Translations under genes and position numbers: made by a program
Assembly (NCBI GenBank): GCA_903937385.1
Contig: CAIZZF010000012.1
Coordinates: 1-45,019, forward strand
Direction of reading: 5' to 3'
Origin: an uncultured Holophagaceae bacterium
GTDB lineage: Bacteria; Acidobacteriota; Holophagae; Holophagales; Holophagaceae
DNA length: 45,019 nt
Shown here: piece after piece, positions 1 to 45,019 of the stretch
Position numbering within the stretch: the stretch's first letter is position 1
How the letters are laid out: every line of letters starts with the position of its first letter
Notes under the pieces: model-generated
Told to the model about the DNA's origin: nothing
What the model saw: the letters and a program-made list of their open reading frames with translations, nothing else
The model's database searches: none

Positions 1-90
1 AACGAGCTGCGCTCGCCCTTCGGGTCCGCGTCCTTCCCACACCCAGGCCTTCGGCTGGAAATCGCTGCGCGATTCCCACATCGCCCCCTC
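1..90. repeat. Cluster of short GC-rich palindromes (REP-like)
   Basis: The first 90 bases hold a string of small stem-loops and no plausible gene: CGAG/CTCG (3-15), CCCTTCGGG (17-25), CCAG..CTGG (43-58), and ATCGC-TGC-GCGAT (61-73). The last lies inside GGAAATCGCTGCGCGATTCC (57-76). This closely resembles the palindrome at 23595-23615 read on the - strand (GGAATCGGCTGCGCCGATTCC in two halves), which suggests a dispersed palindromic family. The assignment is by eye only. Confidence 0.4.
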
Positions 91-335
91 AAATGCCATC
101 AGCAGCAAAAAGGGTTACCCACACAATTCAGCGAGGAGGCAAAAAAATGGAGAACGATCCAGGCGGGATCCAGCTCATTCCCCCCTGAATTTGTGAGGAC
201 TGGACCTGGGCTGGGACCTGTTTGGGCAGGCGGCCGGCCTGCCGCTAGGGGCGCTCCTGACGATGGCCGGCTTTGTTCTTCGACCGCTTCGGCTCAGAAA
301 CGCTTCATGGCTTGTTTAATACATAATCGTTTTTA
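91..335. other. Intergenic stretch without a recognisable gene
   Basis: About 245 bases with no convincing coding frame. The short frame after the GAGGAGG-like sequence near 132-138 (ATG at 148) closes quickly and has no recognisable product. The composition becomes AT-rich from about 310, leading into the promoter of the sulfur operon. The gene upstream of this gap lies outside the window. Confidence 0.4.
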
Positions 336-372
336 TTGATTAACTTGACAATTTAATCAACTTGGGTAAAGC
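336..372 (+). promoter_or_regulatory. Promoter with overlapping palindromic operator, sulfur operon
   Basis: A perfect 8-bp inverted repeat, TTGATTAA (336-343) and TTAATCAA (353-360), is separated by 9 bases. The spacer and right arm contain TTGACA (345-350), a consensus -35 hexamer. A -10-like TAAAGC lies at 367-372 after 16 bases. A dimeric regulator bound to the palindrome would cover the -35 box, so repression is the simplest reading. The regulator is not identifiable from sequence. Confidence 0.6.
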
Positions 373-418
373 TGAATCTCGCTGCCGCTTCGGGGGCTCC
401 CCCGCAACCCTTCTCAGC
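371..418 (+). promoter_or_regulatory. 5' UTR stem-loop of the sulfur operon
   Basis: Between the predicted transcription start (near 380) and the first ATG at 428 there is a strong hairpin, CGGGG (391-395)/CCCCG (400-404). An outer GCTGA (371-375)/TCAGC (414-418) pair could enclose it if transcription begins slightly earlier. It ends about 10 bases before the start codon, so it could affect translation. It matches no riboswitch class that I can support. Confidence 0.35.
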
Positions 419-427
419 CAGGTCCCG

Positions 428-1264
<837 letters not shown>

Positions 1265-1774
1265 GGTCCGGGCCCTCCGCCCCACGGACTGCAGCCTGCG
1301 CGTCGTGGCCCTGGCCTTCTCCGAGGCCTTCCTGGGCGAGGTCGCGGGCCTGGACGCCGAGCTGCACGACCGGGCCTTCGTCCCGGCCGACCTGGACGGC
1401 GTGCACCTGGTCATCAGCGCCACCAACGACCCCGCCGCCAATGCTGTCATCGCCGCCCACGCCCGGGCCCTGGGCCTGTGGGTCAACGCCGTGGACGACG
1501 CCGCCTCCTGCGACGCCCTCTTCCCCAGCATCCTGCGCCGGGGACCCTTCGTGGCCGCCATCTCCACCGAGGGCGCCTTCGCGGGCCTGAGCCGCGCGGT
1601 GCGGGAAGCCCTGGAGGCCCTGGTGCCGGACGAGGCCCTCCCCGAGTTCGAGGCCCTGGTGCAGGTGCGCCAGGAGCTGAAGCGGGCCCTGCCCGATCCC
1701 ACGCAGCGCGCCGAGGTGCTCCGCGCCCTCCTGCGCCAGCTCCAGCAGCACGTCCTGCCGACCGAGGTGCGCCC

Positions 1775-3415
1775 ATGACCCTCAGCCCCATCGAAGCCCT
1801 GAAGGCCGGCTCCCGGCACCTGCGGGGCACCCTGGAAGCGGAGCTCGCCAGCCCGGATCCGTCCTTCTCCAAGGACAGCCAGACCCTGGTGAAGTTCCAC
1901 GGCTTCTACCAGCAGAAGGAGCGGGGCGCCGCGGACAAGCCCCCTGTGCTGATGCTGCGCGGCCGCATCCCCGGCGGGCGCCTCTCCGCAGCCCAGTATC
2001 TGGCCTGGGATGACCTCTCAGACCGCTACGGCGACGCCACACTGCGCCTCACCTCCCGGCAGAGCCTCGAGCTGCACGGCGTCCTGAAGGGCGACCTCAA
2101 GGCCACCCTGCAGGGCCTCGACGCCGCGCTGCAGACCACCAAGGGCGCCTGCGGCGACGTGGTCCGCACCGTGACCCAGGCGCCCAACCCCTGGCTGCGG
2201 CCGGACCTGGCACAGCTGGATGCCGTGGTGGACCGCCTCGCCCTGCACTTCCAGGCGGTCTCCAACGCCTACGCGGAGATCTGGCTGGATGGGGAGCGCG
2301 TGAACCCCGAACAGGAGCAGGAGAAGCTGTTCGGCGCCACCTACCTGCCGCGCAAGTTCAAGTTCAGCGTCACCGTGGCGGGCGAGAACCTGGTGGACCT
2401 CTACACCAACGACCTGGGCCTGGCCGCCACCTTCGACGCCACCGGCCTGCTCGAGGGCTTCTTCGTCACCGCCGGCGGCGGCATGGGCATGACCCACGGG
2501 GACCCCACCACCTTCCCCCGGGTGGCGGACGTGCTCGGGTGGATCCCTGCTGTGGCGCTCATCCCCGTGGCCGAGGCCGCGGTGAGCATCTTCCGCGAGG
2601 AGGGCAACCGCGAGGACCGCAAGCGGGCTCGCCTGAAATACGTGATCGCCCGCAAGGGCCGGGCCTGGTTCCAGGCCGCCGTGGAAGCCCGCGCGGGGGT
2701 CGTTTTTGAGGCGCGCCCCCTGCCCACCTGGCGGACCTCGCCGGTGCTGGGCTGGCTGGATCGCACCGACGGCACCCTGGCCCTGGGCCTCTCCATCTCC
2801 GGGGGCCGCATCGCGGGTGCCCTCAAGGCCGCCCTGCGCGAGGTGGCGGCGACCTTCCAGCCCGGCGTGCAGCTGAGCCCCGACCAGGACCTGATCCTGC
2901 TGGGCCTCCGGCGCGAGGACCGCGCCGCCGTGGAGGCCCTCTTCGCCCGCCACGGCTGGCCCCTGACAACGCCTGATCCCCTGGCCTCCCGCGCCATGGC
3001 CTGCGTGGCCCTGCCCCTGTGCGGCATGGCCTTCACCGAGGGCGAGCGGGCGCTCCCGGGCTTCCTGGACCAGCTGCGCAGCGCCCTGGAACGCCAGGGA
3101 CTGAGAGACCGCAGCCTGGTCTTCCGGGTGACGGGCTGTGCCAACGGCTGCGCCCGCCCCTACACCGCGGAGCTTGCCCTGGTGGGCCAGACCAGCAGCA
3201 GCTACGCGCTGTATGTCGGCGGCGATCCCGAGGGCACGCGCCTCGCCTTCCCGGTGCTACACAAGCTGGCGCCCGCAGACTTCCCAGCGGCCCTGGACCG
3301 GCTCTTCGCGGCCTGGGCGCAGGCCGACCCGACTGCGTCCTTCGGGAACTTCGCCGCAGGCCTGGGGGCCGAGACCCTGAAGCGCCTCCTGGAAGCCAGC
3401 CCGGAGCGCCCATGA
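1775..3415 (+). CDS. cysI: Sulfite reductase, siroheme/4Fe-4S hemoprotein subunit
   Basis: Six-electron reduction of sulfite to sulfide in the cytoplasm. The 546-residue protein has the paired ferredoxin-like/sulfite reductase repeats. The siroheme-4Fe4S cysteines are C410-x5-C416 and C455-x3-C459 (TGCANGC). The LTSRQSLELHGV and ACGDVVRTV segments match the siroheme-binding region of CysI and of ferredoxin-dependent sulfite/nitrite reductases. No flavoprotein partner (CysJ) is present in the operon, so the electron donor is probably ferredoxin or is encoded elsewhere. Both ends overlap neighbours by ATGA. Its place between siroheme genes and APS reductase favours sulfite over nitrite as substrate. 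Confidence 0.9.
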   Translation: MTLSPIEALKAGSRHLRGTLEAELASPDPSFSKDSQTLVKFHGFYQQKERGAADKPPVLMLRGRIPGGRLSAAQYLAWDDLSDRYGDATLRLTSRQSLELHGVLKGDLKATLQGLDAALQTTKGACGDVVRTVTQAPNPWLRPDLAQLDAVVDRLALHFQAVSNAYAEIWLDGERVNPEQEQEKLFGATYLPRKFKFSVTVAGENLVDLYTNDLGLAATFDATGLLEGFFVTAGGGMGMTHGDPTTFPRVADVLGWIPAVALIPVAEAAVSIFREEGNREDRKRARLKYVIARKGRAWFQAAVEARAGVVFEARPLPTWRTSPVLGWLDRTDGTLALGLSISGGRIAGALKAALREVAATFQPGVQLSPDQDLILLGLRREDRAAVEALFARHGWPLTTPDPLASRAMACVALPLCGMAFTEGERALPGFLDQLRSALERQGLRDRSLVFRVTGCANGCARPYTAELALVGQTSSSYALYVGGDPEGTRLAFPVLHKLAPADFPAALDRLFAAWAQADPTASFGNFAAGLGAETLKRLLEASPERP

Positions 3416-4128
3416 CCGCGTCCTCCCTCCTTCCTTCTGCGGGTCTCGAAGCCCAGGCCCTGGTCCAGTGGGCCGCGGACACCTTCGGCCCGGAGCTGAC
3501 CCTCGCCTGCAGCGCCGGCGTGGAGGACAGCGTGCTGGTCCACCTCGCCGCCCAGACCGGTCAGCCCGTGCGGGTCTTCCTCCTGGACACCGGCCGCCTG
3601 CACCCCGAGACCCACGAGACCTATGACCGGCTGCGCCAGTGCTATCCGGGGCTCCGCTTCGAGGCCTATTCCCCCGAGGCCGCCGACGTGGAAGCCCTGG
3701 TGACGGAGCAGGGGCTGTTCGGCTTCCGCGAGGGTCTCGCCCAGCGCCACGCCTGCTGCGAGGTGCGCAAGCTGCGACCGCTCCGGCGCGCCCTGGCGGG
3801 CTCGCGGGCCTGGCTCACGGGCCTGCGCCGCGAGCAGAGCCCCACCCGGAGCGACCTCCGCGCCGCCGAGCCCGACGGCGGCACCCCCGAGCGCCTGAAG
3901 GTCGCACCCCTTCTCGACTGGGGCCACGAGCAGGTCTGGGCCTTCGTCCAGGCCCACCAGATCCCCACCCATCCCCTCCACGACGCAGGCTTTCCCTCCA
4001 TCGGCTGCGCACCCTGCACCCGCGCCATCCAGCCCGGCGAGGACCTGCGCGCGGGCCGCTGGTGGTGGGAACACCCCGAACACAAAGAGTGCGGCCTCCA
4101 CCACCGCCCGACCCAGGGACGACCATGA
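3412..4128 (+). CDS. cysH: Adenylylsulfate (APS) reductase, assimilatory, thioredoxin-type
   Basis: Reduces APS to sulfite plus AMP. The 238-residue protein has the adenine-nucleotide alpha-hydrolase fold (SAGVEDS near residue 29, LDTGRLHPET near 55). It has the 4Fe-4S ligand pattern C115-C116 with C199-x2-C202, and the catalytic ECGLH Cys227 near the C-terminus. The CC/CxxC pair distinguishes APS reductases from PAPS reductases, which lack the cluster. This fits the absence of an APS kinase in the cluster. Starts by ATGA overlap with cysI and ends by ATGA overlap with cysD. Confidence 0.92.
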   Translation: MTASSLLPSAGLEAQALVQWAADTFGPELTLACSAGVEDSVLVHLAAQTGQPVRVFLLDTGRLHPETHETYDRLRQCYPGLRFEAYSPEAADVEALVTEQGLFGFREGLAQRHACCEVRKLRPLRRALAGSRAWLTGLRREQSPTRSDLRAAEPDGGTPERLKVAPLLDWGHEQVWAFVQAHQIPTHPLHDAGFPSIGCAPCTRAIQPGEDLRAGRWWWEHPEHKECGLHHRPTQGRP

Positions 4129-5030
4129 CCCAGACCCTTACCCACCTCGAAGCCCTGGAGTCCGAGGCCATCCACATCCTCCGGGAGGTGGCCGGCCAGT
4201 GCCAGAACCCGGCCCTCCTCTTCAGCGGCGGCAAGGACAGCCTCGTCCTGCTGCGGCTGGCGGAGAAGGCCTTCCGGCCCGGCCGCTTCCCGTTCCCCCT
4301 GGTGCACATCGACACCGGCCACAACTATGCCGAGGTCATCGCCTTCCGGGACCAGCGGGCCGAGGAACTGGGGGAGCGGCTCATCGTCCGCAGCCTCGAG
4401 GACAGCATCGCCGCGGGGCGCATTGTCCTGCGCAGCCCCGGCGAGAGCCGCAACCGCCACCAGAGCGTGACCCTGCTGGACACCGTGGAGGAGTTCAAGT
4501 TCGACTGCCTCATCGGCGGCGCCCGCCGGGACGAGGAGAAGGCCCGGGCCAAGGAGCGCATCTTCAGCTTCCGGGACGAGTTCGGCCAGTGGGATCCCAA
4601 GAACCAGCGGCCGGAGCTCTGGAACCTCTACAACGCCCGCATCCACCCCGGCGAGCACATCCGGGCCTTCCCCATCTCCAACTGGACCGAGCTGGATGTT
4701 TGGCAGTACATCGAGGACGAGGGCCTGGAGCTGCCCTCCATCTACTTCGCCCACGAGCGCGAGGTGGTGGTGCTGAGCGGCGGCGCGCTGCTGCCGGTGA
4801 CCTCGCTGACCCCGGTGCCCGCAGGCGCGGTGTCGGTGCGCATGAGCGTCCGCTTCCGCACCGTGGGTGACATCAGCTGCACGGCCCCGGTGCCCAGCAC
4901 GGCCAAGACCCTGGCGGCCATCGTCAAGGAGACGGCGACCACGGAGATCACCGAGCGGGGCGCCACGCGCCTCGATGACCAGACCAGCGAGGCCTCCATG
5001 GAGCAGCGCAAGAAGGAGGGCTACTTCTGA
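4125..5030 (+). CDS. cysD: Sulfate adenylyltransferase subunit 2
   Basis: Catalytic subunit of ATP sulfurylase, forming APS from sulfate and ATP in complex with the GTPase CysN. 301 residues, the usual family length. The PP-loop SGGKDS is at residues 34-39, followed by HIDTGHNY, RRDEEKARAKER and the conserved FPISNWTELDVWQYI segment. The C-terminus ends in QRKKEGYF, typical of CysD. The stop overlaps the cysN start by one base (TGATG), consistent with the two subunits being made at matched levels. Confidence 0.96.
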   Translation: MTQTLTHLEALESEAIHILREVAGQCQNPALLFSGGKDSLVLLRLAEKAFRPGRFPFPLVHIDTGHNYAEVIAFRDQRAEELGERLIVRSLEDSIAAGRIVLRSPGESRNRHQSVTLLDTVEEFKFDCLIGGARRDEEKARAKERIFSFRDEFGQWDPKNQRPELWNLYNARIHPGEHIRAFPISNWTELDVWQYIEDEGLELPSIYFAHEREVVVLSGGALLPVTSLTPVPAGAVSVRMSVRFRTVGDISCTAPVPSTAKTLAAIVKETATTEITERGATRLDDQTSEASMEQRKKEGYF

Positions 5031-6307
5031 TGAGCCACGAGACGATCGTCGACAACGGCCTGCTCCGCTTCCTCACCTGCGGCAGCGTGGATGACGGCAA
5101 GAGCACGCTCATCGGGCGCCTGCTCTACGACAGCAAGGCCATCCTGGCGGACGCCCTGGATGCCCTGGCCGTGTCCAGCCGCAAGCGCGGCCTGGAGGAG
5201 GTGGATCTCTCGCTGCTGACCGATGGCCTCTCCGCCGAGCGGGAGCAGGGCATCACCATCGATGTGGCCTACCGCTACTTCAGCACCGGCACCCGGAAGT
5301 ACATCCTGGCGGACGCCCCGGGCCACGAGCAGTACACCCGCAACATGGTGACCGGCGCCTCCACGGCGGACCTGGCCATCGTGCTCATCGACGCCCGCAA
5401 GGGCGTGCTGCCCCAGACCCGCCGCCACCTGACCCTGGCCCAGGTGATGGGCGTCCGCCACGTGGTGGTGGCCATCAACAAGATGGACCTGGTGGGCTAC
5501 GACGAGGCCACCTACCAGCGCATCCGCGCGGCAGTGGAGCCCCTGGCCGCCAAGCTGGGTGTGACCGACCTGCAGTTCATCCCCCTGTCCGCGCTCAAGG
5601 GCGACATGGTGGTGGATCGGGGCGGGCAGCTGGGCTGGTATGCCGGCCCCACGCTGATGGCCTACCTGGAAGGCCTCGAGCTGGGCCAGGAGGATCTCGA
5701 CGCTCCCTTCCGCTTCCCGGTGCAGCTGGTCTGCCGCCCGCGCACGGAAGCCCTCCTGGACTATCGCGGCTACCAGGGCCGCATCGAGAGCGGCTCCGTG
5801 GCCCGCGGCGACGTGGTGACCATCCTGCCTTCGGGCATCCGGACCACGGTGCGGCGCGTCGAGTTCTTCGGGCGCGACCTCCTCCGAGGCGTCGTGGGGC
5901 AGAGCGTGACGCTGCACCTCTCTGACGAGGTGGACGTGAGCCGGGGCGACCTCATCGCCGGCAGCGTCGAGGCGCCCGCCCGGACCCGGGACCTGAATGC
6001 CACCCTCTGCTGGTTCAGCGAGCGGCCCCTGGATCCCATGAGCCGGCTGATCCTGCGCCACGGCACCCGGGAGGTGCGGGCCAATGTGACCGCCGTCCTG
6101 GGCCGCATGGACCTCCAGACCCTGGAGTCCGTGCCCGCCGAGGAGCTGACCATGAACGACATCGCCACCGTGAGCCTGCGGCTCCAGCAGCCCATCGCCG
6201 CAGATCCCCACAGCTGGGTGCGCAGCGGCGGCTGTTTCATCCTCATCGACGAAGCCACCAACGCCACGGTCGCCGCAGGTCTGGTGCTCGCCCAGGAGAC
6301 CTACTGA
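5030..6307 (+). CDS. cysN: Sulfate adenylyltransferase subunit 1 (GTPase)
   Basis: EF-Tu-like GTPase subunit of ATP sulfurylase; GTP hydrolysis drives APS formation. Seen: P-loop GSVDDGKST (residues 18-26), DAPGHEQYTRNM, NKMD, then a SALKGD segment, followed by two beta-barrel domains. At 425 residues it stops after the EF-like domains and carries no fused APS kinase (CysC), which many bacteria have as NodQ-type fusions. This agrees with the APS reductase encoded upstream. It is followed by 111 bases before sbp, the widest gap in the cluster. Confidence 0.95.
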   Translation: MSHETIVDNGLLRFLTCGSVDDGKSTLIGRLLYDSKAILADALDALAVSSRKRGLEEVDLSLLTDGLSAEREQGITIDVAYRYFSTGTRKYILADAPGHEQYTRNMVTGASTADLAIVLIDARKGVLPQTRRHLTLAQVMGVRHVVVAINKMDLVGYDEATYQRIRAAVEPLAAKLGVTDLQFIPLSALKGDMVVDRGGQLGWYAGPTLMAYLEGLELGQEDLDAPFRFPVQLVCRPRTEALLDYRGYQGRIESGSVARGDVVTILPSGIRTTVRRVEFFGRDLLRGVVGQSVTLHLSDEVDVSRGDLIAGSVEAPARTRDLNATLCWFSERPLDPMSRLILRHGTREVRANVTAVLGRMDLQTLESVPAEELTMNDIATVSLRLQQPIAADPHSWVRSGGCFILIDEATNATVAAGLVLAQETY

Positions 6308-6338
6308 GGCCTTCCCTTCCCCCCGAAAAGGAGTCGCC

Positions 6339-6422
6339 ATGACCCGCTGTCGATGCACCTCAGCCCCCGCTGCCCCGAATCCGACCCAACGCTTCATTGA
6401 CTTGATAAGGAACCACCCATGA
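6339..6422 (+). CDS. Short upstream ORF before sbp, Cys-Arg-Cys leader peptide candidate
   Basis: A 27-codon frame with an excellent ribosome site, AAAAGGAG (6326-6333), five bases before ATG 6339. The peptide begins M-T-R-C-R-C and ends [11 protein letters not shown]. Its TGA (6420-6422) overlaps the ATG of sbp (6419-6421), so translation of sbp would be coupled to it. The sbp ribosome site (ATAAGGAA) lies inside this frame. Cys codons at positions 4 and 6 suggest sensing of cysteinyl-tRNA or cysteine supply for the sulfate importer. Function is inference; the frame, ribosome site and overlap are seen directly. Confidence 0.55.
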
Positions 6423-7417
6423 AAACCCTGCTGCGCACCCTCCTGCTCCTCGCCACCCTGGGCACCGCCCTCCAGGCCCAGGAGGTGAAACTGCTCAACG
6501 TCTCCTACGACCCCACCCGCGAGCTCTACCAGGCCATCAACCCGGCCTTCGCGGCCCAGTGGAAGGCCAAGACCGGCCAGACCGTCACCATCTCCCAGTC
6601 CCACGGCGGCTCAGGCAAGCAGGCCCGCTCCGTGATCGACGGCCTCCCCGCGGACGTCGTGACCCTCGCCCTGGCCCACGACATCGACGCCCTCGCCACC
6701 CAGCGCCAGCTGCTGGCCAAGGACTGGCAGCAGCGCCTGCCCCAGAACAGCTCGCCCTACGTCTCCACGGTGGTCTTCCTCGTGCGGGCCGGGAACCCCA
6801 AGGGCATCCGCGACTGGAACGACCTGCTCAAGCCCGGCGTCCAGATCATCACGCCGAACCCCAAGACCAGCGGCGGCGCCCGCTGGAACTACCTGGCGGC
6901 CTGGGGCCAGGCCCTGAAGCAGAGCGGCGGCTCCGAGGCCAAGGCCCGGACCTTTGTCACGGAGCTCTTCAAGAAGGTGCCCGTGCTGGACAGCGGCGCC
7001 CGCGGCGCCACCACCACCTTCGTGGAGCGCGGCCTGGGTGATGTGCTGCTGGCCTGGGAGAACGAGGCCCTGCTGGTGACCGAAGGCCTCGGCAAGGGCA
7101 AGTTTCAGATTGTGATCCCCTCCATCAGCATCCTGGCGGAGCCCTCCATCGCCTGGGTGGACAAGGTGGTCCAGAAGAAGGGCACCGCCGCCGTGGCCAA
7201 GGCCTACCTGGAGTTCCTCTACACCCCCGAGGCCCAGGCGATCATCGCCCAGAACGGCTTCCGCCCCACGGATGCCAAGGTCCTCAAGGCCGCCGGGGCG
7301 AAGTTCCCGAAGCTGAAGCTGTTCACCATCGCCGACCCCTTTGGTGGCTGGGACCGCGCCCACGAGGCCCACTTCAAGGACGGCGGCAGCTTCGACCAGA
7401 TCGCCGCCGGGAAGTGA
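6419..7417 (+). CDS. sbp: Periplasmic sulfate-binding protein
   Basis: Captures sulfate (or thiosulfate) in the periplasm for the CysTWA importer. 332 residues with a cleavable signal peptide (about 1-20, ending LQAQ). The family signature [13 protein letters not shown] follows at about 25-37, then [25 protein letters not shown], the [19 protein letters not shown] segment and [30 protein letters not shown] 6419 overlaps the stop of the short upstream frame. The neighbouring permease and ATPase genes complete the transporter. Confidence 0.96.
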
Positions 7418-7424
7418 GCCGACA

Positions 7425-8237
7425 GTGACCTTCACCCGCCGTCCGGGCTTCGCCCTCAGCACGGGCATCACCCTGCTGGGCACCAGCCTCATGATCCTGC
7501 TGCCCCTGGCGGCCCTGGCCCTCAAGGCCGTGCACGCCAAGGCCGGGACCTTCGCGACGGTGCTCAGCAACCCGCGGGTCCAGACGGCCTGCCTGTTCAG
7601 CCTGGGGGCCGCCCTCGCGGCGGCCCTCTTCAACCTGGTTTGGGGCACCCTCATCGCCTGGGTCCTGGTGCGCTACCCCTTCCCGGGCCGTCGCCTGGCG
7701 GACGCCCTGGTGGATCTGCCCTTCGCCCTCCCCACGGCAGTGGCCGGGCTTACCCTGTCGTCACTCTATGGCCCCAAGGGCTGGATCGGCCACCTGCTGC
7801 CCTTTCCCGTGGTCTACAACCGCACCGGAGTGGTGCTGGCCCTGAGCTTCGTCAGCCTGCCCTTCATGGTGCGCAGCCTCCAGCCGGTGCTCGAGGAACT
7901 CCCCCGGGAGATGGAGGAGGCCGCCACCTGCCTGGGCGCCTCCCGCTGGGCCACCCTGCGCCGGGTGGTGCTGCCCCAGCTGCTGCCCGCCATTCTCAGC
8001 GGCTTCGCGCTGTCCTTCGCACGGGCCGTGGGCGAGTACGGCAGCGTGGTCTTCGTGTCGGGCAACCTGCCCTTCAAGACCGAGATCGCCCCGCTGCTCA
8101 TCGTGGTGAAGCTGGAGCAATACGACTACGACGGGGCCGTGGCCCTGGCCGTGATCATGCTGGGCATCTCGCTCCTGGTGCTGGCCGGCATCCACCTGCT
8201 CCACCGCCGCTTCGGGGAGGCCCGCCGCCATGTCTGA
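7425..8237 (+). CDS. cysT: Sulfate ABC transporter permease CysT
   Basis: One of two inner-membrane permease subunits for sulfate uptake. I chose GTG 7425, eight bases after the sbp stop, because the upstream in-frame extension only re-reads sbp sequence. The product is 270 residues with about six hydrophobic segments. The ABC permease EAA motif (EEAATCLGASRWATLRRVVLPQ) lies around residues 165-187, followed by the family segment AVGEYGSVVFVSGN. Overlaps cysW by 8 bases. Confidence 0.94.
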   Translation: MTFTRRPGFALSTGITLLGTSLMILLPLAALALKAVHAKAGTFATVLSNPRVQTACLFSLGAALAAALFNLVWGTLIAWVLVRYPFPGRRLADALVDLPFALPTAVAGLTLSSLYGPKGWIGHLLPFPVVYNRTGVVLALSFVSLPFMVRSLQPVLEELPREMEEAATCLGASRWATLRRVVLPQLLPAILSGFALSFARAVGEYGSVVFVSGNLPFKTEIAPLLIVVKLEQYDYDGAVALAVIMLGISLLVLAGIHLLHRRFGEARRHV

Positions 8238-9078
8238 CCTCCGCCTGCCCGCCGATGGCGTGGCCGAACCCCGCTGGCTGCGCTGGACCCTGACCGCCGT
8301 CACCGTCGTCTTCATGGCAGTGTTTCTGCTGCTGCCCCTGGTCAACATCTTCCACTCGGCCCTCTCGGAAGGATGGCGCGTCTTCCTCGCCAGCCTCCAG
8401 GACGAGAACGCCGCGGCGGCCATCCGGCTCAGCCTGCTCAGCACCCTCTGCGCCGTGCTCCTCAGCGGCGTCTTCGGGCTGGCCGCGGCCTGGCTGCTGG
8501 GCCGGCACCGGATCCCCGGCCACGGGCTCTGGGTGGCGGTGCTGGACCTGCCCTTCGCCATCTCGCCCGTGGTGGCCGGGCTGATGTTCGTGCTGCTCTG
8601 CGGGCTGGATGGCTGGTTCGGCCCCTGGCTCGACCGCCACGGGACCCAGATCATCTTCGCCAAGCCAGGCATCATCCTCGCCACGGCCTTCGTCACCTTC
8701 CCCTTCGTGGCCCGGGAGCTGCTGCCCCTGGTGCAGGCCCTGGGGCCCGAGTCCGAGGAGGCCGCCCAGCTGCTGGGCGCGAGCCCCCTCCAGACCTTCT
8801 GGCGGGTCACGCTGCCCGCCCTCAAGTGGGGCCTGCTCTACGGCGTGATCCTCTGCGCCAGCCGGGCCATGGGCGAGTTCGGCGCGGTCAGCGTCGTCAG
8901 CGGCCACATCCGCGGCGAGACCATGACCCTGCCCCTGCACATCGAAGCCACCTACAACGAGTACCAGTTCGGGGCGGCCTTCGCCTGCGCCACGCTGCTG
9001 AGCCTCATGGCCTTAGTGAGCCTGGCCCTGAAGTCCTTCGTTTCCTGGCGGGCCCGCCGGGACCGGGAGTCCGCATGA
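8230..9078 (+). CDS. cysW: Sulfate ABC transporter permease CysW
   Basis: Second permease subunit, 282 residues. It has multiple membrane segments, the EAA-type loop ([22 protein letters not shown]) and the CysW segment [20 protein letters not shown]. The region before the first membrane helix (residues 1-18) is short and polar. Start ATG 8230 lies inside the end of cysT, and the stop overlaps the cysA start as ATGA. Both overlaps indicate that the permease and ATPase subunits are translated together. Confidence 0.94.
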
Positions 9079-10067
9079 GCATCGAAGTCCGCAACCTGTC
9101 CAAGCGCCTGGGTGGCAAGACCATCCTGGACCGCGTGAGCCTGGACATCCCCGAGGGCAGCCTGGTGGCCCTCCTGGGGCCCAGCGGCTCGGGCAAGACC
9201 ACCCTGCTGCGCGTGATCGCGGGCCTCGAAACGCCCGATGAGGGCGAGGTCCTGGTCCGGGGCGAGGCCACCACCGTCCGGCGACCCCAGGACCGGCACG
9301 TGGGCTTCGTGTTCCAGCACTACGCCCTGTTTCCCCACATGAGCGTCCGCCAGAACGTCGCCTTCGGCCTGGAGGTCAAGCCCCGGACCCAGCGCCCCAG
9401 CCGGGACGTCATCCGGGCCCGCGTGGACGAGCTGCTCCAGCTCATCCAGATGGACAGCTACGGACAGCGACTGCCCTCGGAGCTCAGCGGCGGCCAGCGG
9501 CAGCGGGTGGCCCTGGCCCGGGCCCTGGCCGTGGAACCCAGCGTCCTGCTGCTGGACGAGCCCTTCGGGGCCCTGGACGCCCAGGTGCGCGCCGAGCTGC
9601 GCCAGTGGCTGCGCCGCCTGCACGATGTCTCGAAGGTGACGACGGTGCTGGTCACCCATGACCAGGAGGAGGCCATGGAGGTCGCCGACACCGTGGCCGT
9701 CATGAACCGCGCCCGCATCGAGCAGGTAGGTCATCCCCGGGACATCTATGACCACCCCGCCACGGCCTTCGTGGCCCGGTTCGTGGGGCAGATGAACCAG
9801 CTCCACCAGGTGGAGGGCGGCACGGCCTTCGCGCGACCCCATGACATGGACCTGAGCCTGGACCCTGCGGACGGCGAGCCCGCCCGCATCACCAAGCTGG
9901 TGTCTGTGGGCCCCCTGGCCCGCCTGCGCCTGGACCTGCCCTCGGGCCAGGAGCTGGAGGTCCATCTGACCCGGCCCCGCCTGGAGGAGCTGCAGCTCGC
10001 CGAGGGCCAGCAGGTCTACGTGCGCCCCAACCGTGTGCAGGTCCTGGCGGGGGACTACATTATTTGA
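9075..10067 (+). CDS. cysA: Sulfate/thiosulfate import ATP-binding protein CysA
   Basis: ATPase that energises sulfate import. 330 residues. Walker [10 protein letters not shown] (35-43), Q-loop region [11 protein letters not shown], signature [15 protein letters not shown], Walker [12 protein letters not shown] and H-loop [13 protein letters not shown] are all intact. A TOBE-like C-terminal domain includes [12 protein letters not shown] 9075 overlaps the cysW stop. This is the last gene of the sulfur cluster. The following 124 bases are AT-rich with no clear intrinsic terminator. Confidence 0.95.
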
Positions 10068-10191
10068 AATATCTTTTTTATCTAATTAAATATATATTGG
10101 CGTCAATGTCGGTTCGGCCTACTTTTGAGTTCTATCGCCTTACCTCCTCGTGAGGCTTTGCCGACCATAGAGAAAGGACACGTAGGCTCCC
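10068..10191. other. AT-rich intergenic region with promoter-like sequence
   Basis: The composition falls sharply to AT-rich at 10060-10100, including TTGAAA (10064-10069) and several TAAATA/TATATA stretches (10087-10097), in contrast with the GC-rich neighbours. This is probably a promoter for the membrane protein gene at 10192. I could not assign a unique -10 box and see no terminator for the sulfur operon. Confidence 0.4.
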
Positions 10192-10653
10192 ATGGATCGC
10201 CTTCCCTTTCACCCGGCCATCAATCCCTTCCCGGTCTTTACGATCCTGCTGGCCAGCGGCTGCCTGTTCATGGCCCTGATCCGGCCCGCATCGGAGCGCG
10301 AAGAGTGGGTCCACCGCTCCTGGTTGCTCCTGCTGACCGGGTTGGCGATTCTGCCGTTCGTGCTCCTCTCGGGCCGCAGTTGGAGCCTGTCCATGGGGTT
10401 CTGGCCCAGGATTACCCCCTGGCCTCCAGAACAGGCAGCCCATGGCCTGCTTCGGCTGCATGTGATCGGGGCCGCCCTGTCCACCGCCCTGATCCTGCTC
10501 TCGACCTATGCCTTCTGGCGCTACCGGCGCACCCGGAAGTCACTGTGGCTGCTGGCTCTGATCGTAATGAGCACGGCGGTGCTGACTGGCTACACGGCCC
10601 GCATCGGTGGGGAGATGGCCTTCGGGGAGCTCGCCCCGGAAACCGACTCCTGA
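10192..10653 (+). CDS. DUF2231-like four-helix membrane protein
   Basis: 153 residues with about four hydrophobic segments (near 14-32, 42-60, 88-106 and 118-136). It starts HPAINPFPVFTILLASG and ends with the TGYTARIGGEMAFG loop. This matches the predicted-membrane DUF2231 pattern: a His-Pro start, Phe-Pro, and a Thr-Gly...Gly-Gly close to the C-terminus. Some relatives are found near cytochromes or copper proteins, but nothing here fixes a function. An AAAGGA sequence lies 13 bases before the ATG. It converges with leuA across 37 bases. Confidence 0.6.
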   Translation: MDRLPFHPAINPFPVFTILLASGCLFMALIRPASEREEWVHRSWLLLLTGLAILPFVLLSGRSWSLSMGFWPRITPWPPEQAAHGLLRLHVIGAALSTALILLSTYAFWRYRRTRKSLWLLALIVMSTAVLTGYTARIGGEMAFGELAPETDS

Positions 10654-10690
10654 CGCCGAGGCGGGCCCTGCCTGCCTTCGCTCTGAATGG

Positions 10691-12391
10691 TCAGCTGGCG
10701 GCTTCGGCGCGGAGGCCGCTGCCGTCCTCGGCCGGGCTGTGGTTGCCCAGCCGGTTGGCGGAGCTGAGCACCGCCTGCAGCGAGGCTTCCAGGATGTCGG
10801 CGTGGCGCCCCACCCCGTAGCGGGAGGAGCCGTCGGCGAGCCGCAGCATGACGTAGGCGATGGCTTCCGCGCCCTCGCCCCGGCCCAGGGCGTGCTCGCT
10901 GTAGTCGGACACGTGGACGTCCAGGTTGAAGGTCTCCTGGAAGGCGTGCAGGAAGGCGTCGATGGGGCCGTTGCCTTCGGCCTGGATCACCACCTTCGTG
11001 CCCCGGTCCAGCAAGGTGGCTGTCATGCGGCACTTCTCCCGGGACAGGCGGTGAGTCTCGTAGTCCGTGAGCTCGAAGCGGCCCAGGGACAGATACTCGC
11101 GCTCGAAGGTCTCGAAGACCTGGTCCGAGCTGAGCTCCTCGCCGGTACGGTCCGTGATGCGCTGCACCACCTGGCTGAACTCCTGGGCCAGGGCCTTGGG
11201 CACCGCGAAGCCGTGGTCCTGCTCCAGCAGGAAGGCCACGCCGCCCTTCCCTGACTGACTGTTGATGCGGATGATGGGCTCGTACTGGCGGCCCACATCG
11301 GCGGGATCGATGGGCAGGTAGGGCACCTCCCAGTAGGGATTCTGCTCCTGCTTCATGGCCTCGAACCCCTTCCGGATCGCATCCTGGTGCGAGCCACTGA
11401 AGGCCGTGAACACCAGCTCTCCGGCGTAGGGGTGGCGGGCAGGCACCGGCAGGCGGTTGCAGTGCTCGGCCACCTTCACGAGGGCCGGCAGGTTGCTCAG
11501 GTCCAGCCCGGGATCGACGCCCTGGGTGTAGAGGTTGAGGGCCACGGTGACGACATCCACGTTGCCGGTGCGCTCGCCGTTGCCGAAGAGGGTCCCTTCT
11601 ACGCGGTCTGCGCCCGCCAGCAGGGCCAGCTCCGTGGCGGCCACGGAGCAGCCGCGGTCGTTGTGGGTGTGGATGCTGATGAGGGCCTGGTCGCGGTGCC
11701 GCAGGTTGCGGTGCACATACTCGATCTGGTCGGCGTAGCGGTTGGGCGTGGTCACCTCCACGGTGGCCGGCAGGTTGAGGATGACCTTCTCCCCAGGCCC
11801 CGGGGCCCAGGTCTCGATGACCGCATCACAGACCTCGGTGGCGTAGTCCACCTCCGTGGAGGTGAAGCTCTCCGGGGAATACTCGAGCGTGACCTGGCTG
11901 CCCGTGAGGGCCTTGGCCGCTTCCTTTACCCACTGTGTGCCCTGGATGGCCAGGTCCAGCACGGCGGCCTGGTCCAGGCCAAAGACCACCCGGCGCTGCA
12001 GGGTGGAGGTGGAGTTGTAGAGGTGCAGAATCACCCGGGGGGCTCCCTGCACCGCTTCCACCGTGCGATTGATGAGGCTCTCCCGCGCCTGGGTCAGCAC
12101 CTGGATGGTGACGTCAGCAGGGATGCGGTGTTCTTCGATGAGCTGCCGGACGAAGTCGAAGTCCGTCTGCGAGGCCGCGGGGAAGCCGACCTCGATCTCC
12201 TTGAACCCCATCTTCACCAGGGTCTCGAAGAGAAGGAGCTTGCGGTCGGAACCCATGGGCTCAACCAGGGCCTGGTTGCCGTCCCGCAGGTCCACGCTGC
12301 ACCAGATGGGCGCGGTGGTGATCTCCTGGTCGGGCCAGGCGCGCTGGGGCAGGCTGACGAGGGGGATGGGGCGGTAGCGGCGTGCTTGCAT
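10691..12391 (-). CDS. leuA: 2-isopropylmalate synthase
   Basis: Condenses acetyl-CoA with 2-oxoisovalerate, the first committed step of leucine synthesis. 566 residues, the long-form LeuA. CSVDLRDGNQAL (31-42) carries the metal-binding Asp and catalytic Arg, and HTHNDRGC (about 242) the metal His residues. A C-terminal LeuA dimer/allosteric domain (about 430-560) is present, so leucine feedback inhibition is expected. GGAGG precedes ATG 12391. No other leu genes are adjacent. Transcription is probably attenuated by the leucine-rich leader and terminator just upstream. Confidence 0.95.
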   Translation of the reverse strand: MQARRYRPIPLVSLPQRAWPDQEITTAPIWCSVDLRDGNQALVEPMGSDRKLLLFETLVKMGFKEIEVGFPAASQTDFDFVRQLIEEHRIPADVTIQVLTQARESLINRTVEAVQGAPRVILHLYNSTSTLQRRVVFGLDQAAVLDLAIQGTQWVKEAAKALTGSQVTLEYSPESFTSTEVDYATEVCDAVIETWAPGPGEKVILNLPATVEVTTPNRYADQIEYVHRNLRHRDQALISIHTHNDRGCSVAATELALLAGADRVEGTLFGNGERTGNVDVVTVALNLYTQGVDPGLDLSNLPALVKVAEHCNRLPVPARHPYAGELVFTAFSGSHQDAIRKGFEAMKQEQNPYWEVPYLPIDPADVGRQYEPIIRINSQSGKGGVAFLLEQDHGFAVPKALAQEFSQVVQRITDRTGEELSSDQVFETFEREYLSLGRFELTDYETHRLSREKCRMTATLLDRGTKVVIQAEGNGPIDAFLHAFQETFNLDVHVSDYSEHALGRGEGAEAIAYVMLRLADGSSRYGVGRHADILEASLQAVLSSANRLGNHSPAEDGSGLRAEAAS

Positions 12392-12435
12392 GGAATCCTC
12401 CAGAAGGGGCGGGTTGACGCGGTGGGGTAGATGCG

Positions 12436-12468
12436 AAAAACCCTCTCCGTGATCAGCGGAGAGGGTTT
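12436..12468 (-). terminator. Attenuator-type intrinsic terminator upstream of leuA
   Basis: A perfect 12-bp stem, AAACCCTCTCCG (12438-12449) with CGGAGAGGGTTT (12457-12468), has a 7-base loop. On the - strand it is followed by a run of five T (12440-12436). It lies between the leucine-rich leader frame and the leuA start, in the leuA direction, so it would cut off transcription before leuA when formed. Confidence 0.85.
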
Positions 12469-12500
12469 GATGAGCTTCGGTGCGATGTTTCCGCCTGCTC

Positions 12501-12566
12501 TCAGTCCTCCCCGGTGCCGCTAAGCAGCAGGGCCAGGAGCAGGTTCAGGGACAGGGTGTTGGACAT
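12501..12566 (-). CDS. leuL: Leucine-rich leader peptide of leuA
   Basis: A 21-residue frame: M-S-N-T-L-S-L-N-L-L-L-A-L-L-L-S, then G-T-G-E-D and TGA. Eight of 21 codons are leucine, and it sits about 110 bases upstream of leuA, followed by an intrinsic terminator. CCTGCTC inside the leucine run can pair with GAGCAGG just after the stop (12537-12543 with 12494-12500), the expected 1:2 stem. The gene symbol follows the functional analogy with enteric leu leader peptides. There is no clear ribosome site; the predicted transcription start is only a few bases upstream, so translation may be nearly leaderless. Confidence 0.75.
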   Translation of the reverse strand: MSNTLSLNLLLALLLSGTGED

Positions 12567-12576
12567 GTTGGGATTA

Positions 12577-12605
12577 GTTGTAGCGAAAGAGGTCGCTCCC
12601 GTCAA
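12577..12605 (-). promoter_or_regulatory. Promoter of the leu leader and leuA
   Basis: On the - strand, TTGACG (12605-12600) is followed after 17 bases by TACAAC (12582-12577), a good sigma-70-type pair. The predicted transcription start is about 12570, roughly 4 bases before the leader ATG (12566). Confidence 0.6.
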
Positions 12606-12646
12606 GGGGGCGTTGATTCGCGTCAGAACAGCAAGAGCTATCCATT

Positions 12647-12736
12647 AGCGGAGGAAAGACGGAGGAGCAGAGGAAAGCGGAGAACAGCCTTCGTGTTCTT
12701 CTCTGCTCTCCTCCGCTCCTCGGCAATCCTCTGCGG
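12647..12736. repeat. Structured GGAGGA/TCCTCC intergenic repeat
   Basis: Tandem-like purine units (GGAGGAAAGAC, GGAGGAGCAGAGGAAAG, CGGAGAACA) are followed by their pyrimidine complement (TGTTCTTCTCTGCTCTCCTCCGC in two stretches). Together they form an imperfect hairpin: GAACA/TGTTC, CAGAG/CTCTG and GAGGAG/CTCtCCTC. The region lies between leuL and the metallo-hydrolase gene and has no coding potential. It looks like a dispersed noncoding repeat, but I see only one clear copy here. Confidence 0.4.
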
Positions 12737-12760
12737 CATAGAGCCTTTTGCCTTAGGAGT

Positions 12761-13765
12761 TCAAACGCCCCGGAAGCGGACCTGCTCTCCGTCCACTTCG
12801 CGCTGCAGCAGTCCCCGGTGCTCCAGGTAGGCCAGGTGCGCGATGCACTCCCCCATGGCGAAGAGGGTCTGGAAGGGGTCCGTGATGGGTCGCTCGAACA
12901 CCACGGGGATCAGCTCTGCCGCGGACAGCGAGGCGCTCGCGCAGGCCTTCTCCAGGGCCGCGCAGCGGGACGCATGGTGCACGCGGAGCTGGGTGATGCG
13001 GGCGTGCAGGCCCCGGAAGGGCACCCCGTGGGAGGGCAGCACGAGGGTCTCGGCGGGCAGGACCTCGAGGCGCCCGAGGGAATCCAGGAACAGGCCCAGC
13101 GGGTCGCTGTCCGGGATGGCTGCGAAGGCGCTCACGTTCGTGGAGATGCGGGGCAGCAGCATATCGCCCGAGATCAGCACCCCGGCCTCTGCGCAGTAGA
13201 GGCTGGCGTGATCCGGCGAGTGCCCGTGCCCGCAGATGACCTGCCAGGCCCGGCCGCCGATCGAGAGGGACTCCCCATCCCGGATAGGCCGGAAGGTATG
13301 CGGGAGGGTCGGCGCCCCCAGGCGGTAGAGATTGCTGGCCAGGGCCCGGCTCTGGATGCGGGCTTCCTCCAGCCCGTGGCTGCGGAAGAAGGCCTGGGTG
13401 GCCTCTGGCGCGAACCCGGCGATCCCGTGGAAGAACAGCTGGGCCGTGGCGTACTCCCCGAAGGTGATCCAGAGCGGCACGCCCGCCTTCTCCTCCAGCC
13501 AGCCCGCGAGGCCCAGGTGATCCGGGTGGAAGTGGGTGGCAATGAGCCGCCGCAGCGGATGCGTTTCCAGCAGGCGCTCCCAGGCCTCCTTGGCCGCGGG
13601 GGTGGCGATGCCCGTGTCCACGGCGGTCCACTCCGGCCCGTCGGCCAGCAGCCAGAGGTTCACGTGGCCCAGGGGCGTGGGAATAGGCATCCGCGCCCAC
13701 CGCGCGCCCGGCGCCACCTCCAGGGCAGTGCCGGGCTCGGGAGGCTGAAGGGTGGTGAGGCGCAT
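12761..13765 (-). CDS. Metallo-beta-lactamase-fold hydrolase
   Basis: 334 residues from ATG 13765; longer in-frame starts add only unconserved sequence. The zinc motif THFHPDHLG gives H78, H80, D82 and H83, with later GHGHSPDHASLY, SGDMLLP and a C-terminal SHGVPFRGL His. This fits a single-domain glyoxalase-II/MBL hydrolase with an extended C-terminal helix region (about 270-334), as in MBL proteins annotated as putative hydrolases with a winged-helix-like tail. The substrate cannot be named. Divergent from the beta-CASP gene at 14014, with 248 bases between. Confidence 0.75.
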   Translation of the reverse strand: MRLTTLQPPEPGTALEVAPGARWARMPIPTPLGHVNLWLLADGPEWTAVDTGIATPAAKEAWERLLETHPLRRLIATHFHPDHLGLAGWLEEKAGVPLWITFGEYATAQLFFHGIAGFAPEATQAFFRSHGLEEARIQSRALASNLYRLGAPTLPHTFRPIRDGESLSIGGRAWQVICGHGHSPDHASLYCAEAGVLISGDMLLPRISTNVSAFAAIPDSDPLGLFLDSLGRLEVLPAETLVLPSHGVPFRGLHARITQLRVHHASRCAALEKACASASLSAAELIPVVFERPITDPFQTLFAMGECIAHLAYLEHRGLLQREVDGEQVRFRGV

Positions 13766-14013
13766 GGGTAGGGGGTCCTCGGAGAGGCGTGGGGCCTGGT
13801 ACAGGATACGAGCAAGGGGCTTGGCAACAGTGGCGGGCCTTCTGACGTCCACACCAACGAAAACCCCACGGCCCCGGGCGCTGGAGCCCATCCGCGCCGC
13901 CCCGGATGCCACTCTGCGCGGGATCCTCGGCGGCTGAAATCGGCTGGGAGCTGATAATGGGCGTATGTTGGGCCAGGGGCTGGTCGTTCGTACCGGCCCC
14001 GCCGGGAGGCGCC
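13766..14013. other. Divergent promoter region
   Basis: 248 bases between two divergently transcribed metallo-beta-lactamase-fold genes. Short in-frame extensions of either gene run into it but lack family similarity. GGGAGG (14002-14007) is the ribosome site of the + gene. I found no clear promoter hexamers or operator repeat. Confidence 0.35.
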
Positions 14014-15411
14014 ATGCGCATTTCCTTTCACGGAGCCGCCCTGGGTGTGACGGGGTCCTGCCATCTCTTGGAGGCCTGTGGCAAGAAGATCCTGGTGGAC
14101 TGCGGGCTCTACCAAGGCAGTCGGGAGCTGCGGGACGAGAACAGCCAGGGCTTCGGCTTTGATCCGGCGGCCATCGATGTGCTGCTCCTCACACACGCCC
14201 ACCTGGACCATTGCGGCCGCATCCCCCTGCTGGTGGAGCAGGGTTTTGCCGGCGAGATCATCTCGACCGCGGCGACCCAGGATCTGGTGCAGCTGGTGCT
14301 GGAGGACACGGCGCGCCTGCAGGAGGAAGAGGCTGAGAGATCCAAGCGCCACGCGGCGCGGGGCCACCGGCACTTCCGGGCCGATGCCGAGCCCCTCTAC
14401 GACAGCCAGGCCGTCGCCCGGGCCCTGCACCTCTTCGGCCGGAGGGCCAGCTACGGCCAACCCATTCCGCTGAGCGAAGGCCTGGTGGTGACCTTCCAGG
14501 ACGCGGGCCACATCCTGGGTTCCGCCAGCGTCTGCATCGCAGCGCAGGAGGATGGGAAGCTGCGCCGCGTCGTCTTCTCGGGCGACCTGGGCAGCCGCTA
14601 CCACCCCATCATCAAGGACCCTGAAGTCTGCCCGGAAGCCGACGTGGTGGTCATGGAGAGCACCTACGGCGGCCGCCTCCACCGATCCATGCCAGATACC
14701 GTCCGGGAGTTTCAGGAGGCCATCAACGACACGGTGGCCCAGGGCGGGAACATTGTCGTTCCCACCTTCGCCCTGGAGCGGGCCCAGGAGATCCTCTACG
14801 GCCTGCGGGAGGCCCACGAGCATGGCCGCATCCCCGCCGGGCTGAAGGTCTTCGTGGACTCTCCCATGGCCCAGAGCGCCGTGGCCATCTTCCGCCACCA
14901 CCCCGAGTGCTACGATCCGAGCACCCGCGCGGTGCTGGAGACCCGGGACCCCTTCGACTTCCCCGGCCTGTCCTTCGCCCGGGACCGCATCGCCTCCAAG
15001 GCCATCAACGATGTCCGGCGTGGGGCCCTCGTCCTGGCCGGGTCTGGCATGTGCACCGGGGGCCGGGTGCTGCATCACCTCGAGCGCCTGCTGCCCCGCC
15101 CCGAGTGCGCCGTCATCTTCGTGGGCTACGCGGCCCACGGTACGCCGGCCCGCAACCTGATCGATGGGGCCCGGACCCTGCACCTCTACGGCCAGGAGGT
15201 GCCCGTTCGGGCGCGAATCTACACCATCAACGGCTTCTCGGGCCACGGGGACCAGGAGGGCCTGCTGCGGTGGCACCAGGGCAGCGGCTCGGGCGCCCGG
15301 ACCTTCCTGGTCCACGGGGATCCCGAGGCCCTGACCGCCATGCAGACTGACCTCCAGGCCAAGGGCCACCCGGTCACAGTGCCGAAGCTGCACGAGGCGT
15401 TCGAGCTCTAG
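14014..15411 (+). CDS. Beta-CASP metallo-beta-lactamase nuclease (CPSF/YSH1-like)
   Basis: Probable RNA-processing nuclease. 465 residues from ATG 14014 behind GGGAGG. MBL motif HAHLDHCG (H61, H63, D65, H66), GHILGSA, SGDLG and ESTYG. The inserted beta-CASP domain follows (VVPTFALERAQEIL, VDSPMA, LAGSGMCTGGRVLHHL), then the C-terminal FSGHGDQEGLLRW His and VHGDPEA. This is the single-domain bacterial type without KH domains, common in genomes that also carry RNase J. RNA as substrate is inferred from the family. It begins immediately downstream of the divergent promoter region. Confidence 0.85.
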   Translation: MRISFHGAALGVTGSCHLLEACGKKILVDCGLYQGSRELRDENSQGFGFDPAAIDVLLLTHAHLDHCGRIPLLVEQGFAGEIISTAATQDLVQLVLEDTARLQEEEAERSKRHAARGHRHFRADAEPLYDSQAVARALHLFGRRASYGQPIPLSEGLVVTFQDAGHILGSASVCIAAQEDGKLRRVVFSGDLGSRYHPIIKDPEVCPEADVVVMESTYGGRLHRSMPDTVREFQEAINDTVAQGGNIVVPTFALERAQEILYGLREAHEHGRIPAGLKVFVDSPMAQSAVAIFRHHPECYDPSTRAVLETRDPFDFPGLSFARDRIASKAINDVRRGALVLAGSGMCTGGRVLHHLERLLPRPECAVIFVGYAAHGTPARNLIDGARTLHLYGQEVPVRARIYTINGFSGHGDQEGLLRWHQGSGSGARTFLVHGDPEALTAMQTDLQAKGHPVTVPKLHEAFEL

Positions 15412-15501
15412 GCGGCTTACCAAGGAAAGTCCCGGGGAAGGTTTTCCCTGCGGGTGGCATCCCAGTGGAGGACGTTCCCTGTCCCCTGCCCCGGAGTTGC
15501 C

Positions 15502-16095
15502 ATGCCCAGTCCCCTGACGGCCATCCTGCTCGTTCCCCTCCTGACTGCCGGGATCGCCCAGGCGGTGGAAGAGCCTCGCTTCACCGTCGAGGCCCGCACC
15601 ACCACCTACGAGATTCGCCGCTACGAGCCGGTGCTGGTGGCAGAGACGCCCGTCACCGCGGCCTTTGATGAGGCCGGCAACGCCGGTTTTCGGGTGCTGG
15701 CGGGCTACATCTTCGGCAACAACCAGACCCGCGCCCGCATCGCCATGACGGCTCCGGTCATCCAGGAAGCAGCTGGAACCACGGTCCTGAAGCCGTCAGC
15801 GGAGGGGTTTGTGGTGCAGTTCACCATGCCTGCGGGGTCCGCCCTGGCCACCCTGCCGACCCCGAACGACCCCCGCGTGCGCCTGCGGGAGCTTCCGGCC
15901 CGCCGCATCGCCGTGCTGGGCTACTCAGGCTCCTGGTCGGAAGCGCGCTACCAGGCCAAGGCAGCGGCCCTGCTGGCGACCCTGAAGAAAGACGGCATTC
16001 GAACCCTTGGAGCACCGGTCCTGGCCCGCTTCGACTCGCCCTTCCAGCTCTGGTTCCTGCGGCGCAACGAGGTCTGGGTCGAGCTGGACGCCTGA
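15502..16095 (+). CDS. SOUL-family heme-binding-like secreted protein
   Basis: 197 residues from ATG 15502 (GGAG six bases upstream) with a signal peptide of about 20 residues ending GIAQA. SOUL features: YEIRRYEPVLVAET near the start of the mature protein, a central FGNNQTRARIAMTAPV, and the closing FDSPFQLWFLRRNEVWVEL segment. Eukaryotic relatives bind heme; bacterial members are mostly uncharacterised and heme binding is not shown for this sequence. Probably periplasmic. It is followed by a strong hairpin terminator facing the convergent neighbour. Confidence 0.8.
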   Translation: MPSPLTAILLVPLLTAGIAQAVEEPRFTVEARTTTYEIRRYEPVLVAETPVTAAFDEAGNAGFRVLAGYIFGNNQTRARIAMTAPVIQEAAGTTVLKPSAEGFVVQFTMPAGSALATLPTPNDPRVRLRELPARRIAVLGYSGSWSEARYQAKAAALLATLKKDGIRTLGAPVLARFDSPFQLWFLRRNEVWVELDA

Positions 16096-16191
16096 CGCGG
16101 CCTCGTCAGGGAAGGCCTTCGAGCAGCTCCACCTGGGCCGCCAGGAAGCTGGTGAGCAGGAGCGTCGGGGGCCTCGAGGCTTGGAACAACG

Positions 16192-16218
16192 CTGCGGGCA
16201 GGGTCACCCTGCCCGCAG
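16192..16218. terminator. Strong hairpin between convergent genes
   Basis: A perfect 12-bp stem, CTGCGGGCAGGG (16192-16203) with CCCTGCCCGCAG (16207-16218), and a TCA loop. It lies between the stop of the SOUL gene and the stop of the opposite-strand gene. It lacks a long T-run, so factor-dependent or stabiliser function is possible. Confidence 0.55.
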
Positions 16219-16238
16219 TTGGCACTTAGCTTCTTGGA

Positions 16239-16850
16239 TCAGCGCCGCCAGCCCGGACTCAGGCTGCGCCCGCCGCCGCGGGGGCCGGGGTGGCCGCCGG
16301 TGCCGTAGTGAGTGACACCGTTCCAGCGCCCGCCACCCCAATAGCCCCGGACCATCCAGCCCGGCCTGCCGTAGTGACCAGTGAAGCCGTACCAGCGCCC
16401 CAAGCCGATGCCCCACCAGCCGTAGTAGCGAGGCCCGAAGACTCCGAAGTAGGGCCGGGGGCCCCAGCCCCAGAGCCAGGGCGCGATCACCCAGCACCAG
16501 CCGGACTCGGGGTAGTAGACATACATGCTGGGAGTTCCACCATCGGGGGGGGTGTGGGTGAAGGTGTCGCCATAGGGCATCCAGACCCAACCGTACTGGT
16601 CGGTGTAGACCCACTGGCCGCCTGCTTCCCGCTTCTCAGGGACGGGCTGGGGTGCCGGCGCGGGGGGATCGGGCCGCACCGCCGGGGGTGGTGGGGGAGG
16701 GTCCTTGGGGGCTGGCGCGGGGGGGCGGGCATCGGCCGGCTCCCGGCTTTCGGACGGCGGGGGGACGCGCTCGGACTGCTGGGCGGCCAGAGCCAAGCCA
16801 CCGCCAACCAGAATCGCCATCACCGCAAGCGCCTGCTTCATGGGTTTCAT
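16239..16850 (-). CDS. Secreted Pro-rich, Trp/Tyr/Gly-rich protein
   Basis: 203 residues. An N-terminal signal peptide (about 1-23) is followed by a proline-rich linker (about 30-72). Then comes a compact aromatic block QWVYTDQYGWVWMPYG near 78-93, and a Gly/Trp/Tyr/Arg-rich tail with repeated WGWG, YYGWWG, GRWYG and GYWGGGRWNG units. GGAGG lies nine bases before ATG 16850. It resembles uncharacterised exported YXWGXW- or DUF6600-like proteins, possibly attached to the envelope. I do not recognise an enzyme. Composition differs strongly from neighbours. Confidence 0.6.
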   Translation of the reverse strand: MKPMKQALAVMAILVGGGLALAAQQSERVPPPSESREPADARPPAPAPKDPPPPPPAVRPDPPAPAPQPVPEKREAGGQWVYTDQYGWVWMPYGDTFTHTPPDGGTPSMYVYYPESGWCWVIAPWLWGWGPRPYFGVFGPRYYGWWGIGLGRWYGFTGHYGRPGWMVRGYWGGGRWNGVTHYGTGGHPGPRGGGRSLSPGWRR

Positions 16851-16937
16851 GGGGGCACCTCCATCAACCTAGGACCCCGGCTGGGACGAAAGGTTGCGTC
16901 TGGCCCTGATTCTACTCCGCCCCCCAAGGCGGTCGGT

Positions 16938-18842
16938 TCAGAGCGGGATCTTATCCAAGACCTTGGGCCCTGTCACATCTATATTGATGATTTTGGTAGC
17001 CTTGGGTCCCCTTATGGTAAGGGTGTGCCGCCCCAGGGCAACCTGGATGCTGCTGCCATCGCTCTCGATGCCGGTGTCCTGGCCATCCACCAGGACCTTG
17101 CCAACGCCCGGGATAGTCTCCACGGTGATGGTGGCCAGCTCCGGCACCGTGAGGGTGGCGGTCTGCCCGGCGACAATCGAGACGGTCCGGCTGTCCTTGT
17201 AAAAATGGGGGCTACTGGTCAGCTCCAGCTTGTGGTGGCCGGGCGGGAGCGGCAGCTTGGCGCCGGGGCTGAGCTCGCCTAGGTCCTTGCCATCGGCCTT
17301 CACCCGCACCGCGAACCCGCCGGCCAGTTTCAGCGCGCCCGGGGCATTGGGGTCCAGGGAAGGCTCCTGCCGGGTCTGGGTGGCGTCTTTCAGGTCGAAC
17401 ACCCGGCCTCCTGGCACCTCGCCCGGCCCGAAATCATGGGAGTAGTTCTGATTCCCCCTGGTCAGCGTCAGGCGGTGCGGCTGACCCTGATTCCAGGTCA
17501 CCTTCAGGGGGGTGGTGCGCTCCAGGGACTTCTCGTCCAGCACCACGCTGGCGCCCTGGGGCAGCGAGTCCACCAGCTCCTCCGAGATGATGGGCTGGAG
17601 CTTGAAGGGGGGTGGGACCTCGCCCGGCTTGAACTCGTAGCTGATCGGCTGGTGCCCCTTGAGCTCGATCCGCAGCCGGTCGCCCTGGTTCAGGGGCTGA
17701 CTCAGGGGCGTGGTGCCCACCTCCGCCTTCAGGTCGTTCATGAACACCTTCGCCCCGGTGGGGACCGACTCGAGTTGGAGGCGAGTGCCCTTCTTACCCG
17801 AGAAGATGAACCAGCCGCCGCCGACGGCCACCGCCAGGGCCAGGGCCGCAATCCAGGGCCAGCTCGACTTCCGGGCCTCGGGCCGGGCCACCACCATGGT
17901 CTCGTCGAAGGAGGTGGAGACGATCTCCGGCAGCGGTGCCTCGCCGTTCAGGTGGAGGAGGCTCATGATTTCCCGGCGGTCCTCCTTGCCCAGCTCCACC
18001 GCGGCGTTCAGCACATCCCGCATGAAGGCCGTGCAGGTGGGATAACGGTCCTCGGGCTTCTTGGCCAGCACCTTCTCGAACACCCGCCGCCAGCCCTCCG
18101 GCAGGATGCCCATGACCGGCGGCTGGATGTCCACGGGCGGGTCGTTGACGATGCGGTAAAGAATGGTGTTGATGGAGGTGCCCGGGAAGGGCGACTGGCC
18201 GCTCATGAGCTCAAAGACCAGCACGCCAAAGCTGAAGATGTCCGAGCGGCTGTCCACGGTGCCCTCGCGGATCTGCTCGGGGCTGGCGTAGCTGGGCGTG
18301 CCCAGGAAGGTGCCGGTCTGGGTCAGGCTGGCATCCTCGCGCTTGGCGATGCCGAAGTCCATGAGCTTGGGGCGGCCGTCTTCGCCCACCATGACGTTGC
18401 CCGGCTTGACGTCCCGGTGGACGATGCCCTTGGCATGGGCGTGGTCCAGGGCATCCGCCAGCCCCCCGGCGATCCGGAGCTTCTCTTTGAGGCTGAGCTC
18501 GGGGCCGCTCCGGATGATGCCGTCCAGGGGCTTGCCGGGCACGAACTCCATGGCCAGGAACGGGCCGTAGCCCTCCTCCTCGCCCACATCGTAGATGGCC
18601 ACGATCCCGGGATGGTTCAGCAGGCCCGAGACCTCCGCCTCCCGCTGGAACCGCATGAGGTATTCGTGCTGATCCGCCTGGGTCCGCACGGCATCTTGCT
18701 TGATGAGCTTGATGGCCACCTTCCGCTTGATCCGGGGATCCTCGGCCAGCACCACGCTGCCCATGGCTCCAGACCCCAGCAGACGCTGGACTTGGTAGCG
18801 CCCGATCATTTTGGGGTAGTTGGGGATGTCTGGGTCGGCCAT
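16938..18842 (-). CDS. Serine/threonine protein kinase with C-terminal PEGA-like repeats
   Basis: 634 residues. The N-terminal Hanks-type kinase has GSGAMG (23-28), Lys45 in VAIK, HRDVKPGN (142-149), DFG (162-164), GTPSYASPEQIREG and SDIFSFGVLVFELMSG. A Pro/Ser linker leads to one membrane segment (about 330-350, WPWIAALALAVAVGGGWFIF). The outer part carries several PEGA-type units (VPTGAKVFMNDLKAEVGTTP, LPQGASVVLDEKSLERTTP, TIPGVGKVLVDGQD). All catalytic residues are present, so it should be active, with an extracytoplasmic sensing or wall-binding part. Divergent from the glycosyltransferase gene. Confidence 0.9.
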   Translation of the reverse strand: MADPDIPNYPKMIGRYQVQRLLGSGAMGSVVLAEDPRIKRKVAIKLIKQDAVRTQADQHEYLMRFQREAEVSGLLNHPGIVAIYDVGEEEGYGPFLAMEFVPGKPLDGIIRSGPELSLKEKLRIAGGLADALDHAHAKGIVHRDVKPGNVMVGEDGRPKLMDFGIAKREDASLTQTGTFLGTPSYASPEQIREGTVDSRSDIFSFGVLVFELMSGQSPFPGTSINTILYRIVNDPPVDIQPPVMGILPEGWRRVFEKVLAKKPEDRYPTCTAFMRDVLNAAVELGKEDRREIMSLLHLNGEAPLPEIVSTSFDETMVVARPEARKSSWPWIAALALAVAVGGGWFIFSGKKGTRLQLESVPTGAKVFMNDLKAEVGTTPLSQPLNQGDRLRIELKGHQPISYEFKPGEVPPPFKLQPIISEELVDSLPQGASVVLDEKSLERTTPLKVTWNQGQPHRLTLTRGNQNYSHDFGPGEVPGGRVFDLKDATQTRQEPSLDPNAPGALKLAGGFAVRVKADGKDLGELSPGAKLPLPPGHHKLELTSSPHFYKDSRTVSIVAGQTATLTVPELATITVETIPGVGKVLVDGQDTGIESDGSSIQVALGRHTLTIRGPKATKIINIDVTGPKVLDKIPL

Positions 18843-18938
18843 GGTGCAATCCTACTGGATGGCATCGGACATCATGCGCCGGAATGTTAGGATTTTCGTG
18901 GATTTTCCTATGACCCGTGGCACAATAAAGCTGTCCCA

Positions 18939-20492
18939 ATGACCGGGACCTTGGGGGTTAATTCCGTGATGGAAGTCGTCAGAACCGTTGTGCTCACGAC
19001 CTACTTCGTTCTGCTCAGCATCCTGAGCATCTATGGGGCCCACCGCCTCTGGATCCTGGTGCTCTACTACCGCCACAAGAAGGAGGTTCCCCAGCCCCAG
19101 GGCGACGCGAACTACCTGCCCATGGTGACGGTACAGCTCGCGGTGTTCAACGAGATGAACGTCATCGAGCGGCTCATGGACTACGTCGTGAAGATGGACT
19201 GGCCCAAGGAGAAGCTGGAGATCCAGGTGCTGGACGACTCCACGGACGAGACGGTCAAGGTGGCCAGCGCCGTCGTGGACCGCTACAAGGCCCTGGGCTT
19301 CGACATCCAGTATCTGCACCGGACGGACCGCACGGGCTTCAAGGCGGGCGCCCTCTCCGAAGGCCTCAAGGTCGCCAAGGGCGAGCTGGTGGCCATGTTC
19401 GACGCCGACTTCCTGCCCACGGAGGACTTCCTCCGCAAGGCCGTGCCCCACTTCGCGGACAAGAAAGTTGCCTTCGTGCAGGGCTGCTGGGCCCACCTCA
19501 ACCGCGAGTTCTCCCTCCTGACCCAGGTGCAGGCCATCCTGCTCGACGGGCACTTCGTCTTCGAGCACACCGCCCGCAACCGCTCCAAGGCCTTCTTCAA
19601 CTTCAGCGGCACCGCTGGCATGTGGCGCGTGGCCGCCATCGCCGATGCCGGGGGCTGGGAGCACGACACCATCACCGAAGATGCGGACCTCTCCTACCGC
19701 GCTCAGCTCAAGGGCTGGAGCGGCGTCTACCTGAAGGACCTCGTCGTCCCCGCCGAGCTGCCCGTGGAGGTCAATGCCTTCAAGAGCCAGCAGCACCGCT
19801 GGGCCAAGGGCAACGCCCAGGTCATCCGCAAGCTGATGACCACCATCTGGAAGTCCGACGAGAGCCTGCACACCAAGATGGAGTGCTGGTTCCACCTCAC
19901 GGCCAACTGCAACTACATGCTGATGGTGGTTCTCTCCATCATCATGGTGCCCGCCATGATCTTCCGCGCCGGCACGCCCGTGCCCGTGCTGCTGATGACG
20001 GACGGCCCCTTCTTCCTGCTGAACGCAGTCAGCGTGGGCCTCTACTTCGGGCTGTCCCAGAAGGAACTCACGGACAACACCGGCTGGACCAAGCGCCTGA
20101 AGTACATCCCCGGCCTCATGGGCCTCGGTATCGGGCTGGCCCTCAACCAGGCCAAGGCCGTGCTGGAAGGCTTCTTCACCGACGACAAGGAGTTCAAGCG
20201 CACCCCCAAGTACGGCGTGGACGCCAAGGGCAACTCCGCCTCCAAGCGGGCCTACAAGGTGCCCAAGAGCCTCATGACCTTCCTGGAGCTCGGCTTCGCC
20301 CTCTACTACTTCGGCGCCCTCTTGGTGGCGGTCTACATCCGCAAGTGGGCCTCGGTCCCCTTCCTCTGGCTGTTCTTCAGCGGCTTCTCCTACATGAGCG
20401 TCCTGTCCCTCGTCGACGTGAAGCTGTTCCGGCGCCTGGCCATGGAAGAGCCCAACGACGACGCCCAGAGCGCCGCGAACTTCGTCCAGTAG
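18939..20492 (+). CDS. Family 2 glycosyltransferase, membrane-embedded (cellulose synthase-like)
   Basis: 517 residues. An N-terminal membrane helix (about 15-37) precedes a GT2 domain with VLDDSTDET, FDADFLP, EDADLSYRAQLKGW and the QxxRW motif (QQHRW), then several C-terminal membrane helices (about 320-500). This matches processive inverting GT2 enzymes that polymerise and export a polysaccharide such as beta-glucan or glucomannan; the sugar is unknown. ATG 18939 is close to a possible -10 (ACAATA, 18922-18927), so ATG 18969 ten residues later is an alternative start. Divergent from the kinase gene, separated by 96 bases. Confidence 0.85.
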   Translation: MTGTLGVNSVMEVVRTVVLTTYFVLLSILSIYGAHRLWILVLYYRHKKEVPQPQGDANYLPMVTVQLAVFNEMNVIERLMDYVVKMDWPKEKLEIQVLDDSTDETVKVASAVVDRYKALGFDIQYLHRTDRTGFKAGALSEGLKVAKGELVAMFDADFLPTEDFLRKAVPHFADKKVAFVQGCWAHLNREFSLLTQVQAILLDGHFVFEHTARNRSKAFFNFSGTAGMWRVAAIADAGGWEHDTITEDADLSYRAQLKGWSGVYLKDLVVPAELPVEVNAFKSQQHRWAKGNAQVIRKLMTTIWKSDESLHTKMECWFHLTANCNYMLMVVLSIIMVPAMIFRAGTPVPVLLMTDGPFFLLNAVSVGLYFGLSQKELTDNTGWTKRLKYIPGLMGLGIGLALNQAKAVLEGFFTDDKEFKRTPKYGVDAKGNSASKRAYKVPKSLMTFLELGFALYYFGALLVAVYIRKWASVPFLWLFFSGFSYMSVLSLVDVKLFRRLAMEEPNDDAQSAANFVQ

Positions 20493-20514
20493 GGATTCCG
20501 GTCGATAAGGGCCC

Positions 20515-20814
20515 ATGGCCCGCCCCCCCGTCAATTCCCGTCCCCGCGCTGCCGCCCTGCGGTACCGGCCGGAGGCGCCCTTCCAGGACGCCGCCCCCCG
20601 GTTGGTGGCCAAGGGTCAGGGCCTCCTTGCGGAGCGCATCCTGGACCTGGCCCGGCAGCATGGCGTGACGGTCACGAAGGATCCGGACCTGCTCGCCGCC
20701 CTGGACCCCCTGGATGTGGATCGCCTGATCCCCCCGGAGCTCTTCCAGGCCGTGGCGACCCTGCTGGCCGCCCTCTACCGCATGAACAAGAGCCTGCTCC
20801 CGCCTCCCGTCTGA
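20515..20814 (+). CDS. FlhB C-terminal-domain-like small protein
   Basis: 99 residues resembling the cytoplasmic C-terminal domain of FlhB/EscU export-switch proteins: AALRYRPEAPFQDAAPRLVAKGQGLLAERILDLARQHGV, then DPDLLAALDPLDVDRLIPPELFQAVATLLAALYRMN. It has no membrane part and no NPTH autocleavage motif (the corresponding N-terminal stretch is Arg/Ala-rich). Free-standing FlhB-C paralogues (YlqH/FhlB type) occur in flagellated bacteria and can partly replace the domain. No flagellar genes are in this window. It sits 22 bases after the glycosyltransferase and 7 before the PHP gene. Confidence 0.75.
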   Translation: MARPPVNSRPRAAALRYRPEAPFQDAAPRLVAKGQGLLAERILDLARQHGVTVTKDPDLLAALDPLDVDRLIPPELFQAVATLLAALYRMNKSLLPPPV

Positions 20815-20821
20815 GCGCCCC

Positions 20822-21673
20822 ATGATTGACCTGCATTGCCACACCCTCCACTCCGACGGCACCGACACGTCCGAGGGGCTGGCCCTGCTTGCCGAAGAAG
20901 CCCACCTGACGGCCCTGTGCCTCACGGACCATGACACCCTGGGCGGCATCCCCGGCTTCCTGGCCATGCAGAGCCAGGTCAAGGTGCGGCTGCTGGTGGG
21001 TACCGAGCTGAGCTGCATGTTCCTGGGGCAGTCCCTGCACGTGCTGGGCCTGCTGGTGAACCCCGATGACGCCACCTTCCAGGCCCGTCTGGTGGAGCTG
21101 CGCGGGCGGCGGGAGGACCGGAACGACCGCATGCTGATCCGCCTCGCAGAGCTGGGCTATCCGATCACCCGCGAGGAAGTCCAGGCCCAGGCCGACTCCC
21201 CCCTGCTCTCCCGGGTCCACTTCGCCAAGGCCCTGGCCCGGCGCGGCTACGTGCGCCGGCCGCCCGAGGCCTTCGAGCGCCTCATCGGCGATGACTGCCC
21301 GGGCTTTGTGCCCCGCCAGGAGCTGACGCCCTACGAGGCGGCCCGCTGGATCCGCGAAGCCGGCGGCGTGCCCGTGGTGGCCCACCCCGGGCGCTTCGAC
21401 GGCGGCCGCTTCCGCTGGGATGACGCCATGGGTGATCTCCAGCGGGAGGGGCTCGAGGGTCTCGAGGCCTACTACGGCGAATACCGCGCCTCCGAGCAGA
21501 AGTATTTCCTGCGGCTGGCGGACCGCCTGGGCATGGTCGCCACCGGCGGTAGCGACTACCACGGCGGCAACAAGCCCGGCCTGCGTCTGGGCCGGGGCCG
21601 CGGCGGCCTGCAGGTGCCCGACGACCTGCTCGACAAGCTGGAGACCCGGCAGCGCCTGGGTAGCTACCACTAG
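20822..21673 (+). CDS. PHP-domain phosphoesterase (YciV/RNase AM-like)
   Basis: 283 residues. PHP metal motifs: HCHTLHSDGT (5-14), TDHDTLGG (about 39-46), a central GTELSC region, VVAHPGRF, and the late GSDYHGGNKPGLRLG. This order fits the YciV/TrpH type, which act as 3',5'-nucleoside bisphosphate phosphatases or 5'-3' exonucleases on short RNA; the exact substrate is inferred from the family. Apparently in an operon with the FlhB-like gene (7-base gap). Confidence 0.82.
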   Translation: MIDLHCHTLHSDGTDTSEGLALLAEEAHLTALCLTDHDTLGGIPGFLAMQSQVKVRLLVGTELSCMFLGQSLHVLGLLVNPDDATFQARLVELRGRREDRNDRMLIRLAELGYPITREEVQAQADSPLLSRVHFAKALARRGYVRRPPEAFERLIGDDCPGFVPRQELTPYEAARWIREAGGVPVVAHPGRFDGGRFRWDDAMGDLQREGLEGLEAYYGEYRASEQKYFLRLADRLGMVATGGSDYHGGNKPGLRLGRGRGGLQVPDDLLDKLETRQRLGSYH

Positions 21674-21759
21674 GGCCGCGTCCCATCCTTTGCTGAAAAC
21701 AGCGCATGGTGCTTGGAGCGCGCGGGGAGTGCCGCTAGGCTGAGACTCCAGAGGCCTTC

Positions 21760-22158
21760 ATGTCCAACCGGATCCTCCTCGTGGAGGACGACCCCATCAA
21801 TGTGAAGTTCATCAAGACTGTGCTCGTCAAGAAGGGCGGGTATGACGTCGTCGTGTCCGAAGAGGTCGACGAGATCCTGCGCCTGGCCCGGGAGGGCGAC
21901 CTCGCGGCGATCATCATGGACGTCAGCCTCTCCCGCTCGAGCTACGAGGGGCAGAAGGTGGATGGCATCTTCATCACGCAGCTGCTCAAGAAGGACCCCG
22001 CGACCCGGGGGATTCCTGTGCTGCTGGCCACGGCGCATGCCATGTTCGGCGACCGCGAGAAGTATCTGGAAGTCACCGGCGCTGAAGGCTACCTCGCCAA
22101 GCCCATCCATGACCCGTCCCACCTGATCGAGGCCGTCCAGGCCGTGGTCAAGGGCTGA
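21760..22158 (+). CDS. Single-domain response regulator (CheY-like receiver)
   Basis: 132 residues comprising only a receiver domain: acidic pair E9/D10-D11 (LVEDDP), phosphoacceptor D54 in IIMDVSL, LLATAHAM switch region and K114 in YLAKPI. A longer-than-usual loop after the phosphoacceptor (SRSSYEGQKVDGIFI) recalls the DivK-like receivers of two-component networks. No histidine kinase is adjacent, so the partner is unknown. Two bases separate it from truA, suggesting one transcript. Confidence 0.88.
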   Translation: MSNRILLVEDDPINVKFIKTVLVKKGGYDVVVSEEVDEILRLAREGDLAAIIMDVSLSRSSYEGQKVDGIFITQLLKKDPATRGIPVLLATAHAMFGDREKYLEVTGAEGYLAKPIHDPSHLIEAVQAVVKG

Positions 22159-22160
22159 GC

Positions 22161-22991
22161 ATGGCTGTGAAACCCGCACCACTGGCCGCCTACCGGCTGC
22201 TGATCGAGTATGACGGCGGCAAGTTCCAGGGCTGGCAGAAGCAGGGCGCCCGCCAGACCCGGGAGGGCGTCCGCACCGTGGCGGGCAGTCTGGAGCACGT
22301 CCTTCAGCAGGCCGGTCTGCAGCTGCTGCACCTGGGTGGCGCCGGGCGCACCGACGCCGGGGTGCACGCCCTGGGTCAGGTCGCCCACCTGCACCTGGAC
22401 TCCCGGGGTGCGCCCCGCCCCGCAGAGCTGCGCCGCCTGCTCGACAGCGCCCTGCCCCACGACATCGCCATCCGCGACGTCCAGACTTGCTCACCCCGCT
22501 TCCACGCCCGCCACGACGCCGCGGATCGGACCTATCTCTACCAGATCTGCCGCCGCCGCAGCGCCTTCGGCAAGCCCTGGATCTGGTGGGTGAAGCGCAA
22601 CCTGGACCTGGGCCGCCTCCGGGCCGCCTGGACCAGCTTCCAGGGCGACCAGGACATCGCCGCCTTCGCGGACCTGGATCCCGAGGAGGACGGCCGCGCC
22701 CGCATCCTCACCTGCGAGGTGGCCGAGGCCGGGGCCCTCATCCTGCTCCGCGTCCGCGCCTCCCACTTCTTCCGCCGCCAGGTGCGGCGCATGGTCGGGG
22801 CCTCCGTGGCCTGCGCCCTCGGCGAGGAGGAGCCGCGACGAATCCAGGAGGACCTGCGGAACCCCACGGATGCCGCCAACCTCTACTGGGGGGCCAAGGC
22901 CGCGCCCGCCTCGGGCCTGTTTCTGGAGGCCGTGCGCTACCAGGGGGACCCCGAGCCCGGTCCGCCCCGCGCCACCCTCGTCATTCCCTGA
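22161..22991 (+). CDS. truA: tRNA pseudouridine(38-40) synthase
   Basis: Isomerises uridines 38-40 in the anticodon stem of tRNAs. 276 residues. The catalytic Asp65 lies in GAGRTDAGVHALGQVAH. Other TruA landmarks are YDGGKFQGWQKQ (about 18-29), SPRFHARHDAADRTYLY and the C-terminal ASHFFRRQVRRMVGA. The last ~20 residues (from about 257) are Pro/Gly-rich and unconserved. Follows the response regulator by two bases. Confidence 0.93.
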   Translation: MAVKPAPLAAYRLLIEYDGGKFQGWQKQGARQTREGVRTVAGSLEHVLQQAGLQLLHLGGAGRTDAGVHALGQVAHLHLDSRGAPRPAELRRLLDSALPHDIAIRDVQTCSPRFHARHDAADRTYLYQICRRRSAFGKPWIWWVKRNLDLGRLRAAWTSFQGDQDIAAFADLDPEEDGRARILTCEVAEAGALILLRVRASHFFRRQVRRMVGASVACALGEEEPRRIQEDLRNPTDAANLYWGAKAAPASGLFLEAVRYQGDPEPGPPRATLVIP

Positions 22992-23003
22992 CCGGAGTTT
23001 CCC

Positions 23004-23558
23004 ATGCTCACCCGCGACGAAGCCTGGCAGCTGCTCTGTGCCTGGACACCCTCTGAGAAGCTGCGGACCCACGCCCGCTCTGTGGAGCTGGTCATGCGCG
23101 ACTTCGCCGCCCGGCACGGCCAGGATGCCGAGCTCTTCGGCCTCGCGGGCCTGCTCCACGATGCGGACTACGATAGCTGGCCCGAGGAGCACCCGCGGCG
23201 CATCGTTGCCTGGCTGCGGGAGCGCGAGGAGGAGGCCCTGGCCCACGCCATCAGCGCCCACTACACCCACTGGGGCGTCTCCTACGACAGCCTGCTGGAC
23301 AAGGCCCTGCTGGCCTCGGACGAGATCACCGGCTTCGTCATGGCCTGCGCCCTGGTGCGCCCCACCCGCACCGAGGGCCTGGAGCCGAAGAGCGTCAAGA
23401 AGAAGCTGAAGGACAAGGCCTTCGCCGCCGGTGTGGACCGCGCCGAAGTGGCCGAGGGCCTGCGCATGCTCATGGCCGAAGTCGGCGGCACCGAAGACGA
23501 TCACCTCGCCCGCGTCATCGCCGTCCTGCACCTGCATTCCGGCGGGCTGGGGCTCTAA
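23004..23558 (+). CDS. HD-domain hydrolase
   Basis: 184 residues with HARSVELVMRDFA (His about 31), H52-D53 in LLHDADYD, HAISAHY and a late D in ASDEITGF, the expected metal ligands of the HD superfamily. The segment ALVRPTRTEGLEPKSVKKKLKDKAFA is typical of a small family of HD hydrolases often annotated only as HDIG proteins. Substrate unknown, probably a phosphate ester or nucleotide. GGAG precedes ATG 23004; 12 bases after truA. Confidence 0.75.
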   Translation: MLTRDEAWQLLCAWTPSEKLRTHARSVELVMRDFAARHGQDAELFGLAGLLHDADYDSWPEEHPRRIVAWLREREEEALAHAISAHYTHWGVSYDSLLDKALLASDEITGFVMACALVRPTRTEGLEPKSVKKKLKDKAFAAGVDRAEVAEGLRMLMAEVGGTEDDHLARVIAVLHLHSGGLGL

Positions 23559-23584
23559 AGAAAAACGATCCACCACCAGATGTC

Positions 23585-23618
23585 ATTCCGTCTCGGAATC
23601 GGCGCAGCCGATTCCGAG
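23585..23618. terminator. Palindromic hairpin between convergent operons (REP-like)
   Basis: A perfect 12-bp stem, CTCGGAATCGGC (23592-23603)/GCCGATTCCGAG (23607-23618), with a GCA loop. An overlapping alternative stem is ATTCCG (23585-23590)/CGGAAT (23594-23599). It sits between the HD gene and the convergent capA-like gene. The core closely resembles the palindrome at 57-76. No T-run. Confidence 0.5.
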
Positions 23619-23650
23619 CAGATCACCAAGTCAGCGAAGGATGGCTGCAT

Positions 23651-24868
23651 TCACTGAGCCCTGACGAAGCTCTCGCCGATGGTCTCGGCGACGCGGCGGC
23701 GGCGGAGGATGAGGGTGCGGAGCCGCTCCTGGGTGGCCAGGATGGCCCGGGTGAGGGCCTTGGCCTCGGGATGGATCTTCGGGCCTGCCAGGGGATCCGT
23801 GAGGCGGTCCAGCTCCGCGCGGGCATGGGCTTCGGCAGCGGCCACGCGGATGACGCGGAGCTCCCGGCGCGGCGCGCCGGAGCCCCAGTTGTTCTCGGTC
23901 CAGAGGGGCTCCACCCGGGCCTCGGCCAAGACCACGCCCTCGGGCCGACGTTCGAAGCGGACCTGCAGGGCCGCGCCGTCGCGGTTGTCGCCCCCGGCCA
24001 CGGGAAAGTGATCTGCCCGGTACATGCGGTCCTGGTTGCTGATGAAGTTGCCCAGGGAGTAGGCCACCAGCGCCTTCCGGCCCTCGGCCTCGACCACCTC
24101 CACGGGCTGGAGGACATGGGGATGGTGCCCCAGGATCAGGTCGCAGCCGGCCCCCACCAGCGCCCGGGTGAGGTCCCGCTGCCGCTTGGTGGGCAGGTGC
24201 TGGTACTCGTTGCCCCAGTGGAGGCTGACCACCACCACCTCGGCCCGGCCCCGGGCCTCGCGCACGGCCTGGAGCGCGGGCTCGAGGTCGAGGGGCCGAA
24301 CCCAGGGCTCCGTGGCGCGCTGGTTCAGGTCCAGGTTGAAGAGGTCCGTGAAGCCCAGAAAGGCCACGCGGATGCCCTGGCGCTCGAGGATCTGGGTCGC
24401 CTCCGCCTGGGCCCGGTCCTCGCCGCTGCCCAAGGCCACCAGGCGCTCCGCCCGCAGGCGCTGCAGGGTCTCCCGCACGCCCTTGGCGCCCTGGTCGAAG
24501 GCGTGGTTGTTGGCCGTGGCCAACACCGTGAACCCGCTGGCGCGGAGGGCCGCCGGCAACGTCGCGGGTGCGTTGAACTGGAAGGGCACGCCCGGTCGTC
24601 CCATGGTGGGCGCCACGGGCGTCTCCAGGTTGCCAAAGGCCAGGTCCGCCCCCTGGAAGAGTGGCACCAGATCCGCCCAGAGCGCGGGAAAGCCCCCCAG
24701 ATCCTGACTGGCGGCGGTCTTCACGTCCTCGTGCATGAGGATGTCGCCCACCGCCACAAGGCTTACGCTCGTGGGTGCCGGGGGCACCGGTCCTGGCTTC
24801 TGCCGGGTGCGACAGCCGAGTCCGCCGACGAGCAGCAGCGCCAGGGCGCCCGACAGCAGCCTGCGCAT
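23651..24868 (-). CDS. CapA-family lipoprotein (poly-gamma-glutamate-synthesis-like phosphoesterase)
   Basis: 405 residues. Lipoprotein signal MRRLLSGALALLLVGGLGC with Cys19 as the lipidated residue. The CapA metallophosphoesterase-like domain follows: VGDILMHEDV, FGNLETPV, TANNHAFDQG, VVVSLHWGNEYQ, LILGHHPHVLQPVE and VAYSLGNFISNQ. A C-terminal Arg/Ala-rich helical stretch (about 340-405) is extra. Named after Bacillus CapA; a role in polyglutamate synthesis is not implied here, as no capB/capC are present. TGATG overlap with the upstream radical SAM gene. Confidence 0.85.
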   Translation of the reverse strand: MRRLLSGALALLLVGGLGCRTRQKPGPVPPAPTSVSLVAVGDILMHEDVKTAASQDLGGFPALWADLVPLFQGADLAFGNLETPVAPTMGRPGVPFQFNAPATLPAALRASGFTVLATANNHAFDQGAKGVRETLQRLRAERLVALGSGEDRAQAEATQILERQGIRVAFLGFTDLFNLDLNQRATEPWVRPLDLEPALQAVREARGRAEVVVVSLHWGNEYQHLPTKRQRDLTRALVGAGCDLILGHHPHVLQPVEVVEAEGRKALVAYSLGNFISNQDRMYRADHFPVAGGDNRDGAALQVRFERRPEGVVLAEARVEPLWTENNWGSGAPRRELRVIRVAAAEAHARAELDRLTDPLAGPKIHPEAKALTRAILATQERLRTLILRRRRVAETIGESFVRAQ

Positions 24869-25746
24869 CAGGCCCCGTCCTCCGGCCCGTAGTAGACCTC
24901 CATGGGCAGGGCCGGGAAGCGGTCCTTGAGGCGCGCGGCGATGGCGTCCAGCTCGCGGTGGCGCAGGGGGCGCGCCTCCGGCTCGGGGGTGGGGCGCGCC
25001 ACGGTGTAGAGCTGCAGGCCCTGGAGCTGCCCGCCCTGGTCCTGGAGGTGCTGCAGGCGCTGGGCGTAGGCTTCCAGCTCGGCCTCGGCGGGTCCATGGC
25101 CCTGCCAGCTGAGGAAGAGCGTCTGGATGAGGATCGGCCAGCGGCGGGCGGTAACCAGCAGGTTGTCGAGGATGCGCTCGAAGGGCACCTGGCTGCGGCA
25201 GATCTCGCGGTAGAAGGCCTCGGTACCAGCATCCAGCTTGGCCCAGACCTCGCCCTGGTTCGCCATGAGCAGCTCCAGCCCCCGGACCACCTCGGGCGCC
25301 TGGAGACGGCTGGAGTCCGTGATCAGCACCAGCTTCACGGCCTCGAGGCCCCGCTGGGCCTTCAGCCCGGCGATGCGACCGATCACCTCGGCAAACTCCC
25401 GCGCGGTGGTGGGCTCGCCGTCGCCACTGAAGGCGATGTCGTTGAGGCGCCGCTGCGCCGAGGCGGCGGAGTCGAAGGGAGGGACGTCGTAGATCTCACC
25501 GCTGGCCGCGAGGTCCAGCAGCAGGCCCAGCTCACGTTCCAGCTGGGCCAGGTCCAGGTCCCGGCGCCGGGCCGGGGTCTGGTGATCCACCTCGCAGTAG
25601 ACGCAGTCGAAGTTGCACACCTTGTCAGGGTTCAGGTTCACCCCGAGGCTCAAGCCCCGGCTGCGCCGCGAGATCACCGGGTAGCAGTAGTCGAAGTCCC
25701 GCCAGATGCGCCGGTGATCCAGGTGGGCCTTGATGAGTTCCGTCAT
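24868..25746 (-). CDS. Radical SAM protein (COG0731-like Fe-S oxidoreductase)
   Basis: 292 residues. The cluster motif is C44-x3-C48-x2-C51 (CNFDCVYC), followed by FSGDGEPTTAREF (glycine-rich SAM-binding region), VLITDSS and WAKLDAGTEAFY. This order resembles the COG0731 group related to TYW1-like wyosine enzymes. The substrate is unknown. Its stop overlaps the start of the CapA lipoprotein gene by one base, so the two are co-translated, a pairing I cannot explain functionally. Confidence 0.8.
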   Translation of the reverse strand: MTELIKAHLDHRRIWRDFDYCYPVISRRSRGLSLGVNLNPDKVCNFDCVYCEVDHQTPARRRDLDLAQLERELGLLLDLAASGEIYDVPPFDSAASAQRRLNDIAFSGDGEPTTAREFAEVIGRIAGLKAQRGLEAVKLVLITDSSRLQAPEVVRGLELLMANQGEVWAKLDAGTEAFYREICRSQVPFERILDNLLVTARRWPILIQTLFLSWQGHGPAEAELEAYAQRLQHLQDQGGQLQGLQLYTVARPTPEPEARPLRHRELDAIAARLKDRFPALPMEVYYGPEDGA

Positions 25747-25773
25747 GGCAACAGGATAGCCGGGCCGGGTGGC

Positions 25774-26415
25774 CTACCAGGCGCGGGAGGCGATCAGGGT
25801 CAACACCAGGGCGCCGCCCAGGGCCAGGCCGGCACTGAGCACCCGGGGCCCCGAGAGCCGGGTCCAGAGCAGGGTGCCGCTGAGAATCAGGAAGAGTAGG
25901 CTGCCCGCGAAGGCATCCGCCAGCAGGATCCACCCCACCTGCCCCGCCTCGGCCCGGTGCAGGCGCTGCAGCGCCGCCAGAGGACTCGCGTCGCTCTGCT
26001 CCAGGTCCACGGTGCGATTGCCCGGCAGATACGTGGCCCTGGCGAAGTGGGCGTGCCCCAGCACCTGCACGGTCCACACCGGGGCCGCCGTCACCGCCTG
26101 GCCGCCGAAGCGCGCAGGCCGGGGCGGCTGCACCCGCCAGCGCAGGCGTGACAGGGGCAGACTGAAGCGGGTCGCCAGCCCCTCCGCCAGGGCTTCAATG
26201 GTGGCCGGGGGCTGCTCCAGCTCGATCTGGACGCGGCGCTCCTCGGTGTGCCCCGCCTGGATTTTCAGTGTGGATCGGTGGCTCATCAGAAAGCCCGTCA
26301 GGCCGAACAGCAGGCCCAGGCTGGCGCCACTCAGTCCCACCCAGGCGTGGGCCTTGCGCAGCAGGCGCAGGAAGCGGCCGCGGGATCCGGAGGGGGTTTC
26401 TGTCGGGACAGCCAT
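25774..26415 (-). CDS. PepSY-associated membrane protein
   Basis: 213 residues from ATG 26415; an in-frame ATG at 26454 would add 13 residues and neither has a strong ribosome site. Membrane segments lie at about 22-42 (HAWVGLSGASLGLLFGLTGFLMSH) and in the C-terminal third (WILLADAFAGSLLFLILSGTLLW and AGLALGGALVLTLIASRA). The region between resembles a PepSY domain with RLHRAEAGQVG. The HAW...GLSG start is typical of PepSY-TM proteins linked to iron or heme uptake and membrane reductases. Function not established. It lies just beyond the sucCD terminator. Confidence 0.7.
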   Translation of the reverse strand: MAVPTETPSGSRGRFLRLLRKAHAWVGLSGASLGLLFGLTGFLMSHRSTLKIQAGHTEERRVQIELEQPPATIEALAEGLATRFSLPLSRLRWRVQPPRPARFGGQAVTAAPVWTVQVLGHAHFARATYLPGNRTVDLEQSDASPLAALQRLHRAEAGQVGWILLADAFAGSLLFLILSGTLLWTRLSGPRVLSAGLALGGALVLTLIASRAW

Positions 26416-26463
26416 AAGCCAGTATGGCTGCGGCAGGACTGGTGGGGAAGGCATCGCGGCGAC

Positions 26464-26500
26464 ACAAAACAGGCGGCCCAGTCCGGGCCGCCTGTTTTGT
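26464..26500. terminator. Intrinsic terminator downstream of sucD
   Basis: A perfect 16-bp stem, ACAAAACAGGCGGCCC (26464-26479)/GGGCCGCCTGTTTTGT (26485-26500), with a 5-base loop. The arms supply T-runs on both strands. It lies 16 bases beyond the sucD stop and terminates the sucCD transcript before the PepSY gene on the same strand. Confidence 0.85.
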
Positions 26501-26515
26501 AGCTTGCGAAAAAGC

Positions 26516-27391
26516 TCAGCCCTTGAGGCGCTCGGCCAGGGCCTTGCCCATGTCGGCGGGGCTCTGCACGACGGTGATGCCGGCGGCAGTGAGGGCCTTC
26601 ATCTTTTCGGCGGCGGTGCCCTTGCCCCCGGAGATGATGGCGCCCGCGTGGCCCATGCGGCGGCCCGGAGGGGCCGTCTGGCCGGCGATGAAGGCCACCA
26701 CAGGCTTCGTGACGTATTGCTTCACGAACTCCGCGGCCTCTTCCTCGGCGCTGCCGCCGATCTCGCCGATCATGATGATGGCGTGGGTGTCCGGGTCATC
26801 CTGGAACATGCGCAGGGTATCGATGTGGCTGGTGCCGTTGACGGGGTCGCCGCCGATGCCGATGCAGGTGCTCTGGCCAATACCCAGGGCGGTGAGCTGG
26901 CCCACGGCCTCATAGGTGAGGGTGCCCGAGCGGCTGACCACGCCGACGTTGCCCTTGAGGTGGATGCGACCGGGCATGATGCCGATCTTGGCGATGCCGG
27001 GGCTGATGATGCCGGGGCAGTTGGGGCCGATCAGTCGGCTGTTGGGGTAGTCGGCCAGGACGCGCTTGACCTTGACCATGTCCAGGACAGGGATGCCCTC
27101 GGTGATGCAGACGATCAGCTCGATGCCGCCTTCCAAGGCCTCGAGGATGCCGTCTGCCGCGCCTCCTGGGGGCACGAAGATCATGGTGGCGTTGGCGCCG
27201 GTCTTGGCAACGGCTTCCTTGACGGTGTTGAAGACGGGGAAGCCGTCCACCTCGGTGCCGCCCTTGCCGGGGGTCACGCCGCCGACCACGTTGGTGCCGT
27301 AGTCGCGGCAGCCCTTGGCGTGGAAGAGCCCTTCGCGGCCCGTGATGCCCTGGACGATGAGTTTGGTGTGGTTGCCCACGAGAACTGCCAT
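26516..27391 (-). CDS. sucD: Succinate-CoA ligase, alpha subunit
   Basis: 291 residues. Phosphoenzyme histidine H248 in [14 protein letters not shown]. The CoA-binding N-terminus has [33 protein letters not shown]. Also [10 protein letters not shown] and the MIGEIGG segment. Forms the alpha-beta enzyme of the TCA cycle with SucC, encoded 43 bases upstream on the same strand. Followed by a strong terminator. Confidence 0.97.
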
Positions 27392-27434
27392 GTCATACCT
27401 CGCAAAATAGATTCAGTCGGGTTCCGGGGAGAGG

Positions 27435-28592
27435 CTAGGCGATGGAGGCGACGACCTTGGTGGCGGCGTCCCTGAGGTCGGCGGCAACGATCAGGTTCAG
27501 GCCGCTGGCAGCCAGGATGGCCTTGCCTTCCTCGACGTTGGTGCCCTCGAGACGAACCACCACCGGCACCTTGATGCCGATTTCCTTCGCGGCCTTCACG
27601 ATGCCACCAGCGACGATGTCACAGCGCATGATGCCGCCAAAGATGTTCACCAGCACGGCCTTCACGGCGGGGTCGTTGAGGATGATGCGGAAGGCGTTCT
27701 TCACCGCGTCCTCGGTGGCGCTGCCGCCCACATCCAGGAAGTTGGCGGGGGAGCCGCCGTGGTACTTGATGATGTCCATGGTGCCCATGGCCAGGCCCGC
27801 GCCGTTCACCATGCAGCCGATCTCACCATCCAGCTTGATGAAGTTCAGGTTGTACTTGCTGGCGTCGATCTCCTCCTCGGCCTCTTCGTTGAGGTCGCGG
27901 AAGGCGAGGACATCGGGGTGCCGGAAGAGGCCGTTGTCATCGAAGCCGATCTTGGCGTCCAGGGCCGTGACATCGCCCGTCTTGGTGACCACCAGCGGAT
28001 TGATCTCCACCATGGAGCAGTCCTTGTCCACGAAGAGCTTGTAGAGGTTCTGCAGGAAGACCACGCCCTGCTTGAAGGCATCGCCCTCGAGGCCGAGCGC
28101 GAAGGCGACTTGGCGGGCCTGGAAGCCACAGAGGCCCAGGGCCGGATCCACGGCGACCTTGACGATCTTCTCGGGGGTCTTCTCGGCGACCTCTTCGATC
28201 TCCACGCCGCCCTCGGTGGAGGCCAGGATGGTGATGCGGCTGGAGGAGCGGTCCACCAGGAAGCTCAGGTAGAGCTCCCGGGCGATGTCCACGGGCTTGG
28301 AGAGGAACACGGTGCGGACCTTACGGCCCTCGGGACCGGTCTGCTTGGTGACCAGCTGCATGCCGGCCATGGCCTTGAACAGCTCCGCGGCCTTGTCGGG
28401 GTCCGTGGCGAACTTGACGCCGCCGCCCTTACCGCGGCCACCGGCGTGGATCTGGGCCTTCACGACGCTGGCGCCGCCGAAGCCCTTCGTGATCATGCGC
28501 GCCTCTTCGGCATCCTGGGCCACCTGCCCATCGGGCGTGGCCACCTTGTACTGCCGGAGCAGTTCTTTGGCTTGGTATTCATGGATGTTCAT
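27435..28592 (-). CDS. sucC: Succinate-CoA ligase, beta subunit
   Basis: 385 residues with the ATP-grasp N-terminal domain ([34 protein letters not shown]) and the C-terminal CoA-ligase domain ([48 protein letters not shown]). Grip residues [10 protein letters not shown] are present. It nucleotide-binds and, with SucD, converts succinyl-CoA to succinate with ATP or GTP formation. CGGAG precedes ATG 28592. First gene of the sucCD unit, divergent from pilT across 102 bases. Confidence 0.97.
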
Positions 28593-28694
28593 GCGGGCTC
28601 CGTTGAGTTACCTCCAGTCTAGCGGCCGAACGCCCTGCGCCGAACCACGAAGGCTGTGACCCATGGCATCCTTTGAGTGTCCCGGAGTCCTCCC

Positions 28695-30233
28695 ATGGCC
28701 CAGCTGGATCGACTGCTCTCCCACGTCATCGCGAAAGCAGGCCTCCGGCTAGAGGTAAAAGCCGACCGGAAACCCCGGCTTGAACTGAAAACGGGCGAGA
28801 CCGTGGACCTGCTGCCCAACCCGCTTCCCGCCGTGATGGTGGAGGTGCTGGCGGGTGACGTGGTACCCCCGGCCCTGAAGGGCACCTGGCAGAACGACGG
28901 CCAGGCCGAGTTCGACTACGAGCAGGGCGGCCAGGCCTTCCGGATCCGCCTGAGCCGCTTTCAGGACACTCCCCAGATCCTGGCGGTCCACCTGGGTCCC
29001 TCCCCAAAGCCGCTGGCAGGGGTATTACCTGAAGCCCCTCCGGCGCCTGTAGCCCCCGCGGTCCAGGCGGCGGACCCCGAAGCGCCTCGCCCCGTGGCGG
29101 TCCCCCGCCCCGGCCGCAAGGCCCAGGGCCATCCCCTCGCGGAGCGCCTGCTATCCAAGCTGTTGGAGAAGAAGGGCTCCGACCTGCACTGCACCGCCCA
29201 TGAGCCGCCCCTGGCTCGCGTCCACGGCGACATGCAGGAGCTCGAGGGCTTCGGCCCGATCGATCCTGCCACCTTGCTGGAGATGATGGAGGCCCTGGCC
29301 ACGGCCTCGGCCTGGCAGCGCTTCCAGGAGCACCACGACGCGGACTTCGCCTATCCCTACGAGGCCGGCGGCTGCCGCCTGCGCGTGAACTACTTCCAGG
29401 ACCGGGTGGGACCCGGGTTCGTGTGCCGGGTCATCCCCAACCAGCTGCCGGATCCTGACAAGCTGGGGTTGCCCGAGCCCATTCGCCGGCTGGCCGGGCT
29501 CTCCAAGGGGCTCGTGCTGGTGACCGGCCCAACGGGCAGCGGAAAGTCCACCACCCTGGCCGCCATCGTGGACCTGGCCAACCAGAAGCGGCGGGACCAC
29601 ATCCTCACCATCGAGGATCCCATCGAGTTCGTGCACCCCCGCAAGGGCTGCCTGGTGAACCAGCGCGAGGTGGGCACCCACACAGACAGCTTCAAGAGCG
29701 GCCTCCGGGCGGCCCTGCGCGAGGACCCGGACATCGTCATGGTCGGCGAGATGCGGGACCTGGAGACCATCGCCATCGCCCTGGAAACGGCCGTCACCGG
29801 CCATCTGGTGTTCGGCACCCTGCACACCAGCAGCGCCATCGGCACCGTGGACCGCATCGTGGACCAGTTCCCCGCGGACCGGCAGCAGCAGATCCGGGTC
29901 ATGCTCGCGGACTCCCTCAAGTGCGTGGTCAGCCAGATCCTGATGAAGCGTGTGGGCGGCGGCCGCATTGCGGCCCTGGAGACCCTCTTCATCACCCCGG
30001 CCATCGCGAACCTGATCCGGGAGGGCAAGAACTTCCAGATCGCCAGCGCGATGCAGACCGGCCGCAGCTACGGCCAGCGCCTGATGAATGACGCCCTGGT
30101 GGAGCTCATCAAGGACCGGAAGGTCGAGGCCATGGAGGCCTACATCCGGTGCCCAGACAAGGAGTCCTTCATCGCCGCCTGCAAGCGCGCCGGCATCCCC
30201 TTCGACCTGCGGATCGGGGAGCCTGAGGCCTAA
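28695..30233 (+). CDS. pilT: Type IV pilus retraction ATPase with duplicated N-terminal domain
   Basis: 512 residues from ATG 28695 behind GGAG. The C-terminal ATPase has Walker A GPTGSGKST (277-285), Asp box TIEDPIEFVH, Walker B DPDIVMVGEMRD (about 344) and the His box LVFGTLHTSSA. An ordinary PilT is about 350 residues. The extra N-terminus holds a degenerate copy (about 4-100, ending EQGGQAFRIRLSRFQD) of the N-terminal PilT domain that occurs in normal form at about 150-246 (EAGGCRLRVNYFQD). A Pro/Ala linker joins them. Powers pilus retraction. No other pil genes are adjacent. PilT versus PilU cannot be settled by eye. Confidence 0.85.
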   Translation: MAQLDRLLSHVIAKAGLRLEVKADRKPRLELKTGETVDLLPNPLPAVMVEVLAGDVVPPALKGTWQNDGQAEFDYEQGGQAFRIRLSRFQDTPQILAVHLGPSPKPLAGVLPEAPPAPVAPAVQAADPEAPRPVAVPRPGRKAQGHPLAERLLSKLLEKKGSDLHCTAHEPPLARVHGDMQELEGFGPIDPATLLEMMEALATASAWQRFQEHHDADFAYPYEAGGCRLRVNYFQDRVGPGFVCRVIPNQLPDPDKLGLPEPIRRLAGLSKGLVLVTGPTGSGKSTTLAAIVDLANQKRRDHILTIEDPIEFVHPRKGCLVNQREVGTHTDSFKSGLRAALREDPDIVMVGEMRDLETIAIALETAVTGHLVFGTLHTSSAIGTVDRIVDQFPADRQQQIRVMLADSLKCVVSQILMKRVGGGRIAALETLFITPAIANLIREGKNFQIASAMQTGRSYGQRLMNDALVELIKDRKVEAMEAYIRCPDKESFIAACKRAGIPFDLRIGEPEA

Positions 30234-30324
30234 ACGCGGACCGACTTTCTCCGAATCCCGACCAGGAGACCGCCCTTGCGCGGCGAGGCGGCCTTCCCAT
30301 GCTGTACAAGGTGGGAGGCGGGAG

Positions 30325-31611
30325 ATGTCCGGTCCATCAGGCAAGTCCTCTCAGCTCCATCAGTTCCCGGTCCACGCGAAGGGCCCCCTGCCCCCCCGGT
30401 CCCGGCGGGGCCTCCCGGTGGTGGCCGTGCTGCCCTTCCTGGACTTGCGGCCCGAGGGCGGCGAGGAGCCGCTAGCGGAAGGGCTCGCGGAGGAGCTTCT
30501 CCAGGCGCTGAACCAGGTGGAGGGGCTCCGGGTCATCTCGCGGACCACCTCCTTCCTGTATGGAGGGTCCGGCCTCGCCCTGGCCGAGATAGGGCGCCGC
30601 CTGCAGGCGGACGCCGTTCTGGGAGGCTCTCTCCAGCCCCAGGGCGACCTGTTGAGCGTCAAGGCGGAGCTGCTCGCCGTGGCCAATGATCAGGTGCTGT
30701 GGACTCGGACCTTTGTCTTCGACCGGAAGGACCTGTTCCCGGCCCTGGAAGAGCTCATCCAGGGCGTTGCCGGGGCCCTCAAGACCACCCCGCCGCCCCT
30801 GATCCGGCGGGCCTTGGACCTCCGAGCCTACGAATACTACCTGCGCGGCCGGAGCTACTACTACCGCTTCAACCGCCACGGGATGGCCTTCGCCGCCCAG
30901 ATGTTCCAGCGGGCCCTGGACCTCGACTCGAGCTACGCCTCGGCCTGGGCGGGGCTGGCGAACTGCGCGGCCTACTCCCACATCTACATCGAGCGCACCG
31001 AGGCCCAGCGGGAACTCGCCGAGGCTTGCAGCCGAAGGGCTTTGGAACTGGATCCCACCCTCGCCGAAGCCCATGCATCCCGGGGCGCAGCCCTTTCCGC
31101 GGCGGGCCAGGCCGAGGAGGCCGAGGCAGCCTTCGAGACCGCGCTGCGGCTGGATCCCAATCTCTACGAGGCCGCCTACTTCTATGCCCGGCACTGCTTT
31201 GCCGCCGGGAAGCTCGAGCGCGCCATCGAGTATTTCGAGTGGGCGGCGGCCCTGCGCCCCGAGGACTTCCAGGCCATCCTGCTCGTGGCCCAGGCCTACC
31301 ACAGCCTGGGCGTCGAGGACGAGGCCGAGCGGGCCCGCTACCTCGGAGCCAACGCCCTGGTGGCCCTGGGCGAGCGGGAGAAGGGCCTGGCCTGGGCGCG
31401 TTTGGCCCGGAGCATGGACCCGGACGATCCCATGCTGCTCTACAACCTCGGCTGCATCAACGCCCTGGCGGGCGAACCTGCCGAGGCCCTGGCCTGCCTG
31501 GAGCGGGCCGTGGCCGCAGGCCTCACCCAGAAGGACTGGCTGCGCCACGATGGCGACCTGGACGCCCTCCGGGAGCTTCCGGAATTCCAGCGCCTGCTCG
31601 AGACCGTCTAG
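30325..31611 (+). CDS. TolB-N/FlgO-like and tetratricopeptide-repeat protein
   Basis: 428 residues from ATG 30325 behind GGGAGGCGGGAG. Residues about 30-150 form a TolB-N/FlgO-like domain (VVAVLPFLDLRPEGGEEPLAEGLAEELLQAL, ADAVLGGSLQPQGDLLSVKAEL). This module commonly follows DNA-binding or cyclase domains in CadC-like regulators; no such domain is present here. From about 175 there are TPR units (YEYYLRGRSYYYRF, AEACSRRALELDPTLAEAHASRGAALSAAGQAEEAE, LLYNLGCINALAGEPAEALACLERAV). No signal peptide. Likely a scaffold or partner protein. Follows pilT by 91 bases and converges with the prenyltransferase gene (4-base gap). Confidence 0.7.
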   Translation: MSGPSGKSSQLHQFPVHAKGPLPPRSRRGLPVVAVLPFLDLRPEGGEEPLAEGLAEELLQALNQVEGLRVISRTTSFLYGGSGLALAEIGRRLQADAVLGGSLQPQGDLLSVKAELLAVANDQVLWTRTFVFDRKDLFPALEELIQGVAGALKTTPPPLIRRALDLRAYEYYLRGRSYYYRFNRHGMAFAAQMFQRALDLDSSYASAWAGLANCAAYSHIYIERTEAQRELAEACSRRALELDPTLAEAHASRGAALSAAGQAEEAEAAFETALRLDPNLYEAAYFYARHCFAAGKLERAIEYFEWAAALRPEDFQAILLVAQAYHSLGVEDEAERARYLGANALVALGEREKGLAWARLARSMDPDDPMLLYNLGCINALAGEPAEALACLERAVAAGLTQKDWLRHDGDLDALRELPEFQRLLETV

Positions 31612-31615
31612 GCCG

Positions 31616-32611
31616 CTACTTGCTGCGCGACAGCAGGGCTTCGGGGATCTCGCGCAGCAGCTCACCTGTGGCCGGGTCACCGGCCACGGCAGCGAGGTGC
31701 GCCACGGCATTGCGGGAGGCGCGCAGGGCCAGGTCCCGGGTCTCGGCCAGGGCGTCGTGCCGGGCGATGAGCTCCCGCAGGCGGGCCTCCTCGTCGGCTG
31801 GAATGGGCACCTCCTCGCCCCGGTCCCAGATGGTGCGGACCAGGTCGCGGACCTCGTCCGGGGCCAACTCCAGCAGGGTCAGCATGGGCAGCGTGAGCTT
31901 GCCCTCGCGCAGGTCGCTGAAGGCGGGCTTGCCCAGCTCGGCGCTGGTGGCGGTGTAGTCCAGCAGGTCGTCCACCAGCTGGAAGGCGCGGCCCACTTCC
32001 AGGCCATACTGCCGCATGGCCAGGCACTCCTCCGGGCTCCGGCCCGTGAGGACGGCCCCGCTCTCGGTGCAGCCGCTGAACAGCAGCGCGGTCTTGCGCT
32101 CCTGGATGTCGAAGTAGTCCTTGCGGCTGGTGTCCAGCTTGAAGAGCACGTCGTTCTGGATGAGCTCACCCTCGATCATGCGGGTGGTCACTTCCGCGAA
32201 GATCTCCATCATCCGCCAGCTGCGCCCGGCGATGGCCTCGCCCATGGCCACCAGGTAGAGCAGGTCGCCGAACAGCACCGTCAGGGTGTTGCCCCAGAGC
32301 CGGTTCAGCGTGGGCATGCCCCGCCGGAGCTGGGCGTGGTCGATGACATCGTCGTGGACCAGGGTCGCCGTGTGGATCAGTTCGAAGACGGCTCCGAAGC
32401 GCACATCCTCCTCGCTCTGCACACCGCAGAACCGCGAGGAGAGCATGACCAGCGCGGGCCGGAGGCGCTTGCCCTGGCCCCCCCGGACGTGGTCGGCCAG
32501 CTTCTGGACCACCTCCACATCGCTCTGCAGGATGCGCTGCAGCTCTGCCTCCACCCCGGCCAGCTTGGGGGCGATGGGGAGGAAGTAGTGCGAGAGGTCG
32601 AGGCGCGCCAC
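31616..32611 (-). CDS. Long-chain polyprenyl diphosphate synthase
   Basis: 331 residues. First aspartate-rich motif DDVID (87-91) with HAQLRRGMPT, and second motif DDLLD (214-218). Other landmarks include GGQGKRLRPALVMLSS and KLTLPMLTLL. Makes the isoprenoid side chain of quinones, or another C30-C50 product; chain length cannot be read by eye. The start is GTG 32611, one base after the yajQ stop (TAA-g-GTG), so the two genes are translationally coupled on the - strand. Confidence 0.9.
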   Translation of the reverse strand: MARLDLSHYFLPIAPKLAGVEAELQRILQSDVEVVQKLADHVRGGQGKRLRPALVMLSSRFCGVQSEEDVRFGAVFELIHTATLVHDDVIDHAQLRRGMPTLNRLWGNTLTVLFGDLLYLVAMGEAIAGRSWRMMEIFAEVTTRMIEGELIQNDVLFKLDTSRKDYFDIQERKTALLFSGCTESGAVLTGRSPEECLAMRQYGLEVGRAFQLVDDLLDYTATSAELGKPAFSDLREGKLTLPMLTLLELAPDEVRDLVRTIWDRGEEVPIPADEEARLRELIARHDALAETRDLALRASRNAVAHLAAVAGDPATGELLREIPEALLSRSK

Positions 32612-32612
32612 C

Positions 32613-33110
32613 TTAGCCCCGGTAGTTCGTGAACTGCAGGTCCAGGCCCTGGTCGTCCCGCTTGAAGAGGGCGATGACCTCCTGCAGGTCGTCGCGGCTC
32701 TTGCCGCTCACCCGCAGCTGGTCACCCTGGATGCTGGCCTGCACCTTGATTTTGGCGTCCTTGATGGCCTTGATGAGACCCTTGGCCTTCTCCACGGGGA
32801 TGCCCTGGTTGATGGTCACCTCCTGGCGCACGCTGCCCTTGGACGCCGGCTCGAGCTTGCCGTAGACCATGCTGCGGATGCTGACGCCGCGCTTGTGCAG
32901 CTTGGTCTGCAGCACGTCGATTACGGCCTTGAGCTTCACCTCGTCGTCGCTGCTGAGCACCAGCACCTTGTCATCCTTCAGCTCGATCTTGGAGACCGAA
33001 CCCTTGAAGTCGTAGCGCTGGCCGATCTCCTTCATGGCCTGGGACACCGCATTCTTGACCTCGTCCAGGTCGACCTTGCAGACGACGTCGAAAGAGCACT
33101 CGCTGGCCAT
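32613..33110 (-). CDS. yajQ: YajQ-family nucleotide-binding protein
   Basis: 165 residues, the family length. MASECSFDVVCKVDLDEVKNAVSQAMKEIGQRYDFKGS, ISKIELKDDK-like centre and the C-terminal KSRDDLQEVIALFKRDDQGLDLQFTNYRG are classic. Members bind nucleotides or RNA, and in Xanthomonas a member acts as a cyclic-di-GMP receptor; whether this one does is unknown. GGAG precedes the ATG at 33110. Co-directional and coupled with the polyprenyl synthase gene. Confidence 0.93.
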   Translation of the reverse strand: MASECSFDVVCKVDLDEVKNAVSQAMKEIGQRYDFKGSVSKIELKDDKVLVLSSDDEVKLKAVIDVLQTKLHKRGVSIRSMVYGKLEPASKGSVRQEVTINQGIPVEKAKGLIKAIKDAKIKVQASIQGDQLRVSGKSRDDLQEVIALFKRDDQGLDLQFTNYRG

Positions 33111-33159
33111 GGGAACTCCTCAGGGTGATCAGGCTTCCAGACTAACGCCCACAGCGGCC

Positions 33160-33196
33160 TTGGAAAAGATGAAGACCGAACGATCGACTTTTCCAA
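33160..33196. terminator. Inverted repeat TTGGAAAAG/CTTTTCCAA
   Basis: A perfect 9-bp repeat, TTGGAAAAG (33160-33168) and CTTTTCCAA (33188-33196), around a 19-base spacer containing CGATCG. It lies 9 bases beyond the stop of the - strand envelope gene and 50 upstream of yajQ. It could be a terminator stem, an operator for yajQ, or both. Confidence 0.45.
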
Positions 33197-33204
33197 GCGC
33201 CGGC

Positions 33205-34266
33205 TCAAGGCTTCGCGGGCCCGCCCAGGCTGCGGAAGAAGGCCAGCGTGCTGAGCCGGAAGCCCACCAGGACCACGGCCTCATCCTTCCCGTGGCGGCC
33301 CTTGTTCACGGAGCCCTCCATGTAGAAGTCGCCACTGGCGCCCTGGGAACCGAACTGGGACAGGACGACCCGGCCCCGCATGTAAACCCTGTCCTGGTAG
33401 CGAAAGAGAGGATCGCGCAGGTAGGACCACTCGGCGAAGGAGCCCTTGAAGGAGCCCTCCTCCTGCCGGGTCGTGAGGCCGAGCTTGAAGCGGTTGCGGA
33501 ATTCGTTTCGGGCCGTGCCGATCAAGTCCTCCTGCACCACGGGCTGGCTGAAGCCCACCACCCCGGCGGTGCCGACCACACCCCAGCTCACCCGCTCCGT
33601 GAGGGTCTGCATCCACCAGAGGCCCACCTCGCCCCGGAAGTGGCCGCTGCTGGTGATCACGTTCAGGGTCTCCGAGGTCTCGAAGCTGGAGGACTGGAAG
33701 GCGAGGGTGCTGAAGACCTCCCACCAGGTGTCCTGGGCCGGCCTACGGAAGGTCTGCCGGATGTCCAGGGCCACGAAAGGACGCGACTTGGAGAAGAAAG
33801 AGCCCTGGGTGTCCCCTTCACTGAAGAGGCTGGAGAACTGGAAGCCGCCGTAGAGGTCCACCTTGAGCTCGTCCGCGTCAAGCTTGAGCGGATCCTCCAC
33901 CCAGCGCTTGCGGGCGATGACCCGGTCCAGCTCCCGGAACTCCGCCAGCACCCGGGACTGGCCCACCACCAGGGCCTGGGCCTGGGGCAGGTTCGGGGAG
34001 CCCTCGCGCTCGAGGGTGTTCCGGAGCGACTGGGCCTGCTGGAGACCGCGCTCCACCTCGAGAATTCGATATTGCAGCTCACGCTGCTTGGTCCGCAGCT
34101 CCTTGAAGAAGGTCCGCCGGTCCGCTGGTGCGAGGGCCTGGATGGCCGCGTCCAGCTCCGCCTCGAAGCGCGGGTTGGGGGCGCCGGCCACCTGGCAGAA
34201 GGGCACCGCGGGCTGGGCCACCAGGGCCACGCAGCAGACGGGGGCAAGCAGGGCGGGTCGGAGCAT
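33205..34266 (-). CDS. Hypothetical exported protein, coiled-coil plus beta-rich C-terminus
   Basis: 353 residues, function not recognised. A signal peptide (about 1-18) is followed by a helical, Arg/Glu/Gln-rich stretch with coiled-coil character (about 33-125, including KELRTKQRELQYRILEVERGL). The second half (about 135-350) alternates aromatic and polar residues (YGGFQFSSLFSEGD, WWMQTLTERVSWGVVGTAG, SFAEWSYLRDPLFRY, DFYMEGSVNKGRH) and ends in FRLSTLAFFRS, which looks like an outer-membrane beta-barrel. One base separates it from the Nudix gene upstream on the - strand. Confidence 0.6.
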   Translation of the reverse strand: MLRPALLAPVCCVALVAQPAVPFCQVAGAPNPRFEAELDAAIQALAPADRRTFFKELRTKQRELQYRILEVERGLQQAQSLRNTLEREGSPNLPQAQALVVGQSRVLAEFRELDRVIARKRWVEDPLKLDADELKVDLYGGFQFSSLFSEGDTQGSFFSKSRPFVALDIRQTFRRPAQDTWWEVFSTLAFQSSSFETSETLNVITSSGHFRGEVGLWWMQTLTERVSWGVVGTAGVVGFSQPVVQEDLIGTARNEFRNRFKLGLTTRQEEGSFKGSFAEWSYLRDPLFRYQDRVYMRGRVVLSQFGSQGASGDFYMEGSVNKGRHGKDEAVVLVGFRLSTLAFFRSLGGPAKP

Positions 34267-34267
34267 C

Positions 34268-34873
34268 TCAGGTCTCCAGCCTCTGCCGCAGCCCTGGCCA
34301 GCCTTCCCAGAGGCTCAGCAGCTGGAAGGCCGTCAGGACCAGCGCGTGGTGGATCTCGCCCCGCCGCATGCGAGTCTCCCACTCGGCCCAGGCACAGGCC
34401 CAGACCTGGAGCTCCTCGGCGGGATCCAGCTCCAGCCCGCCCTCGGGCTCGCAGTCCAGGGCCAGGAAGGTGTGGCAGCGGTTGGTCTGCGTGGCGGGAT
34501 TGGGGGTGCAGGAGCCCAGGGACACCCAGTTTCGGGAGACGAAGCCCGTCTCTTCCCGCAGCTCCCGGCGCGCCGCCCCTTCCGGGGCTTCGCCGTGGTC
34601 GCAGCCGCCCCCGGGGATCTCCAGGGTCGAGGCGTCGATGCCATGACGGAACTGTTCGACCACCAGCAGCTCCCCGGTCCGGGTGAAGGCCACCACGTTC
34701 ACCCAGTCCGGCCCTTCGAGGCGGTAGAAGGCGTGCTGGCGCCCCGTGTGGGGGCTGCGGCGCTGGGCCACGATCTGCCGGAAGATGCGCGAGTCCTGCC
34801 GGACGCTCTCGGACTCCTGCATCCAGGGAACGGCGGGATCGAAGCCCTCAGGCTGCTGATGGAGCAGGCGCAT
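34268..34873 (-). CDS. Nudix hydrolase
   Basis: 201 residues with a complete Nudix box at 89-111: G89-x5-E95, then R103-E104-L105, E107-E108-T-G110. VVEQFRHGIDASTLEIPGGG before it resembles ADP-sugar pyrophosphatases (NudF-like), but the substrate is unproven. The start (34873) overlaps the rhodanese stop by one base (TGATG), suggesting co-translation. Confidence 0.85.
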   Translation of the reverse strand: MRLLHQQPEGFDPAVPWMQESESVRQDSRIFRQIVAQRRSPHTGRQHAFYRLEGPDWVNVVAFTRTGELLVVEQFRHGIDASTLEIPGGGCDHGEAPEGAARRELREETGFVSRNWVSLGSCTPNPATQTNRCHTFLALDCEPEGGLELDPAEELQVWACAWAEWETRMRRGEIHHALVLTAFQLLSLWEGWPGLRQRLET

Positions 34874-35190
34874 CAGTACCTCGGCACGGAGGGATCCATC
34901 CGGCTGTAGGCGTTGATGCCGCCGGCCAGGTGGGCCAAGTCCTGGAAGCCCGCCCCAAGGAGAATCCGCAGCGCCTGCATGCTGCGGCCGCCGTGGTGGC
35001 AGTAGGCGGCCACGGGCCGGGCCGGATCCAGCTCCCCTAGCCTGGCGGACAGCTCCCCCAGGGGGATCAGGATGGCACCCGGCAGGTGGGCGATCTCGTG
35101 TTCCCAGGGCTCCCGCACATCAATGCGCTGGACGCTCTCCGGCAGGTCCCGAAAAACCTCAGCGGTGAGGTTATGGCCGCTCTCAAACAT
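34873..35190 (-). CDS. Rhodanese-domain protein (single domain)
   Basis: 105 residues from ATG 35190, which lies inside the end of the uridine kinase gene (8-base overlap). Single rhodanese fold: RIDVREPWEHEIAHLPGAILIPLGEL and active-site loop YCHHGGRSM with catalytic Cys64. Closest in layout to GlpE-type sulfurtransferases. The physiological sulfur donor is unknown. Confidence 0.85.
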   Translation of the reverse strand: MFESGHNLTAEVFRDLPESVQRIDVREPWEHEIAHLPGAILIPLGELSARLGELDPARPVAAYCHHGGRSMQALRILLGAGFQDLAHLAGGINAYSRMDPSVPRY

Positions 35191-35836
35191 GCTGGGGCTC
35201 TCCCTGACCGAGCACCCGGCTGCAGATGTGGTGGGTGATGACATCCAGGGCCGTGCGGTTCTCCACCCCTGTGGGAACGATCAGGTCCGCCCAGCGCTTG
35301 CTGGGCTCCACGAACTCCAGGTGCATGGGGCGGACGCTCTTCTCGTACTGGTCCATGACGCTCTCAAGGCTGCGGCCGCGCTCCTGGGTGTCCCGCCGGA
35401 TGCGCCGGAGGATCCGGATGTCCGCGTCCGTGTCCACGAAGATCTTGATGTCCAGCTGTTCCCGCAGCTCCGGCAGGGCGAAGAGCAGCAGGCCCTCCAG
35501 GATGACCACCTTGCCCGGGGGCACAGGTTCCTCCCACCCGGTGCGGTCCGAGAGGGTGAAGTCGTAGCGGGGCTTGCGGATGCTCTCGCCCCGATGGAGC
35601 GCCATCAGGTGGGCCGCCATCAGCTCCAGGTCAAAGGCATGGGGATGGTCCCAGTTCACGGTCCGGCCGCCGAACCGCCCCTTCACCACCTCAAGCGGGG
35701 CATAGTAGGCGTCCATGTCCAGCAGCATGGTGGCCACGGCCTTCTTCCGCAGCCGCTTCACCAGCTCGGCGGCCACCGAGGTCTTGCCGCTTCCGGAGCC
35801 TCCCACGATGCCCACCAGCATCGGCCTGTCCGTCAT
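35183..35836 (-). CDS. udk: Uridine kinase
   Basis: 217 residues from ATG 35836 (a GTG one codon earlier is possible). P-loop GGSGSGKT (12-19), DMDAYY, VNWDHPHAFD, PRYDFTLSDRTG, ILEGLLLFALPELREQLDIKIFVDTDADIRILRRIRRDTQERGRS, and a late IVPTGVENRTALDVI. All match uridine/cytidine kinase of pyrimidine salvage. Divergent from the lipoprotein gene at 35901, 64 bases away. Confidence 0.92.
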   Translation of the reverse strand: MTDRPMLVGIVGGSGSGKTSVAAELVKRLRKKAVATMLLDMDAYYAPLEVVKGRFGGRTVNWDHPHAFDLELMAAHLMALHRGESIRKPRYDFTLSDRTGWEEPVPPGKVVILEGLLLFALPELREQLDIKIFVDTDADIRILRRIRRDTQERGRSLESVMDQYEKSVRPMHLEFVEPSKRWADLIVPTGVENRTALDVITHHICSRVLGQGEPQHV

Positions 35837-35900
35837 CACGTCCCCCTTGGTGCTTCCATCCTACTTCAAGCTGGCCCCCGGTCCTGCTATGGTTCGGTCC

Positions 35901-36524
35901 ATGCTCTACCCGCGTGTGCTTCCCGTCCTGCTGCCGCTCCTGCTGCTGCTGGGCTGCGCCTCCGAGGACCCCCGCCTGCCCGGCAACCTCTACGAGGAGG
36001 CCCGGAAGCTGAACCTGGAGGGCCGCAGCGCCGAAGCGCGGACCATGATGAAGCAGCTGGCCGAGCGCTATCCAGACACCGAGGCCGCCCGCCAGGCCAA
36101 GCGGGACCTCTTTCTCATCGAGGCCTTCCTGAGCCGGGATGTCTCCGACCGCCAGAAGCAGGTCCGGGCCGCCATCAAGCGGGTCACCGACGCCCTCATC
36201 CGCTACAAGGGCAAGCGGGGGGAATACCCCTCGGCCCTGGCCGAGCTGGTGCCGGAGTATGTGGACCGCCTGCCCGAGACCCCCTGGGGACACCCGTTCT
36301 TCTACCGCCCCTACGTGACCCGGCCCATCGAGGATCTGCCCACCAAGCGCGGCCCCGCCCGGCAGCGCTTCAACACCAAATACGACGGCTACTACCTGGC
36401 CTGCCTCGGCCTCGACCTTGCGCCCGGCGGCGAGGGCCTGGCCGCGGACACCCTCATCAAGGATGGCCTGCCCCTGGGCGAGAGCAGCTTCCCCCCCCTG
36501 CCCCAGCCCCAGCCGCTGCGTTGA
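35901..36524 (+). CDS. Lipoprotein with GspG/pseudopilin-like C-terminal domain
   Basis: 207 residues from ATG 35901 (ATG 35889 is an alternative). Lipoprotein signal MLYPRVLPVLLPLLLLLGCASE with Cys19. Then a short TPR-like helical region (about 25-75; LNLEGRSAEARTMMKQLAERYPDTEAARQAKRDL). Then RVTDALIRYKGKRGEYPSALAELVPEYVDRLPETPWGHPFFYRP and a YDGYYLACLGLD close. This recalls the C-terminal domain of type II secretion GspG pseudopilins, but with a lipid anchor instead of a prepilin helix. Function unknown. Confidence 0.65.
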   Translation: MLYPRVLPVLLPLLLLLGCASEDPRLPGNLYEEARKLNLEGRSAEARTMMKQLAERYPDTEAARQAKRDLFLIEAFLSRDVSDRQKQVRAAIKRVTDALIRYKGKRGEYPSALAELVPEYVDRLPETPWGHPFFYRPYVTRPIEDLPTKRGPARQRFNTKYDGYYLACLGLDLAPGGEGLAADTLIKDGLPLGESSFPPLPQPQPLR

Positions 36525-36546
36525 GGTTCCAACCAGCCTTGAGACC

Positions 36547-36569
36547 AGCTGCGCACCCTGTGCGCAGCT
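36547..36569. terminator. Hairpin AGCTGCGCAC/GTGCGCAGCT
   Basis: A perfect 10-bp stem, AGCTGCGCAC with GTGCGCAGCT, and a 3-base loop, just beyond the lipoprotein stop. It is the first of two consecutive hairpins in the convergent gap and carries the same CTGCGC core as the palindromes near position 60 and 23600. Confidence 0.5.
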
Positions 36570-36572
36570 ATC

Positions 36573-36600
36573 AAAATGCGGCCCGAAGGCCGCATTTTGC
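36573..36600. terminator. Bidirectional terminator between lipoprotein and tdh genes
   Basis: A perfect stem, AAAATGCGGCC/GGCCGCATTTT, with a CGAA loop; the arms give T-runs on either strand. It separates the + strand lipoprotein gene from the convergent tdh gene. Confidence 0.8.
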
Positions 36601-36623
36601 AAAGGGCAAATGACTAGGAACAG

Positions 36624-37655
36624 CTACCTGACTCCCCAATCCAGGATCACCTTGCCGCTCTGGCCGCTCCGCATGGCGTCGAAGCCCTGCTGGAAGTCGT
36701 CGATGCCGAAGCGGTGGGTGATCACGGGGCTGATGTCCAGGCCGCTCTGGAGCATGGCGGCCATCTTGTACCAGGTCTCGAACATCTCCCGGCCATAGAT
36801 CCCCTTCAGGATCAGCCCCTTGAAGATCACCTGGCTCCAGTCCACAGCGCAGTCCCCGGGCAGGATGCCCAGCAGGGCCACGCGGCCGCCGTGGTGCATG
36901 GCCTCCAGCATCGACTCGAAGGCATTGCGGTTGCCGCTCATCTCCAGGCCCACGTCGAAGCCCTCGGTCATGCCCAGCTGCTGCATCACCTCCGGCAGGG
37001 TGGTCTTGGCAGCGTTCACAGCCAGGGTCGCGCCCATCTTGCGGGCCAGCTCCAGGCGGTACTCGTTCACATCTGTGATGACCACGTGCCTGGCGCCCAC
37101 GTGCTTGGCGATGGCCACGGCCATGATGCCGATGGGACCGGCGCCGGTGATGAGGACGTCCTCGCCCACCATGTCGAAGCTGAGCGCCGTGTGGGCGGCG
37201 TTGCCGTAGGGATCGAAGATGGCGGCGGCTTCGTCCGAGACGTTGTCCGGCACCTTGAACACGTTGAAGGCCGGGATGCTCAGGTACTCCGCGAAAGAGC
37301 CCGTGCGGTTCACGCCCACGCCCACAGTGTTGCGGCAGAGGTGTCGCTTGCCGGCCCGGCAGTTGCGGCAGTGGCCGCAGGTGATGTGGCCCTCGCCGCT
37401 GACCCGGTCGCCCGGCTTGTAGCCCTCGACCTCGCCGCCCACCCGCTCGATGATGCCGTAGTATTCGTGGCCCACCACCATGGGCACGGGGATGGTCTTC
37501 TGGGCCCACTCATCCCAGTTGTAGATGTGCACGTCGGTGCCGCAGATGGCGCTCTTGTGGACCCGGATCAGCACATCGTTGTGGCCGACTTCCGGCAAGG
37601 GAACCTCCCCCATCCAGATGCCTTCCTCGCGCTTGGACTTGAGCAGTGCCTTCAT
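36624..37655 (-). CDS. tdh: L-threonine 3-dehydrogenase
   Basis: 343 residues from ATG 37655 behind GGAGG (an upstream in-frame start adds seven unconserved residues). Zinc-dependent medium-chain dehydrogenase: catalytic C38 in [18 protein letters not shown], structural zinc cysteines in [18 protein letters not shown] motif [14 protein letters not shown], and [12 protein letters not shown], a TDH signature. Oxidises threonine to 2-amino-3-oxobutyrate, the substrate of Kbl encoded at 41102-42298. Divergent from the asnB leader region. Confidence 0.96.
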
Positions 37656-37709
37656 GGAGTCCTCCACTGCCTCCATTTCACCACCACCGCCAAGGAACCG
37701 GGTCCGGAC

Positions 37710-37739
37710 TTGACGATCTGTGAAGCGGGCCGATAAAGT
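37710..37739 (+). promoter_or_regulatory. Promoter of the asn leader and asnB
   Basis: TTGACG (37710-37715) and TAAAGT (37734-37739) with an 18-base spacer. The predicted start near 37746 leaves room for an AAGG ribosome site (37745-37748) about 7 bases before the leader ATG at 37756. The same TTGACG hexamer is used in front of leuA. Confidence 0.55.
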
Positions 37740-37755
37740 GACTCAAGGCGATTCA

Positions 37756-37842
37756 ATGACCACTCCCCTCCCGCGGCCCAACCGCAATAATAATCGGCTC
37801 CCTCGCGCGGATCGTGCGTGGGCCGGTGAGGGCATCTCCTAG
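37756..37842 (+). CDS. Asparagine-rich leader peptide of asnB
   Basis: A 28-residue frame: M-T-T-P-L-P-R-P, then N-R-N-N-N at positions 9-13 (AAC CGC AAT AAT AAT), then R-L-P-R-A-D and a further 9 residues to TAG. It lies between a promoter and an intrinsic terminator ahead of asnB. The segment GCGCGGATCG (37805-37814) inside it can pair with CGATTCGCGC (37866-37875), the 5' arm of the terminator, giving a 10-bp antiterminator with one G-U pair. This is the layout of a tRNA-sensing attenuator for asparagine. Stalling at Asn codons is inference; the frame, terminator and pairing are seen. Confidence 0.7.
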   Translation: MTTPLPRPNRNNNRLPRADRAWAGEGIS

Positions 37843-37862
37843 ATTCCTGCTTCCCCGGACCA

Positions 37863-37899
37863 CCCCGATTCGCGCAAGCGGATCGGGGCATTTTCTTTT
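37863..37899 (+). terminator. Attenuator-type terminator upstream of asnB
   Basis: An 11-bp stem, CCCCGATTCGC (37863-37873)/GCGGATCGGGG (37878-37888), closed by a GCAA (GNRA) tetraloop with one G-U pair, followed by CATTTTCTTTT. It ends 9 bases before the asnB ATG, so it stops transcription in the leader rather than after a gene. The 5' arm is shared with the leader pairing described for 37756-37842. Confidence 0.85.
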
Positions 37900-37908
37900 G
37901 GAGCTTCC

Positions 37909-39618
37909 ATGTGCGGCATCCTCACCATCCTCGGCATCGATCCGGCGCGGTCCAACCCGGCGGAGCTCCGGCGGCAGGCCCTGGCCATGGCCCGGAAGAT
38001 CCGCCACCGGGGGCCAGACTGGAGCGGCATCTACAGCGATGAACGGGCCATCCTCGTCCATGAGCGGCTCTCTATCGTGGATGTCGAGCATGGCGCCCAG
38101 CCCCTGCTGGACACGCGCAAGGGCACCGTGCTGGCGGTCAACGGCGAGATCTACAACCACAAGGAGCTCCGCGAAGAGCTGACCCAGGCCCACGACTTCC
38201 AGACCAAGTCGGACTGCGAGGTGATCCTCTACCTCTACGACGAGCTGGAGCCCCGGGATTTCCTGAACCGCATGAACGGCATCTTCGCCTTCGTGCTCTA
38301 CGACCCCAAGCGCAAGACCTACCTCATCGCCCGGGATCCCATCGGCGTCATCCCCCTCTATGTGGGCTGGGACAAGCACGAGAACCTCATCGTCGCCTCG
38401 GAGATGAAGGCCCTGGTGGGCCACTGCGACCGCATCCGCGAGGTGCCACCCGGCACCTACTTCCTGGGCCACGAGGCGGACAAGGGCTTCCAGCGCTACT
38501 ACCAGCCGGACTGGGCCGAGCCGGGCTACGTGCCCACGGAGCCCTATGACGCCGTCGCCCTGCGCGAATCCCTGGAGGCCGCCGTCCACCGCCAGCTGAT
38601 GTGCGACGTGCCCTACGGCGTGCTCATCTCCGGCGGCGTGGACTCCTCCATCATCTCGTCCGTCGCGGCCAAGTTCCGGGACAACCGCGTGGAGGAGGGC
38701 GACTCGGGCCCCGCCTGGTGGCCCCGCATCCACAGCTTCGCCGTGGGTCTGGTCGGCGCCCCGGACCTGGCCCCGGCCCGCAAGGTGGCCGACTACATTG
38801 GCGCCATCCACCACGAAATCCACTTCACCGTGCAGGAGGGCCTGGATGCCCTCTCCGACGTGATCCACCACATCGAGACCTTCGACGTCACCACCATCCG
38901 GGCCTCGACCCCCATGTATCTCCTCATGCGGAAGATCCGGGCCATGGGCATCAAGATGGTGCTGTCCGGCGAAGGCGCGGACGAGATCTTCGGCGGCTAC
39001 CTCTACTTCCACAAGGCTCCCAATGGCCAGGAGCTGCACGAGGAACTGGTCCGCAAGCTCCAGAAGCTGCACCTCTATGACTGCGCCCGGGCCAACAAGT
39101 CCAGCGCCGCCTGGGGCGTGGAGGCCCGCGTGCCCTTCCTGGACCGGGAGTTTCTCGACGTGGCCATGCGCATGAACCCGGACGTGAAGCTGCCCCGCAA
39201 CGCCCCCCGGCCCAAGCCCATGGAGAAGTGGCCCCTGCGCCAGGCCTTCGTGGGGGCCATTCCCGACGAAGTGCTCTGGCGCCAGAAGGAGCAGTTCTCG
39301 GATGGCGTCGGCTACTCCTGGATCGACTCCCTGAAGGCCTACGCGGAGAAGGAAGTCACGGACACCATGCTGGCCGGCGCCGCGGAGCGCTTCCCGGTGA
39401 AGACCCCCGAGACCAAGGAGGCCTACCTCTACCGCCAGCTCTTCGAGCACCACTTCCCCAGCGCCACCGCCGTCCACTGCGTCCCCTTCGAGCGCAGCGT
39501 CGCCTGCAGCACCGAGACCGCCCTTCGCTGGGACGCCGCCTTCGCGAACATGGCCGACCCCTCCGGCCGCGCCGTCATGGATATCCACGACGAAGGCTAC
39601 AAGGCCGGCGAGGCGTAA
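37909..39618 (+). CDS. asnB: Asparagine synthetase (glutamine-hydrolysing)
   Basis: Makes asparagine from aspartate, glutamine and ATP. 569 residues. N-terminal glutaminase begins MCGILTILG with nucleophile Cys2, then RHRGPDWSG, VNGEIYNH and SDCEVI. The synthetase domain has the ATP-pyrophosphatase loop SGGVDSS (241-247), SGEGADEIFGGYLYF and the closing EARVPFLDREFLD. It resembles the AsnB B subtype common in bacteria. GGAG precedes the ATG. Its expression is probably controlled by the leader peptide and terminator immediately upstream. Confidence 0.95.
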   Translation: MCGILTILGIDPARSNPAELRRQALAMARKIRHRGPDWSGIYSDERAILVHERLSIVDVEHGAQPLLDTRKGTVLAVNGEIYNHKELREELTQAHDFQTKSDCEVILYLYDELEPRDFLNRMNGIFAFVLYDPKRKTYLIARDPIGVIPLYVGWDKHENLIVASEMKALVGHCDRIREVPPGTYFLGHEADKGFQRYYQPDWAEPGYVPTEPYDAVALRESLEAAVHRQLMCDVPYGVLISGGVDSSIISSVAAKFRDNRVEEGDSGPAWWPRIHSFAVGLVGAPDLAPARKVADYIGAIHHEIHFTVQEGLDALSDVIHHIETFDVTTIRASTPMYLLMRKIRAMGIKMVLSGEGADEIFGGYLYFHKAPNGQELHEELVRKLQKLHLYDCARANKSSAAWGVEARVPFLDREFLDVAMRMNPDVKLPRNAPRPKPMEKWPLRQAFVGAIPDEVLWRQKEQFSDGVGYSWIDSLKAYAEKEVTDTMLAGAAERFPVKTPETKEAYLYRQLFEHHFPSATAVHCVPFERSVACSTETALRWDAAFANMADPSGRAVMDIHDEGYKAGEA

Positions 39619-39626
39619 CGCCAGGA

Positions 39627-39720
39627 AGACGACAAAGAATCGCTCCCTTCACCGGAGCCTTTCTTTGTGGCCTTTGTGTCCTTTGTGGTTAATTATTTCT
39701 GTATGCCTTTGTGGTGCGTG
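39627..39720. repeat. Hairpin and CTTTGTGG-type degenerate repeat after asnB
   Basis: ACAAAGAA (39639-39646) and TTCTTTGT (39661-39668) form an 8-bp outer stem with CTCC/GGAG inside, a likely terminator for asnB. The 3' side continues as short repeats: TTTGTGGCC, TTTGTGTCC, TTTGTGGTTAA and TTTGTGGTG. It is noncoding. Such CTTTGTG-type sequences are dispersed in many genomes, but I see one cluster here. Confidence 0.45.
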
Positions 39721-39742
39721 AATGCCCTCTGGGAGCCGCTCA

Positions 39743-39988
39743 ATGCCTGATCCCGAAGCCGGACTCGCGCTGCTGATGGACCGGATCAAGCCCGGTTCGG
39801 GGCGGCAGGTACGGGTGCCGGAGCCCTGGGAGCCGCCGGTCTTCGCTTCCTACGAAGACATCCGGCCCTGGCTGAAGGAGTCGGTGCTCACAGCGGAGAT
39901 GTACGAGCGCTTCCCGGACGGCCGGTGGACCCTCCAGCTCCTCCTGAAAGAGCAGATCCCGGGCACCTACCGGTACATCGTCCTTTGA
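39743..39988 (+). CDS. Hypothetical small protein
   Basis: 81 residues from ATG 39743 (an ATG at 39722 is an alternative). Acidic-aromatic composition: MPDPEAGLALLMDRIKPG, then EPWEPPVFASYEDIRPWLKESVL and DGRWTLQLLLKEQIPGTYRYIVL. No signal peptide, membrane segment or recognised domain. GGGAG lies about nine bases upstream. It is 13 bases before the anchored rhodanese gene and probably in one transcript with it. Function unknown. Confidence 0.5.
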   Translation: MPDPEAGLALLMDRIKPGSGRQVRVPEPWEPPVFASYEDIRPWLKESVLTAEMYERFPDGRWTLQLLLKEQIPGTYRYIVL

Positions 39989-40001
39989 GCGAACCCGGAC
40001 C

Positions 40002-40646
40002 ATGCGACTTCCCTGGCACTCGACCACCCTCCGCGTCCTGACGCTGGGGGCCATCGCCCTCCTGGCAGCCGTCGTTGCCAACCGGGTGGCCGCTCCGTCC
40101 CGCCGCCTCGCCTGGAGGAGTGCCTTGGCCCTGGGTCCCGCTCCCGCGAGCCCGCCCGTCGTACCGGAACACCGAGTCCAGCCCCTGCCGCAGCCCAGCC
40201 CTCCCGGATCGGAACCCTCCCCCCAGAACCCCAAGCCCCTAGCCCCAGCCAAGCCCGCGCCAACTCCCGTGCCTGAGCAGGCCCCCACGGCCCCGGCGCC
40301 CATCACCGAGATCAGCAGCCTGGCAGCCTGGCAGGCCTTCCAGGCTGGGCTGCCCTTCCTGGACGCCCGCCGCAGCGGAGAGTTCACGGAAGGTCACCTC
40401 CCGGGCGCCTGGAACACCCCGGTCTGGGAAGCGGACCTGGAAGACCGGCTGCTGGACTTCAAGGCCCAGCACCGCCCCGCTGCCGGCGATGCCATCGTCA
40501 TCTACTGCAGCGGGGGGGAGTGCCGGGATTCCCAGCTCCTCGCTGAGAAGCTCCTGGCTCAGGGCTACTTCCACCTGCTCATCTACCGCGAGGGCTACCC
40601 GGACTGGGTGGCCCGGAACCACCCGGTCGAGAAGGGCGGACGATGA
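40002..40646 (+). CDS. Anchored rhodanese-domain protein
   Basis: 214 residues. An N-terminal hydrophobic segment (about 10-27, LRVLTLGAIALLAAVVANRV) serves as membrane anchor or signal. A long proline-rich linker (about 45-95) is followed by a rhodanese domain (ARRSGEFTEGHLPGAWNTPVWEADLED) whose active-site loop YCSGGECRDS holds C169 with a second Cys at 174. Linked by ATGA overlap to a MauE-like gene. This suggests an envelope thiol/redox role rather than cytoplasmic sulfur transfer, but no substrate is identifiable. Confidence 0.75.
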   Translation: MRLPWHSTTLRVLTLGAIALLAAVVANRVAAPSRRLAWRSALALGPAPASPPVVPEHRVQPLPQPSPPGSEPSPQNPKPLAPAKPAPTPVPEQAPTAPAPITEISSLAAWQAFQAGLPFLDARRSGEFTEGHLPGAWNTPVWEADLEDRLLDFKAQHRPAAGDAIVIYCSGGECRDSQLLAEKLLAQGYFHLLIYREGYPDWVARNHPVEKGGR

Positions 40647-41092
40647 GCCGCTGGCTGCTGCATCCCCGACTCACGCTGCTCGCCCGGCTCGCGCTCGGCG
40701 TGACCTTCATCCTGGCGGCCCTGCCCAAACTCGCAGACCCGCCGAGCCTGGCCAAGGCCATCTGGGGCTACCAGCTGGTGCCGGCCCTGGCCCTGAATCC
40801 CATGGCCCTGGTGCTGCCCTGGCTGGAGCTGCTCTGCGGGCTGGCCCTGCTGGCGGGCGCCTGGGTCCGGGCCGCCGCCCTGTGGGTGGGCACCCTGCTG
40901 CTCGCCTTCGTCTTGGGACTGGCGCTCAACCTCGCCCAGCAGCGCCCCATCGACTGCGGCTGCTTCGGGACCGCAGGACCCCGAACCGAGGCCGAGCGGT
41001 TGGCCGACATGCGCTGGGATCTCCTGCGGGACCTGGGCCTGCTGCTCCTGGTCGCCCAGGTGCTGGCGGCCACGGCCCAGAGGAAACCCTGA
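40643..41092 (+). CDS. MauE/DoxX-like membrane protein
   Basis: 149 residues, four membrane helices (about 8-26, 50-66, 72-95, 125-143). The DCGCFG motif at 104-109 is a hallmark of MauE-type proteins, some of which aid disulfide formation in methylamine dehydrogenase. LARLALGVTFILAALPKLADP at the start matches the DoxX/MauE family. The upstream rhodanese overlaps by ATGA, a repeated pairing in some genomes where both are likely redox partners. Converges with kbl (9-base gap). Confidence 0.75.
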   Translation: MSRWLLHPRLTLLARLALGVTFILAALPKLADPPSLAKAIWGYQLVPALALNPMALVLPWLELLCGLALLAGAWVRAAALWVGTLLLAFVLGLALNLAQQRPIDCGCFGTAGPRTEAERLADMRWDLLRDLGLLLLVAQVLAATAQRKP

Positions 41093-41101
41093 ACCGAAGA
41101 T

Positions 41102-42298
41102 TTAGGAAGTGATAACACCCAACTCCCTGCCCACCTTGGTGAAGGCGGCGATGGCGTGGTCGATGTCCTCGCTGGTGTGGGCGGCGGAGAGCTGGGTGCG
41201 GATGCGGGCCAGGCCCTTGGGCACCACCGGGAAGAAGAAGCCGATGACGTAGACGCCCTCGTCCAGCAGGCGGCGGGCGAACTCCTGGGCCAGCGGCGCC
41301 TCGTAGAGCATGACGGGCACGATGGGATGCTCGCCCGGCAGCAGCTTGAAGCCCGCGGCTTCCATGCCCGCGCGAAAGCGGCGGGCGTTGGCGTGCACTT
41401 TCTGGATGAGGTCCCCGCTGTCCGCCAGCAGATCCAGGACCTGCAGGGTCGCCGCCACGATGGAGGGCGCCACGGAGTTCGAGAACAGGTAGGGCCGGGC
41501 CTTCTGGCGCAGCCACTCAATGGCCTCGCGCTTGCCGGCGATGTAGCCACCAGAGGCGCCCCCCAGGGCCTTGCCGAAGGTGCCCGTCATGAAGTCCACC
41601 CGCCCCATGACCCCGCAGTGCTCGTGGGTTCCGCGCCCGTGCTCGCCCATGAAGCCCACGGCGTGGCTGTCGTCCACCATCACCATGGCGCCGTATTTTT
41701 CGGCCAGGTCGCAGATCGCGCCCAGCTTGGCGATGTAGCCGTCCATGCTGAAGACGCCGTCAGTCACCACCAGCTTGAAGCGCGCGCCGGCGGCGTCCGC
41801 GGCCTGGAGCTGGGCCTCCAGATCGGCCATGTCGGAGTTGGCATAGCGGAACCGCTGGGCCTTGCAGAGCCGGATGCCGTCGATGATCGACGCGTGGTTC
41901 AGGGCGTCGCTGATGACCGCATCCTCCTCGCCCAGCAGCCCCTCGAAGATGGCGCCGTTGGCGTCGAAGCAGGAGGAATACAGCTGCGTGTCCTCGAAGC
42001 CCAGGAAGCCCGCGAGCTTCAGCTCCAGCTCCCGGTGGATGTCCTGGGTGCCGCAGATGAAGCGCACCGAGGCCATGCCGAAGCCGTGGTTGTCCATGAC
42101 CCCCTTGGCCGCCGCGATCACCGCCGGGTGGTTGGCTAGGCCCAGGTAGTTGTTGGCGCAGAGGCAGACCACCTGCCGGCCGTTGGCTGTCAGCCGGGGC
42201 TGCTGCGGGGTGGTGATGACCCGCTCGGTCTTGTAGAGGCCCGCTTCCTTGAGGAGCTCGAGCTCGCGGTTGAGGTGGGCCAGATAGCCAGGATTCAT
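41102..42298 (-). CDS. kbl: Glycine C-acetyltransferase (2-amino-3-ketobutyrate CoA ligase)
   Basis: 398 residues, PLP-dependent alpha-oxoamine synthase. [74 protein letters not shown] and the PLP lysine in [17 protein letters not shown] are typical. Splits 2-amino-3-oxobutyrate with CoA into glycine and acetyl-CoA, after tdh (36624-37655). The two genes are on the same strand about 3.5 kb apart, with asnB and small genes between. Start ATG 42298. Confidence 0.95.
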
Positions 42299-42371
42299 GG
42301 GAAAGCTCCAATGGTGCCGGGGCCATAGGATACTCCGGGGTTTCCAGGCGGACCCCCAGTTGTGTCACCAT

Positions 42372-42390
42372 CCTTTTCGAACCGAAAAGG
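42372..42390 (+). promoter_or_regulatory. Hairpin over the ribosome site of the 42399 lipoprotein gene
   Basis: CCTTTTCG (42372-42379) and CGAAAAGG (42383-42390) form a perfect 8-bp stem with a 3-base loop. The 3' arm contains AAAAGG of the ribosome site AAAAGGAA, so the stem would mask it. Nothing is known about a ligand. Confidence 0.45.
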
Positions 42391-42398
42391 AATCGACC

Positions 42399-42944
42399 AT
42401 GCGCCCTGCCTTCCTCCTGCCCGTCCTCCTCCTCACCCTGGCCTGCAGCTCCAAGCTCGATCGCAGCAAGGCCGAGGACCTGATCCGCAAGAACTACCCG
42501 GTGATGGTCCCCATCACGGTCCCGATGGAGCTGTCCGCCGAGCGGGGCACGCCCGACCACAAGCGCATGATCGACCTCAAGGAGAACCTGGAGCCCACGG
42601 GCTGGTTCGATGTCACCCTCCGGAAGGATGGGGTCCGGGAGACCGTCACCTTCCGCCTGCGACCCAACGCGCCCAAGTTTGTGAAGGCCGCCCCCAAGGG
42701 CTTCCAGATCCCCGTCGCCGAGGGCACCTTCGTGCGAGTCCTCGCCTCGGAGAAGACCCGGGAAGGCGCCCGGGTCGGCTACGAGGTCCGCCTCGAGAAG
42801 CCCACGGCCCAGTTCCCTCTGTACCAGGCCGCCCGCCCGGATGTGAAGGTGGGTGACATCAAGGTCCGGCACGCCACCTTCGAGCGGCGCAGCGGCTCCT
42901 GGGAGCTGACGGGCACGGACGAGACCCTCCGCAAGGCCGAATGA
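42399..42944 (+). CDS. Hypothetical lipoprotein
   Basis: 181 residues, with lipoprotein signal MRPAFLLPVLLLTLACSS (Cys16). Then a KLDRSKAEDLIRKNYPVMVP helix and a mostly beta remainder: VTLRKDGVRETVTFRLRPN, FVRVLASEKTREGARVGYEVRLEKPTAQFPLY, RRSGSWELTGTDETLRKAE. No domain recognised. Similar small lipoproteins with an LDRSKAExLI start occur as predicted periplasmic proteins. Ribosome site AAAAGGAA eight bases upstream, inside a hairpin. Confidence 0.55.
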   Translation: MRPAFLLPVLLLTLACSSKLDRSKAEDLIRKNYPVMVPITVPMELSAERGTPDHKRMIDLKENLEPTGWFDVTLRKDGVRETVTFRLRPNAPKFVKAAPKGFQIPVAEGTFVRVLASEKTREGARVGYEVRLEKPTAQFPLYQAARPDVKVGDIKVRHATFERRSGSWELTGTDETLRKAE

Positions 42945-43014
42945 CGCGATTGCAGCTCGGGCGACACCTGGGCGGCGCTGCCTCCGTCCGACTCCAGAAG
43001 AGATCGAGGGTTCC

Positions 43015-44376
43015 TTGAATCACACCCCTGCCTTCCGCCTGCGCCGCTTCATGAACTGGTTTCCCCTGGGGCTGACCTACGCGGCCATGTACATGGGTCG
43101 CTACAACTTCAACATCGTGAAAAACGACATCGGCGCCTGGTACCACCTGGACAAGGGCCAGATGGGCATCATCGCCACCGCGGGCTTCTGGACCTACGGC
43201 CTATCCGTGGCCCTCAACGGTCCCCTGGCGGACTACTTCGGCGGCCGCAAGGCCATCCTGGTGGGCGCCCTGGGCGCGGCCGCGGTGAACGTGGGCATCG
43301 GGTTCATGTTCCTGGACAACCACGTCAGCCAGATCCTGCTCAGCATGAGCCTGCTCTGGAGCCTGAACATGTACTTCCAGAGCTTCGGGGCCCTGTCCGT
43401 GGTGAAGGTCAACAGCACCTGGTTCCATGTCAAGGAACGGGGCGTCTTCGGCGGCATCTTCGGCACCATGATCAGCTCCGGCTACTTCCTGGCCACTACC
43501 ATCGGCGCCTGGCTGCTGGCCAGCTTCCACAGCTGGACGGTCATCTGGTTCGTGCCCGCCGCCGCCATGGCCTTCATGTTCGGCGTGGACTGGCTCCTGG
43601 TGCGCAACCGCCCCAGCCATGCGGGCCTGACGGACTTCGACACCGGGGACGGCTCGAACGCCCACCTCGCCGAGGACGCCCCCCTGCCCCTGCGCGACCT
43701 GGTCCGCCGGGTGTTCCGGAATCCGATCATCGTGGCCCTGATCTTCGCGGAGTTCTGTACGGGCTTTGTGCGCCAGGGCGTGATGCTCTACTTCACCGAG
43801 TACCTGCAGGAGATCTACCACCTGGGCAAGAAGGAACACCTGTTCTGGTGGACAGGCATCGCCTTCATGGGCGGGGGCATCCTGGGTGGTCTGCTCTGCG
43901 GCTGGATGAGCGACCGGCTCTTCCAGTCCCGACGCCCCCCCGTGGCCTTCATCTTCTACCTGGTCCAGGTGGTCATGCTGGTCCTGCTGGGCCTCACCCT
44001 GGGCCAGGGCACCCGTGGCGGCCAGATCTGGGCCGTGGTCCTGCTGGGCCTCACGGCCATGTTCATCTTCGGCGTGCATGGCATGCTCAGCGGCACCGCC
44101 AGCATGGACTTCGGCGGGCGGAAGGCCGCGGCCACGGTCACCGGCGCCCTGGACGGCATCCAGTACATCGGCTCGGGCCTGACGGGCTTCGGCCTGGGCT
44201 GGATCCTCAAGACCTACGGCTGGGACGGCACGCCGCTCCTCGCGGTGGCAGGCGCCCACGGCCACCAGCCCACCCACGCCTGGGTCTGGGTGGGCGCCAT
44301 CATCCCCTTCAGCCTCATCGGCGCCTTCATCATGACCCGCATCTGGGGCGCCAAGGCCGGATCAGGCGCCCACTGA
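43015..44376 (+). CDS. Organophosphate:phosphate antiporter-family transporter (GlpT/UhpT-like MFS)
   Basis: 453 residues, about twelve membrane segments. TTG 43015 lies behind GAGGG and the open frame gives MNHTPAFRLRRF then NWFPLGLTYAAMYMGRYNFNIVKNDIG; the N-terminal R-Y/F-N pattern is typical of OPA members that exchange sugar phosphates or glycerol-3-phosphate for phosphate. Also YFGGRKAILVGALG, LNMYFQSFGALSVVKVNSTWF and GTMISSGYFLATTIG. The substrate is not fixed by sequence; GlpT, UhpT and PgtP are all possible. No regulator gene is adjacent. Confidence 0.8.
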   Translation: MNHTPAFRLRRFMNWFPLGLTYAAMYMGRYNFNIVKNDIGAWYHLDKGQMGIIATAGFWTYGLSVALNGPLADYFGGRKAILVGALGAAAVNVGIGFMFLDNHVSQILLSMSLLWSLNMYFQSFGALSVVKVNSTWFHVKERGVFGGIFGTMISSGYFLATTIGAWLLASFHSWTVIWFVPAAAMAFMFGVDWLLVRNRPSHAGLTDFDTGDGSNAHLAEDAPLPLRDLVRRVFRNPIIVALIFAEFCTGFVRQGVMLYFTEYLQEIYHLGKKEHLFWWTGIAFMGGGILGGLLCGWMSDRLFQSRRPPVAFIFYLVQVVMLVLLGLTLGQGTRGGQIWAVVLLGLTAMFIFGVHGMLSGTASMDFGGRKAAATVTGALDGIQYIGSGLTGFGLGWILKTYGWDGTPLLAVAGAHGHQPTHAWVWVGAIIPFSLIGAFIMTRIWGAKAGSGAH

Positions 44377-44733
44377 GCCAACTGAGCCGCCAGGGAGGAG
44401 GGGCTATTTGTGCTCCTTCTCAACCTTGGGGCGAGGCGGTCGATGCCATGGAGGATGCGACAAGGCGTCTGGCCCGGGCCGTCGGAGTGGCGCCTCTGGC
44501 CAAACTTTGAACTCAGGATCCTGGTGTCTTGCTGGCTGGGAACACCCGGCTGCGGATTGCCCTGAGAACCTACATTGCGGTGTCCCGCGGACCATTGCAC
44601 AAGCTACCCTCTTATCAACAACCAGCGTCAAAAGCCCCGGTGACGCTAGGTAACCCTGCTTAACAGCCCATGAGATTGTGATGCCCGAGAAGGACTCCGC
44701 TGCCCCGTTCGAGAGCAACAGACTGTTGCAGCC
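44377..44733. other. Intergenic region with several hairpins, no gene seen
   Basis: About 357 bases without a gene. Perfect hairpins are AGCGTCA/TGACGCT (44624-44630/44640-44646) and GCAACAG/CTGTTGC (44716-44722/44724-44730). A short segment at about 44558-44602 (CCCTGAG, then GCGGTGTCCCGCGGACC) loosely recalls the central bubble of 6S RNA but I cannot support that identity. Part of this is likely the long 5' leader of the lipoprotein gene at 44819. Confidence 0.45.
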
Positions 44734-44815
44734 AGGAGGCGGTGGGTTCTTCCCTGAGGGGGACAAGCCCGCGAACACGGCCACCATCGGCCTCCTCTGG
44801 CCCCTCTAGGAGGGG
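44734..44815 (+). promoter_or_regulatory. Riboswitch-like leader with masked ribosome binding site
   Basis: AGGAGGC (44734-44740) pairs with GCCTCCT (44790-44796), enclosing GGTGG (44741-44745)/CCACC (44781-44785) and GTTC (44746-44749)/GAAC (44773-44776). The next hairpin, CCCCTC (44801-44806)/GAGGGG (44810-44815), holds the ribosome site AGGAGG of the gene at 44819. CCTCCT (44791-44796) could instead pair with that AGGAGG. These mutually exclusive pairings resemble a translational switch. The ligand is unknown and no known class is matched. Confidence 0.5.
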
Positions 44816-44818
44816 ACC

Positions 44819-45019
44819 GTGCTGACCCCCCGCCCCCCGAAACTCCTCGCCTTCCTCCCCCTGCTGCTGCTGGCCGCCCTGGGCTGCCGCGGCGGCAGCG
44901 ACGGCGCCCAGGTGCCCGCGGTCAATCTGGTGCTGGCCATCACGCCGAGCGTGGCCTCGGTGGCGCCGGGCCAGACCCTGCAGTTCTCCGCCAACTCGCC
45001 CTCGGGCACCGGGATCACC
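44819..45019 (+). CDS. Lipoprotein with Ig-like domain start (partial, runs off window)
   Basis: 67 codons are visible from GTG 44819 behind AGGAGGGG; the gene continues past the window end. Signal V-L-T-P-R-P-P-K-L-L, then a hydrophobic stretch ending LLLLAALGC gives a lipoprotein with Cys23. The mature part reads GGSDGAQVPAVNLVLAITPSVASVAPGQTLQFSANSPSGTGIT, which resembles the start of an Ig-like (BIG2-type) beta domain typical of surface-exposed repeat proteins. Expression probably depends on the hairpin leader. Confidence 0.75.
   Translation, partial: MLTPRPPKLLAFLPLLLLAALGCRGGSDGAQVPAVNLVLAITPSVASVAPGQTLQFSANSPSGTGIT

Follow-up and report, generated by a model that had tools for sequence, protein, structure and literature searches.

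Ribosome-mediated attenuation by leader peptides is long established, and attenuators of this kind control the trp, his, leu, ilv, phe and thr operons of Proteobacteria. Several of these Proteobacterial attenuators (trp, his, leu, ilv, phe, thr) are described in PMC2659441. Leader attenuators of trp, ilvB and leuS in Actinobacteria have been predicted by comparison (PMC1262725) and have the same anatomy as the element described here; the main text of that study holds no asparagine case. A His leader peptide before hisS/hisZ in bacilli (PMC2965389) likewise lies outside Proteobacteria and Actinobacteria, and differs from the present one in gene and amino acid. Firmicutes possess Asn-specific T-box riboswitches, which sense the charging of Asn-tRNA and control asparagine genes. 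For the Acidobacteriota, almost no attenuator with a known function was on record in 2010 (PMC2965389).

The region in front of asnB that we analyze here very likely acts on asnB as a ribosome-mediated transcription attenuator responsive to charged Asn-tRNA, a reading for which no expression data exist. Like the Proteobacterial attenuators, it presents a short leader open-reading frame with codons for the product amino acid, an alternative antiterminator, and an intrinsic terminator before the gene. Unlike them, it shows Asn specificity, an Acidobacteriota host and a cassette that is reused across pathways. It differs also from the T-boxes, which bind the tRNA directly and need no translation, in that it would read its signal through a leader frame. 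A first-pass annotation of this DNA had stated that it knew of no Asn-codon leader for asnB. In the open-access literature that we searched, no Asn leader-peptide attenuator was found, with most subscription journals outside the scope of the search. To our knowledge, Asn, Pro and Gln specificities have no precedent in leader-peptide attenuation and would be new. The mechanism is old; the Asn specificity and the shared, re-addressable cassette are probably novel.

The window, which is the whole stretch of DNA that was analyzed (45,019 nucleotides), forms contig C12 in an assembly of 3.68 Mb. We assign it to Geothrix, a genus of the Holophagaceae in the phylum Acidobacteriota; Geothrix paludis, G. 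fuzhouensis and G. rubra are among the named records retrieved by similarity to its asnB. The features of the locus and of the related cassettes are collected in Table 1.

Table 1. Features of the asnB leader region in the window, and cassettes of the same kind elsewhere.
Feature	Location	Strand	Remarks
Promoter-like -35/-10 pair before leader and asnB	37710..37739	+	TTGACG-18-TAAAGT, consensus match; TTGACG at 37710, TAAAGT ending 37739, spacer 18
Leader ORF, 28 codons	37756..37842	+	MTTPLPRPNRNNNRLPRADRAWAGEGIS, then stop; kept in 37/38 genus regions
Sensor codons N-R-N-N-N	37780..37794	+	Asn codons 9, 11, 12, 13 = AAC, AAT, AAT, AAT
Antiterminator 5' strand, within leader	37805..37826	+	GCGCGGATCG...GTGGGCCGG
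Possible protector-hairpin arm, GAGGG	37828..37832	+	Complementary to CCCTC at 37800-37804 or 37766-37770; weak
Antiterminator 3' strand	37855..37875	+	CCGGACCAC.. with the 5' arm of the terminator and the first bases of its loop
Intrinsic terminator	37863..37899	+	11-bp stem, GCAA loop, T-rich tract; stem-loop 37863-37888 = CCCCGATTCGC-GCAA-GCGGATCGGGG
asnB, glutamine-hydrolysing asparagine synthase B, 569 aa	37909..39618	+	NF006949 836 bits, cut-off 499 (curated model)
pheA, own genome (L226)	G000 C8:68503-68632	-	Phe leader MSTSRRFFFFSFRTSGARLSGV and terminator
proB/proA, own genome (L227)	G000 C26:159189-159325	+	Pro leader MTVSVSSDPRPSHPTPMVGSKGV and terminator
ilvA, own genome (L228)	G000 C3:24219-24338	-	Ile leader MAATSPIILSISIPQGG and terminator
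trpE, own genome (L229)	G000 C13, about 106811-106963	+	Leader MKLSALSIYQGLPSGGSWWRTGSDGSLREA and terminator
DAHP synthase type I	L181, L183, L184		R1 cassette upstream
DAHP synthase class II	L190, L195		611 and 607 bits, just under cut-off 614.7
pheA	L189, L192, L199		R1 cassette upstream
proC	L191, L193, L194, L196		L191, L193 by model; L194, L196 by likeness of protein start only
proB/proBA	L197, L198		R1 cassette upstream
Asparagine synthetase A-like, AsnRS-related kind	L180, L185, L187		91-110 bits, far under cut-off 309
Ammonium transporter (amt)	L188, G070 C1:4418502		QQQQ leader, R1-type cassette
589-aa ORF	L186, G071 C114		Cassette leader MSLVHPQIKRNTNLPRVDRAWAG

The first-pass annotation had proposed a 28-codon leader with N-R-N-N-N at codons 9-13, a promoter-like pair just upstream, a GNRA-capped terminator whose T-run ends nine bases before the asnB ATG (37909), and asnB as the downstream gene. 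All four held, the identity of the gene by the NF006949 model. The promoter-like pair matches at 9 of 12 positions (shuffles mean 0.0, sd 0.2), and the pattern TTGAC..TAnnnT recurs in 37 of the 38 asnB upstream regions of the genus. The Shine-Dalgarno sequence of the leader, as judged by eye, is weak. Not one of 2000 shuffles gave a frame before the terminator with four Asn in seven codons; for the terminator, with its 11 pairs, GNRA loop and T-rich tract, shuffles gave a mean of 0.2 (sd 0.6). The upstream neighbour, tdh, is divergent and is transcribed away from asnB, which makes it improbable that the terminator belongs to a gene on that side. The genome has a single copy of asnB of the window type, with one further and weak match. 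It also encodes an AsnRS (438.7 bits, cut-off 342.6), and charged Asn-tRNA can therefore depend on free asparagine. A scan of the window against Rfam returned no family at the gathering score, the T-box riboswitch included.

In the mechanism that we propose, transcription would start some 10 bases before the leader frame, with a ribosome trailing RNA polymerase through the 28 codons. When Asn-tRNA is scarce, the ribosome would stall at codons 9-13, and the strand 37805-37826 would remain free to pair with 37855-37875; the terminator would be blocked and asnB transcribed. When Asn-tRNA is plentiful, the ribosome would reach the TAG at 37840 and cover much of the 37805-37826 strand; the terminator stem-loop would form and transcription would end. 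The start of transcription, the translation of the leader, the stalling and the asparagine-dependent termination are all inferred from sequence alone, and neither expression measurements nor mapped transcript ends or ribosome positions stand behind the attenuator reading. Sequence and computation do show that the parts are present and conserved, that they can pair in alternative ways, and that in the sister cassettes the codon run fits the product. An attenuator should have an upstream promoter, a run of product codons and an intrinsic terminator between leader and gene, all of which are present. It should have as well a mutually exclusive antiterminator, free when the ribosome stalls and masked when it stands at the stop codon; this is met, by computation only.

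The pairing of 37805-37814 with 37866-37875 over 10 bp, also proposed in the first pass, is present; its inner eight pairs are the best kept among relatives, the outermost pair is kept in a minority of leaders, and the helix is part of a longer predicted antiterminator. In the window, GCGCGGATCG and CGATTCGCGC form nine Watson-Crick pairs and one G-U pair. Across 42 Geothrix-type leaders the inner eight pairs are standard in every one, with the outermost pair (37805:37875) found in 15 and the next in 37. The helix is extended by GTGGGCCGG (37818-37826) opposite CCGGACCAC (37855-37863), for a predicted total of more than 20 pairs in the window. Two of the pairs in the extension are kept in 36 and 37 of the 42 leaders and the other six in all 42. 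Compensatory covariation in the Geothrix-type set is almost nil; its columns barely vary. An initial duplex test limited to the terminator arm gave a weak result (P 0.00-0.74); the test that took its place added 12 upstream bases and the loop to the arm. Pairing of the leader with region 3, compared to shuffles, gave P values of 0.003 for the window (L001), 0.024 for L141, 0.022 for L142, 0.003 for L161, 0.034 for L164 and 0.048 for L160; the combination of seven lineages gave a Fisher P of 1e-6. For the leaders of genus g9 taken alone, this pairing is not above shuffles (P 0.13-0.20).

In full-length RNA at equilibrium the terminator is favoured in nearly all states, with L141 and some g9 leaders as exceptions. 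Equilibrium folding thus fails to separate the states. The model therefore needs kinetic control during transcription, and for the same reason we folded RNA truncated just before the 3' arm of the terminator, with the stall codon given as the best among the product codons. In the window the terminator 5' arm is then paired upstream at 0.90 in the stalled state vs 0.28 with the ribosome at the stop codon. The difference exceeds 0.2 in 49 of 50 leaders of all classes, the exception being L231. Part of it arises from the masking itself, for which the comparison with shuffles serves as the control: chance alone pairs the arm at about 0.5, the P values of individual loci lie between 0.007 and 0.64, and in several of these loci the arm pairing is not above shuffles. 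The fold energy of the stalled state in 15 loci, some of them related, gave a Fisher P of 3e-11 against shuffles. That a shortage of Asn-tRNA stalls the ribosome and favours the antiterminator, as the first pass had inferred, is supported by comparison and folding, with the regulation itself still an inference. A protector (1:2) hairpin, which would let the terminator form in RNA that is not translated, is possible, but its prediction is not convincing. In one computed fold, which shows a competing structure, the GAGGG arm takes 37766-37770 as its partner; 37800-37804 is complementary only. The hairpin is unproven because untranslated RNA, without a ribosome, often prefers the antiterminator.

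The asnB query matched in 43 of 47 genus genomes (E up to 0.001; some via paralogues only), from which 38 upstream regions were usable. The truncated asnB genes of G014 and G022 (L016, L041) were left out, and L059 and L065 have almost no upstream sequence. The leader is present in 37 of the 38 regions, and each of these 37 has a terminator between the leader stop and asnB. In the family-wide set of 44 Geothrix-type leaders the last Asn of the run is always kept (AAT in 40, AAC in 4), and the residue before it varies among Asn, Pro, Thr, Ser and Ile. Synonymous AAC/AAT changes at the kept Asn codons suggest that the leader is translated. AAT, a locally rare codon, accounts for 133 of the 213 Asn codons in 56 leaders vs 20 of 211 in 25 long window frames picked by length and GC pattern. 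The P value of this usage overstates independence, as the leaders are related to each other, and the weaker structure of AAU-rich RNA could conceivably be another reason for it. The one genus region without the leader belongs to G033 (L037), a complete genome in which leader and terminator are both absent and the promoter stands directly before asnB. This arrangement has the look of a natural deletion, and the element is therefore dispensable.

Among the other genera of the Holophagaceae, an Asn leader precedes asnB in 10 of 13 regions. Five of these leaders are of the Geothrix type (L042, L043, L054 in g6, L047 in g4 and L048 in g10). The other five, all in g9 (L049-L053), differ in peptide (e.g. 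MPSASVNFANNNPPPGWSW), in terminator (GCCCCACG stem) and in pairing. The first pass had asked whether Asn codons, terminator and pairing are conserved together. In Geothrix and in three genera close to it they are, as far as the core of the pairing is concerned; in g9 the leader end, antiterminator and terminator are all replaced, and the Asn cluster alone is retained. The element is missing before asnB at four loci of the family (L037, L044, L045, L046), and only two Asn are present in the cluster of L034-L036, L052, L072, L146 and L160. Across the class, matches to the asnB query (E up to 1e-100) are confined to this family and occur in 55 of 93 genomes. With close kinship among many rows, the counts do not represent independent events. 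The asnB of L072 (G022) lacks residues 1-108 and lies right behind its two-Asn leader, either by deletion or by an assembly error. L066 and L070 carry a Geothrix-type leader with asnB, and one of the two records is titled Gemmatimonadetes; this is a transfer or a misnaming.

Phylum-wide, asnB matched in 48 of 396 genomes (E up to 1e-80); at E up to 1e-150 it matched in 25 of 148 genomes in the class of G298 and in 3 of 41 in that of G147. Asn-rich leaders before a terminator are found in other classes of Acidobacteriota at L141, L142, L160 and L164. Weaker cases are L146, with two Asn, and L143 and L161, which have poor T-tracts and fail the criterion of our mechanical scan. The deep-lineage leaders have no evident likeness in sequence to the Geothrix leader beyond the Asn codons. 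The Asn run was reached in none of 2000 shuffles for L001, L048, L050 and L164, and had P values of 0.0005 (L141), 0.008 (L142), 0.023 (L146) and 0.054 (L160). With 15 duplicate rows removed, the mechanical scan covered 147 distinct upstream regions of asnB type, and 56 of them have a terminator. A frame with at least three Asn in seven codons occurs in 48 of these 56, and with at least two in 55. Outside the Holophagaceae-type set, 6 of 91 regions have a terminator, and an Asn leader accompanies it in five of the six at the lower threshold and in three at the higher. The separate leader patterns were chosen by eye among the frames. Asn-rich frames before asnB in Gammaproteobacteria and Bacteroidota (L087, L097, L119-L121, L126) were rejected, as no terminator was found, as was L110 of Neomarinimicrobiota, whose terminator-like site lies upstream of the frame.

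A covariance model (R1) built from 42 asnB leaders only identified, in 77 genomes of the family, 43 asnB leaders and 37 other places (E up to 1e-4). We examined 20 of the 37, and 17 precede amino-acid biosynthesis genes. The codon run in these cassettes is Phe before pheA, Phe/Tyr/Trp before DAHP synthase, and Pro before proB and proC, as exemplified by FHRYYWF, CTFFYYFGF, FRFFAFRF and PRPSLPPP beside NNRNNN. In g5 and g10 an Asn cassette precedes an unrelated asparagine synthetase, which argues that the Asn run follows function and not the gene family. In 49 leaders (amt excluded), none of 20,000 shuffles of the leader labels reached the observed match of codon run to product; of 720 class permutations only one did, the true one. 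The leaders entered in the class table had been selected by eye among the frames before verification. The amt cassette, a single occurrence, might be a glutamine sensor. The 589-aa frame of L186 has no match in NCBIfam (E 1e-10) or Pfam (E 1e-4). In the genomes of L180, L185 and L187, asnB was not found in G053 and G054 (only 76% complete) and is present in G071. One of the 20 places, L182 (G069 C3), is disrupted: its Asn leader, with the terminator broken off, adjoins a MarC-type gene, and the asnB of this genome is located elsewhere without a leader. Rearrangement or an assembly error would account for L182.

Three other explanations merit consideration, and we regard each as very unlikely. 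The conserved peptide end RA(D/N)RAWAGEG could itself arrest the ribosome, with free asparagine or some other signal as the trigger, and the C-terminal residues of the leader are indeed strongly conserved in the 44 leaders. However, the bases that encode this end are the antiterminator strand, and RNA pairing accounts for their conservation. The motif is missing from the leaders of g9, f25, f26, f73, f76 and f17, all of which have Asn codons, and it occurs also before DAHP synthase, where aromatic codons replace Asn. Alternatively, the leader might sense the general speed of translation, or another amino acid such as Arg, whose codons are frequent in it and are at some positions as well conserved as those of Asn. 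Against this, the Arg fraction stays at 0.06-0.18 across all nine biosynthetic leader classes (the one amt leader has 0.24); the Asn fraction, by contrast, is 0.18-0.19 before asparagine synthetases, at most 0.05 before other biosynthetic genes and 0.08 before amt. The deep lineages, moreover, share Asn and not Arg. Lastly, a fixed partial terminator could stand beside a short frame that arose by chance, with asnB controlled at its promoter. The complete genome G033, with its promoter beside asnB and neither leader nor terminator, would suit this account, but conservation, the shuffles and the codon-product match speak against it.

The attenuator that reads Asn-tRNA remains our preferred explanation. 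If it is true, asparagine joins the amino acids sensed by leader peptides, and attenuators of Acidobacteriota are given functions. A bolder reading, which we think is more probable than not, is that Acidobacteriota have a modular family of attenuators, in which a cassette was copied before many amino-acid genes and its codon run swapped. The Asn versions would then serve two unrelated asparagine synthetases, and other versions Phe, the aromatic amino acids, Pro, Ile and possibly, at the ammonium transporter, Gln. Such a family would be a natural series of one RNA cassette re-addressed by its codon run, and the evolution of attenuator specificity would become directly testable, with G033 as a natural case of absence.

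A broader model (R2) gave many more matches, of which 20 further places were examined. In the genome of the window itself it disclosed four more cassettes, before pheA, proB, ilvA and, as a partial match, trpE. The arm pairing of the ilvA and trpE cassettes (L228, L229) is not above shuffles. A sixth match in this genome (E 0.0096) proved to be the reverse strand of the asnB leader, and L251-L253 (E above 0.1) were rejected by eye for their look of coding sequence. The trpE leader was picked among the upstream frames and has a Trp-Trp pair (SWWRTGSDG); the gene product scores 391 bits as TrpE (cut-off 518). This Trp leader resembles the trp leaders of rhizobia and Actinobacteria.
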